The notes beneath the pieces are model-generated. The model made no database searches. It saw nothing but the letters and a program-made list of their open reading frames with translations, and had not been told where the DNA came from. Below, in pieces: positions 1-64,000 of a stretch of DNA of 64,000 nt. The translations under genes were made by a program, and so were the position numbers. Source of the stretch: Chelatococcus asaccharovorans (GTDB lineage: Bacteria > Pseudomonadota > Alphaproteobacteria > Rhizobiales > Beijerinckiaceae). How positions within the stretch are numbered: position 1 is the stretch's first letter; each line of letters opens with the position of its first letter. The DNA lies in NCBI RefSeq assembly GCF_003201475.1, contig NZ_QJJK01000006.1, positions 124,001 through 188,000 of the forward strand, in the 5' to 3' direction.

Positions 1-81
1 GTGAGCGGCCGCGGTTATCGCTTCGTCGCGCCGCGTCGAGACACTGGCTTTCCCGATGGTTTCCGACAGGCGGTTTCATAG
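1..81 (+). CDS. C-terminal end of a winged-helix (Trans_reg_C) regulator, partial
   Basis: The frame is open at the window edge and ends at a TAG at 79-81. Its residues include GRGYRFVAP, the typical wing and last beta strand of OmpR/CadC-type winged-helix DNA-binding domains (family knowledge: V-x-G-x-GYRF). After this only about fifteen residues follow, so the visible part is the end of a DNA-binding domain with no long C-terminal extension. It overlaps the next gene's ATG (56) by 26 bp. Only 26 residues are visible, so the call rests on one motif; the rest of the gene lies outside the window. Confidence 0.5.
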   Translation: MSGRGYRFVAPRRDTGFPDGFRQAVS

Positions 82-517
82 CTGGGCCGCGAGGACGCCA
101 TGGGCCGTTTTCCTGATCGCTCCCATTGTCGGTTATGGCGTGATCGTCGCGATTCTTGCCTTCGCATTGGCCTCGGCAACCTCTCCCGGCATGGCTCCCG
201 CCTGGTTCGGCGCGGTGGGCCGGGCAACCGGGTATTTCGCGGCTTTCGTCGCGCGGTTGATCCTCGCTTGGACCTTGGCCTTTGTGGCGCGGCGTCAGCG
301 TTCGCGCGCGATATGGCCTCTGATCGGGATGGGTCTCACGATCATCGCCGCGACTGTCATCGAGCTTCAGGTGAGGCTCGCCGGCCCGCAACAGGGCGGC
401 GAGATCGCCATCGCGCTGACCATGCCTTCCGTCATGCAGATCGCCGCCCTTCTTCTGGCGGCGGCCGCACCGTTGCTTCTACTTAGAAAACACGATCAAG
501 CCGTTTCTCGAGGATAA
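56..517 (+). CDS. Small integral membrane protein, unknown function
   Basis: Codes for 153 residues with about four hydrophobic segments (roughly residues 17-40, 58-78, 87-105 and 125-145) and a short basic tail, so it is very probably an inner-membrane protein. I do not recognise the family. It starts inside the 3' end of the preceding winged-helix reading frame and is followed after two bases by the next ATG at 520, which indicates a tightly packed operon of small envelope genes (56-517, 520-948, 953-1442). The close coupling to a winged-helix regulator suggests that regulator may control the set, but this is inference. Confidence 0.55.
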   Translation: MVSDRRFHSWAARTPWAVFLIAPIVGYGVIVAILAFALASATSPGMAPAWFGAVGRATGYFAAFVARLILAWTLAFVARRQRSRAIWPLIGMGLTIIAATVIELQVRLAGPQQGGEIAIALTMPSVMQIAALLLAAAAPLLLLRKHDQAVSRG

Positions 518-519
518 CA

Positions 520-948
520 ATGTTTCGCTATGTCAGGAATTTCACATCCTTTGCTCTGGCCACTTTCATCGCGGCGACTCCCGCGATGGCCGAATCCCAG
601 TCGAACGACCGCTTGGCCGAATTGGGACGTGGCATCTATCAAGAAGCGGCGGCTCAGACCGCCATCGCAGATCTACTCGAAGCTCTTCACACCCAATTTG
701 AGCGACTGATCGAGGCCGGACAGCAGATCGGCGCCATCCGCTCGGACCTACTGCTCGCCTTGCTAACGGACATGGCTTTCGCTGCTGCGCGTGAACCGGA
801 CCGTTGGTTTGCCCTGAATACGCAAAATCTCGATCCACAGAGCACCCTCGCCCTCAACCACCGCGTCTTCAGCATGTTCACTGCAATGCTCGCGCCAAGC
901 GAAGGTGGCGGCGAGTCAGCGAAGGTTTCCGAGCCATCCAAGGATTAG
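520..948 (+). CDS. Secreted protein: signal peptide joined to a TetR-type C-terminal (ligand-domain-like) region
   Basis: Codes for 142 residues. Residues 1-24 look like a Sec signal peptide (basic start, hydrophobic core, TPAMA cleavage motif). From about residue 60 the sequence reads like the C-terminal helical domain of TetR-family regulators: an FxRLIEAGQ-x-IGAIRSDL segment, a run of small hydrophobics, a DRW, and a terminal MFTAMLAP. No TetR helix-turn-helix is present. The product would therefore be a periplasmic protein built from, or resembling, a regulator's ligand-binding domain. It lies in the three-gene cluster starting at 56. It could be a real neofunctionalised protein, a recombination relic, or a coincidental helical resemblance. 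Confidence 0.5.
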   Translation: MFRYVRNFTSFALATFIAATPAMAESQSNDRLAELGRGIYQEAAAQTAIADLLEALHTQFERLIEAGQQIGAIRSDLLLALLTDMAFAAAREPDRWFALNTQNLDPQSTLALNHRVFSMFTAMLAPSEGGGESAKVSEPSKD

Positions 949-952
949 CCGT

Positions 953-1442
953 ATGCCCACCTCCCGCCTCGTCATCACCATGCTTTTGGTCGCATCCGCA
1001 CTGAATTTGGCGCTTATGGTTCCTGGGGGGATTCGTTGAAACGCGAGATTTCAGCGCCTATCCCCCCATTGTCCTCGGCGCATTCAACGTGTTTTTGACG
1101 GTGCTTGGTTTGGGCAGCCTTGTAATTGCCTATACGGTCACGAAAGCTGGCAGAGGATATCGCTGGTCCGCACTTGCCGGTCTCGGCTTCATCGGCGTCT
1201 ATCTACTCGATCTCTGCCGTATTTTTCCTGTGCCGCCCAATCCGATGTCGACGCTCTTGGCGACGCTGGAATGGGTCGGTACAGCTCTGGGCGGCGCCTT
1301 GGTCATAATCTCGCTCGTTCTATCACAGCGCGCCGCGGCGACCTCAGCCGCGCCATCGTTGCCGAAGCCGGTCATGTTCGGCCTCGGGCTCGTGGCGCTG
1401 ATCATTGTCGCCTTTGCGACAAAATCCGCAATGGGCATTTAA
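953..1442 (+). pseudogene. Membrane protein gene with a +1 frameshift at a G6 run
   Basis: The ATG at 953 is four bases after the previous stop and opens a hydrophobic reading frame that ends prematurely at 1039. Dropping one G from the six-G run at 1025-1030 joins it smoothly to the frame that continues to a TAA at 1442, giving one protein of about 160 residues with about four membrane segments (near residues 8-25, 40-60, 72-90 and 130-155) and no gap in hydrophobic pattern. The simplest reading is a single-base insertion or sequencing error in a homopolymer; programmed slippage is possible but unsupported. I do not recognise the family. Confidence 0.6.
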
Positions 1443-1895
1443 AGCCCATTCCGATCAGATGGCAGCTTGGGGCGCGGTTGGCTGCGTAGGTCAATTGCAA
1501 CACCGAGCAGCATTAGAGTGCTATAGCGTAGATGTATTGCTCGTCATCGTCGGGCGTGGCCCGCCAAACACCGCCGATTACCGCATACAATAGCCTATGT
1601 GCCGCCGATCACCGCACGCCACCAAGTTGATGCGACCAACTACCATCCCGCGCTACAGCCGTATGAACCCGGAGGATGGAGATGATTGCGTCCCGCCCAT
1701 AGCCGTCGGTCGAGGTTAGCCCTGGCGCTACCACTCTCACCTGTAGCCGCCTTCTAACTTTAAAACTGGATCACTTGATCGGGGCAGACCACCCGAGAAG
1801 GCGAACGGCGAAGCATAAACCCCGACAAACGCGTTGGAATCTCTCCCTGCGCTTGGTGTGTTTGCCGAGCAACAGGCGGTTAAGGATGGCGGGAA
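1443..1895. other. Gene-poor stretch with one arm of a direct repeat
   Basis: No convincing gene is visible over about 450 bases. On the minus strand a 43-codon frame (1740 down to 1609) and a continuation ending at 1513 can be read, but neither resembles a known family. The block at 1513-1565 recurs imperfectly at 4042-4095 in the same orientation. A good Shine-Dalgarno (AAGGA, 1882-1886) at the right end belongs to the next gene. Confidence 0.5.
1513..1565. repeat. Direct repeat R1 (left of the DUF262 gene)
   Basis: The first 22 bases match the block starting at 4042 at 20 positions (shared core GCTATAGCGTAG), and a GGCCCGCC is shared near the far end. Read on the minus strand both blocks end in codons for YAIAL-stop, so they may be the tails of two related short reading frames. 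The pair brackets the DUF262 gene. Confidence 0.45.
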
Positions 1896-3854
1896 TTGGC
1901 AGGGGCACAGCAGGAACTCACCGTCCGCGGCGAACAGGTGGAACGTGTCTTCATCAACTACCGGGACGACAAATATGTCGTGAACCGGAGGTATCAGCGC
2001 AAGTTGATCTGGACGATCGAGGAGAAGCAGAGCTTCATCGATTCCATCATAAGGGGATTCCCGGTCCCGATCATCTTGCTCGCTGAGCCGCTGGGGCGGC
2101 AGGACGGCACCCTCGAAATCATTGATGGAATGCAGCGAATGAACGCGATCACGTCGTTCATTGGCAACGACTACCCTGTCGATGGCGGCTACTTCGATCT
2201 AAACACCTTCGCGACGACCAAGGATCTGCTTGATCGACATGTGATCGAGCAGAAGACACCCGTGCTCGATCGGGAGAGATGCCTAGCGATCGCATCCTAC
2301 CCGGTGCCCCTTTCAATCTACGAGGCCGCGCACGGGGAATCTGTGGAGGAGGTATTCCGGCGCATCAACTCGGGCGGTCGCCAACTCTCCCGCCAGGAAC
2401 TTCGGGCCGCGGGTGCAACCGACGCCTTTGCCGACTGCGTTCGCCAAATATCGGCCCGGGTCCGGGGCGACACCTCGAACTCGGACCTGTTGCTGCTGGG
2501 CGAGATGCGCAAGATCAGCATCACCAACCGCGAACTTGACTACGGCATCAGCGCCGACGGTGTCTTCTGGGTCGCGCACGGGATCCTAACGAAGGATCAG
2601 CTACGCCAAAGCCGTGAAGAGGAAATGGTTGCCGATCTCGTCGCTTACATGGTCTCGGAAAGCCCGGTTGCCTCTAGTGGAGCGAATTTGACATTTGAGT
2701 CCCACCTGACATCAAGCTCCAGATCAAATGTCAAATTCAAAAGCTCCACTAGAACCAATAACTTGCTAGTGGTTCTCTTGACTCCGACATTTGCTCCAAG
2801 GGTGGTATCGGACGGATGCAAATGTCAGAGTCGAACCACTAGAACCGAACTCTTCGATGATTACTACGGCGCTACTTTCCCAATGTCGGAAGCCAGCGAG
2901 GCGCGTTTCGACGCCGTCGATCAAGCGGTGAGAAAGCGGAGCACTGAACTGGTTGATCTCGACTATCAGCGTGTGCAGGACACACTTATCCTATTGCTCG
3001 GACAAGCCAAGACCACGTTCTTGGGGCTTATTTTCCCGAACGGTAACGGCGGCAACCCCGTTCCCCGCTACTTCCAGGCCGTGTTCCTTGCCTTTTACGA
3101 TCTGATCGTAAAGCGAGGAATGGTCGTGTCCGACAGCGCGGGCCTCATCAAGTGCCTGACCGACTGCGGCAAGAGCATCGAAATTCAGGACGGCGGCAGG
3201 TGGGGCGCAGACAACCGTGGCAAGACCGTCAATTCCGTCGTCGGATGGATCCAAGGTCACTTCGAGGAAGACAAAAACCCAGACCCGGCGAAGGTTCACT
3301 GGGTAACCAAATTCCAGAACCTCCTGACGAACTCGAAGACCGAGCAGGCGGCCTACGATTTCAAGCAGGGCTTCTGCACACTCGACCCCAAGCCTTCGTT
3401 CGATGCGGAGTCGTTCGACAAGATCATGGAAACTTGCGCTGCCATCGCCAACATCGGCAAGGGACACAAGGGCTACATCCTCGTAGGCGTTGCCGAGAAC
3501 GCCGCGACGGCAGCTAGGGTGAACGACGTTTTCCGGAGCAGTCCGCTGACTTACGGCGGCTTCTACGTTACGGGAGTGGAACACGAGGCCCAACACCTTG
3601 GCAAGAGTCTGGATCAAATGTTCCAGGACATCTCGGACCGGATCGGGCGGTCCGATCTCTCGGAGCCACTGCGCCCCTACGTCAATTCCCACGTGAAGTG
3701 CGTCCAGTATTTCGACAAAACCATCTTCGTTTTCGAGATCGTCGGACAAAACGGCCCCTCTCACGTCGGAGGGAAATGGCTGGAACGCCAAGGTGCACAA
3801 GTGAAGGAAGTGGCCCCGGATCGGATGGGAGCCCTGTTCGACCGCTTCAAATAA
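1896..3854 (+). CDS. DUF262 (ParB/GmrSD-N-like) protein with an AlbA_2-like C-terminal region
   Basis: Codes for 652 residues. The N-terminal third has the DUF262 hallmarks: YQRKLIWT (33-40), FPVPIIL, an IIDGMQRMNAI version of the usual DGQQR motif (75-85), and FRRINSGG followed by LSRQELRAA (about 150-170). The family includes the N-terminal half of GmrSD-type modification-dependent nucleases. Near residues 505-540 an IMETCAAIANIGKGHKGYI...GV segment resembles the AlbA_2/Schlafen-type nucleotide-binding region, so the protein looks like a two-module fusion. The start is a TTG; an in-frame stop lies 15 bases upstream and AAGGA sits 9 bases before it, so no longer start exists. Residues 260-316 are an inserted palindromic element. 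GC is lower than in the flanks. Function is unknown; a defence role is inferred from family and island context. Confidence 0.75.
   Translation: MAGAQQELTVRGEQVERVFINYRDDKYVVNRRYQRKLIWTIEEKQSFIDSIIRGFPVPIILLAEPLGRQDGTLEIIDGMQRMNAITSFIGNDYPVDGGYFDLNTFATTKDLLDRHVIEQKTPVLDRERCLAIASYPVPLSIYEAAHGESVEEVFRRINSGGRQLSRQELRAAGATDAFADCVRQISARVRGDTSNSDLLLLGEMRKISITNRELDYGISADGVFWVAHGILTKDQLRQSREEEMVADLVAYMVSESPVASSGANLTFESHLTSSSRSNVKFKSSTRTNNLLVVLLTPTFAPRVVSDGCKCQSRTTRTELFDDYYGATFPMSEASEARFDAVDQAVRKRSTELVDLDYQRVQDTLILLLGQAKTTFLGLIFPNGNGGNPVPRYFQAVFLAFYDLIVKRGMVVSDSAGLIKCLTDCGKSIEIQDGGRWGADNRGKTVNSVVGWIQGHFEEDKNPDPAKVHWVTKFQNLLTNSKTEQAAYDFKQGFCTLDPKPSFDAESFDKIMETCAAIANIGKGHKGYILVGVAENAATAARVNDVFRSSPLTYGGFYVTGVEHEAQHLGKSLDQMFQDISDRIGRSDLSEPLRPYVNSHVKCVQYFDKTIFVFEIVGQNGPSHVGGKWLERQGAQVKEVAPDRMGALFDRFK
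2674..2752. repeat. Palindrome P1 inside the DUF262 gene
   Basis: Left arm 2674-2698 (CTAGTGGAGC then GAATTTGACATTTGA) pairs with right arm 2724-2752, with four extra T-side bases in the right arm and a loop of about 25 bases. It lies in frame within the coding sequence and has no stop codon in the coding frame. Confidence 0.8.
2766..2842. repeat. Palindrome P2 inside the DUF262 gene
   Basis: Left arm 2766-2794 (CTAGTGGTTC, four extra bases, GACTCCGACATTTGC) pairs with right arm 2818-2842, with one C/T mismatch. It shares CTAGTGG and GACATTTG with the palindrome at 2674-2752 but differs elsewhere in both arms together, so the two are diverged copies of one element type in tandem. Confidence 0.8.
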
Positions 3855-4254
3855 GTCGCTGAAAGAGGCCCTAATCAATGGGGCCCGCTTCTACTTCAGG
3901 CCGCCCGGTTCGGCTTCCTCGGTGCCGCATGGTCTATGCCTGGGCAGCAGTGGTGGGTCAACAAGCCATGGCGGATTCCTGCGTTTAGTAGTCCGTCGAC
4001 CCGACGAAGCGAAGGTCCGCTTTCCGCCCATAGCCCCAAATTTAGAGAGCTATAGCGTAGGTGTAGTTCTCCGATTCTTCGTCTTCGGCCCGCCGGAGGA
4101 GATTCGAATCGGTACTTCATGTTTCGAACGCACTGTGGATGTCTGCTTTATCGACCTTGCTCTTCGGAAGAGGACTGACAGCTTCCGGCCCCAAGTCTCC
4201 CATTTGGAAGCGGTTTCCAAAGTCGCGTTCAGCGGCACCTGGAGCAGAGCGCGA
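3855..4254. other. Gene-poor stretch between the DUF262 gene and the integrase relic
   Basis: No gene is convincing here. The stretch carries the second arm of the direct repeat at 4042-4095. On the minus strand around 4086-4112 there is GATTCGAATC followed by a C-rich run, which recalls a tRNA 3' end, but the T-stem does not pair. The DUF262 gene ends in TAA and the integrase relic converges from the other side. Confidence 0.45.
4042..4095. repeat. Direct repeat R2 (right of the DUF262 gene)
   Basis: Imperfect copy of 1513-1565 in the same orientation: 20 of the first 22 bases match, and GGCCCGCC is shared further on. With its partner it frames about 2.5 kb that includes the lower-GC DUF262 gene, consistent with a duplication or an insertion boundary. 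Confidence 0.45.
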
Positions 4255-5095
4255 TCACTTTAGGTTACCCGCGCGCAGCTCATCCAGACGGTCGGCCCAC
4301 CAAGTCATCATCCGAACGCGCTCGTCCCAATGCTCGCCGCGAGCATAGGCGCGCCGGACGCTGTTTTCCTCCACATGCGCAAGCTGCCGCTCAATGGCAT
4401 CCGGATGCCATAACCCACTCTCGTTGAGCATGGAGCTGGCACTCGCGCGGAACCCGTGCGAGGTCATCTCGTCCTTGGTGAAGCCCAAACGACGTAGCGC
4501 CGCATTCAATGTGTTTTCCGACATGGGACAGAGGACCGAGCGGATCGAGGGAAAGACAAGGGTGCCATGACCCGTGAGTTGCTGCACATCTTTGAGAATA
4601 GCGACCGCCTGCTTGGACAATGGCACCCGATGGGGACGGCGCATCTTCATCCGCGCTTCCGGAACGATCCATACCTCCTCGTCCAGCTTGAACTCGGACC
4701 AATGGGCCGCTCGCAACTCACCCGGCCGAGGAAAGAGCAGTGCCAAGAGCTTCAACGCGGCTGTCGTCGTGGCCTGACCCTCGAAGCCATCGATTGCCCG
4801 CAGGAGCGCCCCAAAGGCTTTTGGCTCGGTCAAGGCGGCCCAGGATTTCCTCTGCGGTGTGGTCAGAGCGCCTCGCAAGGCGAAGGTCGGGTCAGTATCG
4901 GCACGCGCGCTGCCTGTGGTGGAGCGCAGCCAGCGCGCATTCATTCCACCCCGCTCGTCTGCGCACTTCGACCCGCCGTAAGGTCTCGAGAATTTCGGGG
5001 GCCGTGATCTCGCGAATCGGACGACAGCACCGTGCAGCGTCCAGGATTGTCCAAATAGGAATGTGGTATGAAATGGCCGATGACCATCTCATCAA
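4255..5095 (-). pseudogene. P4-type tyrosine integrase, N-terminally decayed
   Basis: The C-terminal 229 codons (4944 down to 4255) keep the tyrosine-recombinase catalytic domain: an R in RPGELR, SHGFRASASS for the H-x-x-R box, a later QLAHVEENSVRRAYAR for the second H and the tyrosine region, and a WWADRLDELR tail typical of P4-type integrases. Upstream, another frame (5095-4892) still encodes ITAPEILETLRRVE, the conserved hinge of the same family, but it is out of frame and the linking segment is shortened. The gene is therefore broken by deletion and frameshift. It abuts the 3' end of tRNA-Ser, the usual position of an integrase in a tRNA-targeting island, which would extend to lower coordinates. 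Confidence 0.8.
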
Positions 5096-5128
5096 CCTAA
5101 ATTATTCAATTAAATCAATTACTTACAG

Positions 5129-5224
<96 letters not shown>

Positions 5225-5249
5225 CGCGCTTGAAAAATATAACAAATCT

Positions 5250-5495
5250 TCAAAAAAGCACGCGACAGACCGCTGTCTCTGTGCCCCCATTTCGTGACGC
5301 TGCGCCCTTGGCGTGGGATTGCTGCGCCGCGGTGAGGACGTCCAAATAAGGCTCGGTCATCGTCACCGAGCAAAAGCCTGGATGCCTCTGGATGTCATAG
5401 ATCGAGCCGCCGCGCCTCACATAGTCCACTGCAGGACCAGAACGCAAGTCGCGAAAGCGAAATGGCCGTAACAGCACACCGGATTCTGACGCCAT
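5250..5495 (-). pseudogene. Relic of a second tyrosine recombinase C-terminus
   Basis: The 81-residue frame aligns by eye with the end of XerC-type phage integrases: FRDLRSGPAVDYVRRGGSIYD stands where FHDLRHxFAxxYLRxGGSIYD is expected, then QRHPGFCSVTMTEPYLD where QxHLGHSSxxxTExYLD is expected. The catalytic H-x-x-R is altered (HDLRH to RDLRS) and the LGH histidine is lost (PGF), although the tyrosine in EPYLD remains. With no N-terminal part and several catalytic changes it is a dead fragment. It sits on the other side of tRNA-Ser from the P4-type relic. Confidence 0.65.
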
Positions 5496-5822
5496 CGTTG
5501 TGTCGCGCGAGGGCGGCAGATGCCGACCCTATCGCTCGAGATCCGCCGTCGCGATGGGTCGGCTTCCAACCCCGGCCCTCGCAATATCGCGATATCCATA
5601 GAAATCGACAATGAGGGGCCTGGGAACCCCGGCAGGTGGAAAGCCCGCGCGACGGGATGGGATGGCAGGTCCGGCATGTCGCAAGCACGGCCTCGATTCG
5701 TCGCGCATCCTATGAGGCGTGACGCGATGCGAGGGAGAACGGGACATCGGCCGGGAGAAGGCGCCGCTCAGCCTGGGAACGTCTTTGCGGTCCAGCCATG
5801 CGAGCGCGGACGCGATACTCGG
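5496..5822. other. Non-coding or decayed stretch
   Basis: No gene can be supported here. Open frames exist on both strands but have unlikely composition and no recognisable motif. It probably contains further eroded recombinase sequence, given the relic immediately to its left, but I cannot align it. Confidence 0.4.
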
Positions 5823-6206
5823 TCAGATCAGGCCGGCCTGCTTCGCCCACTTCATATGCGTGAAGGCCGTGACCTCATAGCGCGCCATATAGGTACAGCG
5901 CTGCCGCTCTCCCGGCATGAAGGTAAACCGCAAATCCCGCGCCAGCGCGCTCGCATCCCCACTATCGCCAAGCATCACCATCTGGGTGATGCCCCCCGCC
6001 CGGCTCTCCACTGCAAAATCGCCGCGCAGCCGGGGCGTCAGCCAGGCCACGGTGACTTCATTCGGCGTGGGAAAGAGCCGGCCATCCCCGAAGGCGGGCT
6101 TCTCGCGCGACCGCTTCCTCAGGGTCAGAAAATCCCGAAACTCGAAGACGATGCCGTGACTGAGCGCGTGAAGCGCGTAAAACTTGCCATTCGTCAACCG
6201 TGCCAT
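5823..6206 (-). CDS. Hypothetical protein, about 127 residues
   Basis: I do not recognise the family. The start at 6206 (MARLTNGKF) is preferred over one 33 bases further upstream because a GGGGGAG Shine-Dalgarno lies three bases before it. The protein is soluble, with no signal peptide, rich in Phe, Arg and aromatic beta-type segments, and looks like a small globular domain. It is divergent from the AraC-type regulator at 6374, with about 170 bases of shared intergenic DNA, so that regulator might control it. Confidence 0.6.
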   Translation of the reverse strand: MARLTNGKFYALHALSHGIVFEFRDFLTLRKRSREKPAFGDGRLFPTPNEVTVAWLTPRLRGDFAVESRAGGITQMVMLGDSGDASALARDLRFTFMPGERQRCTYMARYEVTAFTHMKWAKQAGLI

Positions 6207-6373
6207 TGTCTCCCCCAAGACTGATAGGCAAGGTCCCACGCAGTCTCTATACCGTGACTCAAAGGCAGATCAACCTACCCGTGAAGAGCTCTGGTTAGCC
6301 GGCCACTCTTGCTCTAGTATTGCGCAACCTCACCTTTGGCGAAGCTTTGCCTACATAATGCACCGTTGCTCCG

Positions 6374-7198
6374 ATGGCTACCGAGACTTTGCGCAGCCCA
6401 GCGACCACGTTCATACAACACGAGCAAGCGGCTTCCGCCGGCTGGCGCTATCGGCTGGAAGCGCCGCGCTGTGAAATCGGCATCTGGCAGGGCGATCGCG
6501 CGCCGGCGCTCGGCACCCATTTCCACAGGGAGGATCAGTTGACGCTCGTATTGAGCGGCAGCCGCCATTTTGTCAGCGCCCGTGCGCAGTTCCACGTTCC
6601 CTCGGGCCACGCTATTCTGTTCCCGGCCGGCGTGCCACATAGCAGCCTGTCCCAATCGCACCCGGATACGCGGTGCCTGAATGCCTATATCACGCCGTCT
6701 CAGCCCGGCTATTGGCCTGTCGTCTTACAGATCCAGGAGAAAGAGCTGGCGGATATCGACGTTATGCGCCTCGCGGCCCGGCTGCAAGGCCAACCAGGCC
6801 CCGCCGATCATTCCGGCGCCTCGGGAGCCGCACGGCAGTGGCGAAGCGCAGCCTTGAGCGGCGCGCCCGTTGCGCTGCAGGCGCGGCAGCACGGTCTCGG
6901 GCGCGAGGCGTTCAGCCGCAAGTTCGAGCGCCTCGTTGGCATGCCACCCCATGCCTTTCGACTGATCCAGCGCTTGAATCTGGCACGGGATCGGCTGCGC
7001 GCCGGCCGGGAGATCGCCGATGTCGCCTGCGAATGCGGCTTCGCGGACCAGAGCCATTTCGGCCGCCATTTCCGCCGCGCCTTCGGCGTGACACCCCGCG
7101 CCTATCGCGATGGCCTGGCGCCGCATCCGTCCGCGGCGAACGCCAGCACGGCCCTCAAACAAACGCGCAAACTCACCGACCTTGATGGCACCGGTTGA
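6374..7198 (+). CDS. AraC-family transcriptional regulator
   Basis: Codes for 274 residues. The N-terminal half looks like the AraC-type cupin sensor (THFHREDQLTLVLSG and later a PAGVPHS beta-turn, about residues 45-100). The C-terminal third carries the double helix-turn-helix, with the second one clear in IADVACECGFADQSHFGRHF followed by RAFGVTPRAYR (about 220-255), the family signature. It probably acts as a cytoplasmic, ligand-responsive activator. Candidate targets are the divergent hypothetical gene at 5823 and the TauE/SafE permease downstream at 7404. The effector cannot be guessed. Confidence 0.9.
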   Translation: MATETLRSPATTFIQHEQAASAGWRYRLEAPRCEIGIWQGDRAPALGTHFHREDQLTLVLSGSRHFVSARAQFHVPSGHAILFPAGVPHSSLSQSHPDTRCLNAYITPSQPGYWPVVLQIQEKELADIDVMRLAARLQGQPGPADHSGASGAARQWRSAALSGAPVALQARQHGLGREAFSRKFERLVGMPPHAFRLIQRLNLARDRLRAGREIADVACECGFADQSHFGRHFRRAFGVTPRAYRDGLAPHPSAANASTALKQTRKLTDLDGTG

Positions 7199-7274
7199 TT
7201 CAATCCGCGCCGGATTGGCTCGATAGCCCGCGACGCCGATCACAAACGTTCCAGACATCGAAGCGAAAGGGGCC

Positions 7275-7373
7275 TAGATCCGACTTGGAGGGAATCGTCC
7301 AAGACCATCCAAGGCGATGAATTGGCTCGTCTTTTCTCAAGCGGAGCGAATCCGCGACAGACGGATTGGCTCG
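7275..7373 (-). repeat. Dispersed repeat family A, copy 1
   Basis: About 100 bases between the AraC gene and the TauE/SafE gene match the copies at 8164, 22931 and 34746 through blocks such as ATCCGACTTG, ACCATCCAAG, CTCAAGCGGAGC and AAGACGGA-like ends. It is in the opposite orientation to the copy at 8164, so the permease gene lies between inverted copies. Confidence 0.75.
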
Positions 7374-7403
7374 ACGCTATCTCGCTTCCGCGAAAGGCGT
7401 GTC

Positions 7404-8165
7404 ATGGACTGGAGTGTCGTCGTTCTCCTCGCTCTCGCCGGAATGGCGGGGGGTATCATCAACGCCGTGGCGGGCGGGGCCACCCTCATCACCTTTCCGG
7501 CCATGCTGGCGGCCGGCATGCCGGCCGTCACGGCCAATGCGTCCAACGCGGTTGCCATCGCGCCGGGGCATCTGATCGCCGCCCTTGCGGACCGGGAAAA
7601 ACTCCCCGCCTTCGACGCGGCGTTTTTCGTGTCGATCATGCTCTGTATCGGCGGCGGCATGACGGGCGCCTTGATCCTGCTCGCCCTTCCCGATCGCCTG
7701 TTCATCCTGCCCGTCCCCGCCCTGATCGGCTTCGCGACGCTGGTCTTCGCCTGTGCGCCGCGGATCAGCAGGTGGACAGCGCAGCGGCGCGGCACCGCGC
7801 AGCCCTCGCGACGGGCAGCCTCGGCAACGCTCGCCGCTGCATCGGTGTATGGCGGCTTCTTCGGCGCCGGCCTCGGCATCATACTCACCGCCGTTCTATC
7901 GATCGCCGACCCGGTCGACATTCGCCGTGTGAAGGTGCTCAAGAACCTCCTCGCCACCTGCGTCAGTCTGGCGGCAATCGCCATCTTCATCCTGCGCGAC
8001 GCCGTCCAATGGCCGGAGACGCTCGTGATGCTCGCCGGCGCGCTCCTCGGCGGCTACGCCGGCGGTTTTCTCGTGCGTATTTTGCCAGCTGAATATGTGC
8101 GGCGCTGCGTGATCGTCGCCGGCGCCGCCATGAGCATCATCTATGCCTATCGGTACTGGCTTTAG
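7404..8165 (+). CDS. TauE/SafE (TSUP) family membrane permease
   Basis: Codes for 253 residues with about eight hydrophobic segments. It has the family's two half-repeats: GGIINAVAGGATLITFPAML (about 12-31) near the start and VYGGFFGAGLGIILTAVLS in the middle, the usual TauE/SafE hairpins. Members export sulfite, sulfoacetate or other organosulfonates across the inner membrane, but the substrate here is unknown. The start at 7404 is chosen because 87 bases upstream in the same frame are repeat family A sequence rather than conserved protein. It lies downstream of the AraC-type gene, and inverted repeat copies flank it. Confidence 0.88.
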   Translation: MDWSVVVLLALAGMAGGIINAVAGGATLITFPAMLAAGMPAVTANASNAVAIAPGHLIAALADREKLPAFDAAFFVSIMLCIGGGMTGALILLALPDRLFILPVPALIGFATLVFACAPRISRWTAQRRGTAQPSRRAASATLAAASVYGGFFGAGLGIILTAVLSIADPVDIRRVKVLKNLLATCVSLAAIAIFILRDAVQWPETLVMLAGALLGGYAGGFLVRILPAEYVRRCVIVAGAAMSIIYAYRYWL

Positions 8166-8268
8166 AGCAAGTCCGTCTGTTGCGGATCGGCTCCGCTCAG
8201 GAATTGACGGGAAAATTCACCGCCTTGGATGCTATCAGACGGTTCCATCCAAGCCGGATTTGTTCTGG
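8164..8268 (+). repeat. Dispersed repeat family A, copy 2
   Basis: Starts AGAGCAAGTCCG and ends near CCGGATTTGTTCT, so the ends are roughly inverted repeats of one another. It lies between the convergent 3' ends of the TauE/SafE gene and nusB. It is inverted relative to copy 1 at 7275. Confidence 0.85.
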
Positions 8269-8298
8269 CGGGGATGGAGCGTCCGCCGTGGCCTTCGG

Positions 8299-8778
8299 TC
8301 AGGCGCGCGGTGCGAGTTCCCCGGGCCGGACCTCCCGGGCGACGGCATCCAGCACCGCATTGACGAAGCCCGGCTCGTCATCGCTGTAGAAGGCGCGCGA
8401 CACGTCGACATATTCGGAGATGACGACACGGACCGGCACGTCCTTGCGGAACATCAGCTCGTAGCAGCCCGCACGCAAGACGGCACGCAGGACGATCTCC
8501 ACCCGCGTCAGCGGCCAGCCCTTGGCGAGCGCCGCATCGACCTTGCGGTCGACGGACTTCTGCTCCCGCACGACACCGGCCACGATATCCCGGAAAAAGG
8601 CGGCCTCAGCCGGCTTGAAGGACACGCCGTCGATCTCCTGACCCATCCAATGGGCCTCAAACTGCGCGACGGCCTCGATAACCCCGGTCCCCGCCACATC
8701 CATCTCGTAGAGCGCCTGCACGGCGGCCAGCCGCGCCGCGCTGCGGCGTTCGCCCTTGGAAACAGCAGCCTCGCTCAT
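8299..8778 (-). CDS. nusB: Transcription antitermination factor NusB
   Basis: 159 residues, normal length. Recognised from [17 protein letters not shown] at the N-terminus and the C-terminal [17 protein letters not shown]...[31 protein letters not shown], the conserved NusB helices. NusB binds boxA RNA with NusE and supports antitermination in rRNA operons. It overlaps ribH by 4 bases, so the two are translationally coupled, as in many proteobacteria. In related genomes thiL usually follows; here the gene instead faces a repeat and the TauE/SafE gene, and thiL is 23 kb away. Confidence 0.96.
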
Positions 8779-9275
8779 CGGGCCGTATCCGCAGCCGACA
8801 ATACGCGTTTGATGCGCAGGACCGCGAGTGCCGCCTGGGCTGCGCCGCCGCCCTTGTCCATCTCGCCGACGCGCGCACGCGCCCAGGCCTGCTCGTCGTT
8901 CTCGACCGTCAGAATGCCATTGCCGAAGGGCAGACGGCGACTCACGGCCAGATCCATGAGCGCGCGAGCGCTTTCGTTGGCGACGATGTCATAGTGGCCA
9001 GTCTCGCCCCGGATCACGCAGCCGAGCGCCACGGCCGCATCATAAGGCATGCCGCGCGCCTCGGCCGCGTCGAGGGCGATCGCCAGAACGGCCGGCAATT
9101 CCAATGCCCCCGGCACAGTGAGCACATCGACAGAGGCGCCAGCGGCTTCGCAGGCGCGACGTGCGCCACGCAGCAACTCGTCCGCCAGATCGTCGTAGAA
9201 GCGCGCCTCGACGATGAGGACGCGTGCTGGCCCCGAGGTGGTGGCGACAGGTGTGCTTTGGCGTGGAGCGGCCAT
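8775..9275 (-). CDS. ribH: 6,7-dimethyl-8-ribityllumazine synthase
   Basis: 166 residues. The product condenses 5-amino-6-ribitylaminouracil with dihydroxybutanone phosphate to form lumazine, the penultimate step of riboflavin synthesis. Motifs: VPGALELP (54-61), [14 protein letters not shown] with the catalytic His near 94, [12 protein letters not shown] (115-126), and [10 protein letters not shown]. The start at 9275 (MAAPRQ) gives the usual length; the frame stays open upstream but that extension is not conserved-looking. It overlaps nusB and follows ribE by 77 bases. Confidence 0.95.
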
Positions 9276-9352
9276 GACAATGATCCGGACAAGACAATGG
9301 GACAGATGACAAAAGCGGCCCGACCGTAAAGATAGGACGAACCAGGCCAGTG

Positions 9353-10027
9353 TCAGTAACCCGCCCCCCGCGCCTCTGCAAGGCGTGCAGCATAGCGTGC
9401 CATGAGATCGACCTCGAGATTGAGGGGATCGCCGACGCCACGCTCGCCCCACGTGGTCACTTCGAGGGTATGGGGGATGAGGAGAATGGAGAACACGTCA
9501 CCTTCGACGTGGTTCACCGTGAGCGAACAGCCATCGAGCGCAACGGAGCCCTTGGCCGCGATGAAAGCCGCGAGGGGTTTGGGCGCGCGAATATCAAACC
9601 GCGCGGTGGCTCCCCAGGCGCCTGTGTCGCGCTCGCCCCCGCCGCTCTCTCCCCCCTCGCCCACCGCGGTGATGTCTTCGCGCGCGATGATGGTGGCGAT
9701 ACCGTCGACATGGCCCGTGACGATATGTCCCCCGAGCTCGTCGCCGATCTTGAGCGAGCGCTCGAGATTGACGCGCGTCCCGATGGTCCACCCCCCGACG
9801 GTGGTCAAGGCGAGCGTCTCGGCCGCCGCATCGACCTCGAACCACGCGCCGCGCTCATGGGGGCCGACGGCGACGACCGTCAGGCACGGGCCGCCGCAGG
9901 CGATCGAAGCCCCGATGGCGATCGTGGCCGGATCATAGTGGGAGATAATACGGAGGCGGCGCAATGTGCCCTGGAAGTTCTCCGCGGCGGCAATCTCGCC
10001 GACATCCGTCACGATTCCGGTAAACAT
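9353..10027 (-). CDS. ribE: Riboflavin synthase, alpha subunit
   Basis: 224 residues. It dismutates two lumazine molecules to riboflavin. The MFTGIV start, [20 protein letters not shown] and the second-domain DGCSLTVN are the family's paired lumazine-binding folds. A low-complexity Gly/Glu insertion at about residues 123-137 ([10 protein letters not shown]) lies in the second half and is unusual compared with typical 200-residue homologues. It overlaps the 3' end of ribD by 19 bases, so the two genes are coupled. Confidence 0.95.
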
Positions 10028-11238
10028 GAACTTGGCCTCTCAAGGATAGTGAACCGATCGACGGCTCCACCCGCCATGCCGGCCGTGTGACCTGCTGCGC
10101 GATCGTCATCGCAATCCGATGCGTCCCTAGCGGGGGCATCCCATGTGGCGACGGTTTTGACAATCCCGCCGCGCGCCAGTCCCGCGAGATGCGGTCCGAG
10201 CGCCGGGATGCCCGGCCGCGCCGAGAGCGCCCGGAGGGGGCGCGGACCCGACACGGTGACGAGCTCGTCGACGAGCCCAGCTGCCGCCAGCGCATCAGCC
10301 AGCCGCGGCCCCCCTTCGCAGAACACGCGCGTCACGCCGCGCGTCGCAAGAAGCCGCATGGCGGCGTGAAGATCGACCGTGCCGGTGGAGCCAAGCCGCA
10401 TCACCTCGACGCCCCGCGCCACCAGCGCCCGTTCGGCCGCGACAGGAGCATCACGGCCGGCGATGATCCAGGTGGGATAGAGGCCCGCCGTCTCGGCGAC
10501 AACCGCCCCCGGGGGAGTACGCAGCATCGTATCGATCACGACACGCACCGGTGAATAGGCTTCCATGCCCGGCAACCGCACGGTAAGGGCCGGATCGTCA
10601 GCCAGAATGGTGCCCACGCCGACCATGATCGCATCGGCGTGGGCGCGCATGAGATGGACATGGCCATTCGCGACAGGGCCGGTGATGCGCAGGCGCTCAC
10701 CCGCGACCCCGGCGAAGCCGTCCGCCGTCATGGCAAGCTTCACCGTGACGGCGGGGCGCCCTTCCCGCACACGCAGGATATGGCCGCGATGCGTGCGCTC
10801 CGCCTCGGCGGCAAGAAGACCCGTGGTCACGTCGATTCCGGCCGCGCGAAGCCGCGCATGGCCTGTGCCCGCCACCCGCGGGTCCGGGTCCTCGAGCGCC
10901 GAGACGACGCGCGCGATCCCGGCGGCAATGATCGCATCGGCGCAGGGCGGCGTACGTCCCCAATGCGAGCAGGGTTCCAGGGTCACGTAAAGCGTCGCGC
11001 CGCGGGCCGCCGCACCCGCCGCAGCCAGCGCGACAGGCTCGCCATGCGGGCGGCCGCCGGATTGCGTCATGCCGCGGCCGAGGATGAGCCCCTCCGGCCC
11101 CGGCGCGACGACAAGCGCGCCAACCGAGGGGTTAGGCCAGGTCAGCCCGAGATGGCGGCGCCCGAGCGCCAGCGCATCAGCCATGAAGCGGCGATCCAGG
11201 GATGCCTGGCGCAGCGAAAGAAAATCGGTCGCGGGCAA
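10009..11238 (-). CDS. ribD: Bifunctional riboflavin deaminase-reductase RibD
   Basis: 409 residues, a little longer than most. It carries out deamination and reduction of the pyrimidine intermediates of riboflavin synthesis. The N-terminal deaminase has PNPSVGALVV, a zinc-site RPHGEPVAL (usually H-A-E, here H-G-E) and CSHWGRTPPCADAI; the reductase has KLAMTADGFAG, AIMVGVGTILADDPALTVR and FCEGGPRLADALAAAGLVDEL. The last forty or so residues, rich in Asp, Ala and Gly, extend past the usual end and run into ribE. nrdR ends four bases upstream of its start. Confidence 0.95.
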   Translation of the reverse strand: MPATDFLSLRQASLDRRFMADALALGRRHLGLTWPNPSVGALVVAPGPEGLILGRGMTQSGGRPHGEPVALAAAGAAARGATLYVTLEPCSHWGRTPPCADAIIAAGIARVVSALEDPDPRVAGTGHARLRAAGIDVTTGLLAAEAERTHRGHILRVREGRPAVTVKLAMTADGFAGVAGERLRITGPVANGHVHLMRAHADAIMVGVGTILADDPALTVRLPGMEAYSPVRVVIDTMLRTPPGAVVAETAGLYPTWIIAGRDAPVAAERALVARGVEVMRLGSTGTVDLHAAMRLLATRGVTRVFCEGGPRLADALAAAGLVDELVTVSGPRPLRALSARPGIPALGPHLAGLARGGIVKTVATWDAPARDASDCDDDRAAGHTAGMAGGAVDRFTILERPSSCLPES

Positions 11239-11241
11239 GTT

Positions 11242-11766
11242 TCAGGTCTTCGTGTCGGCCGTATCGGCAGCAGCCCCATGGGCCGCATCGCCAACATCGG
11301 TCTCGACGGGCAACTCTTCAAGGGCCAGTTCGCCGATGAGCGCCTTGAAGTCCTGCGCCTCGCGGAAATTCCGATAAACGGACGCGAAGCGGACATAGGC
11401 GACGCTGTCGAGATTGCGGAGCGCTTTCATCACCACTTCGCCGATCATCTGGCTGGTGACTTCAGACTCGCCGGTGCTCTCGAGCTGGCGTACCACTCCG
11501 TTGATCAGCCGCTCCACCCGCTCGGGATCGACAGCCCGCTTGCGCAGCGAGACATTCACCGACCGCGTGAGCTTGTCGCGGTCGAACGGCACCCGTCGCC
11601 CCGACCGCTTCAAGACCATCAGCTCACGCAGCTGCACGCGCTCGAAGGTGGTGAACCGTCCGCCGCAATCCGGGCAGACACGCCGGCGGCGGATGGAGGA
11701 ATGATCGTCTGTCGGCCGGGAGTCCTTCACCTGCGTGTCGAGACTGCCGCAGAACGGGCAACGCAT
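11242..11766 (-). CDS. nrdR: Transcriptional repressor NrdR
   Basis: 174 residues. The N-terminal zinc ribbon is complete (CPFCG ... [13 protein letters not shown]) and is followed by the ATP-cone domain ([12 protein letters not shown] ... [32 protein letters not shown]). NrdR senses ATP/dATP and represses ribonucleotide reductase genes by binding NrdR boxes. The C-terminal 20 or so residues are an Asp/Ala-rich extension. It lies between glyA and ribD in the order normal for Hyphomicrobiales. Confidence 0.97.
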
Positions 11767-11851
11767 GGCTTCACTCCGGTTTCAGGACGCAGCGCCCCCG
11801 CGCTGCGTCGACAAAACCATATCAGGGCCGAACAATGTCAAGCGATTCTTA

Positions 11852-13159
11852 TCACCCGTAGATGGGGAAGCGCTTGGTCAAGGCATGGGTGCGCGCGAGG
11901 ACGGCCGCCTCGGTCGCCGCGTTGCCCACGTCGCCTTGAGCCGCGAGGCCGTCCAGCACCTCGACGATCATCGCAGCGACCTGCTTGAACTCGGCGACGC
12001 CGAAGCCCCGCGATGTCGCCGCCGGCGTGCCGAGGCGAATGCCGGAGGTGATCGTCGGCTTCTCCGGGTCGAACGGCACGCCGTTCTTGTTGCAGGTGAT
12101 TCCCGCCCGCCCGAGCGCGGCCTCGGCGGCCTTGCCCGTGAGCTTCTTCGGGCGGAGATCGACCAGCATGAGGTGGTTGTCGGTGCCGCCCGTGACGATG
12201 TCATAGCCGCCCGCCGCAATGCCTTCCGCCAGGACGGTCGCGTTCTCGACGACGGCGCGGGCATAGATCTTGAAGTCCGGCTTCAGCGCCTCGCCGAAGG
12301 AGACCGCCTTGGCCGCGATGACATGCATCAGCGGCCCGCCCTGGAGGCCGGGGAAGATCGCCGAATTGATCTTCTTGGCCAGATCCTCCTCATTGGTAAG
12401 GATCATGCCGCCGCGCGGACCGCGCAGGGTCTTGTGGGTGGTGGTGGTGACGACATGGGCATGCGGGAAGGGCGAGGGATGGGCGCCACCGGCCACCAGC
12501 CCTGCGAAATGGGCGATGTCGACCATGAAATAGGCGCCGACGGCATCCGCAATGGCCCGGAAACGCTCGAAATCCCAATGGCGGGCATAGGCCGAGCCGC
12601 CGGCCACGATCACCTTGGGCTTATGGGCATGCGCGAGGCGCTCCACCGCGTCCATGTCGACCCGGTGGTCGGTCTCGGACACAGGATAAGGAACAGGCTT
12701 GAACCACTTGCCCGACATATTGGGCGGAGCGCCGTGGGTCAGATGGCCGCCGGCGGCGAGATCGAGCCCCATGAAGGTGTCGCCGGGCTGCATCAGCGCC
12801 ATGAACACCGCCTGATTCGCCTGTGAACCGGAATTCGGCTGCACATTGGCAAAGCGGCAATCGAACAGGCGGCAGGCGCGCTCGATGGCGAGATCCTCGG
12901 CGATATCGACGAACTGGCAACCGCCGTAGTAGCGCCGGCGCGGATAACCCTCCGCATATTTGTTCGTCATCACCGAGCCCTGGGCTTCCAGCACGGCGCG
13001 CGAGACGATATTCTCCGAGGCGATCAGCTCGATCTCATCGCGCTGGCGACCAAGCTCGAGCTCAATGGCGCGCGCGATCTCCGGATCGGCATCCGCCAGC
13101 GACGCGGAGAAAAAGCTGTTGGTCAAATGGCTTCCAGCCGCGACTTCATATGCGCTCAT
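11852..13159 (-). CDS. glyA: Serine hydroxymethyltransferase
   Basis: 435 residues. A PLP enzyme that interconverts serine and glycine and charges tetrahydrofolate with a one-carbon unit. Motifs: [45 protein letters not shown], the PLP-lysine segment [14 protein letters not shown] (near residue 240) and [13 protein letters not shown]. The start at 13159 is chosen because a GGGAG lies about eight bases before it and the protein then has normal length; an in-frame ATG 117 bases upstream would add an unconserved leader. First gene of the nrdR-rib-nusB run. Confidence 0.97.
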
Positions 13160-13493
13160 CGTCTCTACTCCCGTGCCAGAACGGTATCGACGGCGCGAAA
13201 GGGGCCACGCCGCCGCCAGCGGTGTCAAGGGCCGCCCGTGCTCCCGAACAAGACCGTCGGCTGACAGGCTCTCCACCGCGCCGTCCCCATATCATGGGCC
13301 ACGATCGAGGCCAACACGGGACGGCCAAAACAAGCGCAGGCGGGCTATTGGACGCACCCCGGGGTACGCTTCGACGGCCTGGCGGCAGCTGATCGACGGG
13401 CATAGCGGCCGCCTGCTGCGCCAATTGCGCGATCGCGGCCTCACGTCATAAGGAACAGCCCGGCTCCCCCGAGAACCAACCTTGTGTGCAGAT
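13160..13493. other. Divergent intergenic region between glyA and the nucleotidyltransferase gene
   Basis: About 330 bases hold the glyA promoter and that of the divergent gene at 13494. I searched by eye for folate, SAM or glycine riboswitch cores and for terminators and saw none that I could defend. Confidence 0.4.
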
Positions 13494-14102
13494 ATGCCGA
13501 ATCCACTGAATATCCCGGATCAGAATGCCTGGGCGTCGTGGCACCCAGCCGAGCTATCCCGGCGCATCGCCGGCGTATCCAGCCCGTGGTGCGTCGTTGG
13601 CGGCTGGGCGCTCGATCTCTGGCACGGGCATGAGACACGAGAGCACAGCGATCTCGAATTCACGGTCTTACGGGAAGATCTCGCCGCCTTTCGCCAAAGC
13701 CTGGCGACGCTGGAATTCTACACCGTCAGGAACGGCATGATCGAAAATCTGTCGCCCGGTGAGGAACCGGCCATGGATATTGTCCAGATCTGGTGCTTCG
13801 ATCGCTCCAGGCAAAGCTGGCGGATCGACATGATGATCGAACATGGCACCCCCGAAACATGGGTCTACAAGCGAGATCCGGCTATCAGGCGTCCGCGGGC
13901 TGAGATGGTGGCGCTGACCGCCGACGGCATCCCCTACCTCCAGCCGTCCGCCGTCCTTCTGTTCAAGGCCAAATACAGGCGCCCGAAGGACGAGGAGGAT
14001 TTCGCGCGAGCCCTTCCGCTCCTGCCTCCGGCAGAACGTCTATGGCTGAAGAACAGCCTTGATCGCGTCCACCCGGGCCATGACTGGGCACGAGCGCTGT
14101 AA
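13494..14102 (+). CDS. Nucleotidyltransferase, ANT(2'')/Lnu-like fold
   Basis: 202 residues. WCVVGGWALDLWHGHETREHSDLEF (about residues 32-56) is the GG-W-A-x-D-L ... H-x-D-x-E/D signature of small aminoglycoside- or lincosamide-type nucleotidyltransferases (PF10706-like). A C-terminal LLFKAKYRRPKDEEDFARALPLL helix is also typical. Such chromosomal homologues often have unknown substrates, so resistance should not be assumed. The ATG at 13494 is taken as start; another lies 12 bases upstream. It is divergent from glyA and ends before a bidirectional terminator. Confidence 0.8.
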   Translation: MPNPLNIPDQNAWASWHPAELSRRIAGVSSPWCVVGGWALDLWHGHETREHSDLEFTVLREDLAAFRQSLATLEFYTVRNGMIENLSPGEEPAMDIVQIWCFDRSRQSWRIDMMIEHGTPETWVYKRDPAIRRPRAEMVALTADGIPYLQPSAVLLFKAKYRRPKDEEDFARALPLLPPAERLWLKNSLDRVHPGHDWARAL

Positions 14103-14154
14103 GGACCAGGCTCCGGAGCCCCGGCGCCCTACGCGCCGGGCTCGACGTCCCCAT

Positions 14155-14182
14155 AAAAAAAGCCCGCCGGAGGCGGGCTTTT
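14155..14182. terminator. Bidirectional Rho-independent terminator
   Basis: Perfect stem AGCCCGCC/GGCGGGCT with a GGA loop (14161-14179), preceded by six A and followed by four T. It serves the nucleotidyltransferase gene from the left and ldtP from the right. Confidence 0.9.
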
Positions 14183-14199
14183 CAGAGGAGCGGGATCGA

Positions 14200-15543
14200 T
14201 CAGTTCGTCGCGTCGACATCTTCCTCGATCTGCGAGTAATTCATCACCTTCGCGATATTCAAGCCATCGCGATTGTAGATGTCGTCGCGGAACTGCACGG
14301 CGCCGTCAGACGTCGCCCAGCTCGTGATATAGGTCCAGTAGACCGGAACCGGCGATGTGATGGTCGCGTCGATACGGTCGCCCGAGGCAATCGCCGCCTC
14401 GATCCGCGAGCGGTCCCAGCCGGGCGTGTCCTTCAGGAGCCACGTGATATAGTCGCGCACGTTCTGCACGCGCACGCAGCCGGACGACACGAAGCGGAAA
14501 TCATCCCCGAACACGCCCTTGGACGGGGTGTCGTGCATGTAAACGCCATGCGGGTTCGGGATATTGATGCGCACCATGCCCATCGAGTTCAGGTCCGCGC
14601 CGGGATCCTGCCGGAACATGAAGCGTGTCGCGTCATTCGAGTTCCAGTTGATGCTCTGGGGCGGGACTTCCTGCCCCTGTCCGTTGAACACGCGGATCTT
14701 CTGGTCCGAGAGGTAGCTCGGATCCGTCCGCATCTTCGGAATGAGGTCCTTGCGGATGATCGAGGCAGGGACCGTCCAGAAGGGATTGAAATTCACCTGG
14801 GTGATCTTGGCATTCATGATCGGCGACTGCCGATCGATCTTGCCGACGCCTGCCGCATGGCGCGTCGCGACGTGACCGTTCTCGACGGTCTCCACCTGGG
14901 CAGCCGGGATATTCACGATCACGTAGCGCTGGCCGAGGTTGCCGGAGAGCGAACGCAGGCGGACGAGGTTGGTCTCGAGCTGCTGCAGGCGCACCTGGGC
15001 GGGGACATTCATCGCCGCGATCGTGCTGGCGTTCACGACGCCCGTCGGGGCAAGGCCGTGGCGCCCCTGAAAGCGCTTGACGGCAGCCTCGACGTAGGAA
15101 TCGAAGATATCCGTATCGCTGGACTGGACGGACAAGTCACCGCTGATGGTGAGGCGCTGCCGCAACGCGACCACGGCCGGGCTGCGCACGCCGACCTTCA
15201 GCGTCTGACGGCCCTGGATCTGGCCCCAGCCACCGCGGTTCACGATATCGCGATACTGCGCGATCGCGGCTTCCGTCGCCGCGACGGCCTCGGCCGACAG
15301 CGTCGGCGTATTGGAGCGACGCAGACGCATGCTCGACGCGGCATCGTAGCTCTGCACCCACTCGGCCTGGGAGCCGAGCGCCACCTGTTGCGCTTGCGCA
15401 AGTTCGACCGCAGCCACCGACGTTACGCCGAGCGTTGCGGCCAGCAATCCGACGTTCGATAAGGAGTAACGAAGGCTCACAGACCCAATCCCACTGTTGC
15501 ACTCAACATGCCCGACACCCGTGCGGATTCGCGCGGGTAACAA
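14200..15543 (-). CDS. ldtP: L,D-transpeptidase (YkuD domain), LdtP-like
   Basis: 447 residues. A hydrophobic leader with an Ala-rich cleavage region near VELAQAQQ marks export to the periplasm. The middle has a peptidoglycan-binding module (VVALRQRLTISGD ... FQGRHGLAPTGVVNAST). The YkuD domain holds the catalytic HDTPSKGVFG ... RFVSSGCVRV, i.e. the conserved H and the S-x-G-C-x-R motif. These enzymes make 3-3 peptidoglycan crosslinks or anchor proteins. A GTG at 15480 would place the signal peptide closer to the start and may be the true initiation site. The gene lies 223 bases downstream of a MarR-type regulator, the arrangement known for ldtR/ldtP in Liberibacter and relatives. Confidence 0.9.
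   Translation of the reverse strand: MLPARIRTGVGHVECNSGIGSVSLRYSLSNVGLLAATLGVTSVAAVELAQAQQVALGSQAEWVQSYDAASSMRLRRSNTPTLSAEAVAATEAAIAQYRDIVNRGGWGQIQGRQTLKVGVRSPAVVALRQRLTISGDLSVQSSDTDIFDSYVEAAVKRFQGRHGLAPTGVVNASTIAAMNVPAQVRLQQLETNLVRLRSLSGNLGQRYVIVNIPAAQVETVENGHVATRHAAGVGKIDRQSPIMNAKITQVNFNPFWTVPASIIRKDLIPKMRTDPSYLSDQKIRVFNGQGQEVPPQSINWNSNDATRFMFRQDPGADLNSMGMVRINIPNPHGVYMHDTPSKGVFGDDFRFVSSGCVRVQNVRDYITWLLKDTPGWDRSRIEAAIASGDRIDATITSPVPVYWTYITSWATSDGAVQFRDDIYNRDGLNIAKVMNYSQIEEDVDATN
15496..15507. promoter_or_regulatory. Candidate LdtR half-site pair in the ldtP leader
   Basis: GTTGCACTCAAC, an imperfect inverted repeat with GTTG/CAAC ends, lies just upstream of the alternative GTG start of ldtP. 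It shares the GTTG(C) element with the sites at 15653 and 15739. Operator function is inferred. Confidence 0.3.
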
Positions 15544-15652
15544 CCGCCGGGTCCGATCGGTCGAACTGTAAGCGGTAGTCCGTTAAACAACCATGAGCAG
15601 TCGGGCTAATTTGTGGCATCTAGCGGCACCTGTCCTGCGTCGTCAATCCTAT

Positions 15653-15668
15653 GTTGCCGCGGCGCAAC
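15653..15668. promoter_or_regulatory. Candidate operator: 16-bp palindrome upstream of ldtP
   Basis: GTTGCCGCGGCGCAAC is a GTTGC-N6-GCAAC inverted repeat with a self-complementary centre, about 110 bases upstream of the ldtP start. MarR-type dimers bind such palindromes; assignment to LdtR is inference. Confidence 0.35.
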
Positions 15669-15738
15669 AAGCAGCAAGGCGATCCTGGAACCCGCCATCG
15701 GCGACCGGGGCCTTCGTCCGGACCCACCTTGCCGGCTT

Positions 15739-15746
15739 GTTGCAAC
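15739..15746. promoter_or_regulatory. Candidate operator: GTTGCAAC palindrome
   Basis: A perfect 8-bp palindrome that repeats the half-site of the element at 15653, placed between ldtR and ldtP. Short enough to be chance on its own. Confidence 0.25.
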
Positions 15747-15766
15747 GCCCTCGCCCTGGAGGCGTA

Positions 15767-16279
15767 TCAGAGCTTGTAGCGGATCTGATCCGTCCAATAG
15801 CGCTCGAGCCGCAGCAGCGAGCGGTTCAGAAGCTTGAAGTCATCGGGCGATATGCCGCCGAGCGGCGCAATCGTCTGCATATGCTTCTCGTAGAGCGCCG
15901 TGATGACCTCGTGCACCGCCCTGCCCTTCGCAGTCAGCGTGATGCGCATCGAGCGGCGGTCGACGCGTGAGCGCGTCTGTTGCAGATAGCCCATCTCGAC
16001 CAGCTTCTTCACATTGTACGAGACGTTGGCGCCGAGATAATAGCCGCGCGCGCGCAGCTCGCTCGCACTGAGCTCCTTGTCACCGATATTGTAGAGCAGG
16101 AGCGCCTGGACACTGTTCAACGCGTTGCCACCGCGCCGCTCGAATTCATCCTTGATGACATCGAGAAGGCGGCGGTGGAGACGCTCAACAAGCGTCAACG
16201 ATTCCAGATAGAGCCCGCTGATCTCGTCCTCGACAGCCGCGGGAACACTTTTTCCAATCAATTGTGCTGCAATAGTCAT
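15767..16279 (-). CDS. ldtR: MarR-family regulator, LdtR-like
   Basis: 170 residues. Winged-helix MarR core: LNSVQALLLYNIG, then LSASELRARGYYLGANVSYNVKKLVEMGYL for the recognition helix, and TRSRVDRRSMRITLTAKG for the wing, the classic D-x-R-S. The YYLGANVSYNVKKLV segment is the version typical of LdtR, which in Liberibacter regulates an adjacent L,D-transpeptidase and osmotic tolerance. The ATG at 16279 is preferred because GAGG precedes it at suitable spacing. A strong inverted repeat at 16300-16327 lies immediately upstream and probably marks autoregulation. ldtP follows on the same strand. Confidence 0.88.
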   Translation of the reverse strand: MTIAAQLIGKSVPAAVEDEISGLYLESLTLVERLHRRLLDVIKDEFERRGGNALNSVQALLLYNIGDKELSASELRARGYYLGANVSYNVKKLVEMGYLQQTRSRVDRRSMRITLTAKGRAVHEVITALYEKHMQTIAPLGGISPDDFKLLNRSLLRLERYWTDQIRYKL

Positions 16280-16299
16280 CTGACGCCTCATCAATTATC

Positions 16300-16327
16300 T
16301 TTGCGATCCGTTGATCGGATCTGCAAA
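16300..16327. promoter_or_regulatory. Candidate LdtR autoregulatory operator
   Basis: TTTGCGATCCG and CGGATCTGCAAA form an inverted repeat (five bases between arms, one unpaired T) starting 21 bases upstream of the ldtR ATG, where repressor binding would block transcription or early elongation. The binding protein is inferred. Confidence 0.5.
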
Positions 16328-16470
16328 CCATGAGACGGAGACTAAGCGAGATCTCTGAAAAGCGATTTAAGCAATAAAATGAACAAGATATTGCATCATC
16401 GCAGATCATTCCGATGCGACTCGCTCCATATCGCGCGCAACATCCAGCGCCGATCGATCGACGGCGGGAG

Positions 16471-16917
16471 CTAGTCGACTGTGCGTGCGGCGAGCCAGGA
16501 GATCACGAAATAGGTCGCGACGAGCGTGACCATGGCGGCGACGGTCACGAAACCGTGACCAATGATATGGGGAAAGAAGATCGCCAGAATCAGATCACTC
16601 ATCACGGCGAGCAGCCACATCACGCCGCCCCAGGTGCTCGTCAGCCACAGGCCGACGGCCGCGACGAGATCGATGATCGCGAAATAGATCGTGGTCGCCT
16701 GATAGGACATCGGTCTGCCCTCGAAGGGCGCGTCGCCGGGAAACACACCAAGCAGGATGGCCCAGTGCCCGATCCCCGTCACCAGCCAGACCACCGCCAT
16801 CGCCCGCAGGAACCAGACCAGCACCACGTCCCATTGCAAGCCCGCGGCTTCATCGCTCGTCAGGGCGTCGGCGAAGCCCTGCTGCGCTTCCGATCGGTCA
16901 TCTCGTGCCCGTACCAT
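16471..16917 (-). CDS. DUF6163-like inner-membrane protein
   Basis: 148 residues with four hydrophobic helices (about 35-52, 70-92, 97-112 and 118-140). The order DUF6163 protein, LdtR and hemB is recurrent in Hyphomicrobiales, and the sequence pattern (WDVVLVWFLRAMAVVWLVTG, YFAIIDLVAAVGLW) fits that family. Function is unknown. It is transcribed toward ldtR and divergently from hemB, so it may share an operon with ldtR (about 190 bases apart). Confidence 0.7.
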   Translation of the reverse strand: MVRARDDRSEAQQGFADALTSDEAAGLQWDVVLVWFLRAMAVVWLVTGIGHWAILLGVFPGDAPFEGRPMSYQATTIYFAIIDLVAAVGLWLTSTWGGVMWLLAVMSDLILAIFFPHIIGHGFVTVAAMVTLVATYFVISWLAARTVD

Positions 16918-17267
16918 CGCTTCTTCTCACCCATCGTCATCGTGTGCGCAAGCCGTCCCCTGGGAGCGAATCCCCTCCACACGCCGCATCCGGTATAGAC
17001 GAAATGCGGCTGGTGCCTGTCCATTATGGCCAGGATTTCCGCGGAAATGCCGGGCCGCGGCCCTGTCAGTCCACGTCGCAACTGTCGCAACCAAAGTCCC
17101 GATCCTGGCCCGAGACTGCGAAAGACTGGCTGGACGGTGGTGCGCCGTCAATCGCAAGACCGCATCCCCTGCGACGTCATGGCCGGCAAGATCACCCGTC
17201 CGGCATTTCGATATCCATGCCGAGATGCTAAGCGAGAGAGTGTCACTTCAAGGCTGGACCGGATCCG
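16918..17267. other. Divergent intergenic region upstream of hemB
   Basis: About 350 bases with no convincing gene. It should contain the promoters of hemB and of the DUF6163-like gene. No Irr/RirA or other known box could be recognised with confidence. Confidence 0.4.
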
Positions 17268-18410
<1,143 letters not shown>

Positions 18411-18533
18411 CGAAGCGTCCTGGAAGGACCAGCCGGCCGCGACGATGGCCGGCCCCGCGTAAACCAGACGACCTGTGCCGTTCACAAGCCTGCCCGCCTC
18501 AGCAAGGCATTCACTCGCACCATTGGCCCGCTC

Positions 18534-19886
18534 ATGCGCCGCCTTGTCGTCCTGTTCCTGATCGGCTTCAGCGTCATGGCGATGGCGGCCTGTACCAGGC
18601 TGGTGGATGCCGACCAGGAAAGGGTCTGTCGCGCCGTCCTGCCGGCGATCAATCTGGACAGCGAAATCGTCGATATCGCCGCGCCCCTGTCCGGCCCCCT
18701 GCCCAACAGCCTGCGTATCGACTACACCGTCAAGGATCCGTCCGGGCGATTGCGAGGGCGCGTGCTGCTCTGCCGCTTCGCGGGCACGGGCCTTGCCATC
18801 GACAAGGCGCTGCTGGTGGGCATCGCCACCGAGCGTGGACCTGTCGCCGATGCCAATTTCTATTTTCTGAAGCGCTTCTACCTCGACGCCCCCGACGGAG
18901 GACAGGGCGAGGTCACAGTGGCAGAGCCGCCCCCCCAGCTGTCGCGAACCGTCGGCATCGGGCTCCAGCAGGCGGTCTCAGCGCTGCCTTTGCTCGCCAT
19001 CTACGGCCTGATCGCGGCAACCTATGCCCTGATCTTCGGCTTGATCGGCCGCATCAACCTCGCTTTCGGGCAATTTGCCGTTCTCGGCGGAACGGCAACG
19101 GCTCTTGGCGTCGCCATCGCGCTCGCCGGTGGTGTCTATTCGCCCTTCGTCGGCATCGGAATTGGCCTGGCATTCGCGCTCGCCACGTCCGGCCTGCACG
19201 GCGTGGTGCTCGGCCGCATGGCCATCGCCCCGCTTCGCAAGGCCAGCAGCCAACGGGTTCTCATTGCCAGCCTCGGACTATCGATCGCAATGGCGGAGTA
19301 CCTGCGCCTCACCCAGGGCAGCTACGCCCAATGGTTGCCCCCCGTCTGGAACAACCCCCTGCCGCTTGCCCAGGCCGATGGCTTTGCGGTGACGATGACC
19401 CCCATCAACCTTGCCATCAGTGTGATTGGCTTTGGCGTCGCGATCACCCTCATCATGGCCATGCGCCTGACCGGCTTCGGCCGGGCGTGGCGCGCCTATG
19501 CCGACGACCCGGGCGCCGCCGCGCTATGCGGCATCGATGGTGGCCGACTGTTCGACAGGACATTCCTCACGGCCTGCATGCTGGCAGGTTTTGCCGGCTT
19601 CATCATGGCGATCTACTACGGCAACGTGGGCTATACGACCGGCATGTCGCTCGGCCTCAAGGCGCTGATCGCTGCCGTGCTCGGCGGTATCGGTTCTGTC
19701 GGCGGCGCGTTTCTCGGCGGCCTGATCGTCGGTGCGGCCGAGGTTCTCTGGTCGGCAACCATGCCGATCGAAACACGCGATATCGCGATCTATGCCCTCC
19801 TTGTCCTGATCCTGATCATTCGCCCGCAGGGCCTGTTCGGAACGGATCCACTTACGACGCTCGGCGAAAGATCAACAAAAACATGA
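18534..19886 (+). CDS. LivH-type branched-chain amino-acid ABC permease with a lipoprotein-like N-terminal domain
   Basis: 450 residues. Residues 1-19 form a signal peptide with a lipobox-like MAMAAC; residues 20-125 have the alternating pattern of a small soluble domain. From about residue 140 a complete LivH permease follows: YGLIAATYALIFGLIGRINLAFGQFAVLGG, IASLGLSIAMAEYLRL, RLTGFGRAWRAYADDPGAAALCGID (the EAA-like loop), and GGIGSVGGAFLGGLIVGAAE. LivH members normally lack such a head and sit with LivM, LivG and LivF. No partner genes are visible nearby, so it must use subunits encoded elsewhere or act in another way. It follows hemB by 120 bases on the same strand. Confidence 0.8.
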   Translation: MRRLVVLFLIGFSVMAMAACTRLVDADQERVCRAVLPAINLDSEIVDIAAPLSGPLPNSLRIDYTVKDPSGRLRGRVLLCRFAGTGLAIDKALLVGIATERGPVADANFYFLKRFYLDAPDGGQGEVTVAEPPPQLSRTVGIGLQQAVSALPLLAIYGLIAATYALIFGLIGRINLAFGQFAVLGGTATALGVAIALAGGVYSPFVGIGIGLAFALATSGLHGVVLGRMAIAPLRKASSQRVLIASLGLSIAMAEYLRLTQGSYAQWLPPVWNNPLPLAQADGFAVTMTPINLAISVIGFGVAITLIMAMRLTGFGRAWRAYADDPGAAALCGIDGGRLFDRTFLTACMLAGFAGFIMAIYYGNVGYTTGMSLGLKALIAAVLGGIGSVGGAFLGGLIVGAAEVLWSATMPIETRDIAIYALLVLILIIRPQGLFGTDPLTTLGERSTKT

Positions 19887-19976
19887 GGCCCTCGTTTCAA
19901 TATTCTGAAAAATAATAAAAATATCGAATTTCGCGGATAGCAGCAACTCGCCGCAGATGCACAAGGGAATTTATGC

Positions 19977-20080
19977 TAGAGCATTTTCGAGCGAAGTGGA
20001 CACCGGTTCGCGTGAAGAAAATGCGCTGAAACAAAGACATGGAGCATTTTCGCGATTCGGAGAAACGCGAAAATGCTCTA
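19977..20080 (+). repeat. Dispersed repeat family B, copy 1
   Basis: 104 bases bounded by the perfect inverted ends TAGAGCATTTTCG and CGAAAATGCTCTA. An inner hairpin lies at the right end. It sits between the LivH-like gene and the threonine dehydratase gene. Copy 2 (22826) is inverted relative to it. Confidence 0.88.
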
Positions 20081-20127
20081 AGCGGAGAAACCCCAGCAAG
20101 CCGATAGAGTCCCGTGGAGAGGTGGCC

Positions 20128-21378
20128 GTGCCGACAACAACCGATGTGATCCTGACCCTTGCCGACATCGAAAGGGCAGCCGGCATCCTGGGCAATGCCG
20201 TTGTCCGGTCGCCGCTTCTTCCCTCGCCCTCGCTGAGTGCGCTGACCGGCGCGGACGTCTACGTCAAATACGAGAACATGCAGGCCACCGGCTCGTTCAA
20301 GGAGCGGGGCGCCCTCGTCAAGCTTTCGAGCCTCACCCCGGCGGAGCGCCGGCGCGGCGTCATCGCCATGTCGGCCGGCAACCACGCGCAGGCTGTCGCC
20401 TATCACGCCAAGCGGCTCGGCATTCCGGCAACGATCGTCATGCCCGAGGCCACGCCGCTCGTGAAGATCGAGAATACCCGCGCCCATGGCGCGCATGTGG
20501 TGCTGGACGGCGAGACCCTGACCGAATCCGCCGTCCGGGCGGAGACCATCGCCATCGCCGAGAATCTGGTGTTCATCCACCCCTATGACGACAAGGCCAT
20601 CATGGCCGGCCAGGGGACCGTCGGCCTTGAAATCCTGACCGACAACGCCGATCTCGATGTGCTCGTCATTCCGATCGGCGGCGGCGGCCTGTTCGCCGGC
20701 ATCGCCACCGCCGCCAAGGCCCTCAAGCCGGAGATCGAGCTCATCGGCGTGGAGGCGGCTCTTTATCCCTCCTTCTCCAACGCGTTGACCGGACGCGATG
20801 CGCCGATCGGCGGCCCGACCATCGCCGAGGGCATCGCCGTGAAGAACGTCGGCAAGCTGACCTTGCCCGTGGTGCGCCAGCTCGCCAGCGATGTGGTCGT
20901 GGTCGACGAGACCGCGCTGGAGAGTGCCGTCAACGCTTATGCCACGCTCCAGCGCAGCATGGCGGAGGGCGCGGGCGCGGCCGCGCTTGCCGCCCTCATC
21001 GCCTATCCCGAGCGCTTCCGGGGGCGCAAGGTCGGGCTCGTCCTGAGCGGCGGCAATATCGACGCGCGGCTCCTGGCCTCGGTGATGGTGCGGGCCCTGG
21101 AACGGGCGGACCGCATCGTCTCCTTCCGGGTGATCACCAATGACGGGCCGGGGCTGCTCGGGCGCATCGCCAGCCGGCTCGGCGAACTCGGCGCCAATAT
21201 CCTCGAAGTTTCACACGGTCGGCTGTTCCTCGATGTGCCGGCGAAGGGCGTATCCATCGATCTCACCATTGAGACCCGGGATGCCGAGCATTCGCGCCGC
21301 ATTCTGAACGCCCTGGCGGAGGATGGCCTCGCCCCCACGCGCGTCGATGCCAGAAGTCGGGCCGAACAGGGCCATTGA
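20128..21378 (+). CDS. ilvA: Threonine ammonia-lyase (threonine dehydratase) with ACT domain
   Basis: 416 residues. A PLP enzyme that deaminates threonine to 2-oxobutanoate. It has the PLP-lysine motif TGSFKERGA (K about 58), SAGNHAQAVAYHA, the phosphate-binding PIGGGGLFAG, and VGLVLSGGNID. An ACT-type regulatory domain occupies about residues 330-405 (FRVITNDGPGLLGRIASRLGELGANILEVSHGR). The GTG at 20128 is taken as start because GGAG lies eight bases before it; the frame remains open upstream through the family B repeat, which is not coding. This single-ACT form occurs in both biosynthetic and catabolic enzymes, so pathway direction is uncertain. Confidence 0.9.
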   Translation: MPTTTDVILTLADIERAAGILGNAVVRSPLLPSPSLSALTGADVYVKYENMQATGSFKERGALVKLSSLTPAERRRGVIAMSAGNHAQAVAYHAKRLGIPATIVMPEATPLVKIENTRAHGAHVVLDGETLTESAVRAETIAIAENLVFIHPYDDKAIMAGQGTVGLEILTDNADLDVLVIPIGGGGLFAGIATAAKALKPEIELIGVEAALYPSFSNALTGRDAPIGGPTIAEGIAVKNVGKLTLPVVRQLASDVVVVDETALESAVNAYATLQRSMAEGAGAAALAALIAYPERFRGRKVGLVLSGGNIDARLLASVMVRALERADRIVSFRVITNDGPGLLGRIASRLGELGANILEVSHGRLFLDVPAKGVSIDLTIETRDAEHSRRILNALAEDGLAPTRVDARSRAEQGH

Positions 21379-21446
21379 GACCGGCGACGGAACATCCGGT
21401 TCGTATTATCATTCAACAAGCGTGGGAGTCGTACGGGAGTGAACAC

Positions 21447-21917
21447 GTGAGCCAATTGCCGCCCCACCAGGCGCCCCAGCCGATGACGACGATCGACGAC
21501 TATGCCGCGATCCGCGGGGTCATCACGCCCCGCTTCTTCGCCTATCTGATCGACCTCGTGGTGATCGCGCTGCTGATGCTCGTGCTGTTCATGGTGGTGG
21601 CCGTGCTGGGCGCCATTACCTTCGGCCTTGCGTGGTTCCTGTTTCCATTGGTCGGCGCCTGCACGGGCATCCTTTACAGCGCCGTGACCGTCAGCGGTGA
21701 ACGCCAGTCGACCATCGGCATGCGCCTCATGGGCCTGAAGGTCATCGGTCCCTATGGCCGGCCTGATTTCATAACGGCGGCGATCCACGCCCTGTTCTTT
21801 TACGTCGCTGCCAGCACCGGCTTTTTGCTCGCCATCGATATCATCACGGGCTTCCTGCGGAGCGACCGGCGCATGTTGCACGATGTCCTCGCCCAACTCG
21901 CCGTGATCCGCGATTGA
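21447..21917 (+). CDS. RDD-domain membrane protein
   Basis: 156 residues with three or four membrane helices. It has the RDD signature: RFFAYLIDLVVIALLML (R, D, D positions), TIGMRLMGLKVIG and SDRRMLHDVLAQLAVI at the end. The family has unknown or transport-related functions. The GTG at 21447 is preferred (GGGAG seven bases before it) over an in-frame ATG overlapping the end of ilvA. bpt follows after about 100 bases, as in many Hyphomicrobiales. Confidence 0.9.
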   Translation: MSQLPPHQAPQPMTTIDDYAAIRGVITPRFFAYLIDLVVIALLMLVLFMVVAVLGAITFGLAWFLFPLVGACTGILYSAVTVSGERQSTIGMRLMGLKVIGPYGRPDFITAAIHALFFYVAASTGFLLAIDIITGFLRSDRRMLHDVLAQLAVIRD

Positions 21918-22022
21918 GCCGCGCCGGTCCTGCGGCGCGTATTGCATATTTGAGAGCCGTCAGCTCGGTGCTATCGTGATGACGGTGAAAGGATCACACC
22001 GAGTGAAAGAGCGGGCGCCAGC

Positions 22023-22769
22023 GTGACGACACAGCCGCGCGATACTCCGCAGTTTTACCTCACCGCTCCGTCGGCCTGCCCGTATCTGCCTGGCCGCGAG
22101 GAACGCAAGGTGTTTACGCATCTTGTGGGAAAGCGCGCGGCAGAGATCAACGATATCCTGACCCAAGGCGGCTTCAGACGCTCCCAGACGATCGCCTATC
22201 GCCCGGCCTGCGAGACCTGCCGGGCCTGCATATCCGTGCGCATCGTTGTCGACGAATTCTCGCCGTCGCGCAGTTTCCGGCGCATCCTCGCCGCCAATTC
22301 CGACCTCACGACCGAGGTGCGGAGCGCAACACCGACATCCGAGCAATATAGCCTTTTCCGTCAGTATCTCGACACGCGCCACGCGGACGGCGGCATGGCC
22401 GACATGACCGTGCTCGACTATGCCATGATGGTCGAGGACAGCCACGTCACGACGCGCCTGATCGAATACAGGAAGCCGGGAACAGGTCCCTATCTGGATC
22501 GCGCGAACCCGGGCGAGCTCATGGGCGTCGCCTTGACCGACATCCTCGCCGACGGGCTGTCGATGGTCTATTCCTTCTACGCCCCGGAGGAAGGCAGCCG
22601 CAGCCTCGGCAGCTATATCATTCTGGACCATATCGCCAAGGCCCGCGAATTCGGGCTGCCTTATGTCTATCTCGGCTATTGGGTCGAGGGCTCGCGAAAG
22701 ATGCACTATAAGACGCGCTTTCGCCCTCAGGAGCGGCTGCTGCCGCACGGCTGGTCGCGCGTCGATTAG
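22023..22769 (+). CDS. bpt: Aspartate/glutamate leucyltransferase
   Basis: 248 residues. Transfers leucine from Leu-tRNA to N-terminal Asp or Glu of proteins, making them N-degron substrates for ClpS-ClpAP. Family motifs: [16 protein letters not shown], the Cys-rich [35 protein letters not shown], and [26 protein letters not shown]. The start is a GTG directly after an AGC. It lies downstream of the RDD gene on the same strand and before a dense cluster of repeats. Confidence 0.94.
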
Positions 22770-22780
22770 AAAACCTCATA

Positions 22781-22820
22781 ATATCCAGGAACCTACCTGA
22801 ATATCCAGGAACCTACCTGA
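22781..22820 (+). repeat. 20-bp perfect tandem duplication
   Basis: ATATCCAGGAACCTACCTGA occurs twice in direct succession right after the bpt stop codon, next to repeat B copy 2 and A copy 3. Confidence 0.95.
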
Positions 22821-22825
22821 GATAT

Positions 22826-22930
22826 CTGGAGCATATTCGGTGAACTCCGGTTCACCGAATATGCTCCAGGCCTTTGTTTTTACGCATTGTCTTCACGCGA
22901 ACCGGTGTCCACTTCGCTCGAAAATGCTCA
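22826..22930 (-). repeat. Dispersed repeat family B, copy 2
   Basis: Inverted relative to the copy at 19977 and nearly identical over the TCTTCACGCGAACCGGTGTC-type core. The hairpin at its left end has different but mutually complementary arms (GCATATTCGGTGAAC with GTTCACCGAATATGC). Confidence 0.88.
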
Positions 22931-23036
22931 AGAGCAAGTCCGTCTGTTGCGGACTTGGCGGCACTCAGAAATTAACTAGCAAATTCAACAGCTTGGATGA
23001 TTATCAGACGATTCCATCGAAGCCGGATTTGCTCTA
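22931..23036 (+). repeat. Dispersed repeat family A, copy 3
   Basis: AGAGCAAGTCCG at the left and CGGATTTGCTCT at the right form 12-base ends that are inverted repeats with one mismatch. It directly abuts family B copy 2, and its last bases provide the stop codon of the merR-type gene. Confidence 0.88.
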
Positions 23037-23771
23037 ACGCTCGCCCTCATCATCGACGACACCACGCGCGATGGCGATCAAGCGACGGCATTCGCGCAGA
23101 TCATCGAGAACCATGCTCAGACGCGTGAGAGAGGCCTCATCGAGGCCGCTGCGCTCCATGGCTGCGAAAGCCTCGCTGGATCGCGGGTCATCCGCGTCAT
23201 TCAGCGTGGCCTCCTGCCGCTCACGCACGTCGCGGGGCGTATCCGGGCCGCGCAGAGCCTCATGGTTCTGGTGACGCAGCTGATAGGTGCGCGGGCCGGC
23301 CTGGGTCGCGCCGAGCAGGTCATCATCGGCGAGCGGCATCGTTGGCGTATTCTGCCATGCCGCCTCAAGATTCTGGCGGCCGTCGTGGTGGCCATGCGCA
23401 TCCGGGGGGACGCGATCATCGCGAGCCTCGTCGGTCTCAGCAGCCTCTTCGAAATCATCGATGAACCGCTGACCGGCACCGAGCGATGAAAGCTGCTGTG
23501 GCTCCTGCCACACCTGCTGGACGAAGCGCACGCCCTCCTGCTTCAAGATGCGCTGGACGCCCTTGATCGTATAACCTTCGCCGTAAAGAAGATGGCGTAT
23601 GCCGCGGAGAAGCTCGACATCATCAGGGCGATAATAGCGCCGCCCGCCGCCTCGCTTGAGCGGCTTGATCTGTGTGAACCGTGTTTCCCAAAATCGCAGG
23701 ACGTGCTGCGGAACGTCGAGTTCTTCCCCGACTTCGCTGATGGTGCGAAAGGCGTCTGGGCCTTTGTCCAC
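23034..23771 (-). CDS. MerR-family regulator
   Basis: 245 residues. A MerR winged helix fills residues 8-80: [66 protein letters not shown]. The rest is low-complexity, polar and His/Asp-rich, ending in a helix ([18 protein letters not shown]). It is the MerR gene that conserved alphaproteobacterial order places beside ihfA; its targets are not known. The TAG stop lies within the terminal bases of repeat A copy 3. Confidence 0.92.
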
Positions 23772-24190
23772 CGTCCACTCCTCCGTGTACTTGTTCTCGG
23801 TCCCGCCGGTTGCAGCCCTTCAAGCGGCCTGAAATCGTCCCCCCGCGCACCAACAACCTTTGCCCAGCCGGACCCGACCCACGATCAACGCCGACTCAGA
23901 CGACGCGATCTCTCAAAGATAAGACGCGATGACGCTCGCATGCAAAATCTAATGACGAAACTGATGAAATCCTGGGCCTCGCGCCCAAGCGGACTGTGCA
24001 AGAGGACCGTGGATGCCTGCTTTCGCCAACTGTCCGTTTCGGCAGCACAGGCCACCTGCTCCACGACCGGAACGGCATCCTGTCGCTTCCGCCCTGCGAG
24101 ACCGATGCCGGAACAGGCGCAAGGACAGGCGCAAGAACCGACGCGAAGACCCTATCGAAGGGCCGCAAGGCCGGAAGGCCCCTTGGCCTG
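23772..24190. other. Intergenic region between ihfA and the MerR gene
   Basis: About 420 bases without a supportable gene. Short direct repeats around GGAACAGGCGCAAGGACAGG are present near 24110-24135, and GGCC-rich inverted sequences near 24160-24185 may help terminate ihfA transcription, but no T-run is present. No tRNA was found here. Confidence 0.4.
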
Positions 24191-24502
24191 TCAGGCCTCG
24201 TCCTCGACCTCGATGCCATTGATCCGGGCGCGCAGCACGTTCGACGGTTTGAAGACCATCACACGCCGCGGATCAATCGGCACCTCGATGCCGGTCTTGG
24301 GATTGCGCCCGACCCGCTCGCCCTTGTCGCGCACGATGAAGGAGCCGAAGGACGAGAGCTTCACGGTCTCGCCCCGCGCCAGGCAATCACACATTTCGCT
24401 GAGGACGAGCTCGACGAGCGCAGCGGATTCAGTCCGGGACAACCCGACCTTCTGATAGACCACCTCGCAGAGGTCCGCGCGCGTTACCGTCCGACCTGCC
24501 AT
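24191..24502 (-). CDS. ihfA: Integration host factor, alpha subunit
   Basis: 103 residues, standard length. DNA-bending nucleoid protein that acts with Ihf[51 protein letters not shown] and the beta-arm [19 protein letters not shown] are characteristic. The ATG at 24502 ([11 protein letters not shown]) gives the usual start; a further ATG five codons upstream is possible. It lies between fabH and the MerR gene in conserved order. Confidence 0.97.
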
Positions 24503-24675
24503 GGCACCCTCTTGCAAGCAACCTTTAACAACAGAAGCATCTCACTGAATTACAACGATATTCAGTCGCGACGGGCTGGTCAATCGCAGAGGCATCCGTT
24601 CCACGACATATATTCGTCCGAATTCGCGAAAGCCAGACTGATCCAAGCCCTCGGGCAGAGCCCGCGCCGCTGTCT

Positions 24676-25653
24676 TCACCAGCGGACGAGCGCGCTACCC
24701 CAGGTAAAGCCACCGCCCATGGCTTCGAGAAGCACCAGATCCCCGCGCTTGATGCGCCCATCGGCCCGCGCCACGGCGAGCGCCAGGGGGATAGACGCTG
24801 CGGAGGTGTTGCCATGGCGATCGACGGTGATGACGACCTTCTCGGGTGCGATGCCGAGTTTCTGGGCACTGGCATCGATGATACGTTTATTGGCCTGGTG
24901 GGGCACGAACCAGTCTATATCCTGGGCAGTGAAGCCTGTGGCGCGGAAGGCGTCCTCGATGACGTCGGTGATCATGCCAACCGCATGGCGGAAGACCTCA
25001 CGTCCCTCCATCCTCAGATGCCCCACGGTACGGGTCGAGCCGGGTCCCCCGTCCACGAACAGCTTTTGACGGTGCCGACCGTCGGAGCGCAAATGTGTGG
25101 TCAGGATACCCCGATCGTGGGTGGTTCCCGACGCTTCCCGCGCCTCCAGCACGACGGCCCCCGCTCCGTCACCGAAAAGCACGCAGGTCGTGCGGTCACT
25201 CCAGTCGAGCAGGCGCGAGAAGGTTTCGGCGCCGATGACGAGGGCACGGCGATGCGAGCCCGACGTCAGGAATTTGTCGGCCGTGGCCAGCGCGAAGACA
25301 AAACCCGAGCAGACCGCCTGAAGATCGAAGGCGACACCATGGGTGATGCCAAGCTCCGCCTGCACCTGCGTTGCCGTCGCCGGAAAGGTGAAGTCGGGCG
25401 TGGACGTCGCGCAGATGATGAGATCGATATCATCGGCGGCGAGACCCGCGTCGGCGAGTGCCGCCTGCGCGGCGCGCACGGCGAGCATCGACGTGGTTTC
25501 ACCGTCCGCCGCGATATGACGGGCGCGAATGCCGGTGCGCTGCACGATCCATTCGTCGGAGGTCTCAACCAGGCCGGCGATGTCATTATTGGTCAGAATG
25601 CGTTCAGGCAGATAAGCCCCGTCGCCGCAGACGACTGATCTCAGCCGAGACAC
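24676..25653 (-). CDS. fabH: Beta-ketoacyl-ACP synthase III
   Basis: 325 residues. Starts fatty-acid synthesis by condensing acetyl-CoA with malonyl-ACP. The catalytic Cys ([11 protein letters not shown]), His ([11 protein letters not shown]) and Asn ([14 protein letters not shown]) are all present, as is TGIRARHIA and the terminal [13 protein letters not shown]. It begins with GTG, preceded at about nine bases by GAGGAG. plsX lies 75 bases upstream and ihfA follows. Confidence 0.97.
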
Positions 25654-25728
25654 TTGTTTGCTCCTCAGTCCCTCGCCCGCCGTTTCGTGTGGCAGCAGGC
25701 CGCTCGTTGTCCGGTGCGCATCCGCGTC

Positions 25729-26769
25729 TCAGGCGTCGACGGCCGGCTCGAGCTGCAATTTCTCCAACATGGCGCGGATCTGATGGACCAAATCATGCCG
25801 AGCCATGTCATAGGCGAGTTCCACGGCGCTGGCAAAGCCGAGTGCGTCCGTACCGCCATGGCTCTTGATCACACTGCCCTGCAAGCCGAGGAAGATGCCG
25901 CCATTCGAGCGCCGCGGGTCAAGGGTTCTCCGGAGCGAATCGAAGGCCCCTTTGGCGAAGAGATAGCCGATACGCGACATCAAAGTCCGGCCCATCGCAT
26001 TTTTGAGGAACGTGGCGATCTGGGTCGCCGTCCCCTCGGCCGTCTTGAGCGCGATATTGCCGGAAAACCCCTCGGTGACGACGACATCGACGCTGCCCCG
26101 GCCGATATCGCTGCCCTCGACGAAGCCCTTGTATTCGATCTGCGGCAGGTTGGCCTCCCGCAGGATCCGGCTCGCATCCTTGATCGCATCGAGCCCTTTG
26201 ATTTCCTCGACGCCGACATTGAGCAACCCGACTGTAGGGCGCTCGATATCAAAGATGACATTGGCGAGCGTCGCGCCCATGACCGCGAGCTCGACGAGAT
26301 GGCGGGCATCGGCACCGATTGTCGCGCCGACATCGAGCACGATGCTTTCTCCCCGAAGGGTCGGCCAGATTGCGGCAATCGCAGGTCGTTCGACCTGGGC
26401 GAGCGTCTTCAGGCAGAATGTGGCCATCGCCATGAGCGCGCCGGTGTTGCCCGCCGAGACGGCGACATCCGCCTCCCCTTTCTTGACCGCCTCGATGGCA
26501 AGCCACATGGAAGACTTGTAGCGGCCGGCCCTGAGGGCCTGGCTCGGCTTGTCATCCATGCGCACGGCAATTTCGGCGTGGCGGAATTCGCAGGCCCTGG
26601 CAAGCGCGGGGTGCTGGTCAATGAGCGGCCGGACCTGCGGCTCGTCACCATAAATGATGAACCGGATATCCGGCCGCCGCTCGAGAGCTTTGGCCGCTCC
26701 GGGAATGACGACGGCAGGCCCGTGATCGCCGCCCATGGCGTCGAGAGCGATCCTAATCGGTGAGGACAT
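25729..26769 (-). CDS. plsX: Phosphate acyltransferase PlsX
   Basis: 346 residues. Makes acyl-phosphate from acyl-ACP for phospholipid synthesis. The [21 protein letters not shown] start, [52 protein letters not shown] and [12 protein letters not shown] are diagnostic. It is coupled to fabH as in most bacteria. Confidence 0.97.
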
Positions 26770-26943
26770 GATGCCTATGTTGATCTCCGCAACGCCGAGG
26801 GCCGCAATCGACGCGCGGCGGACAATAGCGCCTCGTCATACGCTCGCAACCTGTATTTCGCGTAGGCGCCAGTCATGGTTGAGTCGAAAAACGGTAACGA
26901 CACCAGCCAAATTGATCGAGTGATGAAAAAATCAGCGCGAATG

Positions 26944-27612
26944 CTAGTTCCGCCCCCCGGATTTTGTCTTCAAGCGTGACAACGCGGCAAAAGGTGACGG
27001 TTTGTCAACCGGCACGGAGACCTCATCATCCTCAGATGGCGCATCGTCCCCAGCCTCCACCCCAGCGGCCTTCGGAACAAATAAGGCGCCCGGCTTGCGG
27101 GGATAGGGATCAAGCCCCAGGGCAAGATACTCCGCAGCCAGTTGGCCAAGATCGATCGTCCCGTCGACGATCGCGTCGGGAGGATCGGCATCCGTCAGCC
27201 GGATCTCCGCGCTGCGGCCCTCGGGGTCCTGTCCGCGGCGGCCTTGACGAGCGCGGTTCGCCTTCCCGGCCCCGTCCCAGTCCGCATCCCCATGGTCCGC
27301 AAGCGCACGGCTCGGTCGCTCGGCCGCGAAATCCACCTCGATCGTCTCGATCACCTCGCTTGGGAAGGGTTCAAGCGTCACGACACAGATCTGCTCGACG
27401 CGGGCGCGCACCTCGCCCACCACCTTAACGCGCTTCGGCGTCCCGGAGAGCCGAAATGACGCCTCGAGGCTGTGGATGGCTGAAATATCGAAACTGCGGG
27501 CCAAGGCCGCGCATTCCTCGGGCGTCGCGCTGCGCTGTAACGCGAGTCCCTGCGGCGGAATATCGACAACGGCGCAAGGCCAATGCAAAAGATGGTCTTC
27601 TCGTGCTGCCAT
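26944..27612 (-). CDS. DUF177 (YceD-like) protein
   Basis: 222 residues. Matches the alphaproteobacterial DUF177/YceD family: RVKVVGEVRARVEQICVVTLEPFPSEVIETIEVDF in the middle and DGTIDLGQLAAEYLALGLDPYPRKPGA near the end. YceD proteins are encoded near rpmF/plsX and are linked to rRNA or L32 processing in some bacteria; the role here is not proven. A charged insertion (about 105-135) and a Ser/Asp-rich tail extend the usual length. plsX follows after about 175 bases. Confidence 0.9.
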   Translation of the reverse strand: MAAREDHLLHWPCAVVDIPPQGLALQRSATPEECAALARSFDISAIHSLEASFRLSGTPKRVKVVGEVRARVEQICVVTLEPFPSEVIETIEVDFAAERPSRALADHGDADWDGAGKANRARQGRRGQDPEGRSAEIRLTDADPPDAIVDGTIDLGQLAAEYLALGLDPYPRKPGALFVPKAAGVEAGDDAPSEDDEVSVPVDKPSPFAALSRLKTKSGGRN

Positions 27613-27729
27613 GGCAGTTTCCCTCGATCACCCCGGACCAGCGCGAATCAGCTGAGCCGGTTACCTGTGATCAATCTCATCTTTCTATCAGGATTCGCGG
27701 CCGGAGCCGCAATTCCACGCGATTGGCGC

Positions 27730-28266
27730 TCACTTCAATACCGTCCTTAGGTCGGGAAAGAGTGAGGTCGAGGAGACGATCTCCGCGAACTCCAACGCGG
27801 CCAGATGCCGCTCGACAGCTCTCATATAGAGAGCCAGCTCAATTTGCACATCCGCGCCGGGCACACCGAGGTTGCGCTCCACCGCAGCACACAACGCCAC
27901 GTTATCCTTCTCGGCCAGTGCCTCGTCATAGCTCGCCGCACGGCCGTAAAAGGCCTTGGCATAGGCCTTCATCCGTTTCGGCACGGCGAGGTCGCCGATC
28001 CCGATCTCCCGGAAGGCCCGCTCAATCTCCAGGAAAAGGCGGTCCACGAACTCCTGTGCGAGGTCCGGCGCAGGCGCCGGCAGAGCCCTCAGCCGCCGCA
28101 AAAGCAAGACAGCATGCAGGGTGAGCAACTCAAATCGGCCCTCGACGGTATCCACGACCCAACCATCGCGGTAAAGTTGTGGGGCGCGCGCAGCGGCATT
28201 CACCCGCTCGAACAGCGACGCGGCGACATCATCACGCGGTCGGGAACGAAATAACTTGAGAATCAT
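27730..28266 (-). CDS. Ubiquinol-cytochrome c chaperone (CBP3-like)
   Basis: 178 residues. LYRDGWVVDTVEGRFELLTLHAVLLLRRL and VDRLFLEIERAFREIGIGDLAVPKRMKAYAKAFYGRAASYDEAL define the CBP3/Ubiq_cyt_C_chap family, which assists assembly of cytochrome b in the bc1 complex. The ATG at 28266 (MILKLF) gives the normal N-terminus; seven codons of additional frame exist upstream. It lies between bamE (divergent) and the DUF177 gene, in conserved order. Confidence 0.9.
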   Translation of the reverse strand: MILKLFRSRPRDDVAASLFERVNAAARAPQLYRDGWVVDTVEGRFELLTLHAVLLLRRLRALPAPAPDLAQEFVDRLFLEIERAFREIGIGDLAVPKRMKAYAKAFYGRAASYDEALAEKDNVALCAAVERNLGVPGADVQIELALYMRAVERHLAALEFAEIVSSTSLFPDLRTVLK

Positions 28267-28383
28267 GACGGGCAACGCCCTCCGCATCGCCTTGCCAAAG
28301 ACATAACCGCGGGTTACGGCATCGGACTACGTTAGTGCAAGCGAGAATATGATAGCTGCAAAGACGGCATTGAAGCGACACGG

Positions 28384-28869
28384 ATGGGCCGAATGAAACT
28401 GCGCGAGACCAGACTTCTCTCACGGCGTTCGATGACGTTGGCGCTCGGCGCCACGCTGCTGACCGGCTTGGCCGCCTGCTCTGGCCGCGAGACCATTTCC
28501 CGTGGCTATGTGCTGGACGAGCGCGCCTTGGCGGAGATCAAGCCGGGAACAAGCGTCGATACGGTCCTTGCCAAGCTTGGTACCCCCTCCACGGTCTCGA
28601 CCGTCGGCAACAAGACCTTCTACTACATCAGCCAGACCCTGAAACGGACGGTGCAGTTCATCGAGCCGTCGATTGTCGACCAGCGGGTGATCGCGATCTA
28701 CTTCAATTCGGCCTTCAAGGTCGAGCGCGTCGCCAATTACGGCATCCAGGACGGCCAGATTTTCGATTTCATCTCGCGCACCACCCCTTCGAGCGGTCAG
28801 GAGCACAGCTTCCTGCGTCAGATTCTCCGGGGTGCGGGCGGCAGCAGCTTCAATCCCTTCGGCAGCTGA
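28384..28869 (+). CDS. bamE: Outer-membrane assembly lipoprotein BamE (SmpA/OmlA)
   Basis: 161 residues. A signal peptide ends in a lipobox, LTGLAAC (Cys about 33). The BamE/SmpA fold follows: RGYVLDERALAEIKPGTSVDTVLAKLGTPSTVSTVGNKTFYYISQ and VIAIYFNSAFKVERVANYG. It is a component of the outer-membrane beta-barrel assembly machine. It is divergent from the CBP3-like gene and ends at a strong terminator shared with hppA. Confidence 0.93.
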   Translation: MGRMKLRETRLLSRRSMTLALGATLLTGLAACSGRETISRGYVLDERALAEIKPGTSVDTVLAKLGTPSTVSTVGNKTFYYISQTLKRTVQFIEPSIVDQRVIAIYFNSAFKVERVANYGIQDGQIFDFISRTTPSSGQEHSFLRQILRGAGGSSFNPFGS

Positions 28870-28913
28870 CGCCCACCTGTTCCGGCGAAGGCCGTCACGA
28901 CGAACCATCCACA

Positions 28914-28950
28914 CAAAAAAGCCCCGCGATCGCTCGCGGGGCTATTTTTT
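28914..28950. terminator. Bidirectional Rho-independent terminator
   Basis: Perfect stem GCCCCGCGA/TCGCGGGGC with a TCGC loop (28921-28942), preceded by six A and followed by TATTTTTT. It separates the convergent bamE and hppA. Confidence 0.95.
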
Positions 28951-28979
28951 GGGATCCGTGATCGCTTTTGCACATTGCC

Positions 28980-31103
28980 CTAGAAGTGCGCGAGCACTGC
29001 AAGCAGCAGCAGCGCAACGATATTGGTGATCTTGATCATCGGATTGATGGCAGGCCCGGCGGTGTCCTTGTAGGGATCGCCCACGGTGTCACCGGTTACC
29101 GCCGCCTTGTGCGCGTCCGAGCCCTTGCCGCCGTGGTGGCCTTCCTCGATATATTTCTTGGCGTTGTCCCATGCCCCGCCGCCCGACGTCATCGAGATCG
29201 CGACGAAAAGTCCCGTGATGATGACGCCGAGCAGCATGGCGCCAACCGCGGCGAAAGCGTTGCTCTTGCCGGCCACCGCATAAATCACGCCATAGGCGAC
29301 GATCGGCGACAGCACCGGAAGGAGCGAAGGGATCACCATTTCGCGGATGGCCGCCTTGGTCAGCATGTCGACCGCGCGGCCGTAATCCGGCCGATCCGTC
29401 CCCTTCATGATACCCGGCCGTTCGCGGAACTGCCGGCGCACTTCCTCGACGACAGCACCGGCAGCACGGCCGACCGCGGTCATGCCCATGCCGGCGAAGA
29501 CGAAGGGCAGCAGGCCACCGAACAGGAGGCCGACGACGACATAGGGGTTCGACAGCGAGAAGTCGACCGTCACGCCAGCAAAATAAGGATAGTTGGCGCT
29601 GTTTGAGGTGAAATGCGCAAGGTCGGACGTGTAGGCCGCGAACAGCACGAGCGCGCCAAGGCCGGCCGAGCCGATCGCATAGCCCTTCGTAACGGCTTTG
29701 GTGGTGTTGCCGACGGCATCGAGCGCGTCGGTGGAAACGCGGACCTCCTTCGGCAATCCGGCCATCTCGGCGATGCCACCGGCATTGTCCGTCACCGGCC
29801 CGAAGGCATCGAGCGCCACCACGACACCCGCCAGCGCGAGCATGGCGGTGACGGCGATCGCAATGCCGAACAGGCCGGCGAAGCCATAGGTCACCAGGAT
29901 GCCGGCGATGATGATCAAGGCCGGCAGCGCCGTTGATTCAAGCGAGACCGCGAGGCCCTGGATGACGTTGGTGCCGTGCCCCGTCACCGAGGCGGAGGCG
30001 ATCGATGTCACCGGCCGATAGCCCGTGCCGGTGTAATACTCCGTCACGATCACGATCAGCGCTGTGACGACGAGACCCGCGCAGGCGCAGATGAACAGCG
30101 CACCTGACGTGAAGGTGACGCCGGTCGTCGTGGTCAGTACCGTCGAGAATCCGCCGAACACCAGCCATGTCACGATGGCGATGGCCACGATCGACAAAGC
30201 GCCGGCGCCGATGAAGCCCTTGTAGAGGGCGCCCATGATCGACTGGTTGGCGCCGAGCTTCACGAAATAGGTGCCGATGATCGATGTGACGATACAGGCC
30301 GCGCAGATGGCGAGCGGATAGATCAATACCGATTCCAGCAGCGGCCCACCGGCGAAGAAGATGGAGCCGAGCACCATCGTCGCGACCACGGTCACGGCAT
30401 AGGTCTCGAACAGATCGGCCGCCATGCCGGCACAGTCGCCGACATTGTCACCGACATTATCCGCGATGGTCGCGGGATTACGCGGGTCATCCTCGGGGAT
30501 GCCCGCCTCGACCTTGCCGACGAGGTCGCCGCCGACGTCTGCACCCTTGGTGAAGATGCCGCCGCCAAGCCGCGCGAAGATCGAGATGAGCGACGCGCCG
30601 AAGCCGAGCGCGACGAGACCGTCGATCACCAGCCGATCACCCGGCGCATGCCCCATCACCGCGACGAGCACGGTGTAGTAGATGACAACGCCGAGAAGGG
30701 CGAGGCCGGCAACCAGCATCCCGGTGACGGCGCCGGACTTGAAGGCAAGATCGAGCCCGGCCGCCAGCGAGTGCGTTGCGGCCTGGGCGGTGCGGACATT
30801 GGCCCGGACGGAAACATTCATGCCGATGAAGCCAGCGGCCGCCGACAGGACGGCACCGAGCGCGAAGCCCACGGCCACCACGATACCAAGAAACCACGCA
30901 AGCCCGATAAAGAGCACCACGCCGACGATCGCGACGGTGCTGTACTGGCGGCGCAAATAGGCCTGCGCCCCTTCCCTGATCGCTCCTGCGATCTCCTGCA
31001 TACGTGCGGTGCCGGCATCAGCCGCCATGACAACCTGGATGGTATAAACGCCGTAGACGATGGATAGAGCGCCTGCCAGCATAATGAGAAGCAATGCGGT
31101 CAT
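28980..31103 (-). CDS. hppA: K+-insensitive proton-pumping pyrophosphatase
   Basis: 707 residues with about sixteen membrane helices. It couples pyrophosphate hydrolysis to proton export across the inner membrane. Motifs: [20 protein letters not shown] with acidic pyrophosphate-binding residues, [29 protein letters not shown], and the C-terminal [22 protein letters not shown]. The subclass marker reads [10 protein letters not shown] with Lys where K+-dependent enzymes have Ala, so K+ independence is predicted. thiL lies upstream on the same strand with about 155 bases between. Confidence 0.97.
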
Positions 31104-31259
31104 GTTTCCGTCCCTTGATCGACGGGGGTCTACGCACCCTCGGATAGTGCGATCCTGTGTTCTGAACGACGGATTCCCCCAGCCATTTTGGCGGTAGCCA
31201 GTGCATCAAAATTGCGGGAACAAAGCAAACGCCATTGCAGCCGAGGCGGCGAAATCGGC

Positions 31260-32270
31260 TCAAAAATGGCTGTAGGAGCGTCGCCCGAAGGCCAAAACCG
31301 CCCCATCGCGGCAGAATGCGACCGCATCGGTGCCGTCTCGCACCTCGCCGATCACCGACAGAGCGACCCCGGCGGTCTCCGCCTCCGCCTGTAAGCGCGC
31401 CATCGCAGCCGGCGCGGCCGTCAAGAGGATCTCGTAGTCGTCGCCGCCGGTCATTGCCGTCTCGAACAGCGCGGGTTCAACGGCGATCGCGTGGCGCGCC
31501 GCGTCGGACAGGGGCACGCGATCGAGCGCCACGCGCGCCGATACGCCGGAGACGCGCATCATCTTCTCGAGGTCGCCGACGAGGCCATCGGACACATCCA
31601 TCCCCGCATGGCCCTCGATACGCAGGAGGCCCGCCAAGGCATTGCGCGGCTGCGGCACCAGGTAGCGCTGAACGAGATGCGCGCGCTCCGCCGGCGCCAA
31701 TGCCGCAATCCACGGCGCCTGCGGTTCCAACCGGAGCCGCAACCCAAGCGCCGCATCGCCGATCGTGCCCGTGACCGCGATGAGATCACCCGGCCGCGCT
31801 GCGGTCCTCGCCACCATCCGACCGGTCGGAACCTGGCCGAAGGCCGTGACCGAGAGCGTGAGGGGACCCGGTGTCTTGACCGTATCGCCGCCGAGGAGAG
31901 GACAGCCATAGGCCGCAGCGTCCTCGCCGAGCGCGCGTGCAAAAGCCGCGAGCCAGACCGCCGGCGGCGTCAGTTGGTCCGGCCATGGCGCCGGCAGGGC
32001 GAGCGTCAGGAGAAAGCCGAGCGGTGCCGCACCCTTTGCGGCGAGATCCGAGAGATTGACCCGCAGCGCCTTGCGCGCGATGGCATCGGCCGGATCGTCG
32101 GCAAAGAAATGCACGCCGGCGACCAGGGCATCGACCGTCACCACGAGATCCGCTCCGGGCGGTGCAGCCATGCACGCCGCATCATCACGCAACCCGAGCG
32201 CCCCCGGCCCCGCCAGCGGCGCGAAAAACGTCGCGATCAGATCATCTTCCGACAGGGGCGCCTTGCTCAT
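31260..32270 (-). CDS. thiL: Thiamine-monophosphate kinase
   Basis: 336 residues. Phosphorylates thiamine monophosphate to the diphosphate cofactor. It has GLRDDAACM, TVDALVAGVHF, LRVNLSDLAAKGAAPLGFLL, GGDTVKTPGPLTLSVTAFG, GMDVSDGLVGDLEKM and GGDDYEILLT. The start at 32270 has GAGG before it; twelve further codons upstream are unlikely. Usually thiL directly follows nusB in relatives; here an unrelated 23-kb stretch separates them. Confidence 0.95.
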   Translation of the reverse strand: MSKAPLSEDDLIATFFAPLAGPGALGLRDDAACMAAPPGADLVVTVDALVAGVHFFADDPADAIARKALRVNLSDLAAKGAAPLGFLLTLALPAPWPDQLTPPAVWLAAFARALGEDAAAYGCPLLGGDTVKTPGPLTLSVTAFGQVPTGRMVARTAARPGDLIAVTGTIGDAALGLRLRLEPQAPWIAALAPAERAHLVQRYLVPQPRNALAGLLRIEGHAGMDVSDGLVGDLEKMMRVSGVSARVALDRVPLSDAARHAIAVEPALFETAMTGGDDYEILLTAAPAAMARLQAEAETAGVALSVIGEVRDGTDAVAFCRDGAVLAFGRRSYSHF

Positions 32271-32486
32271 GGATGCCTCGGTCCGCCTCGCTCCACCAGG
32301 GGTCACCGCCCATCGACGTCAAGGCCATCCTGGGTCGAAGATCCAGAAGCCAAGATGCCCCATCGATACAATCAATACTCACAGGATGTGACGTCCCCGT
32401 CTCGCCCCCAACTGCGGAAACCATCCCTCGTCTTGGCGTGTCATCCAATGGAGAAGGAACACGACCTGCCGCCACGTCTGAACGGC

Positions 32487-34733
32487 TCAATCCCCGAACC
32501 GGTTGTTCTTGGGGAAGCCTTTGGGTGGCAGCCGTCCGGCCTCGGCCCGATTGCCGATCCAGTCGCGCAGGTCCTCCTCGCTGACCGTCCAGGTGCGACC
32601 TGAGGTGTCCTTCCAGGTCAGGCCGTCGGCGAGATTGAAGACCTTGCCGTCGGAAATGCCGCCATCGCGATATTTCTGCAGGCGAACCCCGCGGCCACGG
32701 GTCATCTCCGGCGCCTGCGTGATGGGGAAGACGATGAGCTTGCGGTTCTCACCGATGATCGCGACATGCGTCCCCTCGGCCTGTATCACCAGGGCAAGAC
32801 GGCCGGTCGCGTCAAGATTGAGAAGTTGCTTGCCCTTGCGGGTGTTGCCGGTGAGATCCTCGCTGCGGACCAGAAAACCCCTGCCCTCGTGCGAGGCGAC
32901 CAGGAGCTTGGTGTCCGGCTGGAAGGCAATCGCCGTCACGATATCCGCGCCATCGTCGAGATCGACCATCAGGCGGATCGGATCGCCATAGCCGCGACCG
33001 CCCGGCAGCTTCGCCGCATCCAGCGTGAAGACCTTGCCATTGGTGGCGAAGACGAGAATCTTTGCCGTCGTCTCGGTGGCGAGCGAGAGCTTGAGGCGAT
33101 CGTCGCCCTTGAACTGCAGGCCGGACAGATCCGACACCACCCCTTTGAGCGCGCGAATCCAGCCCTTCTCGGAAATCACGACCGTGATGGGCTCGCGCTC
33201 GACCATCGCCTGCGTGAGATCAATGTCGCTCGCCGCCGGCGGCGCCGCGAAGGTCGTCCGCCGCCGCCCCAGCGGCGTCTCCGGGCCGAACGTCTTGCGA
33301 ACCGCGCGGATTTCCTGCGTCACCCGCTTCCACTGCAGGGGCTCGGAGGCGAGCAGCGCCTCGATATCGGCCTTCTCTGTGGTCAGGCTATCGAGTTCGC
33401 GCTTCAGCTCCATCTCCTCGAGCCGGCGCAGGCTGCGCAGGCGCGTGTTGAGGATGGCCTCGGCCTGCACGTCAGTCAGCGTGAAGACCTTGATCAGTTC
33501 GGCCTTCGGCTCGTCCTCCTCGCGGATGATCTTGATCACCCGGTCGAGATCGAGATAGACGATCAGCAGGCCGTTGACGATCTCGAGCCGGCGCTCGATC
33601 ACCCCATGCCGGTGGCGCGAACGCCGCTGCAGGACGTCGCGGCGGTGGTCCAGCCACTCGCGCAGCACTTCGGCCAGGCCCAGCACCTTCGGCACCTGCC
33701 CGCTCGTCAGCACGTTCATGTTCAACGAAACGCGCGCATCGAGCTCGGTGAGGCGGAACAGCGACTCCATCAGCAGCGTGTCGTCCACGGTGCGCGAGCG
33801 CGGCTCGAAGACCACGCGGATATCTTCCGCCGATTCATCGCGCACATCGGCAACGAGCGGCAGCTTCTTGTCCTGAAGGAGTTCGGCGATCTTCTCGATC
33901 AGCCGCGCCTTGGCGATGCCATAGGGGATCTCCGTGACGACAGCCACCCAACCGCCGCGTCCGAGCTCTTCGCGGTGCCAGCGCGCGCGGACGCGGAAGG
34001 AGCCGCGCCCGGTGCGATAGGCTTCGGCGATACTGGCGCGGTCATCGATGATGATGCCCCCCGTCGGCAGGTCCGGCCCCTGCACGAAGGTCAGCAACTG
34101 GTCAGAGCTCGCGTCCTTATGGGTGATGAGATAGAGCGCGGCGTCGCAGATCTCCGCCGCGTTATGCGGCGGAATCGATGTCGCCATGCCGACCGCGATG
34201 CCCTGGCTGCCATTGGCCAGGAGATTGGGGAAGGCCGCCGGCAGCACGACGGGCTCGCGATTGGCTTCATCATAGGTCTCGCGGAAGTCGACGGCATCCT
34301 CGTCGATATCCTGGAGCAGGAGCCGCGCGACTTCGGTCAGACGCGCCTCGGTATAGCGCATTGCCGCCGCGCTATCCCCGTCGATATTGCCGAAATTGCC
34401 CTGACCGTCGACAAGCGGATAGCGCTGCGAGAAATCCTGGGCGAGCCGCACCAGCGCATCATAGATCGCCTGGTCACCATGGGGATGGAACTGACCCATG
34501 ACGTCACCCACGACGCGCGCCGACTTCTTGAAGGCGGCACCGGGCTCCAGCCGCAGGAGGCGCATGCCGTGCAGGATGCGGCGGTGCACGGGCTTCAGGC
34601 CGTCGCGCGCATCCGGCAAGGCACGGTGCATGATCGTGGACAAGGCATAGGCGAGGTAGCGCTCCTCGAGCGCATCCTTCAAACCGACGCTTTCGACGCC
34701 GTCATGATCCGGCGGGTCGACTGGCTTTCCCAT
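32487..34733 (-). CDS. parC: DNA topoisomerase IV subunit A
   Basis: 748 residues. The breakage-reunion subunit of the decatenating topoisomerase. The catalytic tyrosine lies in [12 protein letters not shown] (Y about 127), and the region equivalent to the quinolone pocket reads [17 protein letters not shown], with Gln at the place of E. coli Ser80 and Asp at Glu84. [20 protein letters not shown] and the C-terminal beta-pinwheel repeats ([44 protein letters not shown]) confirm ParC over GyrA. The ATG at 34733 follows an AAGGAG; sequence further upstream is repeat A copy 4, not coding. Confidence 0.96.
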
Positions 34734-34745
34734 ACCTTGCTCCTT

Positions 34746-34852
34746 GGAGCAAATCCGACTTGGGTGGAATCGCTTGATACCATCCAAGCCGGTGAATTTG
34801 CTCGTCTATTGTTGAGCGGAGCCAATCCGCAAAAGACGGACTTGTCTAGAGC
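34746..34852 (-). repeat. Dispersed repeat family A, copy 4
   Basis: Occupies the parC leader directly upstream of its AAGGAG. It has GGAGCAAATCCG at the left and GGACTTGTCTAGAGC at the right, and the AGCGGAGCCAATCCGC core shared with the other copies. Confidence 0.88.
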
Positions 34853-34856
34853 ATGA

Positions 34857-35217
34857 ACCGCAAAAGGCGGCTTTCAGCCCTCACGACACGCTCTCCACCC
34901 GGCCGGGCACGTCTCGCCCACCCGGCTTATCCCAAGCTCCATCACGACTTGCACCGCAGTGGGCACGCCCCATGGAGAACAGGTAGCGAACAAGCCACAG
35001 CAACGCAAGCATCCCCGCAGCCCGAGCCACAGCTATCCGCCACCTGCGTCCGATTTGCGCGTGCACGCGCGCACCATCAGGCCCGACCATGGCTCCGATG
35101 GCACAACCGGCGATAGAATCGACGATTTGCGATCGCAGGACTGGCATCCCCACCTTCGATGCTCTCTAATTAGCCAGCTTCGGCACTCTTGCCTTTTTTG
35201 TAGTCGAGACAGATCCT
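34857..35217. other. Intergenic region between parC and the MFS gene
   Basis: About 360 bases with no gene I can support. It follows repeat A copy 4 and should include the promoter of the MFS gene. Reading frames here lack any recognisable domain and have composition like shadow frames. Confidence 0.4.
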
Positions 35218-36852
35218 TTGACCGAGAAAATTTCGCCGCTGGCGCCGTTCCGGCATGAGACGTTCCGTGCCATATGGACTGCGAATCTCGCGTCGAACTT
35301 TGGCTCGCTGATCCAGGGTGTCGGCGCCGCCTGGATGATGACGACCATTTCGGATTCGGCCGACATGGTCGCCCTGGTGCAGGCGTCGGCGGCCCTGCCG
35401 ATCATGCTGTTTTCGATTGCGGCCGGCGCCATCGCCGATAATTTCAACCGTCGCGACGTTATGCTCACCGCCCAGAGCCTGATGTTCATCGTCTCCATCG
35501 GGCTGGCCGTCACGACTTATCTCGGTGTCATCACGCCGTGGCTGCTCTTGACCTTCACCTTCCTGATCGGCTGCGGGACGGCCCTCAACAACCCGTCCTG
35601 GCAGGCGGCCGTCGGCGACATGGTCCCGCGCGACGATCTTCCGGCCGCCGTCGCGCTCAACAGCATGGGCTTCAACCTGACCCGCAGCGTGGGGCCGGCC
35701 ATCGGCGGCGCCATCGTGGCGGCCGGCGGTGCCGCAGCCGCCTTCACCGTCAATGCCATGAGCTATCTCGCCCTGATCGTGGTGCTGTGGCGCTGGGATC
35801 TCAAACGGCCCGCGAGCACCCTGCCGCGCGAGACCATCGGCTCCGCCATCGGCGCCGGCCTGCGCTATGTCGCGATGTCGCCGAATATCGAAAAGGTCCT
35901 GCTGCGCGCCTGCGTCTTCGGCTTCACGGTCATCTCGGTCGTCGCGTTGCTGCCGCTGGTGGCGCGCGACATCGTCCGCGGTGGCCCCCTCCTCTACGGC
36001 ATCTTTCTCGGAGCCTTCGGCGTGGGCGCGGTCGGCGGCGCGCTGATTGCGGAATGGCTGAGACAGACACTTTCGGCCGAGATCCGCATCCGCCTCGCCT
36101 TCACCGGCTTTGCCGTCTGCGCCTTCACGATCGCGCTGAGCACGGAAGCCTGGCTCACGGGAGCAGCCCTTCTCATCGGCGGCATGAGCTGGGTCACCGC
36201 CTTCTCGCTGTTCAACGTCGCCGTGCAATTGTCCACGCCGCGCTGGGTCGTTGGCCGTGCGCTGTCCCTCTATCAGACCGCGAGCTTCGGCGGCATGGCG
36301 CTGGGAAGCTGGATCTGGGGTACCGTCGCCCAGCAGTCCGGTCCCGCGACCGCGCTGATCATCGCATCCGCGCTGATGCTCGTGGGCGCCGCGCTGGGGT
36401 TGAAGCGCCTTGGCCTTCCCGAACAGACCGCGCTCAACCTCGATCCGCTCAATAGCTGGAAAGAGCCGCATCTCGCGCTTGATCTGCTGCCCCGCAGCGG
36501 ACCGATCGTCATCATCATCGAATATGTCATCAAGGACGAGAACCTGCCGGCCTTTCTGAGCGCCATGGCCGAGCGACGCCGGATCCGCCGCCGCGACGGT
36601 GCCCGCTACTGGACACTGACGCGCAGCCTGGAAAAGCCTGACATCTGGTGGGAAAGCTACCAGACGCCGACCTGGATCGATTACATCAGGCACAACCAGC
36701 GCATTACCAAGGCCGATGCTGCTGTCGGCGAGCGCCTGCGCGCCTTGCATGACGGCCCCGAGCGTCCAAAAGTTCACCGCATGATCGAGCGCTCGCCGGA
36801 ATGGCCGCCGCGCACGGCGCCGGGCAAGGAGATGATTGACCTGCACCAGTAG
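35218..36852 (+). CDS. MFS transporter fused to an ABM-like C-terminal domain
   Basis: 544 residues. Residues 1-400 form a twelve-helix MFS_3-type exporter (FRAIWTANLASNFGSLIQGVGAAWMM; ADNFNRRDVMLTAQ; LPAAVALNSMGFNLTRSVGPAIGGAIV). The last 120 residues (SGPIVIIIEYVIKDENLPAFLSAM ... DGARYWTLTRSLEKPDIWWESY) resemble the antibiotic-biosynthesis-monooxygenase fold; this combination recurs in proteobacterial MFS proteins annotated near enterobactin exporter EntS. Substrate is unknown. The start is a TTG, with GAGACAG a few bases before it, so the exact initiation site is uncertain. It converges on recO. Confidence 0.85.
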   Translation: MTEKISPLAPFRHETFRAIWTANLASNFGSLIQGVGAAWMMTTISDSADMVALVQASAALPIMLFSIAAGAIADNFNRRDVMLTAQSLMFIVSIGLAVTTYLGVITPWLLLTFTFLIGCGTALNNPSWQAAVGDMVPRDDLPAAVALNSMGFNLTRSVGPAIGGAIVAAGGAAAAFTVNAMSYLALIVVLWRWDLKRPASTLPRETIGSAIGAGLRYVAMSPNIEKVLLRACVFGFTVISVVALLPLVARDIVRGGPLLYGIFLGAFGVGAVGGALIAEWLRQTLSAEIRIRLAFTGFAVCAFTIALSTEAWLTGAALLIGGMSWVTAFSLFNVAVQLSTPRWVVGRALSLYQTASFGGMALGSWIWGTVAQQSGPATALIIASALMLVGAALGLKRLGLPEQTALNLDPLNSWKEPHLALDLLPRSGPIVIIIEYVIKDENLPAFLSAMAERRRIRRRDGARYWTLTRSLEKPDIWWESYQTPTWIDYIRHNQRITKADAAVGERLRALHDGPERPKVHRMIERSPEWPPRTAPGKEMIDLHQ

Positions 36853-36870
36853 GATGCGCCGGGCACGTCC

Positions 36871-37593
36871 TCAATCCCGGATCTGCGCGACAAACAGATC
36901 GCGGGCATCCGGCCAGGCAAGGCCGCGCGGCATGAACACATGCCGTCGCAGAAAATAGCCCGTCAGCGCGAAGCCGGCCACGACCTCGGCGCTCGTTGGA
37001 TGATCGTAGGAACGGTCGTCGCGCAGAAAGGCCGGCAAGGCGAGCAGCCGGCCGTGGAAGGGCGCACCCGCAGCGGCCGAGACGGCGCGTCCGGATTTCG
37101 GCGAGACATAGACGAGTTCGGCGGTGGCACCCGTCGCGGCGCAGGCGCCGAGATCGAGGCCGAAGCCGAGTTCGGCCAGCATGGCGAGCTCAAATCGCAC
37201 GAGCAGCGCAGGCGCAATGCTCGTATCGTCGAGATGATCGACGAGCACCCCGAGAGCCTCGAACAGTCCGGGATGCGGGTCGCGCTCCGGCAACAGGCGC
37301 AGGAGGGCGGCGGCCGACGCCAGACCATAAAGAGCAACCGACACGCCCAGAAAGCGCGCCGTGTTGAGGGTCACGGCCTCCACGGCATAGGTGCCGAGCT
37401 GTTCCTCGATACGCGCGCGCCAAACCGCATCGACGCGATTGCCAGCCTGCAGCGTGGCCTGCTGGCGGGGCGAGCGGCCACCACGGACGAGCCCGAGATG
37501 CCGTCCATGGCCCTTCGTCATCAGCTCGAGGATGACACTGCCCTCGCCGTGACGCTTCACCCCGATGATGATACCTTCATCCTGCCACTGCAT
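36871..37593 (-). CDS. recO: DNA repair protein RecO
   Basis: 240 residues. Works with RecF and RecR to load RecA on gapped DNA. The N-terminal OB fold (MQWQDEGIIIGVKRHGEGSVILELMTKGHGRHLGLVRGGRS) and the following helical part (YALEAVTL-like YAVEAVTLNTARFLG, HPGLFEALGVLVDHLDD, LVRFELAMLAELGFGLDLGACAATG) fit the family. The cysteines of the zinc-binding form are mostly missing. It is divergent from the lytic transglycosylase gene. Confidence 0.93.
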   Translation of the reverse strand: MQWQDEGIIIGVKRHGEGSVILELMTKGHGRHLGLVRGGRSPRQQATLQAGNRVDAVWRARIEEQLGTYAVEAVTLNTARFLGVSVALYGLASAAALLRLLPERDPHPGLFEALGVLVDHLDDTSIAPALLVRFELAMLAELGFGLDLGACAATGATAELVYVSPKSGRAVSAAAGAPFHGRLLALPAFLRDDRSYDHPTSAEVVAGFALTGYFLRRHVFMPRGLAWPDARDLFVAQIRD

Positions 37594-37701
37594 ATGCGGT
37601 TCGCCGATCGCGCGCCATTGTGTAAACTACAGGTTGCGGCCTACCATCGCTACTGCCGTTTGGAAACGGCATCTCTTTGGAAACAACGCGAGAGCCCTGC
37701 C

Positions 37702-38571
37702 ATGCCATCGGCCAACCTGCGTCGAGTTTCGCTTCCGCCCCGCCTCGGCTCCCTTCTTGCCGCTCTCCCGATACTCATCCTGTCGGCCCTCTCCCCCGCC
37801 CAGGCCCAATCAAACGCCGGCTGCCAGACGGCGGGCAGCTTCGAGGGCTTTATCGCGAGCTTCCGCCAGCAGGCGGCAGGCCAGGGCGTTTCGCCACGCG
37901 GTCTGGCGGCCCTTGACGGAATAACCTATGATCCGGCCGTCGTGCGGCAAGACCGGCGGCAGGGCCATTTCCGCCAGAGTTTCGAGCAGTTCTCCCAGCG
38001 CATGGTGCCGCCCTACCGCGTGCAGAAGGGCTCCAGCCTGATGAAGCGCCACGCCGGCCTGCTGCGCCAGATCGAGCAGCGATACGGCGTCCAGCCGCCG
38101 ATCATCGTGGCGATCTGGGGTCTGGAGACCGACTTCGGCGGCAATATGGGCAAGCTTCCGGCCATTCGCTCCATCGCCACTCTGGCCTATGACTGCCGGC
38201 GCTCCGACATGTTTCGCGCGCAGCTTCTCGACGCGCTCCGCGTCGTCGATCGCGGCGATCTCCATCCCTCCGAGATGCGCGGCGCCTGGGCTGGCGAAAT
38301 CGGCCAGACCCAGTTCATGGCCACGTCCTATTATCGCTATGCGGTGGATTTCGATGGCGATGGCCGCCGCGACCTGATTCGCAGCGTACCGGACGTGCTG
38401 GCCTCCACGGCCAATTTCCTGAAAGGCCATGGCTGGGTTGCAGGCGGCTCGTGGGAGCCGGGCTCCGCCAATGCCGAAGTGCTCAGGCAGTGGAACAAGG
38501 CGGCGGTCTATTCGCGCACGATCGGCTATTTCGCGTCCCGGCTCGAGGGGACGCGCGCCGCATCCAACTGA
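37702..38571 (+). CDS. Lytic murein transglycosylase (MltB family)
   Basis: 289 residues. A signal peptide covers about residues 1-36 (LLAALPILILSALSPAQAQ). The catalytic domain has GVSPRGLAALDGITYDPAVVRQDRRQ, the active-site IVAIWGLETDFGGNMG (Glu about 142), AGEIGQTQFMATSYYRYAVDFDGDGRRDLI and DVLASTANFLKGHGW. It cleaves peptidoglycan glycan strands to 1,6-anhydro ends. It lacks a lipobox, so it is likely periplasmic. The start at 37702 is the ATG just before the signal sequence; the frame is open far upstream but opposite recO. Confidence 0.93.
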   Translation: MPSANLRRVSLPPRLGSLLAALPILILSALSPAQAQSNAGCQTAGSFEGFIASFRQQAAGQGVSPRGLAALDGITYDPAVVRQDRRQGHFRQSFEQFSQRMVPPYRVQKGSSLMKRHAGLLRQIEQRYGVQPPIIVAIWGLETDFGGNMGKLPAIRSIATLAYDCRRSDMFRAQLLDALRVVDRGDLHPSEMRGAWAGEIGQTQFMATSYYRYAVDFDGDGRRDLIRSVPDVLASTANFLKGHGWVAGGSWEPGSANAEVLRQWNKAAVYSRTIGYFASRLEGTRAASN

Positions 38572-38593
38572 TCCGGCCAATGCCGAGGCAGCC

Positions 38594-39094
38594 TCAGGCG
38601 GTCGGCAACTCCGGCCGTCGCCTGAGAGCCGCAATGAGAATGGCCAGCGTGACGATCGCCTCGGCCAGGAACCAGGGGCCCGCCCAGCGATCGAAGGCGA
38701 CGGCCGACAATTCGGTGCTGACGAGGCCGAAAAGGCCCGCGCCGCAGGGGCAGCGGCCGTCGACCGTCGCGAACAGGATGACCCGGCTTGCCCACAGCAC
38801 CTGCACCACCATGATGCCGCACAGACCGTAGAGCAGGGAACGCCGGCTCTCGACCATCTCGGCCTGCGCAAGCGCGATCCATCCGACAATGTAGAAAGGC
38901 GCCGAGAAAAACGCGCCCACCGGCAAGGCCGATGTCCAGCATTGCGAGCAGCTCGTGATGAAGACGGAGAGCAGGGCTATGCCGGCACCGATGAGCAAGG
39001 CGACCGTCGCGACATAGATGCCGCGGCGCCCGAGGATGAGCGAGACGGCGAAGGCAACGGCGATTGCGCCGAGCGCGACGATCAGGAAACGCAT
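38594..39094 (-). CDS. Cys-containing inner-membrane protein, unknown function
   Basis: 166 residues with about five hydrophobic segments. Two cysteine motifs face what should be the same side in loops: FITSCSQCWTS (about 47-57) and VDGRCPCGAG (about 112-121). Such CxxC/CxC pairs suggest metal or redox chemistry, but I do not recognise the family. A conserved-looking W-x-G-P-W-F follows. It converges on the lytic transglycosylase gene. The ATG at 39094 follows another in-frame ATG by one codon. Confidence 0.6.
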   Translation of the reverse strand: MRFLIVALGAIAVAFAVSLILGRRGIYVATVALLIGAGIALLSVFITSCSQCWTSALPVGAFFSAPFYIVGWIALAQAEMVESRRSLLYGLCGIMVVQVLWASRVILFATVDGRCPCGAGLFGLVSTELSAVAFDRWAGPWFLAEAIVTLAILIAALRRRPELPTA

Positions 39095-39160
39095 CACGAG
39101 CCTCCGGCGAAAAGCGGCCCCGTCAGGACGACAGCTGCCGCCGAGCCAACCCGGATGGTC

Positions 39161-39254
39161 TTAGAGTAAATCCGCCCCGGATGGAATCAGACGATATCGT
39201 TCAAATCGGGGAAAGCACGCGCCGATCTTCGAGGAGCGAATGTGGACTTGTCCT
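39161..39254 (-). repeat. Diverged member of repeat family A, copy 5
   Basis: TTAGAGTAAATCCG at the left, then GATGGAATCAGACGATA and, further on, GGAGCGAATGTGGACTTGTCCTC match family A in order but with many substitutions and an altered centre. Orientation agrees with the copy at 34746. Confidence 0.5.
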
Positions 39255-39301
39255 CGCAGGCTATCGAAAACCTGAGGCAGCCCGAGAGATGCCATGTCCG
39301 C

Positions 39302-39427
39302 GGTGTCATTCCCGGCCGAGGGCTGCAGGCCCGAGGGAAAGGGAATCCAGGGCAATGACATAAGCTTTCATTGGGCCTGGATCCCCTTCCCGCGATCGGC
39401 TTCGCCAATCGCGCCGGGGACGACACC
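39302..39427. repeat. Dispersed palindromic repeat family C, copy 1
   Basis: About 126 bases bounded by GGTGTCATTCCCGGC and a complementary GCGCCGGGGACGACACC. Each arm contains its own small hairpin (for example GCGATTGGCGAAGCCGATCGC region on the right) and the GGGAAGGGGATCCAGG-type inner arms pair. It lies downstream of aapP. Confidence 0.8.
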
Positions 39428-39460
39428 TCAGTGGCTCGAAAACCTTATTGCAAGAGCCCG

Positions 39461-40252
39461 CTAATGCAGGATCTGGCTCAGGAACAGCTTCGTGCGCTCG
39501 TGCTGGGGATTGGCGAAGAATTCGTTGGGCGTGTTCATCTCGACGATCTGCCCGGCGTCCATGAAGATGACCCGGTTGGCGACCTGCCGGGCGAAACCCA
39601 TCTCATGGGTGACGCAGAGCATGGTCATGCCTTCTTCGGCGAGCCCCACCATGGTGTCGAGCACCTCCTTGACCATCTCCGGGTCAAGCGCCGAGGTCGG
39701 CTCGTCGAACAGCATGATCTTCGGGTTCATGCACAGCGAACGGGCGATCGCCACACGCTGCTGCTGCCCGCCCGAGAGCTGACCGGGATATTTGTTGGCC
39801 TGCTCGGGGATCTTCACGCGCGTGAGGTAGTGCATCGCCACTTCCTCCGCCTGCTTTTTGGGCATCTTGCGCACCCAGATCGGCGCGAGCGTGCAGTTCT
39901 CGAGAATCGTCAGATGCGGGAACAGGTTGAAATGCTGAAACACCATCCCGACGTCGCGGCGCACTTCGTCGATGCGCTTGAGGTCGTTCGTCAGTTCAAT
40001 CCCATCCACGACGATCGAACCGCGCTGATGCTCCTCCAGGCGGTTGATGCAACGGATCATCGTCGATTTGCCCGAGCCCGACGGGCCGCAGATCACGATG
40101 CGCTCGCCGCGGGTGACCTTGAGGTTGATATCCCTGAGCACGTGGAATTCACCATACCACTTGTGCACATCGATCATTTCGACCGCAACCTCACCTTTCA
40201 GCGGCGTGGGCTTCAGGCTGGCGGACGTCTGAGCGGCAGTTGCAGTGGCCAT
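39461..40252 (-). CDS. aapP: General L-amino-acid ABC transporter ATPase
   Basis: 263 residues. Walker [10 protein letters not shown], signature [13 protein letters not shown], Walker [16 protein letters not shown] and the H-loop in [11 protein letters not shown] are complete. It powers uptake of polar amino acids with AapQ, AapM and AapJ. The ATG at 40252 has AGAGG at proper distance; a GTG overlapping the aapM stop is an alternative. It is the last gene of the minus-strand aap run. Confidence 0.93.
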
Positions 40253-40260
40253 TGTCGCAT

Positions 40261-41409
40261 TCACCTCTTGTGTCCCCGCGCGAAACGCCGTTCGATCGCG
40301 AGCGAATAACGAGACATACCGAAACAGAAGATAAAGTAAAACACGGCAGCGAAGGCATAGCCCGAGAAGCGTGTCGTGGGTGTGCTCCAGGTCGGATCCG
40401 TCAGCGTCGCTTCGACCGTGCGCAGAAGATCGAAGATGCCGACGATGGAAACCAGCGTCGTGTCCTTGAAGAGCGCGATGAACACGTTGACGATGCCTGG
40501 GATGACGATGCGCAGGGCCTGCGGAAGCACCACGAGACGCATCATCGTCCAGTAACCGAGGCCGAGCGACATTGCGCCTTCATATTGCCCCTTCGGAATG
40601 GCCTGCAGGCCGCCGCGCACCACCTCCGCCATATAGGCAGCGGCAAAGATCGCGACGCCGACCAGCGGACGCAGCAGCCGGTCCGGCGTCATGTTGCCGG
40701 GCAGGAACAGCGGCAGCATGGTGTTGGCCATGAACAGCACGGTGATGAGCGGCACGCCGCGGATCACCTCGATGAAGATGATGCTGGCGAGGCGGATCGC
40801 CGGCAGGGCTGAACGCCGGCCCAGCGCGAGCAAGACCCCGAAAGGCAGCGAGAACACGATGCCGACGATCGACACGATGATCGTGACGAGAATGCCGCCC
40901 CACAGCGACGTATCGACGGTGCTGAGGCCGATCGCGTTCCAGCCGCTGAGCAGGATGAAGGAGACGATCGGATAGATGATGAAGAAATAGAAGGCGCCAA
41001 GGCTGCGCCGCGGCGCGTCGAGCCACAGCATCCAGACCACACCGATCGCCGTGAGCGCGAAGAAGATATCGACACGCCAACGCAGGTCCCACGGATAGGA
41101 GCCGTAGGTGAAGTAGCTGAGCTTCGCCCTGACATAGGCCCAGCAGGCGCCGACCTCGCCGCCCGGGCCGGCGAGGCACGCCTCGCGGTCCTGACCGGTC
41201 CACACCGCGTCGATGAGCGCGAATTTGATCAGGGGCGTGAAGATCAGATAGCTCAGATACAGTGTCACCACCGTCATCGCGATATTGAGGGGCGACGACA
41301 GGAGATGGGCGCGAATCCAGGCGACCGGCCCGCTGACCAGCACCGGCGGCGGTTCCGGATCCACTTGCGTCTGACGCAGGTATGGCTCTTGGGTCACAAG
41401 CATCGACAT
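40261..41409 (-). CDS. aapM: General L-amino-acid ABC transporter permease AapM
   Basis: 382 residues with eight or more membrane helices. It contains the HisM/GltK-type EAA region [47 protein letters not shown] and the long N-terminal part characteristic of AapM (IMTV... [20 protein letters not shown], periplasmic loop). aapQ lies 7 bases upstream and aapP overlaps or adjoins its 3' end, so the three are translated together. Confidence 0.92.
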
Positions 41410-41416
41410 CTGAGCC

Positions 41417-42610
41417 TCACCGTTCGACGATCGCCATGCGGCTGTTGTAGATGTTCATTATGAGCGACGTGATGATGCTGATGGTGAGATACACCGCCAT
41501 CGTGATCGCGATCACCTCGACAGCCTGCCCCGTCTGGTTCAGCACGGTGCCCATGAAGACCTGGACAAGGTCGGGATAGCCGATCGCCACCGCCAGCGAG
41601 GAGTTCTTGACGAGATTGAGATACTGGTTGGTCAGCGGCGGGATGATCACCCGCATGGCCTGCGGCACCACCACCAGCCGCAGGGTCGGGCTGGCATGCA
41701 GACCAAGCGCATAGGCCGCCTCGGTCTGGCCGCGCGAGACGGACAGGATCCCTGCCCTGACGATCTCGGCGATGAACGCGGCGGTATAAGTCGTCAGACC
41801 GATCAAAAGCGCCACGAACTCGGGGAAAACCTGGATGCCGCCGGCAAAATTGAAGCCCCGCAGCTCGGGATAGTTGAAGGTCAGCGGCTGCCCGAGCAGG
41901 AAGAAGATGACAAGCGGCAACCCGATGATCAGGGCAAGGCCGACACGGATGACCGGATACTGCCGGCCCGTCGCCAGTTGCTCGCGCCGCGCCCAGCGAT
42001 GGAACAGGTAGGCGCCCGCGATTGCCACCGCCAGGCCAACCCACACCCAGCCGAAACGTTCGCCGAACAGGGGCTGGGGAAAGAACAGCCCGCGGCTGTT
42101 CAGATAGGTCCCGGCGCCAAGGTCGAGAGACTGGCGCGGACCGGGTAGCGGCTTCAGGACCGCGTTGTACCAGATGAACAGCTGCAGCAGGAGCGGAACG
42201 TTACGGATGCATTCCACATAGACCGCGGCAAGCTTCGCGACGATCCAGTTCTGTGACAGCCGCGCCACGCCCACCGCAAAGCCGAGAAAGGTGGCGAGGA
42301 CGACGGCGATGGCCGAGACGAGGAGGGTATTCAGCAGCCCGACCATGAAGGCTTCGCCATAGGTCGAACCCGACGAGGAGAAGGGAATGAGCTTCTGGTT
42401 GATGTCGAAGCCCGCCGCCTGCTCCAGGAAGCCGAAGCCCGAGGCGATACGCGCCGCCCGAAGGTTCTCGACGGCGTTGCTGGCCGCGCCATAGATGAGG
42501 AAGATGAGGAGAGCGACCAGTACGAACTGGTAGACAAGGCCCCTGATCTTCGGGTCGTTGATAAGCGACCCGCGTCTGGATCCGGAAACGTCAGCGCTGG
42601 ACACGGCCAC
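41417..42610 (-). CDS. aapQ: General L-amino-acid ABC transporter permease AapQ
   Basis: 397 residues with about eight membrane helices. AapQ-specific features are the extended periplasmic loop (NLRAARIASGFGFLEQAAGFDINQKLIPFS) and the PGPRQSLDLGAGTYLNSRGLFFPQP segment. The EAA region is EIVRAGILSVSRGQTEAAYALGLHASPTLRLVVVPQAMRVIIPPLTNQ. It begins with GTG; a second GTG two codons later has better spacing to GGGGAG. aapJ is unusually far upstream (1.1 kb). Confidence 0.92.
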   Translation of the reverse strand: MAVSSADVSGSRRGSLINDPKIRGLVYQFVLVALLIFLIYGAASNAVENLRAARIASGFGFLEQAAGFDINQKLIPFSSSGSTYGEAFMVGLLNTLLVSAIAVVLATFLGFAVGVARLSQNWIVAKLAAVYVECIRNVPLLLQLFIWYNAVLKPLPGPRQSLDLGAGTYLNSRGLFFPQPLFGERFGWVWVGLAVAIAGAYLFHRWARREQLATGRQYPVIRVGLALIIGLPLVIFFLLGQPLTFNYPELRGFNFAGGIQVFPEFVALLIGLTTYTAAFIAEIVRAGILSVSRGQTEAAYALGLHASPTLRLVVVPQAMRVIIPPLTNQYLNLVKNSSLAVAIGYPDLVQVFMGTVLNQTGQAVEVIAITMAVYLTISIITSLIMNIYNSRMAIVER

Positions 42611-42857
42611 TCCCCGATTCTGTCGTTTTATGATCCGAGTTTCGCATCAATTTCATTGCAATCATGCCCGCAAGGGATAGGGGGCGAGCCGCAAACTCTC
42701 GGCTCTTTGCGCATGAAGTTTGGCCTGGAGCGCAATTGTCCTGAATGTCGCACGCTCATTCGGTCTCCTTGGCGCTACAATGTCTTTTTCCGGTACCTGC
42801 ATTCCATACGAGGGGCGCTGTTGCCCATCCCCGCAACCGAGGATATGCGCTGTTCCG

Positions 42858-42932
42858 CGCGCCGCGCCCTTGTCCCCGCGCCGCGCTCTTGTCCCCGCGC
42901 CGCGCTCTTGTCCCCGCGCCGCGCCCTTGCCG
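42858..42932 (+). repeat. 19-bp tandem repeat array
   Basis: Three full units of CGCGCCGCGCTCTTGTCCC type (one with C for T at position 11) and a fourth partial unit occur in direct succession at 42858, 42877, 42896 and 42915. Confidence 0.93.
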
Positions 42933-43657
42933 TTTTCTGACGCCCGAGGCCTTTCACCTCATGCCCTGTCGGCGCGAGCCGTGGGCCCACCGATCACGTG
43001 AGGTCAGCAAGCCTCGTGCCAATGCCCGCGTAAGCTTTCAATCTGACAGCCGATGACGCTCCCGGTCTGGTGTTCGAGGCCGAACCGAGGCCCATCCGGA
43101 TCGCCCGTTCGCTCACGAGCCTGCCGCTCCCAATGGCCTCAAGACCACGACCTCGAGATCTGCAAGACCGCATTTCGGCTCCTCGCTGGCCTCAACTCCG
43201 CCCTGTGTGCAAACACTAACAGACTGGCTGGCTTTGGCAATTTTGCAAACGCAGCAAATCACCGGTGATGTGCTAGCAAAATAGTCTGAGAGATCAGAGA
43301 ACAAGCAACATCCCGGACCCTCGCACAGGAACCAGAGCCCGCCCGATCGAATTCCGGTCCGGGTCGCAGCAGAACGGTGTGAAGAAAATGATGGTCGCGT
43401 CGCAACACTGCCGGCGGCGAAGAACAGCACTCATCAGAATTTCTGATAATGCCGTGCTCACGCCGCAGGATCATAGATCCGATGCAGCAATTCCAGGGGA
43501 ACGGAAGCCGGAATACCAAGCGCCCCAGGGCAACTGGATTGCCGCCGTCACATGTCGCCGGCCCGCGGAGCCGGCAAGGCTGACAACAGCGCCGGCGGCG
43601 GCCTTCCAACAAAAAGTCTGCCTCTGCGGCGACCCTGTCCATGATCGCCGCAAAGGT

Positions 43658-43679
43658 GGTTCCGGCGGCCGCCGGAACC
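43658..43679. terminator. 22-bp perfect palindrome downstream of aapJ
   Basis: GGTTCCGGCGG followed directly by its complement CCGCCGGAACC, 54 bases after the aapJ stop. It lacks a T-run, so it may stabilise the aapJ mRNA 3' end or attenuate readthrough rather than terminate fully. Confidence 0.5.
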
Positions 43680-43733
43680 AGGTTCAGCAGGTCTCAACCA
43701 CCGGCCTGTGATGATAAAGCCGATGCGCCGCAA

Positions 43734-44765
43734 TCAGCGGATCGGCGGCGCATACATCAGGCCGCCCTTGGTCCAGAGGGCATTCAGGCCACGCTTGATC
43801 TTGAGCGGGGTCTTCTCGCCCAGGTTGCGCTCGAACACATCGCCATAGTTGCCGACGTGCTTGACGATACGCACCACCCAATCCTTGGTCAGGCCGATGC
43901 TTTCGCCATAGTTGCCTTCAGCGCCGAGGAGGCGCTTCACTTCCGGGCTCTGCGACTGCAGCTGCTCGGTGACATTGGCCTGCGAGACGCCGAGGTCTTC
44001 GGCATTGACCATTGCAAACAGCGTCCAGTGCACGAGATCGTACCACTGATCGTCGCCATGACGGACGGCCGCGGCGAAGGGTTCCTTGGAAATGATCTCC
44101 GGAAGGACCATGCTCTCATCGGGATTGACGAGGCGCAGACGTTCCGCATAGAGCGCCGAGGCATCGGTGGTGAAGGCGTCGCAACGTCCGGAATCATAAG
44201 CCTTCACCGTCTCGGACGACGAGGCGAAAGCCACGACCTCGTATTTGATGTTATGCGACCGGAAGAAATCCGCCAGGTTGAGTTCGGTCGTCGTGCCTTG
44301 CTGCACGCAGATCGATGCGCCATTGAGCTCGAGCGCGGATTTCACGCCGAGCGCCTTGCGGACCATGAAGCCCTGGCCGTCGTAGTAGTTGACCGATGTA
44401 AAATTCAGGCCGAGCGACGTATCGCGCGACATGGTCCAGGTCGTATTGCGGATCAGGACATCCACTTCGCCCGATTGAAGCGCCGTAAAGCGATCCTTTG
44501 CCGTCAGCGGGACAAATTTCACCTTGGTCGGATCATCGAAGATCGCCGCAGCAATCGCACGGCACATATCGACGTCGAAGCCCGTCCATTGACCCTTGTC
44601 GTTCGGCACCCCGAAGCCGGCAAGGCCCGTATTCGAGCCACATTGCAGCACGCCGCGCTGCTTGACCTGATCAAGCGTTGCAGCCGCGGCAGAGGATATG
44701 GCAGCGGTCGCGCCAAGCGCAGCGATACCCAGCGCCGCTGCGAGCGCCGTCAATTTCGATGTCAT
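43734..44765 (-). CDS. aapJ: General L-amino-acid ABC transporter periplasmic binding protein
   Basis: 343 residues. Signal peptide 1-28 (ALGIAALGATAAISSAAAA). The mature part is a family 3 solute-binding protein: GVLQCGSNTGLAGFG, GQWTGFDVDMCRAIAAAIF, LQSGEVDVLIRNTTWTMSRD, LGVKSALELNGASICVQQGTTTELN, and a C-terminal RGLNALWTKGGLMYAPPIR. AapJ captures polar amino acids for AapQM-P. The start at 44765 is supported by GGGAGAA nine or so bases before it. It is divergent from metC, with about 250 bases between. Confidence 0.94.
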   Translation of the reverse strand: MTSKLTALAAALGIAALGATAAISSAAAATLDQVKQRGVLQCGSNTGLAGFGVPNDKGQWTGFDVDMCRAIAAAIFDDPTKVKFVPLTAKDRFTALQSGEVDVLIRNTTWTMSRDTSLGLNFTSVNYYDGQGFMVRKALGVKSALELNGASICVQQGTTTELNLADFFRSHNIKYEVVAFASSSETVKAYDSGRCDAFTTDASALYAERLRLVNPDESMVLPEIISKEPFAAAVRHGDDQWYDLVHWTLFAMVNAEDLGVSQANVTEQLQSQSPEVKRLLGAEGNYGESIGLTKDWVVRIVKHVGNYGDVFERNLGEKTPLKIKRGLNALWTKGGLMYAPPIR

Positions 44766-45018
44766 TGCTGTTCTCCCACTCCGGTTCCGTTGCCCCGCCA
44801 ACCGCGGATCTCTCTTGGCGCATGCCGATGCCCTCCTCCGGCATCTGCGGATCGATCCAGGTCGGCCCGAAACCTCGATCGTTGCATCACATTCGAGATT
44901 AACGCAGCGGTCAAGTGCCGCTCCATTGGGCTTTCGGGTGGCTTGACGGCGATGCCGTGCAGGGTGCAGTGAGCACGACGACTTTGACGCGAATGGCAGT
45001 GATCCTGGAGACGACCGC

Positions 45019-46221
45019 ATGCGCAAGCTGACAACAAGCGACATCGAAGGCTTGGGCGAGAGCACGCGAATGGTCGTCGCCGGTCGCCACCCCGACGAGC
45101 ATTTCGGATTTGTGAACCCGCCCGTCGTGCACGGGTCGACGGTGCTCAGCCCCACGATGGCCGATCTCACCGGCCACACCGGCCGCTACAGCTACGGACG
45201 CCGCGGCTCCCCCACCATGGGTGCGCTCGAGGAAGCGCTCATGGCGCTTGAGGGCAAGGAAAGCGCCGGCGTCGTCCTGTGTCCGTCCGGCCTCGCCGCG
45301 GTGAGCACCGCTCTCCTCTCCTGCCTGAAGGCGGGTGATCACCTTTTGATGACCGACAGCGTCTATGGCCCCACCCGCAATTTCTGCGATGGCGTGCTGC
45401 GCCGATTCGGCGTGGAGACCGCCTATTACGATCCGCAGGTTGGCGCGGATATCGCGCAGGTCCTGAAATCCAATACGCGCGCGGTCTTCACGGAATCGCC
45501 GGGCTCGCAGAGCTTCGAGATGCAGGACATCCCCGCCATCGCCGCCGTCGCCCATGCGCATGGCGCTCTCGTCCTCACCGACAACACCTGGGCAACCCCC
45601 CTCTTCTATGCCGCGCACGCGCACGGCGCCGACATCGCGATCCAGGCTGCCACGAAGTATCTCGGCGGCCATTCCGACGTCATGTCGGGCGCGGTCTCAG
45701 CCAATGCCGCCGCCTGGCCGGCGCTGAAGCGCACCTGGGGCGACCTCGGTGTCACGGTCGCGCCAGACGACGTGTTCCTGGTGCTGCGCGGCTTGCGCAC
45801 GCTGCCGCTGCGGATGGCAAGGCACCATGAGGCCGGCCTTGAAATGGCGCGCTGGCTGTCAGGCCATCCCGAGGTCCAGCGGGTGCTCCATCCGGCCCTC
45901 CCGAGCGATCCGGGCCACGCGCTCTTCACCCGCGATTATCGCGGGGCATCGGGCCTGTTCTCCATCGTGCTGCAACCGGGCCCCGAGGAAGCGGTCGCCG
46001 CATTGCTCGACGGGCTCGCCCTGTTCGGCATGGGCTATTCCTGGGGCGGGTTTGAGAGCCTCGCCATTCCTTTCGATTGCGCGCCGCTGCGCACGGCGAC
46101 GCAGTGGGCCCCGGGCGGACCGACGCTGCGTCTGCATATCGGCCTCGAAGACCTTGATGACCTGAAGGCGGATCTCGGCCAAGGCCTGGAGCGTTTTGCC
46201 GCAGCCCGCGGCAGGGCGTGA
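45019..46221 (+). CDS. metC: Cystathionine beta-lyase
   Basis: 400 residues. PLP enzyme of the Cys/Met metabolism family that cleaves cystathionine to homocysteine. YSYGRRGSPTMGALEEALMALEG, SGLAAVSTALLS, TDNTWATPLFYAAHAHGADIAIQAATKYLGGHSDVM (PLP-lysine) and the C-terminal MGYSWGGFESLAIP are typical of MetC rather than MetB. It begins with ATG just after a GACCGC stretch without strong Shine-Dalgarno. It converges on the LAB_N gene. Confidence 0.92.
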   Translation: MRKLTTSDIEGLGESTRMVVAGRHPDEHFGFVNPPVVHGSTVLSPTMADLTGHTGRYSYGRRGSPTMGALEEALMALEGKESAGVVLCPSGLAAVSTALLSCLKAGDHLLMTDSVYGPTRNFCDGVLRRFGVETAYYDPQVGADIAQVLKSNTRAVFTESPGSQSFEMQDIPAIAAVAHAHGALVLTDNTWATPLFYAAHAHGADIAIQAATKYLGGHSDVMSGAVSANAAAWPALKRTWGDLGVTVAPDDVFLVLRGLRTLPLRMARHHEAGLEMARWLSGHPEVQRVLHPALPSDPGHALFTRDYRGASGLFSIVLQPGPEEAVAALLDGLALFGMGYSWGGFESLAIPFDCAPLRTATQWAPGGPTLRLHIGLEDLDDLKADLGQGLERFAAARGRA

Positions 46222-46228
46222 GCCATGC

Positions 46229-46573
46229 CTACCGCGAGGCGCTGTCCTTGCCGTCGCCGCGCCGCCTGGCGCGGCCGATCAGCATGAGATTGCGCACATA
46301 GATGAAGATGCTCAGCGCTTGCCCGAAAATGATGACAGGCTCGCGCTGGTGCAGGCCATAGGCCAGGGTGATCAACCCTCCACCAATCGAGAAGAACCAG
46401 AAGGCAAGGGGAATGACGCTGCGCCCCTCCTTCTCGCTCACCAGCCATTGCACGATGAAGCGTGCGCCGAACAGCATCTGGCCGAACAGGCCGAGCACAA
46501 GCCAGACGTCGAGCTTCTCGATGAAGACCTCATAGAGATAGCCGCCGATACTCTGGGACAGTGAAATCAACAT
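46229..46573 (-). CDS. LAB_N (lipid-A-disaccharide synthase N-terminal-like) membrane protein
   Basis: 114 residues with three membrane helices: VWLVLGLFGQMLFGARFIVQWLVSEKEGRSVIPLAFWFFSIGGGLITLAYGLHQREPVIIFGQALSIFIYVRNLMLI is the whole LAB_N signature (here given by its position, residues 23-99; key residues F-R-F-x-Q-W, S-E, P-x-x-F-W). These proteins occur with polyprenyl-phosphate glycosyltransferases and are proposed to help flip or present lipid-linked sugars. It overlaps the GT2 gene by seven bases. Confidence 0.88.
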   Translation of the reverse strand: MLISLSQSIGGYLYEVFIEKLDVWLVLGLFGQMLFGARFIVQWLVSEKEGRSVIPLAFWFFSIGGGLITLAYGLHQREPVIIFGQALSIFIYVRNLMLIGRARRRGDGKDSASR

Positions 46574-47346
46574 GATGCGGCTTCCTCGACCACCGGCACG
46601 CGTTTGCGGCGCACGATCAGCCAGCGCACGCCCATCAGATCGACGATCCCCACCCAGAGGCGATCGAAGAACCCGTAGTTCGACACCCCCGCAAAGCGCG
46701 GCCTGTCGATGACGTCAACGAGCAGCACCTCATGGCCGTCCCGGCGCACCAGAGCCGGCATGAAGCGATGGAGCGCGTCGAAATAGGGCAGCGCGAGATA
46801 CACATCGCGCCGGAAAAGCTTCAGTCCGCATCCCGTGTCGCGCGTGCCGTCGCGCAGCACGCGCCGTCGCACCGCATTGGCCACGCGCGATTGCAGTTTC
46901 TTGAAGCCGGTGTCCTTGCGGCCGACGCGCTGGCCCTGCACCAGCCCCGCGCCGGCGCCGCCGGCCTCGAGCGCGGCGAGCATGTCCGGGATAAAGGCCG
47001 GGTTGTTCTGCCCGTCGCCATCAAGGGTCACGACCAGAGCCGCCCGGGCGGCACGCACGCCCGTGCGCACCGCCGCGCTCTGGCCGCAGCTTGTCGCATG
47101 GCGCAGACGCCGGAGATAGGGGCGATCCGCCGCCAGCGCCTCAAGCTCGCCGGCCGTGCCGTCCGTGGACCCGTCATCGATATAGATGATCTCGAAGGGG
47201 CCAAGAGGGCCACAGGCGGCTTCGATCTCGGCCACGAGGGGGGCGATGTTTCCGGCTTCGTTCCGTACGGGCACGACGACGCTCAGAAGCGGTGGCACCG
47301 GCGCGTGCGCTCCTCGATCGACGGCGACGCTGGAAAGCTCAGACAT
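46567..47346 (-). CDS. Family 2 glycosyltransferase, dolichol-phosphate-mannose-synthase-like
   Basis: 259 residues. GT-A fold: LSVVVPVRNEAGNIAPLVAEI, YIDDGSTDGTAGELEAL, VVTLDGDGQNNPAFIPDML (DxD region), RDTGCGLKLFRRDVYLALPYFDALHRFMPAL and a C-terminal membrane-associated DRLWVGIVDLMGVRWLI. It should charge undecaprenyl phosphate with a sugar in the cytoplasm. It stands between the LAB_N gene and the ArnT-like gene, on the same strand and closely spaced, which supports a lipid-carrier glycosylation set modifying lipid A or another envelope glycan. Confidence 0.9.
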   Translation of the reverse strand: MSELSSVAVDRGAHAPVPPLLSVVVPVRNEAGNIAPLVAEIEAACGPLGPFEIIYIDDGSTDGTAGELEALAADRPYLRRLRHATSCGQSAAVRTGVRAARAALVVTLDGDGQNNPAFIPDMLAALEAGGAGAGLVQGQRVGRKDTGFKKLQSRVANAVRRRVLRDGTRDTGCGLKLFRRDVYLALPYFDALHRFMPALVRRDGHEVLLVDVIDRPRFAGVSNYGFFDRLWVGIVDLMGVRWLIVRRKRVPVVEEAASC

Positions 47347-47411
47347 TCAGGGCCCTTTGTAGCAAGACGCTGGAATAGCGCCGGGATGGATGCGCGCCAG
47401 CTGACCGCGGG

Positions 47412-49139
47412 TCAATCCCGCCTGAGCGCGTAGACCTCGACAACAAGGCGCCGTCCCCCATTGATATTGAATCCTGGCACACGTGTGACGAGGGCTGGAG
47501 AAAGGCCGAGCGCCGTGCTCGCTGCAACGAAGGCATCGCGCTCGCGGGCCTCAACCAGCGCCACGCGGCACCCCTCCCCGGCCATGAAATGTGCAGCCCC
47601 TACCCCGTCGGACATCGCGAGCTCCGTGCCGACCAGGAACACGAGGCTCGGTTCACGATAGCCCGCAGTGACCACGGCGGGCCTTTGGCAGTCGACAGCC
47701 GCCACCGCCTCCGCCAGACGCGGCGACAGCTTTAGCGAGCGCAGCAGCGGCTGCGCGAAGCCGAATGTGGTAGCCGACAGCGCGAGCGCCGCCACGAGCG
47801 AAATCAGCGCGCTGGCGATCACCTTGCCGCGCAGGAACAGGAGCCATGCGCCGACCGCGATGGCGACCGCCAGCACGAAGCCAGGCAGCGCGGCATAAGG
47901 CAGGACGCCGTCATAGGTCAGGCCGAACGCGCTGAGGCCGACACCAACGCAGAGCGGGATCAGGGGAATGAGCACCGTGGCGCTCTTGGCGAGCGGGCGA
48001 TGCGGGCCGACCGCGCCGGCGAAGATGGCGCGCACCGTGAGCACGGCGATCGCCGCGTAGAGCGGCAGGACGTAGTGGGGAAGCTTGGTTGGCACCGCCT
48101 CGAAAACGAGCCATGACGGCAGGATCCAGGCGAGGCAGAAGACCACCCAGGGTTCGCGGCGATGGCGCCATACGAAAGGAACGGCGATCGCCGTCAGCAC
48201 CGCCGCCGGCCAGAACGTGCCGAAGAAGGCCAGCAGATAGAATCCCGGCGGGGCCCCGTGCTTCTCCTGTCCGCTCGCCACCTTGCCGAGCATGTCGTTG
48301 CCGATTGCTTCGGTGAAGAAGGTGCCGCCGCTTTTCACCCAGATGGCGACAAACCAGGGTGCCACGACCAGCGCCACCAGAATCACGCCGAGGCCGGGGC
48401 GCAGCGCCAGCAGCCAGCGGCCGGACCGTTGATGCACGCACAGGATGATCGTGGCGAGGCCCGCGATCATCGGTGTGATGGGTCCCTTGACCAGCACCGC
48501 AAGCGCGACAGTCCCCCAGAAGGCGATGGCGCCCGGCAGGGAAAAGCGTTGCTGCGGCCGCAGGAAAGCCATGGCCAGGCCACCCATCACCGCCACCGAG
48601 CAGGCGGTCAGCACCGCATCGGTCTTGGCGAAGCGCGCCTCGACGCCGAGCAGGATCGATGAGGCCATGAAGGCGCCGGCCAGGAACGCCTCGCGGCGCG
48701 CCAGGCCGAGCATGAGGCCCGCCCAATAGGTCAGGAGAACCGTCGCCACCGCGCCGATGAGCGAGGGGATGCGGTAGAGGGCGATCGTCGTCCGCGCCTG
48801 CGGCACGCCGAGTGCGTCCGCCGTGGCGACGACCGCGCCTTGCAGCCAGTAAATGCCGATGGGCTTTTTGTGGCGGGCCTCGTCCTGAAAGCGGATATCG
48901 ATGAAGTCGCCGCTCTCCAGCATCTGCTTAGTCGCCTGGGCAAACCGCGGCTCATCGCGATCCATGGGCTGCAAAGAGGCGAAGCCGGGCAGGAACGCCG
49001 CCAGGGCGATGAGCAGCAAAACGCTGACGGCGATCCAGTGACGTCTTCCGATCATGTCCAGGAAGCGGCCGGCAAGGCCGCCGCCTGCGATCGCGCCATG
49101 AGCCGGCGCTCTGCTATCCGTGTCGTTCAGGGCAGCCAT
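47412..49139 (-). CDS. ArnT/GT39-GT83-type polyprenyl-phosphate glycosyltransferase
   Basis: 575 residues with about twelve membrane helices. The first periplasmic loop carries MDRDEPRFAQATKQMLESGDFIDIRFQDEARHKKPIGIYWLQ (by position residues 52-93), with the D-E-x-R and H-K-P-x-G-x-Y-W residues that identify ArnT-type enzymes. These transfer a sugar from undecaprenyl phosphate to lipid A or another acceptor on the periplasmic face. The start at 49139 excludes a polar leader that the open frame would otherwise add. The GT2 gene is 65 bases downstream. Confidence 0.9.
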   Translation of the reverse strand: MAALNDTDSRAPAHGAIAGGGLAGRFLDMIGRRHWIAVSVLLLIALAAFLPGFASLQPMDRDEPRFAQATKQMLESGDFIDIRFQDEARHKKPIGIYWLQGAVVATADALGVPQARTTIALYRIPSLIGAVATVLLTYWAGLMLGLARREAFLAGAFMASSILLGVEARFAKTDAVLTACSVAVMGGLAMAFLRPQQRFSLPGAIAFWGTVALAVLVKGPITPMIAGLATIILCVHQRSGRWLLALRPGLGVILVALVVAPWFVAIWVKSGGTFFTEAIGNDMLGKVASGQEKHGAPPGFYLLAFFGTFWPAAVLTAIAVPFVWRHRREPWVVFCLAWILPSWLVFEAVPTKLPHYVLPLYAAIAVLTVRAIFAGAVGPHRPLAKSATVLIPLIPLCVGVGLSAFGLTYDGVLPYAALPGFVLAVAIAVGAWLLFLRGKVIASALISLVAALALSATTFGFAQPLLRSLKLSPRLAEAVAAVDCQRPAVVTAGYREPSLVFLVGTELAMSDGVGAAHFMAGEGCRVALVEARERDAFVAASTALGLSPALVTRVPGFNINGGRRLVVEVYALRRD

Positions 49140-49522
49140 CCGCTTCCTGCATCCCGCCATATCATGCATGGCGAAGCCGCGGCCACCGCCACGAATTTGC
49201 CTGCCTGCCAATGCGGACTTCCCCGGCGCCCCACCGGCAGTCCTTTCAAGGCGGCAGCCAGGCCGCCCACGTGACAGCGTCTATTATCGGGGGCGCGCCT
49301 CGCGCGCAATCACAGGCTGCGATTCTCCATCGCGACCGCGACACCTTGCATCAGCCTCCGCTGAGCCTCACCCAACCCCTGATCCGCCATGCCCCGCTCC
49401 GAACGGTGGACCAGCGCCGACCAGACGAGGGGGGCCGTCCGCTGTGCCTTGGCCTGAGGCAGCAGGGGGGGTACACAGGGGGCAACCTGCACCACAAGCC
49501 TTCAGACTCGAAAGGACTGCGC
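49140..49522. other. Divergent intergenic region upstream of the ArnT-like gene and small lipoprotein
   Basis: About 380 bases, no supportable gene. It holds the two divergent promoters. A purine-rich CAGCAGGGGGGGTAC stretch near 49460 is noted; no terminator or known RNA motif was recognised. Confidence 0.4.
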
Positions 49523-49702
49523 ATGAAGCCTGCCAAATCTTTCCTTGCGGCCGCCCTTCTGCTTGGCGCATTCGCCGGTCTCAGCCCCCTAGCGGGCTGT
49601 TCCAAGAAACGCGCTCCGGGCGTCCTCGAGGACACGGTGGTGATTCCGCCGCCGCCATCCATGCAGGGAGCGGAATCACGCACGCCGCCCGCCGGGCGCT
49701 GA
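49523..49702 (+). CDS. Small lipoprotein, 59 residues
   Basis: A signal peptide with lipobox LSPLAGC (Cys about 26) is followed by a short Lys/Arg-rich then Pro-rich tail (VVIPPPPSMQG). The start at 49523 follows AAGGA by six bases. It resembles the LptM/YifL class of tiny lipoproteins in size and layout, but I cannot show homology. It would sit in the inner leaflet of the outer membrane. Confidence 0.7.
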   Translation: MKPAKSFLAAALLLGAFAGLSPLAGCSKKRAPGVLEDTVVIPPPPSMQGAESRTPPAGR

Positions 49703-49911
49703 CGGATGACCGGGCAAGAAGCCGTGAAGCCCCGCACCCCTGTCGCAAAAAAGATCTTATAATAGCAGCCGCATTACCAAGACCCGAAAACACGATAAGA
49801 AATAATTCGCCAATACAAAAACAAACTTAAGATGACGGAAGAATTCATAACCATTTTTATACAAGCAAAAAAGCAACATACACGACGAAATAATGGATAA
49901 GTCCTTAACCC

Positions 49912-49969
49912 CCCTCCCAATGGTCGGATTTCGCTGCTAGGTTCTGGCCAAGCTTCGACCATTGGAGGG
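49912..49969 (+). promoter_or_regulatory. 5'-leader stem-loop that sequesters the barrel-protein Shine-Dalgarno
   Basis: CCCT (49912-49915) and CCAATGGTCG (49917-49926) pair with CGACCATTGG (49956-49965) and AGGG (49966-49969), a 14-bp stem with only C49916 bulged and a 29-base loop. The Shine-Dalgarno GGAGGG (49964-49969) is fully inside the right arm, eight bases before the ATG at 49978. This should lower translation unless opened by temperature, a small RNA or a protein. Whether the transcript includes the left arm is not known. Confidence 0.6.
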
Positions 49970-49977
49970 ATTTCCAT

Positions 49978-50841
49978 ATGAAGATGTTCAAGTCATCTTG
50001 CGTCGCGCTCACAGTAATTGCCGCAGGAAGCGCTTCAGCCCTGGCCGCGGACCTGCCCAGCCGCACCGTCGTACCGGTTGCCCCGATTGTCATTCCGCTG
50101 TTCACGTGGACCGGCTTCTATGCCGGCGTCAACGCGGGCTACGGCGGCAACACGAACGATAACAACGATCGCTACGATCCCTACGCGGGCACATACGGCA
50201 ATAATGACTCGTCGGACGGTGGCTTCGTTGGCGGCGCACAGATCGGCTACAACTATCAGTTTGGCCAGTTTGTCGCGGGCATTGAAGCCGATATCCAATA
50301 TGCGGACCTCGGATCGTCCCGCGACAACAATGAATGGTCCTATTATTACTATACGCAGAACAAGGGCGCATTGCCCTACTACGGTACGAATTCAGGTGGC
50401 AATTCTGTTGAATGGTTCGGAACCGTGCGTGCAAGGCTTGGCTTCGCCCTTGACCGCGCCCTCATCTACGCAACGGGCGGTTTTGCCTATGGCGGCGGCG
50501 GCAACGACAATAACAACGACGAATTGTATGCCTACTACGGCAGCAACGCCGCGGCCAACGGCTACCCTTGGTACTATGGCCGAAAAAATGGCAATGATTC
50601 GTCTGCGGGATGGGTTGTCGGTGGTGGTCTCGAATATGCTTTCACAGACAGCCTGACCGTCAAGCTCGAGGGTCTCTATGTCAACCTCGGCAGTGACAAG
50701 AACAATAACTACGACTACTCATATGCTTACGCCTACGCCAATTCCGCGAACTACCCTTATTATTATGGCAACAATCGCAAGAACGACAGAGAATTTGCCA
50801 TCGCCAGGGTGGGACTGAACTACAAGTTCAGCGGATTTTAG
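49978..50841 (+). CDS. Omp25/Omp31-like outer-membrane beta-barrel protein
   Basis: 287 residues. Signal peptide 1-23 (VIAAGSASALAA), then DLPSRTVVPVAPIVIPLFTWTGFYAGVNAGYG, the mature start typical of the Hyphomicrobiales Omp25 family. Alternating strands follow (GGFVGGAQIGYNYQFGQFVAGIEADIQYADL, VEWFGTVRARLGFA, RALIYATGGFAYGG, GWVVGGGLEYAF) and the protein ends in ...NYKFSGF with a terminal Phe, as expected for BamA recognition. Three external loops are strikingly rich in Asn, Tyr and Asp (for example NTNDNNDRYDPYAGTYGNND). AT-rich DNA upstream suggests a strong promoter, and a stem-loop covers the Shine-Dalgarno. Confidence 0.93.
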   Translation: MKMFKSSCVALTVIAAGSASALAADLPSRTVVPVAPIVIPLFTWTGFYAGVNAGYGGNTNDNNDRYDPYAGTYGNNDSSDGGFVGGAQIGYNYQFGQFVAGIEADIQYADLGSSRDNNEWSYYYYTQNKGALPYYGTNSGGNSVEWFGTVRARLGFALDRALIYATGGFAYGGGGNDNNNDELYAYYGSNAAANGYPWYYGRKNGNDSSAGWVVGGGLEYAFTDSLTVKLEGLYVNLGSDKNNNYDYSYAYAYANSANYPYYYGNNRKNDREFAIARVGLNYKFSGF

Positions 50842-51377
50842 ACTTTATCGCCGCAGTAAAAAATATTGATGTAAATTATAAATTTGGTTATGAAGATCCG
50901 GAAGTTCTAATTGTCTAATTATCAACGCGCCATTTAAAATGTCTACAAAGTACAACCAGGAATCGAACAAGGCCGGCGGCCCTCCGCCGGCTTTCCCCTT
51001 CCCAAGCCCCTCGCTGTCCCAAGTCACTGACCGTCCCGAGCCCATCCGTTTCCAGCTTCGGGAATCGCTGCCATCGCGTGCCGGGATAAGTGTGGATCAA
51101 TCCCCATTGTCCACACCCCCTGCAAACTTCAGTCCTAAAACACCGGCCGGTTGATTGCGGTGCGCACTGCGCAACATTTATTGAGCGGCTCGCCCTTTCC
51201 TCGCCCGGCGCGCCTCTTGAGGCAAAATGCTGCGAAAACAACGGGATTGCCCTATCTCCCGCTGGCTTCCGGCCGCTTTTTGACCCGTTTTGCACGCTTG
51301 AGGCCGCGCCCTAATACTTTAGTCTAATAGACTGCAAGTTGCACGGTTTGCCACAGTATTTTGGCGAGGCGGGGGAA
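50842..51377. other. Long leader or spacer after the barrel-protein gene
   Basis: About 535 bases. The first 100 are AT-rich and gene-free; a hairpin at 50972-50991 follows. The rest has no convincing gene. An AT-rich stretch near 51300-51340 may hold the promoter of the next gene. Confidence 0.45.
50971..50998 (+). terminator. Rho-independent terminator-like hairpin
   Basis: GCCGGCGG/CCGCCGGC with a CCCT loop (50972-50991), then TTTCCCCTT. It lies 130 bases after the barrel-protein stop codon and is probably its terminator. Confidence 0.65.
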
Positions 51378-51800
51378 ATGCCGAGCGCCACGACGAATGC
51401 TAACGTTCGGATGAGATTGGGGGAAGGTCTCATGTACAACGCGCTAAATAGATATAATATATCGATTAGACCAAGCTTGGACGTCTACCTTCCATGGGAA
51501 GGGCATATGGCGCATATATGCAATATTCTTGATGCCATCATCGTCATTCAAAAACTAATGCGACACGATCCGGATCCTTGTTGGATCCATATTCTTGACG
51601 GCTTGCTCGCCGCTGATTCCAACGAAGCAGCAGAAGCCGCTCGGCGCGACCTGCGTACCGAATTCCTGCTGAGAGGGATGATGCTGCCGGAAGACGCGGG
51701 CGCCGCACCCCCATGCCAAAAGGCGCAGCCGTGGTGGCGAGGCGTGATCGACTCGTCGCATCAGCTGGAAATCGACCTTCCACATCCGTTGCACGCCTGA
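51378..51800 (+). CDS. Hypothetical protein, 140 residues
   Basis: I do not recognise it. The ATG at 51378 follows GGGGGAA directly and is preferred to one 39 bases upstream. The N-terminal half is AT-rich and encodes MYNALNRYNISIRPSLDVYLPWEGHMAHICNILDAIIVIQKLM; the C-terminal half is Trp/His-containing and polar. No signal peptide or membrane segment. Codon use in the first half is unlike neighbouring genes, which may indicate recent acquisition. Confidence 0.5.
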   Translation: MPSATTNANVRMRLGEGLMYNALNRYNISIRPSLDVYLPWEGHMAHICNILDAIIVIQKLMRHDPDPCWIHILDGLLAADSNEAAEAARRDLRTEFLLRGMMLPEDAGAAPPCQKAQPWWRGVIDSSHQLEIDLPHPLHA

Positions 51801-51991
51801 GCGGATATTCAGGCAGATCATCTCAAGGCGGGAACGACCACGGGTTCGTGGATTTCGTCGTGCGCCCCTGGAGCAAAATCGACCGCTGTGTCGCATCGTC
51901 ACAAAGACGATGCGTACAGCGGGTTTTGTGTTCCATGCTGCTTCCGTGCTACCGCGGTCGCGACAGGACAACAGATCGAGAAGGAGTCGCT

Positions 51992-52213
51992 ATGACGAAC
52001 GAAGCGATTGAGCGTGTGGCACGCGCGTTGTGCGAGGCTGAGGGACAAGATCCCGACAAGCTTCTCGGCACTGGCTTGACGGAAACCATCCAGGTCGGCG
52101 ACAGCACGACGGAGGTTCCGAAGACCAGGCCCAACTGGAGCGTATTCGAGAAGGACGCGCGGAAATTCCTCGCAGCCCTCGAAGCGGCGGCAGCGACTGA
52201 GGCTGTCAGCTAG
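51992..52213 (+). CDS. Small conserved-looking protein, 73 residues
   Basis: The ATG at 51992 is preceded by AAGGAG at five bases. The sequence MTNEAIERVARALCEAEGQDPD followed by WSVFEKDARKFLAALE has the look of the short helical proteins common in Hyphomicrobiales phage-derived or house-keeping loci (IERVARALCEADGxDPD). It is soluble, acidic, function unknown. It converges on the FAD-linked oxidase gene 50 bases away. Confidence 0.65.
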   Translation: MTNEAIERVARALCEAEGQDPDKLLGTGLTETIQVGDSTTEVPKTRPNWSVFEKDARKFLAALEAAAATEAVS

Positions 52214-52262
52214 AATCCGGACGGGGGCCGCATCTTTGCCGGCCCTCGTCGTTTCGGCCTGT

Positions 52263-53687
52263 TCAAGCGCGCGAAAGAACCTTGCCCGGATTGAGAATCC
52301 CCAGCGGATCATAGAGCTGCTTGATACCGCGCATCAGCCGATAGGCCGCGGGGTCCGTATGGCCGGGCAAATGGCCCGCAAGCGAGCGCCCGATTCCGTG
52401 CTCGGCGCTGATGCTGCCATTAAAGCGCTGCACCACCGCAAAGACGCAATCATTGACGGCGGAAGCCGTTGCCTCGAACGCCGCCGGACCTTGGAAGCCG
52501 TCGCGCGGGAAAAGAGCGACGACGTGAATATTGCCGTCCCCGACATGACCGACGAAAAGCGGGCGGGCGGGAGGAAAGCGATCCTTCAGCGCAGCCGACA
52601 CCGCGGCGAGAAAGGCGGGCACGTCGGCGGTCGCCACCGACGTGTCATGCGAGACATTCGGACCGGCCCGGCGGTTCGCCTCCGAGACGGCAAAGCGCAG
52701 ATGCCAAATGGCCTTGGCCTGCGCCTCGTTCTGGGCGATCGCAGCGTCGAGGATCGTCCCGTCCTCGAGGCAACGGCCGAGGACCGCCGTCAGGGCTTCG
52801 ACCAGCACCGACTCGCCGCCACTGTCGGCCACCTCGATGAAGACATACCAGGGCGCCCGCGCGGCGACGGGCAGGCGCAGGCTGGCGTCTCCCGCGAGCA
52901 CGAGGCCCATCTCGCCATCGCACATCAGCTCGAAGCTCGAGATGCGGCCGACCAGCCGCTCGCGCAACAGGGACAGGAGGTCTACCGCCTTCTGCGGGCT
53001 GGCCACGGCGCAGCACGCGCTCGCACTTGCGGCCGGACGAGGGAACAGCTTGAGCGCAGCCGCCGTGATCACCGCCAGCGTCCCCTCCGAGCCGATGAGG
53101 AGGTTCCGCAGGTCGTAGCCGGTGTTGTTCTTCGCCAGGCGCTTGAGGCCATGCACGATGGTCCCATCGGCCAGCACATAGTCGAGCCCAAGGACGAGCT
53201 CCCGGGTCGTGCCGTAGCGGATCACGTGGATCCCGCCCGCATTGGTGGCGATGATCCCGCCGATCTGGCAGCTTCCCTCGCTACCAAGGCTCATCGGGAA
53301 CAGCCGCCCGGCATCCGCGGCCGCCTGCTGCACATTGGCGAGGATCGCCCCGGCCTCGACGACCAGGGTATTGCCGGCCGTGTCGATGTCCTGAATGCGA
53401 TTGAGTCGCCCGAGCTCCAGAACAACGCCCGTGCCGCGCTCATCCGGAGTCGCGCCGCCCACGAGCCCCGTGTTTCCCCCTTGGGGGAAGACCGGCGTGA
53501 GCGTCGCGCTCGCCCACCGCAGGATGGCCGAGACCTCGCCGACGCTGTGCGGGCGCAGCACAGCCCGAGCCCGTCCGGCATAGCGTCCCCGCCAGTCGGC
53601 GAGATAGGGCGCCATATCCTCATCAGTCGTGAGGATAACGCTGGAATCGAGGACACCGGCCAGGCCGTCGAGCTTGTCCGCCGCCAT
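52263..53687 (-). CDS. FAD-linked oxidase (GlcD/D-2-hydroxyacid dehydrogenase type)
   Basis: 474 residues. The FAD_binding_4 domain has VFPQGGNTGLVGGATPDERGTGVVLEL, NAGGIHVIRYGTTRELVLGLD and LLIGSEGTLAVITAAALKLFPRP; the C-terminal FAD-oxidase domain has FVGHVGDGNIHVVALFP and SAEHGIGRSLAGHLPGHTDPAAYRLMRGIKQLYDPLGILNPGKVL. It belongs with D-lactate, D-2-hydroxyglutarate and glycolate dehydrogenases, which oxidise 2-hydroxyacids and pass electrons to the respiratory chain. Its ATG shares one base with the stop codon of the SDR gene, so it is the last gene of the minus-strand catabolic locus. Substrate is not predictable beyond a hydroxy- or sugar-derived acid. Confidence 0.92.
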   Translation of the reverse strand: MAADKLDGLAGVLDSSVILTTDEDMAPYLADWRGRYAGRARAVLRPHSVGEVSAILRWASATLTPVFPQGGNTGLVGGATPDERGTGVVLELGRLNRIQDIDTAGNTLVVEAGAILANVQQAAADAGRLFPMSLGSEGSCQIGGIIATNAGGIHVIRYGTTRELVLGLDYVLADGTIVHGLKRLAKNNTGYDLRNLLIGSEGTLAVITAAALKLFPRPAASASACCAVASPQKAVDLLSLLRERLVGRISSFELMCDGEMGLVLAGDASLRLPVAARAPWYVFIEVADSGGESVLVEALTAVLGRCLEDGTILDAAIAQNEAQAKAIWHLRFAVSEANRRAGPNVSHDTSVATADVPAFLAAVSAALKDRFPPARPLFVGHVGDGNIHVVALFPRDGFQGPAAFEATASAVNDCVFAVVQRFNGSISAEHGIGRSLAGHLPGHTDPAAYRLMRGIKQLYDPLGILNPGKVLSRA

Positions 53688-54448
53688 CACACCACCCCGG
53701 CATCGACGATGTAGTTCTGCCCCGTGCACATGCGGGCCCCGTCGGAAGCCAGGAACAGGACCATGGCGGCGAGGTCGTCGGGCATGATCTCGCCCTTGAG
53801 CGCCTGCCGCTCCTGCGCCCTCGCGAGGCGCTCGGGCGTGGCGGCGGCGCGCTGGCGCTCCGTCATTACCCAGCCGGGGGTGACCGCATTGACGCGAATG
53901 CCGTCGGGGCCCAGTTCGCGCGCCAGCGACCGCGTGAAGCCAATCACGGCCGATTTCGCCGTGGTATAGGCGATGATGCCCGGCGAACCCTGCATCCAGG
54001 ATGTCGAGCTGAGATTGATGACAACCCCTCCGCCGCGCGCGCGCATGTCCGGCACGACCGCCTGCGTGACGAACATCATGTGCCTGAGGTTCACCGCCAT
54101 CCGGTCGTCCCAATAGGCCGGCGTGACATCGTCAAAGCGGTGTCGCTCGTCATGGCCGGCATTGTTGACGAGCACGGCAAAGGCGCCGAGCTTCACCGAG
54201 AGAGCAGCGATGGCCGCCCCGCTCGCCGCGATGTCACGCAGGTCGGCAGCCGCGAAGGCGACGGTCGCGCCCGCCGCAGCCAGTTCCGCAGCGAGCGCTT
54301 CGCCGCGACCGGCATCGATGTCGATGAAGCCGACAGAAGCGCCCTGATCCGCAAAGGCCGCGACGACGGCGCGGCCGATGCCGTCGGCGCCGCCGGTGAC
54401 AAGAACGGGCTTGGCGTTGAGATCGGGATAGCGGGCAGTCGTGCTCAT
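53687..54448 (-). CDS. Short-chain dehydrogenase/reductase, sugar-dehydrogenase-like
   Basis: 253 residues. Rossmann nucleotide motif TGGADGIG (about 19-26), NNAGHDERH, catalytic SSTSWMQGSPGIIAYTTAKSAV (Ser, Tyr, Lys) and NAVTPGWVMTERQ, ending in MCTGQNYIVDAGVV. This class includes galactose, arabinose and xylose 1-dehydrogenases and L-2-keto-sugar reductases. It overlaps the FAD-oxidase gene by one base and follows the IclR/SMP-30 gene by 25 bases, indicating one transcript. Confidence 0.92.
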   Translation of the reverse strand: MSTTARYPDLNAKPVLVTGGADGIGRAVVAAFADQGASVGFIDIDAGRGEALAAELAAAGATVAFAAADLRDIAASGAAIAALSVKLGAFAVLVNNAGHDERHRFDDVTPAYWDDRMAVNLRHMMFVTQAVVPDMRARGGGVVINLSSTSWMQGSPGIIAYTTAKSAVIGFTRSLARELGPDGIRVNAVTPGWVMTERQRAAATPERLARAQERQALKGEIMPDDLAAMVLFLASDGARMCTGQNYIVDAGVV

Positions 54449-54473
54449 GACGTCCTCATAGCGACTTTAAGCG

Positions 54474-56201
54474 TCATCCCGCAAAGGCGTGCGCGGGCAG
54501 GCCCGGCACATCGACCGGCAGGGCGAACAGCCCGCCCGAGAAGGGCGCGTCGGTCAGCACGCGCGACGGCAGGCGGATGCGCGCGGAGGTGATGAACAGG
54601 GTTTTCAGGTCGGATCCACCGAAAGCGACGCTGGTCGGCCGCGGGACCGGCAAGCGCACCTCGCGGTCAAGGCTTCCGTCCGGCGCATAGCGCCTCACGC
54701 ACCAGCCATCCCAGATGGCGCACCAGACATAGCCTTCGGCATCCACGGCGAGGCCGTCCGGGCGGCCCTCGTCCTTGTCGACGGAGGCGAAGATGCGCCT
54801 GGCGCCGACGGTGCCTCTATCGACATCGAAGTCATAGGCATAGATCCCGCCGGCGGAATCGGCGAAATAGAGCGTCTTGCCGTCGGGGCTCCAGTCGAGC
54901 CCGTTGGCGACGGTGAAGCCGGCATCGGCGCGTTGCCAGGACAGATCCGGCCGGATGACATAGAGGGCGCCGGCGGCGCGGCTCGCATCGAGGCGCATGG
55001 TGCCGGCCCACATGCGCCCCCGCGCATCGCATTTGCCGTCGTTGAAACGGTTGTCCGGAATGTCCGCCTCCGGATCGACGAGCCGCGTCAGCCGCCCGCT
55101 CGCGAAGTCAAAAGCTTCGAGGCCGTCCTGGGTCAGGGCGACGAGCCCGCCATCATGGCGCGGCGCGACAGCGCTGACGAGGCGCGGCATCACCACCTCC
55201 TCATTGGCGCGCGTCGCCGGATCGAAGCGATAGACGGCGGGTGCGAGGATATCGACCCAATAGAGGCGCTGATCCCGCGCCGACCACACCGGCCCCTCCG
55301 CGAGATGCGCGCCCCAGGGCAGCACGCATTCCACATCCGCGTCGGCCGCGCGCCCCGGCCGGACATAGGAGGTGATGTTGAGCTGGGACGCGCCGACATT
55401 GCCGGAGATCTGCCGCGCCGCGGCCATCAGGTCGCGCCCCGTGACATGGAGGCGATCATTGGACAGGCGCGAGCTCGGTCCGTAGACGCCGAGCGCCGCG
55501 ACCGCCTTGCCCGTATGGTCGAAGACCGGGGCCGCCACCGAGGAGACGCCCGGCACATGTTCGGCGAGCGAAATCGCATAGCCGCGCGCGCGCGACAGGG
55601 CGAGATCCGCCACCAGCGCGCCCTCATCGGTGATCGTGCGTTCGGAGAAGCGCTCCAGCTTCAGCCCGTCGAGCAGGGCCCGCTGCTCGTGCGGAGCCGC
55701 GAAGGCGAGCAGCGCCTTGCCGCCGGCTGTACAGTGGAGCGGCGCGCGCCGCCCGATCTCGATGCGGAAGCCGAAGGCGCCGCCCCGCGAACGCTGGTCG
55801 ATATAGAGCACCTCGCCGTTGTCGATGGCGCAGACCGCGACCGTCTCGCGCGTCTCATCGGCCAGCCGCTCGAGAACCGGCGCGGCAGCGCCCCTGAGAT
55901 CGAAGGATTCCCAGACGCGATGCGCGAGCTCGAACAGCCGGTGGCCGAGCCGGTAGGTGTTGTCGCTGTCCTCGTGCCGCACCAGACGGAACAGCACGAG
56001 CGTGTTGAGCATGCGCGCGAGCGTGCCCTTCGGCAGCTTGGTCGCGGCCTGCAGGTCCTTGAAGCGCGGCGGCGAAGGATATTCGCCGATGACGTCGAGG
56101 AGATAGAGGCCCTTGGCGAGTGCCGCCGCGCCCGTCGGGACATCGCGCTCCCCAGGCGTCAGGACGCGCGCGTCGTGGTCTATGCGCGCGTCTTGGTCCA
56201 T
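54474..56201 (-). CDS. Fusion of an IclR-type regulator with an SMP-30/gluconolactonase
   Basis: 575 residues. Residues about 25-95 form an IclR winged helix (ALAKGLYLLDVIGEYPSPPRFKDLQAATKLPKGTLARMLNTLVLFRLVR), and 105-285 the IclR effector domain (PLHCTAGGKALLAFAAPHEQ; RARGYAISLAEHVPGVSSVAAPVFDHTGKAVAALGVYGPSSRL). After a short linker, residues 300-565 are a complete SMP-30 beta-propeller (HLAEGPVWSARDQRLYWVDI, DNRFNDGKCDARGRMWAGTM, NGLDWSPDGKTLYFADS, GRPDGLAVDAEGYVW), with E, N and D metal ligands present. It thus joins a DNA-binding ligand sensor to a sugar lactonase. It overlaps the epimerase gene by about 22 bases. Confidence 0.92.
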   Translation of the reverse strand: MDQDARIDHDARVLTPGERDVPTGAAALAKGLYLLDVIGEYPSPPRFKDLQAATKLPKGTLARMLNTLVLFRLVRHEDSDNTYRLGHRLFELAHRVWESFDLRGAAAPVLERLADETRETVAVCAIDNGEVLYIDQRSRGGAFGFRIEIGRRAPLHCTAGGKALLAFAAPHEQRALLDGLKLERFSERTITDEGALVADLALSRARGYAISLAEHVPGVSSVAAPVFDHTGKAVAALGVYGPSSRLSNDRLHVTGRDLMAAARQISGNVGASQLNITSYVRPGRAADADVECVLPWGAHLAEGPVWSARDQRLYWVDILAPAVYRFDPATRANEEVVMPRLVSAVAPRHDGGLVALTQDGLEAFDFASGRLTRLVDPEADIPDNRFNDGKCDARGRMWAGTMRLDASRAAGALYVIRPDLSWQRADAGFTVANGLDWSPDGKTLYFADSAGGIYAYDFDVDRGTVGARRIFASVDKDEGRPDGLAVDAEGYVWCAIWDGWCVRRYAPDGSLDREVRLPVPRPTSVAFGGSDLKTLFITSARIRLPSRVLTDAPFSGGLFALPVDVPGLPAHAFAG

Positions 56202-57160
56202 GCCTGTGCCGCCTCGCCGATCATGCGATCGATCGTCCATGTCGGTCGATATCCCAGTAGGTCGCGAATCTTGCCGTTGGAGGCGTGATAGTAGACACCC
56301 GCCCCCGGCAGATCGACGGTATGCAGCGGCAGGCCGGTCACGGCCGCCATCTGCGGCAGGGCGTCGGCGAAGTCAACGGGATCCGTCGCGCCAAGATTGA
56401 ACGCCTCCCCGACCGCCTTGTCATGGTCGAGCCCGAGCAGGATGCCCGCCACCATGTCGCGCGTGTCGGTGATATGCATCTTGAACGGCCGGCCGTTCTC
56501 GTTGCGCGACAGGACAAGCGCCTCGCGGCCATCGTCGACACGCTTCAAGGCCTCGACGGCCGCGCTGTTGCCGAAGGCTTCCTGCTGCCGGATCTTCGGA
56601 TAGAGGAAGAAGCGCGGCCCGGAAAAGAAACTGCCGGGATCGAGGAGTTCGCGCGCGTCCTGCGTATGCGAGAAGCGCAGGATGACAGAGGGAATGCCGG
56701 CTGTCCGCTCGGTGAAACGCACGAGATCCTCGCCGAGGAGCTTGGTCAGTCCATAGGGCGAGCGCGGATGAAGCGGATGATTCTCGTCGATCGGCTGATA
56801 GTCCGGCACGTTCTCGGGATAGACCTCGCCTGACGAGGCGAAGACGATGCGTCCGACCTTCGCGGCCGTGGCCGCCTCCAGGATGATCCGGGTGCCGTCG
56901 ACATTGGCGCGGTGCAGCTTGTCAGCGTCGGCCGCCAGCCAGGACATGAAGGCGCCGAGATGCAGGACCGCGCTCGCACCTTCGAGAGCGCGCCCGGCCG
57001 CCGCGCGGTCATCGAACGGCGCCACCACCTCACGGTAGCTCTGATGCGCGAGCCCGAGCGGCCGCAGATCGAAACCCGCGACCTGCTCGCCACGATCAAG
57101 AAGCGCTTGCACCACCTTGGAGCCGATACGGCCCGCACTGCCGGTGACGACGATGGTCAT
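56180..57160 (-). CDS. NAD(P)-dependent epimerase/dehydratase-family protein
   Basis: 326 residues, extended SDR. GSAGRIGSKVVQ at the N-terminus binds the cofactor; FASSGEVYPEN and SPYGLTKLLGEDLVRF give the catalytic Ser, Tyr and Lys; TDTRDMVAGILLGLDHDKAVGEAFNLG and LLGYRPTWTIDRMIGEA are typical of sugar-nucleotide or uronate-type epimerases and dehydrogenases. In this locus a sugar or uronate dehydrogenase role is plausible. The first gene after the ABC ATPase, separated from it by about 275 bases with a palindromic repeat and a small hairpin. Confidence 0.88.
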   Translation of the reverse strand: MTIVVTGSAGRIGSKVVQALLDRGEQVAGFDLRPLGLAHQSYREVVAPFDDRAAAGRALEGASAVLHLGAFMSWLAADADKLHRANVDGTRIILEAATAAKVGRIVFASSGEVYPENVPDYQPIDENHPLHPRSPYGLTKLLGEDLVRFTERTAGIPSVILRFSHTQDARELLDPGSFFSGPRFFLYPKIRQQEAFGNSAAVEALKRVDDGREALVLSRNENGRPFKMHITDTRDMVAGILLGLDHDKAVGEAFNLGATDPVDFADALPQMAAVTGLPLHTVDLPGAGVYYHASNGKIRDLLGYRPTWTIDRMIGEAAQAWTKTRA

Positions 57161-57235
57161 GATTGTCCTCTATTCTGTCCAAATACGCAGGTCACAATGA
57201 TGCATCGAACTCGGTCGCTCCCGTGCGAACCACGG

Positions 57236-57354
57236 GTGTCATCAACTCTGTTGGCTTCGTGCGTCGCGCAGCGACGGGAAGGGGATCCATGGCCACGGCG
57301 CTTGATCTTTGGATCCCCTTCCCGGGCTGCGCAGCAGCCCGCCGGGGATGACAC
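57236..57354. repeat. Dispersed palindromic repeat family C, copy 2
   Basis: 119 bases starting GTGTCATC and ending GATGACAC, with inner arms GGGAAGGGGATCCA and TGGATCCCCTTCCC and a small hairpin in each arm (CGTCGCGCAGCGACG and GGGCTGCGCAGCAGCCC). It is built like the copy at 39302. Confidence 0.85.
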
Positions 57355-57369
57355 GAACGGAGCGTCGCC

Positions 57370-57398
57370 GCCGACCTCTCCCACCGGGGAGAGGTAAA
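57370..57398. terminator. Hairpin between the ABC ATPase and epimerase genes
   Basis: CCTCTCCC/GGGGAGAGG hairpin (about 57376-57394) followed on the plus strand by TAAAAC. On the minus strand it follows the ugpC-type gene start region, so it may act as a weak terminator or processing site between the two parts of the locus. Confidence 0.4.
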
Positions 57399-57435
57399 AC
57401 ACCTCCCGATGACCATCGCCTTGAGAAAAGCCCTC

Positions 57436-58566
57436 TCACCGCACCGCGCGGCCGGTCTCGGCGTCGAACACATGGAGCCGCGCCGGGTCGAAGCCGAGCT
57501 GCACGGGCCGGCCGAGAGCGATGTCGCCGGCGTTGATCAGGCGCGCGATCTGGGCATCGCCCCGCTCGTCATCGACGCCCGCCGCGCGTGCGATGTCGGT
57601 GCGGTTCGCTTCCGGGATATCGCAATAGACGTATTTCTCGCTGCCGAGGCTTTCGACGAGCCGCGGGCTGACGGTGAAGGTGACGGGGCTGTTGCCCTCG
57701 GTGATATGCTCAGGCCTCAAGCCGAGGATGACCTCACGGCCGTCGAGCGCCTTCAGAGGCTCGGCCGGCAGCGCTAGCTTCACGTCCTGCCCGTAGAGCG
57801 ACACGGTTCCCGCCCCGCTCCCCATCGTCAGTTTCGACTTGAGGAAGTTCATCCCCGGCGAACCGATGAAGCCGGCGACGAACAGATTGGCCGGTTCTGC
57901 AAACATCGCGTCCGGTGCGGCGATCTGCTGGATCTCGCCGTCGCGCATGATGACGATGCGGTCCGCCATGGTCATCGCCTCGATCTGGTCGTGGGTCACA
58001 TAGATCGTGGTGACGCCGAGCCGCTTGTGCAGGGCGCTGATCTCGGCGCGCATATGCACACGGAGCTTCGCGTCGAGGTTCGACAGCGGCTCGTCCATGA
58101 GGAAGGCCTGCGGCTCGCGCACGATGGCGCGCCCCAGCGCGACGCGCTGACGCTGGCCACCGGAAAGCGCCCGCGGACGGCGGTCGAGAAGGTGCTCGAC
58201 ACCAAGGATGCGGGCGGCGTCCTTGACGCGCCGGTCGATCTCGGCCGCCGGCGTCCCGCGCATCTTCAGGCCGAAGCCCATGTTCCTGGCGACGGTCAGA
58301 TGCGGATAGAGCGCGTAGTTCTGGAAGACCATGGCGATGTCGCGATCGCCCGGCGCCAGGTCCGTCACCTCGCGGTCGCCGATGAGGACACGGCCGGATG
58401 TCGCCTCCTCGAGCCCGGCGAGGATCTTCAACATGGTCGACTTGCCACAGCCGGAGGGGCCGACGAAGACCACGAATTCCCCGTCGGTGATGTCGAGATT
58501 GAAGTCCTTCAGGACCGCCAGCGGGCCATAGGATTTCGTGACGTGTTCGATACGGATTCCCGCCAT
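57436..58566 (-). CDS. Carbohydrate ABC transporter ATPase (UgpC/MalK family)
   Basis: 376 residues. Walker A GPSGCGKST, signature LSGGQRQRVALGRAIVREP, Walker B FLMDEPLSNLDAKLR, H-loop VTHDQIEAMTMADRI and a C-terminal TOBE-type regulatory domain (EVILGLRPEHI). It energises the permease pair encoded directly upstream. The permease gene at 58582 ends 15 bases before its ATG. Confidence 0.95.
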   Translation of the reverse strand: MAGIRIEHVTKSYGPLAVLKDFNLDITDGEFVVFVGPSGCGKSTMLKILAGLEEATSGRVLIGDREVTDLAPGDRDIAMVFQNYALYPHLTVARNMGFGLKMRGTPAAEIDRRVKDAARILGVEHLLDRRPRALSGGQRQRVALGRAIVREPQAFLMDEPLSNLDAKLRVHMRAEISALHKRLGVTTIYVTHDQIEAMTMADRIVIMRDGEIQQIAAPDAMFAEPANLFVAGFIGSPGMNFLKSKLTMGSGAGTVSLYGQDVKLALPAEPLKALDGREVILGLRPEHITEGNSPVTFTVSPRLVESLGSEKYVYCDIPEANRTDIARAAGVDDERGDAQIARLINAGDIALGRPVQLGFDPARLHVFDAETGRAVR

Positions 58567-58581
58567 GCGTGTCTCACGGCC

Positions 58582-59412
58582 TCACTTTTCGGCGCCAGCG
58601 GTCAGCCCGCCGACAAGATGACGTTCAAGGAACAGGTAGATGACGATGATCGGCAGGGCGACGAGCACCGCCGCCGCCGAAATCTGGTTCCAGTTGGTGA
58701 TGTACTCGCCCTTCATGGTCGTGATGCCGAGATTGGCCGTCCAATTGGTCTGCGCGTTCGTCAGGAAGGTGCGGGCATAGGCATAGTCCGACCAGGACAG
58801 CACAAACCCGTAGAGCGCAGTCGCCGCCAATCCCGGCGTCGCCACCGGCAGGATGACGCGGAACATCGCGCCGAGCGGCGAGCAGCCGTCGACCATGGCC
58901 GCCTGCTCGAGTTCGCGCGGAATGGTGTCGAAATAGCCCTTCAGCATCCAGGTGCTGAAGGGAACGATCAGCGTCGCATGGGCGAGGATGATCGACCACA
59001 GGCTGCCGATCAGCCCAAGCTGGCGGAAGATGCCGAACAAGGGAATGACGAGGAGGGTCGCCGGCAGCATCTTCGCCGTCAGGATGAACAGGCCGAGCGA
59101 AGGGCCGCCCCTGAGGCGGAAGCGCGACAGCGAATAGCCGGCGAAGACAGACACGAACATCGAGATGCCGACGGAGCCGAGCGCCGCGAGGATCGAGTTG
59201 CCGAGCCACAGCGGGATCGGCCGCTGTTCGATGATCTCGCGGAAGATGCCCCACTGGGGCACATCCGGCCAGAATTTCGGCGGCAGGTGATGGAGGGAAT
59301 CGGCCGGCGAAAGCGCCGTGATCACCAACCAGTAGATGGGGAACAGCAAAACCCCGCAGGTGAGGACGACACCGAGATAGAGAAGAGCCTGACGGCTTGG
59401 ACGGGCGCGCAT
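58582..59412 (-). CDS. Carbohydrate ABC transporter permease (MalG-type)
   Basis: 276 residues with six membrane helices. The EAA motif reads ELEQAAMVDGCSPLGAMFRVILPVATPGLAATALYGF, the MalG subtype. The N-terminus (LYLGVVLTCGVLLFPIYWLVITALS) and the C-terminal VGGLTAGAEK are standard. It pairs with the MalF-type permease 12 bases upstream. Confidence 0.94.
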   Translation of the reverse strand: MRARPSRQALLYLGVVLTCGVLLFPIYWLVITALSPADSLHHLPPKFWPDVPQWGIFREIIEQRPIPLWLGNSILAALGSVGISMFVSVFAGYSLSRFRLRGGPSLGLFILTAKMLPATLLVIPLFGIFRQLGLIGSLWSIILAHATLIVPFSTWMLKGYFDTIPRELEQAAMVDGCSPLGAMFRVILPVATPGLAATALYGFVLSWSDYAYARTFLTNAQTNWTANLGITTMKGEYITNWNQISAAAVLVALPIIVIYLFLERHLVGGLTAGAEK

Positions 59413-59424
59413 CGCGATGCCTCC

Positions 59425-60384
59425 TCAGTAGATCGATTCGGCCGACCGCCCGACCATCAGGCGGCTGGCGATGACGCAGAGGATGAGGGTGACGACGCCG
59501 ACCGCCGAGGCATAGCCCATCTTGAAGAAGCTGAAGGCCTGCTCGTAGGTCATGATCGACAAGGTCTGTGTCGCCCTGAGCGGGCCGCCGCCGGTGAGCA
59601 CGTAGATGATGGAGAAATCGCGGAACACCCACAGGATCGTCAGCACCATGGTGACGCCGAGCACCGGCATCAGGCAGGGCAAGGTGATGTTGATGAAGCG
59701 CTGCCAGGCATTGGCGCCGTCAACGCGGGCCGCGTTGTAGAAATCCTCCGGGATGGATTGGAGGCCGGCCAGCGTCATGATGGATACGAAGGGATAGCCC
59801 TTCCACACCATGGTCACCGCCACCGCCGCGAAGGCCGCGGTCGGATCGGAGAACCAGTTGATGGTCGTGTTGACGAGGCCGAGCTTGATGAAGAACCAGT
59901 TCATCAGGCCGAAGGAGGAATCGAAGATCCAGGCAAAGATGACGACGGCGACGATCTCCGGCACGGCCCAGGGCAAGGCCACGAACAGCCGCGCGATCGC
60001 CCTGCCCCGGAACTTGTTGTTCACGAGCAGTCCCGTCCCGACGCCCAGCACGAAACAGGCGATCGTCACGACCACAATGAGCTTGAAAGTCACCCAGCAG
60101 GCCATCCAGAACTCGGGCGAGGTGATGAGCCGCTCGTAGTTGATCGTCGTGAAGGGACGCCGCGGCGCGCCGAGCCGCACGAGACCGACGTTCTGGAACG
60201 ACATGTCGACCGAGACGAACAGCGGATAGATGATGATCAGGGCGATCAACAGCACGGCGGGTGCCAGCAGCAGGTAGCCCAGCCAGTGGCGGCGGCTCGG
60301 CCGGGCCAGATCGAGGCCGAACGTCCGGCGCGCCGGCGCTGAACGCGGCGTGAAGGACGGCGCGATGGTGCGGTGCTGGTTCAT
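59425..60384 (-). CDS. Carbohydrate ABC transporter permease (MalF-type)
   Basis: 319 residues with six membrane helices after a basic N-terminus. EAA region: IPEDFYNAARVDGANAWQRFINITLPCLMPVLGVTMVL. The ATG at 60384 overlaps the stop of the deacylase gene (ATGA), showing translational coupling between a hydrolase and a transporter subunit. The MalG-type permease follows. Confidence 0.94.
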   Translation of the reverse strand: MNQHRTIAPSFTPRSAPARRTFGLDLARPSRRHWLGYLLLAPAVLLIALIIIYPLFVSVDMSFQNVGLVRLGAPRRPFTTINYERLITSPEFWMACWVTFKLIVVVTIACFVLGVGTGLLVNNKFRGRAIARLFVALPWAVPEIVAVVIFAWIFDSSFGLMNWFFIKLGLVNTTINWFSDPTAAFAAVAVTMVWKGYPFVSIMTLAGLQSIPEDFYNAARVDGANAWQRFINITLPCLMPVLGVTMVLTILWVFRDFSIIYVLTGGGPLRATQTLSIMTYEQAFSFFKMGYASAVGVVTLILCVIASRLMVGRSAESIY

Positions 60385-61433
60385 TGGCACTCCAGGCTTT
60401 GGCGGGCCCACATGAAGGCGGTGTCGCCGGCGACGAAGGTCTGCTTGACCCAGAGGGGAACGGCCCCGTCGAAGGGCGCGCGGATCGGCGCCTCACCGTC
60501 GAAGGCGGCGATTTCGCCTTTGGTGTAAGCGACGAAGTCGCCGGGGCGGCTGAGAAGGCGGACATCCGCGGTTTGAACCATCTGCGTCTCCTCGACCGTG
60601 ATGAGCCGGCGCGCTGACGGATCCCGCCAGACGCTGAGCGAGGCGGCGGTCTCTTCGGAGATCAGGCCCTGAAGGGCAAGCAGTTTGGCGATGGTCGACA
60701 AGGCGACATCGGCGCTCGACCGCGCGAAGAACAGGCCGCATTCGACGGTCAGGCCGACAGCCGTTCCCGCGGGGTCGCTGAACTGCTTGTAGTTCGTCAG
60801 GGTCGGGCTATGGACGCTGCCCGTGTTGAAAACGAAGCGCGTATGCGGCTGGCCGATGCGGTCGGCGAGCGCAGCAGCGCGCGAGCCCGGCTTCAGGACG
60901 AAATAGGGTGTCGCCTCGTAGGGCGTCGCGTGGAGGTCGAGCAGCACGTCGGCGCTGGCGATGAGTGGCCTGAGCTGCCGCGCGCGATCGAGCTCGACGG
61001 AACGCCGGTCGCTGTCCAGGATCGCATCGTCCCACAGCCGGTTGAAGTCATCCTCAATGAAGCGGGTACCATAGGGGTCGACGCCATTGGTGGCCGCATG
61101 GGCGGCGACATTGCAGATGGCGAGCGACAAACGTCCGATCACCGGACGAATGCCCCGCTCGAGCAGTGTCACCACCGCCTCGAGCCCGCCCGGCTCGTTG
61201 CCATGGGCGAGGCACGTCACCAGCACATGCGGGCCGGCGCGGCCGCTGTCGAATGTGAAGGCGTAAGGGATGCCGCCCGCGCCTTGCGCGAAGGGGCTGA
61301 GATCCCGGCGCGGAATGCCGGCATGGCGACGCTCCGTCTCGATGCGGGCGCTGACGGCCGTCGCGCGGTCGCGCAAGGCGGCGAGGTCCTCGCGCGGTGC
61401 GGTGTCGGCGATGGTCGGGCTTTCAGCGGTCAT
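60381..61433 (-). CDS. Succinylglutamate desuccinylase/aspartoacylase-family (M14-like) hydrolase
   Basis: 350 residues. Zinc-site motif LAHGNEPGG (His about 77, Glu about 80), then DLHATPYEATPY (second zinc His) and LTVECGLFFARS with the catalytic Glu. This is the AstE/ASPA family, which deacylates N-acyl amino acids or related amides in the cytoplasm. It lies between the solute-binding protein gene and the permease genes of a sugar-type ABC transporter and is coupled to the latter, so it probably acts on the imported substrate. No signal peptide is present. Confidence 0.88.
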   Translation of the reverse strand: MTAESPTIADTAPREDLAALRDRATAVSARIETERRHAGIPRRDLSPFAQGAGGIPYAFTFDSGRAGPHVLVTCLAHGNEPGGLEAVVTLLERGIRPVIGRLSLAICNVAAHAATNGVDPYGTRFIEDDFNRLWDDAILDSDRRSVELDRARQLRPLIASADVLLDLHATPYEATPYFVLKPGSRAAALADRIGQPHTRFVFNTGSVHSPTLTNYKQFSDPAGTAVGLTVECGLFFARSSADVALSTIAKLLALQGLISEETAASLSVWRDPSARRLITVEETQMVQTADVRLLSRPGDFVAYTKGEIAAFDGEAPIRAPFDGAVPLWVKQTFVAGDTAFMWARQSLECQ

Positions 61434-61510
61434 GGGCGGTCCGGATCATTGTTCGGGCTTGGTCACGGGTCGACGTGAGGCGTGGTCATCTGAAGAAGGG
61501 CTGCGCCTCG

Positions 61511-61652
61511 CCCCCACCCCTTACCCCTCCCCGCAAGGGGGAGGGGGACGGCGCCGTGGCGAATAAATCCGACACCATGCCGCACACTGGGGAATAAGGC
61601 GCGCCGCCAACCGATGCCCCTCCCCCTTGCGGGGAGGGGTAAGGGGTGGGGG
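61511..61652. repeat. Perfect 36-bp inverted repeat between the binding-protein and deacylase genes
   Basis: Arms 61511-61546 and 61617-61652 (starting CCCCCACCCCTTACCCCTCC and its exact complement) are separated by 70 bases. Each arm also has its own CCCC...GGGG inner symmetry. It may limit readthrough from the binding-protein gene, so that transporter subunits are made in unequal amounts. Confidence 0.95.
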
Positions 61653-61660
61653 TTCTGCCC

Positions 61661-62953
61661 CTACTTCATGGCCTCGGCCTTGGCCTGCATGGTCTTGGCG
61701 ACCTGGGCCGGGTCGAGGTCCTCGATGATCATGCGCTCCGATTCTTCCTTGATCATCTTGGCGAATTCATTGAACTGGATTTCCAGCCCGACCGGGATGC
61801 GGTCGACGCCCGCCTTCGCGGCCGCCTTCTGCGTCTCGATCAGGAGATCGAAATGCGGCGTCGTCTTCTTGGCCTCCGTCACGTCGGCGCGCGGGCTGGG
61901 CGGGGTCGAACTGGCCAGCGTTGCGAAGGTCGACTGGAACTGGTCCGACGTCGCGATCGCAATGAAATCCCACGCAAGCTGCTGGTTCTCCGGTGAAACC
62001 TCACTCGCGATGCCAAGCACGTTCGATGTGCCGCCCAGCGGCGGGTTGAACGGCGGCGCGGCGAGCTTCAGGTTGGGGCGCACCTCGGGCTTGGCCTTCT
62101 CGATGATCGGATAGAGCCAGGGGCCGTCGATGCGGATGGCGATGCGGCCATCGGCAAAGAGCTGGCGCACTTCACCCGCGGACAGGTCGCGCGGCGTGAG
62201 GTTCTCCTTCACCACCGTCTTCCAGCGACGGAGCCCCTCGACCATCTGCGGCGTGTCGATGGTGACATTGCCCTTGGCGTCGGTGAAGGAGGCCTTGGCG
62301 TCGAGGAGATAGCTGATCATCTCGGCGAGATATTGCCCGCCGCCGCCCTTGGTCTCATGGCCGGTGCCGAACTGGTCCATGATGCCGTCGCCGTTCGTGT
62401 CTTTCGTAGTCTTGCGCACGACTTCGATGAACTCGTCCCAGTTCTTCGGAACGCTGACGCCGGCCTTCTTAAGCATATCCTCATTATACGCCATGATGCC
62501 ACCGTAATAGAGCATCATGATGCAGACGGTTTCACCGTCCCACTTGCACTTTTCCTGCCCGGCCCAGTTGTTGAGATCGAGCTTGGACTTCTTGATGAAG
62601 GGGTCGAGGTCGGCCAGCCAGCCGTTATCGGCGAATTTCTGGAACTCGAACGAGGCCAGATGCACGATGTCGGGCGGCGTTCCGCCGGCGAACAGCGTGG
62701 TCATGGTGTCGGCGAAGGCGCCGCGCTCAACCTTGGTCCATTCGATCTTGACGCCGGGGTGCTTGGCCTCAAATTCCTTGATGATCGAAGCCCACCAGTC
62801 GCCGACGCCGCGCTCGTCCTTCTGCCAGGACACGAATTTGAGCACCTTGTCGGCGGCGAAAGCCTGGCTCATGAAACCCAAGCCGGAACCCGCCATGAGA
62901 GCCGTCGCGGCCACCGCGCCGACCGCCCAGCGTTTCATCCCATTGAATGCCAT
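61661..62953 (-). CDS. Extracellular sugar-binding protein of the ABC transporter
   Basis: 430 residues. Signal peptide 1-34 (AVGAVAATALMAGSGLGFMSQAFA). Family 1 solute-binding pattern: IIKEFEAKHPGVKIEWTKVERGAFADTMTTLFAGGTPPDIVHL, ADLDPFIKK, YNEDMLKKAGVSVPKNWDEFIEVVRK, DGRIAIRIDGPWLYPII and PRADVTEAKKTTP. It delivers the ligand to the MalF/MalG-type permeases. The ATG at 62953 follows GGGAGG by about eight bases; a longer frame upstream is not a signal peptide. The enolase-type gene lies upstream. Confidence 0.94.
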   Translation of the reverse strand: MAFNGMKRWAVGAVAATALMAGSGLGFMSQAFAADKVLKFVSWQKDERGVGDWWASIIKEFEAKHPGVKIEWTKVERGAFADTMTTLFAGGTPPDIVHLASFEFQKFADNGWLADLDPFIKKSKLDLNNWAGQEKCKWDGETVCIMMLYYGGIMAYNEDMLKKAGVSVPKNWDEFIEVVRKTTKDTNGDGIMDQFGTGHETKGGGGQYLAEMISYLLDAKASFTDAKGNVTIDTPQMVEGLRRWKTVVKENLTPRDLSAGEVRQLFADGRIAIRIDGPWLYPIIEKAKPEVRPNLKLAAPPFNPPLGGTSNVLGIASEVSPENQQLAWDFIAIATSDQFQSTFATLASSTPPSPRADVTEAKKTTPHFDLLIETQKAAAKAGVDRIPVGLEIQFNEFAKMIKEESERMIIEDLDPAQVAKTMQAKAEAMK

Positions 62954-63059
62954 TCTATGTCCCTCCCGAGGATCATTTCTTCGACGAAGATGGCCGTTGC
63001 CGGCCACCGGACTGGAGAATGCGTTCCGAGCGGGCGGCCTGGCGACGCCGCCACGCCTG

Positions 63060-64000
63060 TCAGTGCTTGTGCAACAACCCGAGCGCTTCCTCGGACGGCT
63101 TGACGCCGAGGCCTGCGCCCGTCGGCAGGCTGTAGAGACCGGCTTTGCAATCCATGTCGCTCTCGATCAGGCGCCGGTTCGGCTCGAAGACCGAATGCTG
63201 GTACTCGTGACATTCAACGACCGTCAGGGCCGCGCTCGCCTGCAGGCTCGCCGCCATGAACAGGCCGATGCCGATCGTCGCATGCGGAATGACCTTGAGG
63301 TGATGCGCCTCGGCATAGCGGCCGATGCGCATGAACTCGGTAATCCCCGTATGGCCCATCTCCGGCTGGATGATACCACAGGCGCGACGCGCCACCCGCG
63401 GCACGAGATCGAATACCGTTCGCCACTCCTCGCCCGCCGCAACCGTCGTGGACACGGAGCGCGCGACATGGGCGAGCCCGTCGATATCCTCCGGCTTCAC
63501 GGGGGCTTCGGCGAACCACAGCCCGTGCGGCTCCATGGCGCGGATCAGCGCAACGGCCTCCTCGGCTGAATGGACCCAATGCATGTCGCAGGCGATGCGC
63601 GCCTTCGGCCCGAGCCGGCTGCGCAGGCTCTCCATCTCGGCCACCACGCCGTCATCGGCGACGGGCGCGGCAAATTTGAAGCTGTCGAAGCCCCTGCCCT
63701 GCCATTCCGCCGCGAAATCCGCGCGCTCGGCCAGCGTGCGCTTCGGCAATCCGGAAACATAAGCCGGCAAATGATCATGCCGCTGGCCACCCAGCATCTT
63801 GACGATCGGCAGGCCGGCGAGCTGGCCCGAGAGATCCCACAGGGCGATATCGATCGCGGCGAGCGCATCGAGATAGAAGCCGCCGGTATAGCCGCGCACC
63901 CGCATGAGATCGTAGAGATCCTCGTGGATCACGACCACGTCATGGGGGTCGCGCCCGACGACGAAGGGCCCGAGAAGATCCGAGATCAGGGCGATGACCG
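63060..64000 (-). CDS. Enolase-superfamily (mandelate racemase/muconate lactonizing) protein, partial
   Basis: The frame runs off the right edge of the window; 313 residues are visible. Upstream codons read ISDLLGPFVVGRDPHDV, continuous with the capping domain, so the true start is outside. The barrel carries FDSFKFAAPVAD (K), CDMHWVHS (first metal Asp), WFAEAPVKPED (Glu), VAAGEEW (Glu) and VIPHATIGIG (His), the acid-sugar dehydratase layout. Such enzymes dehydrate or cycloisomerise sugar acids. It precedes the sugar-binding protein gene on the same strand and fits uptake and breakdown of a sugar acid. Confidence 0.9.
   Translation of the reverse strand, partial: VIALISDLLGPFVVGRDPHDVVVIHEDLYDLMRVRGYTGGFYLDALAAIDIALWDLSGQLAGLPIVKMLGGQRHDHLPAYVSGLPKRTLAERADFAAEWQGRGFDSFKFAAPVADDGVVAEMESLRSRLGPKARIACDMHWVHSAEEAVALIRAMEPHGLWFAEAPVKPEDIDGLAHVARSVSTTVAAGEEWRTVFDLVPRVARRACGIIQPEMGHTGITEFMRIGRYAEAHHLKVIPHATIGIGLFMAASLQASAALTVVECHEYQHSVFEPNRRLIESDMDCKAGLYSLPTGAGLGVKPSEEALGLLHKH

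Follow-up and report, generated by a model that had tools for sequence, protein, structure and literature searches.

A DUF262 gene of Chelatococcus asaccharovorans holds two adjacent palindromes inside its open reading frame, and the locus raises the question of whether these are an ordinary part of the protein or a mobile element that entered it in frame, and in the latter case how such an element is moved. The window is the whole stretch of DNA analysed (64,000 nucleotides), and positions given without a locus name refer to it. The segment is a CTAG insertion with a net gain of 165 bp, it is mobile, and a hairpin is conserved at each of its ends. We consider it likely that it is a recent copy of a non-autonomous mobile element composed of two bulged hairpins in inverted order, with CTAG as its target, ends that are read as hairpins and an enzyme acting in trans. 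The features of the locus are as follows.

1896-3854, plus strand: DUF262/GmrSD_N-domain gene, 652 aa as interrupted (596-597 aa in viral-contig homologues), from the open frame, domain search and alignment.
2674-2842, plus strand: whole mobile element, 169 nt from CTAG to CTAG, net insertion 165 bp, from the sequence, the gap in homologues and an identical copy at G000:C9:198051-198220.
2676-2840, plus strand: codons 261-315, 55 residues added in frame, from the gap in homologues.
2674-2677, no strand: left CTAG, the target or boundary tetranucleotide, from the one 4-mer at a paralogous empty site.
2674-2752, plus strand: hairpin A, with outer arm 2674-2698 and inner arm 2724-2752 carrying a 4-nt bulge, from fold, covariation and arm spacing.
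2697-2701, no strand: GAGTC (GANTC) at the tip of the hairpin A outer arm, where 20 of 38 copies have GANTC.
2753-2765, plus strand: linker of 13 nt between hairpins A and B, from the sequence.
2766-2842, plus strand: hairpin B, with the bulged inner arm first and the outer arm ending at 2842, from fold, covariation and arm spacing.
2780-2784, no strand: GACTC (GANTC) in the hairpin B inner arm.
2828-2832, no strand: GAGTC (GANTC) in the hairpin B outer arm; 29 of 38 copies have GANTC in each of the two B arms.
2839-2842, no strand: right CTAG, from the sequence and a paralogous empty site.

The GmrSD_N/DUF262 domain occupies residues 22-172 of the window protein (Pfam), and an AlbA_2 match under the curated cut-off lies near its end. 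An open frame is what would be expected of a normal stretch of the protein or a local duplication within the DUF262 gene, but this explanation is refuted by the homologues and by the presence of the same DNA at tens of unrelated loci. Three viral-contig DUF262 proteins, 77% identical to the window protein and aligned over all 652 residues, each lack exactly residues 261-315, with one further gap in a single homologue, and proteins from Azotobacter, Pantoea and an E. coli plasmid (53, 36 and 35% identity) are without the same 55 columns. The earlier note had proposed an in-frame insert of about 57 residues (260-316) and a check of whether homologues lack it: the insert is indeed absent from 6 of 6 aligned proteins and the frame is open over 1896-3854, while the exact extent is 261-315, or 55 residues and 165 bp, between the invariant flanking residues S260 and R316. 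When only one CTAG is kept, the window DNA encodes ASRTEL, the same as in the closest homologues; the DNA of the viral-contig DUF262 genes at this place is TCGCGT, so the homologues' own site is not CTAG. Since 165 is divisible by three and this copy has two stop-free frames out of six, the insertion added 55 residues and did not destroy the protein; survival of the DUF262 frame probably reflects luck together with selection against broken copies. Structure prediction of the DUF262 protein from a four-row alignment was uninformative (mean pLDDT 32). A tRNA lies at 5138-5224 on the minus strand (Rfam), adjoining an integrase-like frame at 4255-4944 (by eye), and because of this pair the DUF262 gene may sit in a genomic island.

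Both palindromes are found by sequence and by fold at the places given in the earlier note (A at 2674-2752, B at 2766-2842, with the linker at 2753-2765). The element strand folds far more stably than shuffled sequence, as RNA (-74.1 kcal/mol against -38.2 shuffled, z -9.15) and as DNA (-44.8 kcal/mol, z -10.18), with 0 of 200 shuffles as low in either case. In an Rfam search of window positions 1-10000, the element had no match at E values up to 1.

The own genome of C. asaccharovorans (7.25 Mb in 40 contigs) was searched for further palindromes, as the earlier note had proposed, and at least 41 near-full-length places 91-100% identical to the window copy were found with 40 of 111 candidate stretches scored. 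The two observations that would have refuted the earlier note, a segment common to the homologues or a lack of other copies, were therefore not made. The outer end, allowing at most 2 mismatches, matches this genome 208 times, against 15 for the reversed pattern. Pairwise identity among 39 full-length copies in fetched loci is 86-100%, with 3 identical pairs, and the copy at G000:C9:198051-198220 is identical to the window copy over all 169 nt, which indicates that the insertion is recent. Copies also occur in tandem arrays with a period of 165, in which neighbouring units have a single common CTAG; contig C23 ends inside such an array (G000:C23:47868-48440, L544), so the copy number may be underestimated. 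The copy at C6:370878-371046 lies within an older, diverged copy, and its flanks, joined at one CTAG, match an uninterrupted older copy near C8:7959 unbroken at the join, where the latter has CTGG and shows a one-base gap a few bases downstream. The element inserts at CTAG to give a filled site of CTAG-element-CTAG with a net gain of 165 bp. Empty sites carry one 4-mer, which fits duplication of TA, duplication of CTAG or a one-sided CTAG alike; TA, CTAG and an element-owned CTAG are indistinguishable, CTAG being palindromic and found at either end of the element. Plasmid relatives are too diverged for empty sites to be read, and so, between genes, is a 17-kb region compared with genus mates, in which the tandem array and other CTAG repeats were seen. 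Counting truncated units, 119 of 169 collected units have CTAG at both ends, and the base after the element CTAG is nearly always T, a preference that the collection pattern itself favours. Two diverged relatives of about 133 nt with a much shortened second hairpin (L061:2233-2365 and L107:7047-7179) form a possible distant subfamily. Two other short repeats in G000:C1, of about 106 bp with CTAGAGCATTTTCG ends (L063:14801-14906) and about 100 bp with CAGGCTGTTGAAAAACTG (L063:14329-14430), have matches in genus mates too, and element copies abut both at common CTAGs.

Collection across genomes yielded 145 double units, 46 from the own genome and 99 from others, which measure 160-180 nt and in a few cases have mispaired ends, and 24 short units of 70-80 nt, 13 of which are single hairpins joining an A-type to a B-type end, the rest being truncated or cut short. 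Covariation was measured in 46 diverged doubles chosen from 73. Within hairpins, 96.1% of cells are paired in these 46 copies, and the compensated change of arms described in the earlier note is seen among them: 22 of 50 pairs are altered on both sides (10.7 shuffled), in 129 cells (26.7 shuffled), with 0 of 500 shuffles as high. A 38-copy subset, which leaves out 8 of the 46 copies, Novosphingobium-type ones among them, gives 21 pairs (8.4 shuffled) and 92 cells (16.7 shuffled); the contrast is stronger with all 46. Arm spacing is strict in the 38-copy set, in which all 76 outer arms have a spacing of 9 between CTAGTGG and GACATTTG and the 74 matched inner arms one of 12-14; in the 46-copy set the inner bulge is absent from two arms, hairpin A of L095 and hairpin B of L180. 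GANTC, the CcrM site (PMC2229807, in the part available), occurs 2.6 times per element in the 38 copies against 0.67 in shuffles, and 2.7 times per element in the 46.

The same alignment bears on how the ends are recognised. When the two outer ends are aligned with each other in the 46 copies, 83.7% of cells pair, so that they form a fair inverted repeat, as expected of a simple DDE-type MITE. A rival that we regard as rather unlikely though worth weighing is a plain MITE for which an IS630 (Tc1/mariner) transposase is responsible, with TA duplicated inside CTAG and hairpins that are incidental. Against this rival, covariation is found within the ends and is absent end to end (5 cells against 7.5 shuffled in 46 copies, 5 against 5.4 in 38). 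An outer arm thus covaries with the inner arm of the same hairpin but not with the opposite end, and for this reason the moving enzyme most likely recognises either end as a folded single-strand hairpin, as is the case for a REPIN. Compensatory changes could, however, also arise without selection, if one arm serves as template for the other during replication, and this would weaken the reading. The strong covariation within ends, set against its absence between them, makes the hairpin reading directly testable.

A search for a mobilising enzyme was made with Pfam families in the own genome and in other carriers. For DDE_3 (IS630, PF13358) the own genome gave no match, and only 10 of 24 carrier genomes gave any, which counts against the IS630 explanation. 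In its favor, the IS630-type elements of several carriers end in CTAGTG or CTAGAG (CTAGTGCACTGAC.. in G149, CTAGTGTCCCG.. in G392), both ends of the IS630 of G149, G292 and G343 fall in the top 0.3-1% of 1870 CTAG sites scored with the element end profile, and RUP of pneumococcus is a precedent for an IS630-moved MITE (PMC2229807, available portion). Compared with 64 CTAGTG sites, however, the same three reach only the top 5-16%, and gapped local alignment is no better than random; in a non-exhaustive search of carriers, none of the fetched IS630 loci has the element's ends much beyond CTAGTG. IS630 elements with CTAGAGC-type ends were also seen in other genomes (L215, L216, L218 and L241).

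Movement as a REPIN by a RAYT (TnpA_REP) transposase would account for hairpins in inverted order, a tetranucleotide at the foot, conserved pairing, and the existence of single and double forms. For Y1_Tnp (RAYT, PF01797), however, only 4 of 25 carriers (own included) gave a match, leaving 21 without it, the own genome and the copy-rich G320 among them, and a classical REPIN system is for that reason unsupported. The foot is CTAG, not GTAG or CGTC, and the hairpins of about 78 nt exceed the 20-40 bp given for REPs in the accessible text of PMC3733652, so that we hold a RAYT-moved REPIN to be highly improbable. For the preferred reading, a non-autonomous element with hairpin ends, the enzyme would act in trans and is probably a transposase that was passing or has been lost.

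Several other candidates were set aside. Seven own-genome matches to PF01609 include none bounded by element ends; an ordinary double copy lies near one of these loci (L558). An IS481-like element (family assigned by eye) has 22 matches in G149, for example L243:2071-3095, and an end that resembles the element's B end (GATCCCGGCATTTG vs GATTCCGACATTTG), with local similarity in the top 1-2% of random CTAG sites. The own genome contains four partial matches to its protein, for example C16:83883-84694, and three genus mates have none at that threshold. It was nevertheless discarded as mobiliser on account of its 6-bp target duplication, read by eye in three copies (ACTAGG in L244, ACTAGC in L253 and GTTAAC in L261), as opposed to the near-invariant T after the element's CTAG. 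An end pair spanning 1.67 kb in G200 proved to be a double and a single copy flanking genes that are sugar-transfer-like by eye, and longer CTAG-ended pairs in own-genome stretches are copies of the element itself only.

Besides the window copy, nine open frames passing through copies with at least 70 codons on each side were examined by Pfam. Two of the nine are real in-frame insertions, both in viral contigs. In a DNA methylase (L089), 55 residues are missing at the element in 10 of 10 homologues examined (79 were found besides itself), and the homologues have CTCGG or CTGGG at the position of the element's CTAG; in an AAA_24 protein (L090), exactly 55 residues are missing in 72 of 79 homologues, with gaps of 48-52 in the other 7. 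The element lies in L089 and L090 in the orientation opposite to the window copy, and the other of its two commonly open frames is used. The remaining 7 frames (among them L020, L027 and L031 from the own genome) have no Pfam domain spanning the element.

Position relative to genes was scored by a heuristic that requires open flanks of 300 nt, the highest GC at third positions, and the same phase on both sides. Among 47 own copies with enough flank, two have same-phase frames on both sides, the window copy and L059, and L059 was ruled out since it sits on the stop codon of a BPD_transp_1-domain gene, leaving the window copy as the only one of 47 within a gene. An earlier count with looser ends, in which the window copy went undetected and L062:6387-6552 (166 nt, open frame) was the one other candidate, was replaced by the stricter ends, under which that candidate is unlisted. 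The search for other in-frame copies inside genes, which the earlier note had called for, was thus answered positively by the viral contigs L089 and L090 and, as far as the heuristic goes, negatively by the own genome.

Some copies are found at gene ends, and in 14 of the 47 an upstream coding-like frame takes its TAG stop from the element; if phase alone is counted and TAG is not required, 15 of 47 lie at the stop position, against 0 and 1 in the other phases. These stops and the covarying arms would suit hairpins kept for an RNA role at gene ends, as terminator or mRNA stabiliser, with mobility secondary. Within 114 kb of this genome, plain CTAG sites are broadly similar (n = 27, of which 5 at stops and 5 within coding frames in the same test), albeit as a small background drawn around copies and in the window. 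Because plain CTAG sites have a similar share at stops, CTAG targeting plus selection against gene damage may suffice to explain the location pattern. As copies also lie within genes, within each other and in viral contigs, we judge an RNA role improbable.

Net length is divisible by three in 33 of 34 own copies with intact ends and in 34 of 74 outside the own genome. Of the 34 own copies, 27 and 28 keep one or the other of the two open frames free of stops, as do 13 and 15 of the 74 others, compared with 4.9% and 4.0% in shuffles; relatedness of copies weakens this enrichment, from which selection for open frames is not claimed. In-frame insertion looks opportunistic, and the element is no gene specialist.

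Several described repeat families resemble the element in part. The earlier note compared it with the Rickettsia palindromic element (RPE), for which we know of no transposase. The RPE is palindromic, of about 150 bp, and found in frame in coding genes (PMC10969869 and PMC2229807, as far as their available text describes it), and the comparison is one of behaviour, not of sequence. It applies to a mobile palindrome inserted in frame inside conserved genes, of which the window, L089 and L090 are three independent cases. It fails for the gene specialisation of the RPE, with its frequent intragenic location and conserved coding frame: the element is rarely in genes (1 of 47 own copies), its net length is often not a multiple of three (34 of 74 copies elsewhere are), and it has two hairpins and a CTAG target. 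With REPINs and RAYT-associated REPs it has in common a pair of hairpins in inverted order with conserved pairing, singlets and doublets, and a high copy number, and it differs in the CTAG foot at both ends, where those systems have a GTAG-type tag and a RAYT gene in the genome, in hairpins of about 78 nt, and in the 21 of 25 carriers without Y1_Tnp. IS630-type MITEs such as RUP and Correia elements are alike in terminal inverted repeats and some genic copies, and may be so in the target, if TA within CTAG is what the element duplicates; they are unlike it in that each of its ends is a covarying hairpin, that no end-matching IS630 partner was met among the fetched loci, and that DDE_3 is absent from the own genome.

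The CcrM-associated intergenic repeats (CIR) of Caulobacter are likewise alphaproteobacterial, with arms, a linker and conserved GANTC sites, which the element has as well. They are described in the available part of PMC2229807 as about 110 bp long, with stops in all six frames and no intragenic ones found, and this description sets the element apart, with its 169 nt, intragenic cases and two open frames in many copies. YPAL/RU-2 and ERIC are MITE-like repeats of 127-168 bp with open frames that fuse in frame, and they differ in being enterobacterial and in that the portions available of PMC2759123 and PMC2229807 describe them without a CTAG target. In-frame palindromic insertions are thus already known (RPE, ERIC, YPAL and short Correia elements, in the available text of PMC10969869, PMC2229807 and PMC2759123), as are REPs inside genes (PMC3733652, in part). 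A description of this element was not found in the open part of PubMed Central, and an alphaproteobacterial double-hairpin family with a CTAG target is apparently widespread but undescribed. The locus offers a natural, recent extension of a protein in frame by a mobile element, outside Rickettsia and in a bacterial defence gene, and the cost of the insert is measurable because closely related insert-free proteins exist.

Spread was surveyed with the outer-end pattern. It has no match in any of 3 genomes of the genus or 9 others of the family and matched, weakly, 1 of 8 other genomes of the order; when more genomes were drawn, 1 of 19 others of the family has one end match. In the order as a whole the pattern is found in 30 of 397 genomes (own included), belonging to 13 of 142 genera and 12 families by row count, and the reversed-pattern control is zero in all rows of that survey. 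A scan of named genomes gave at least 108 stretches with the pattern, with 80 titles among the matches listed. The matches listed include Hyphomicrobiales (Pleomorphomonas, Ancalomicrobiaceae, Methylosinus, Phyllobacterium, Agrobacterium and others), Sphingomonadales (many Novosphingobium), Caulobacterales, Rhodobacteraceae, Geminicoccaceae and Telmatospirillum; we take all taxa among them to be Alphaproteobacteria, except two labelled only Proteobacteria. Within Alphaproteobacteria the element family has a patchy distribution that extends over many families with strict architecture, yet no mobiliser was found by the Pfam searches. A broader reading, which we put forward tentatively and with considerable doubt, is of a class-wide alphaproteobacterial transposable element with single-stranded bulged-hairpin ends, inserted at CTAG by an enzyme neither RAYT/IS200-type nor IS630-type, which GANTC in the arms would tie to CcrM methylation and the replication fork, and which would reach viral-contig genes and add 55-residue inserts. 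None of 50,697 phage records has the pattern. It is present in 12 of 72,556 plasmid records, all from hyphomicrobial genera, and in 8 viral contigs. In another observation, on the minus strand of viral contig L088 just below position 382, a lone element end is shortly followed by a palindromic repeat that resembles what we take to be a CGTC-type REP dimer.
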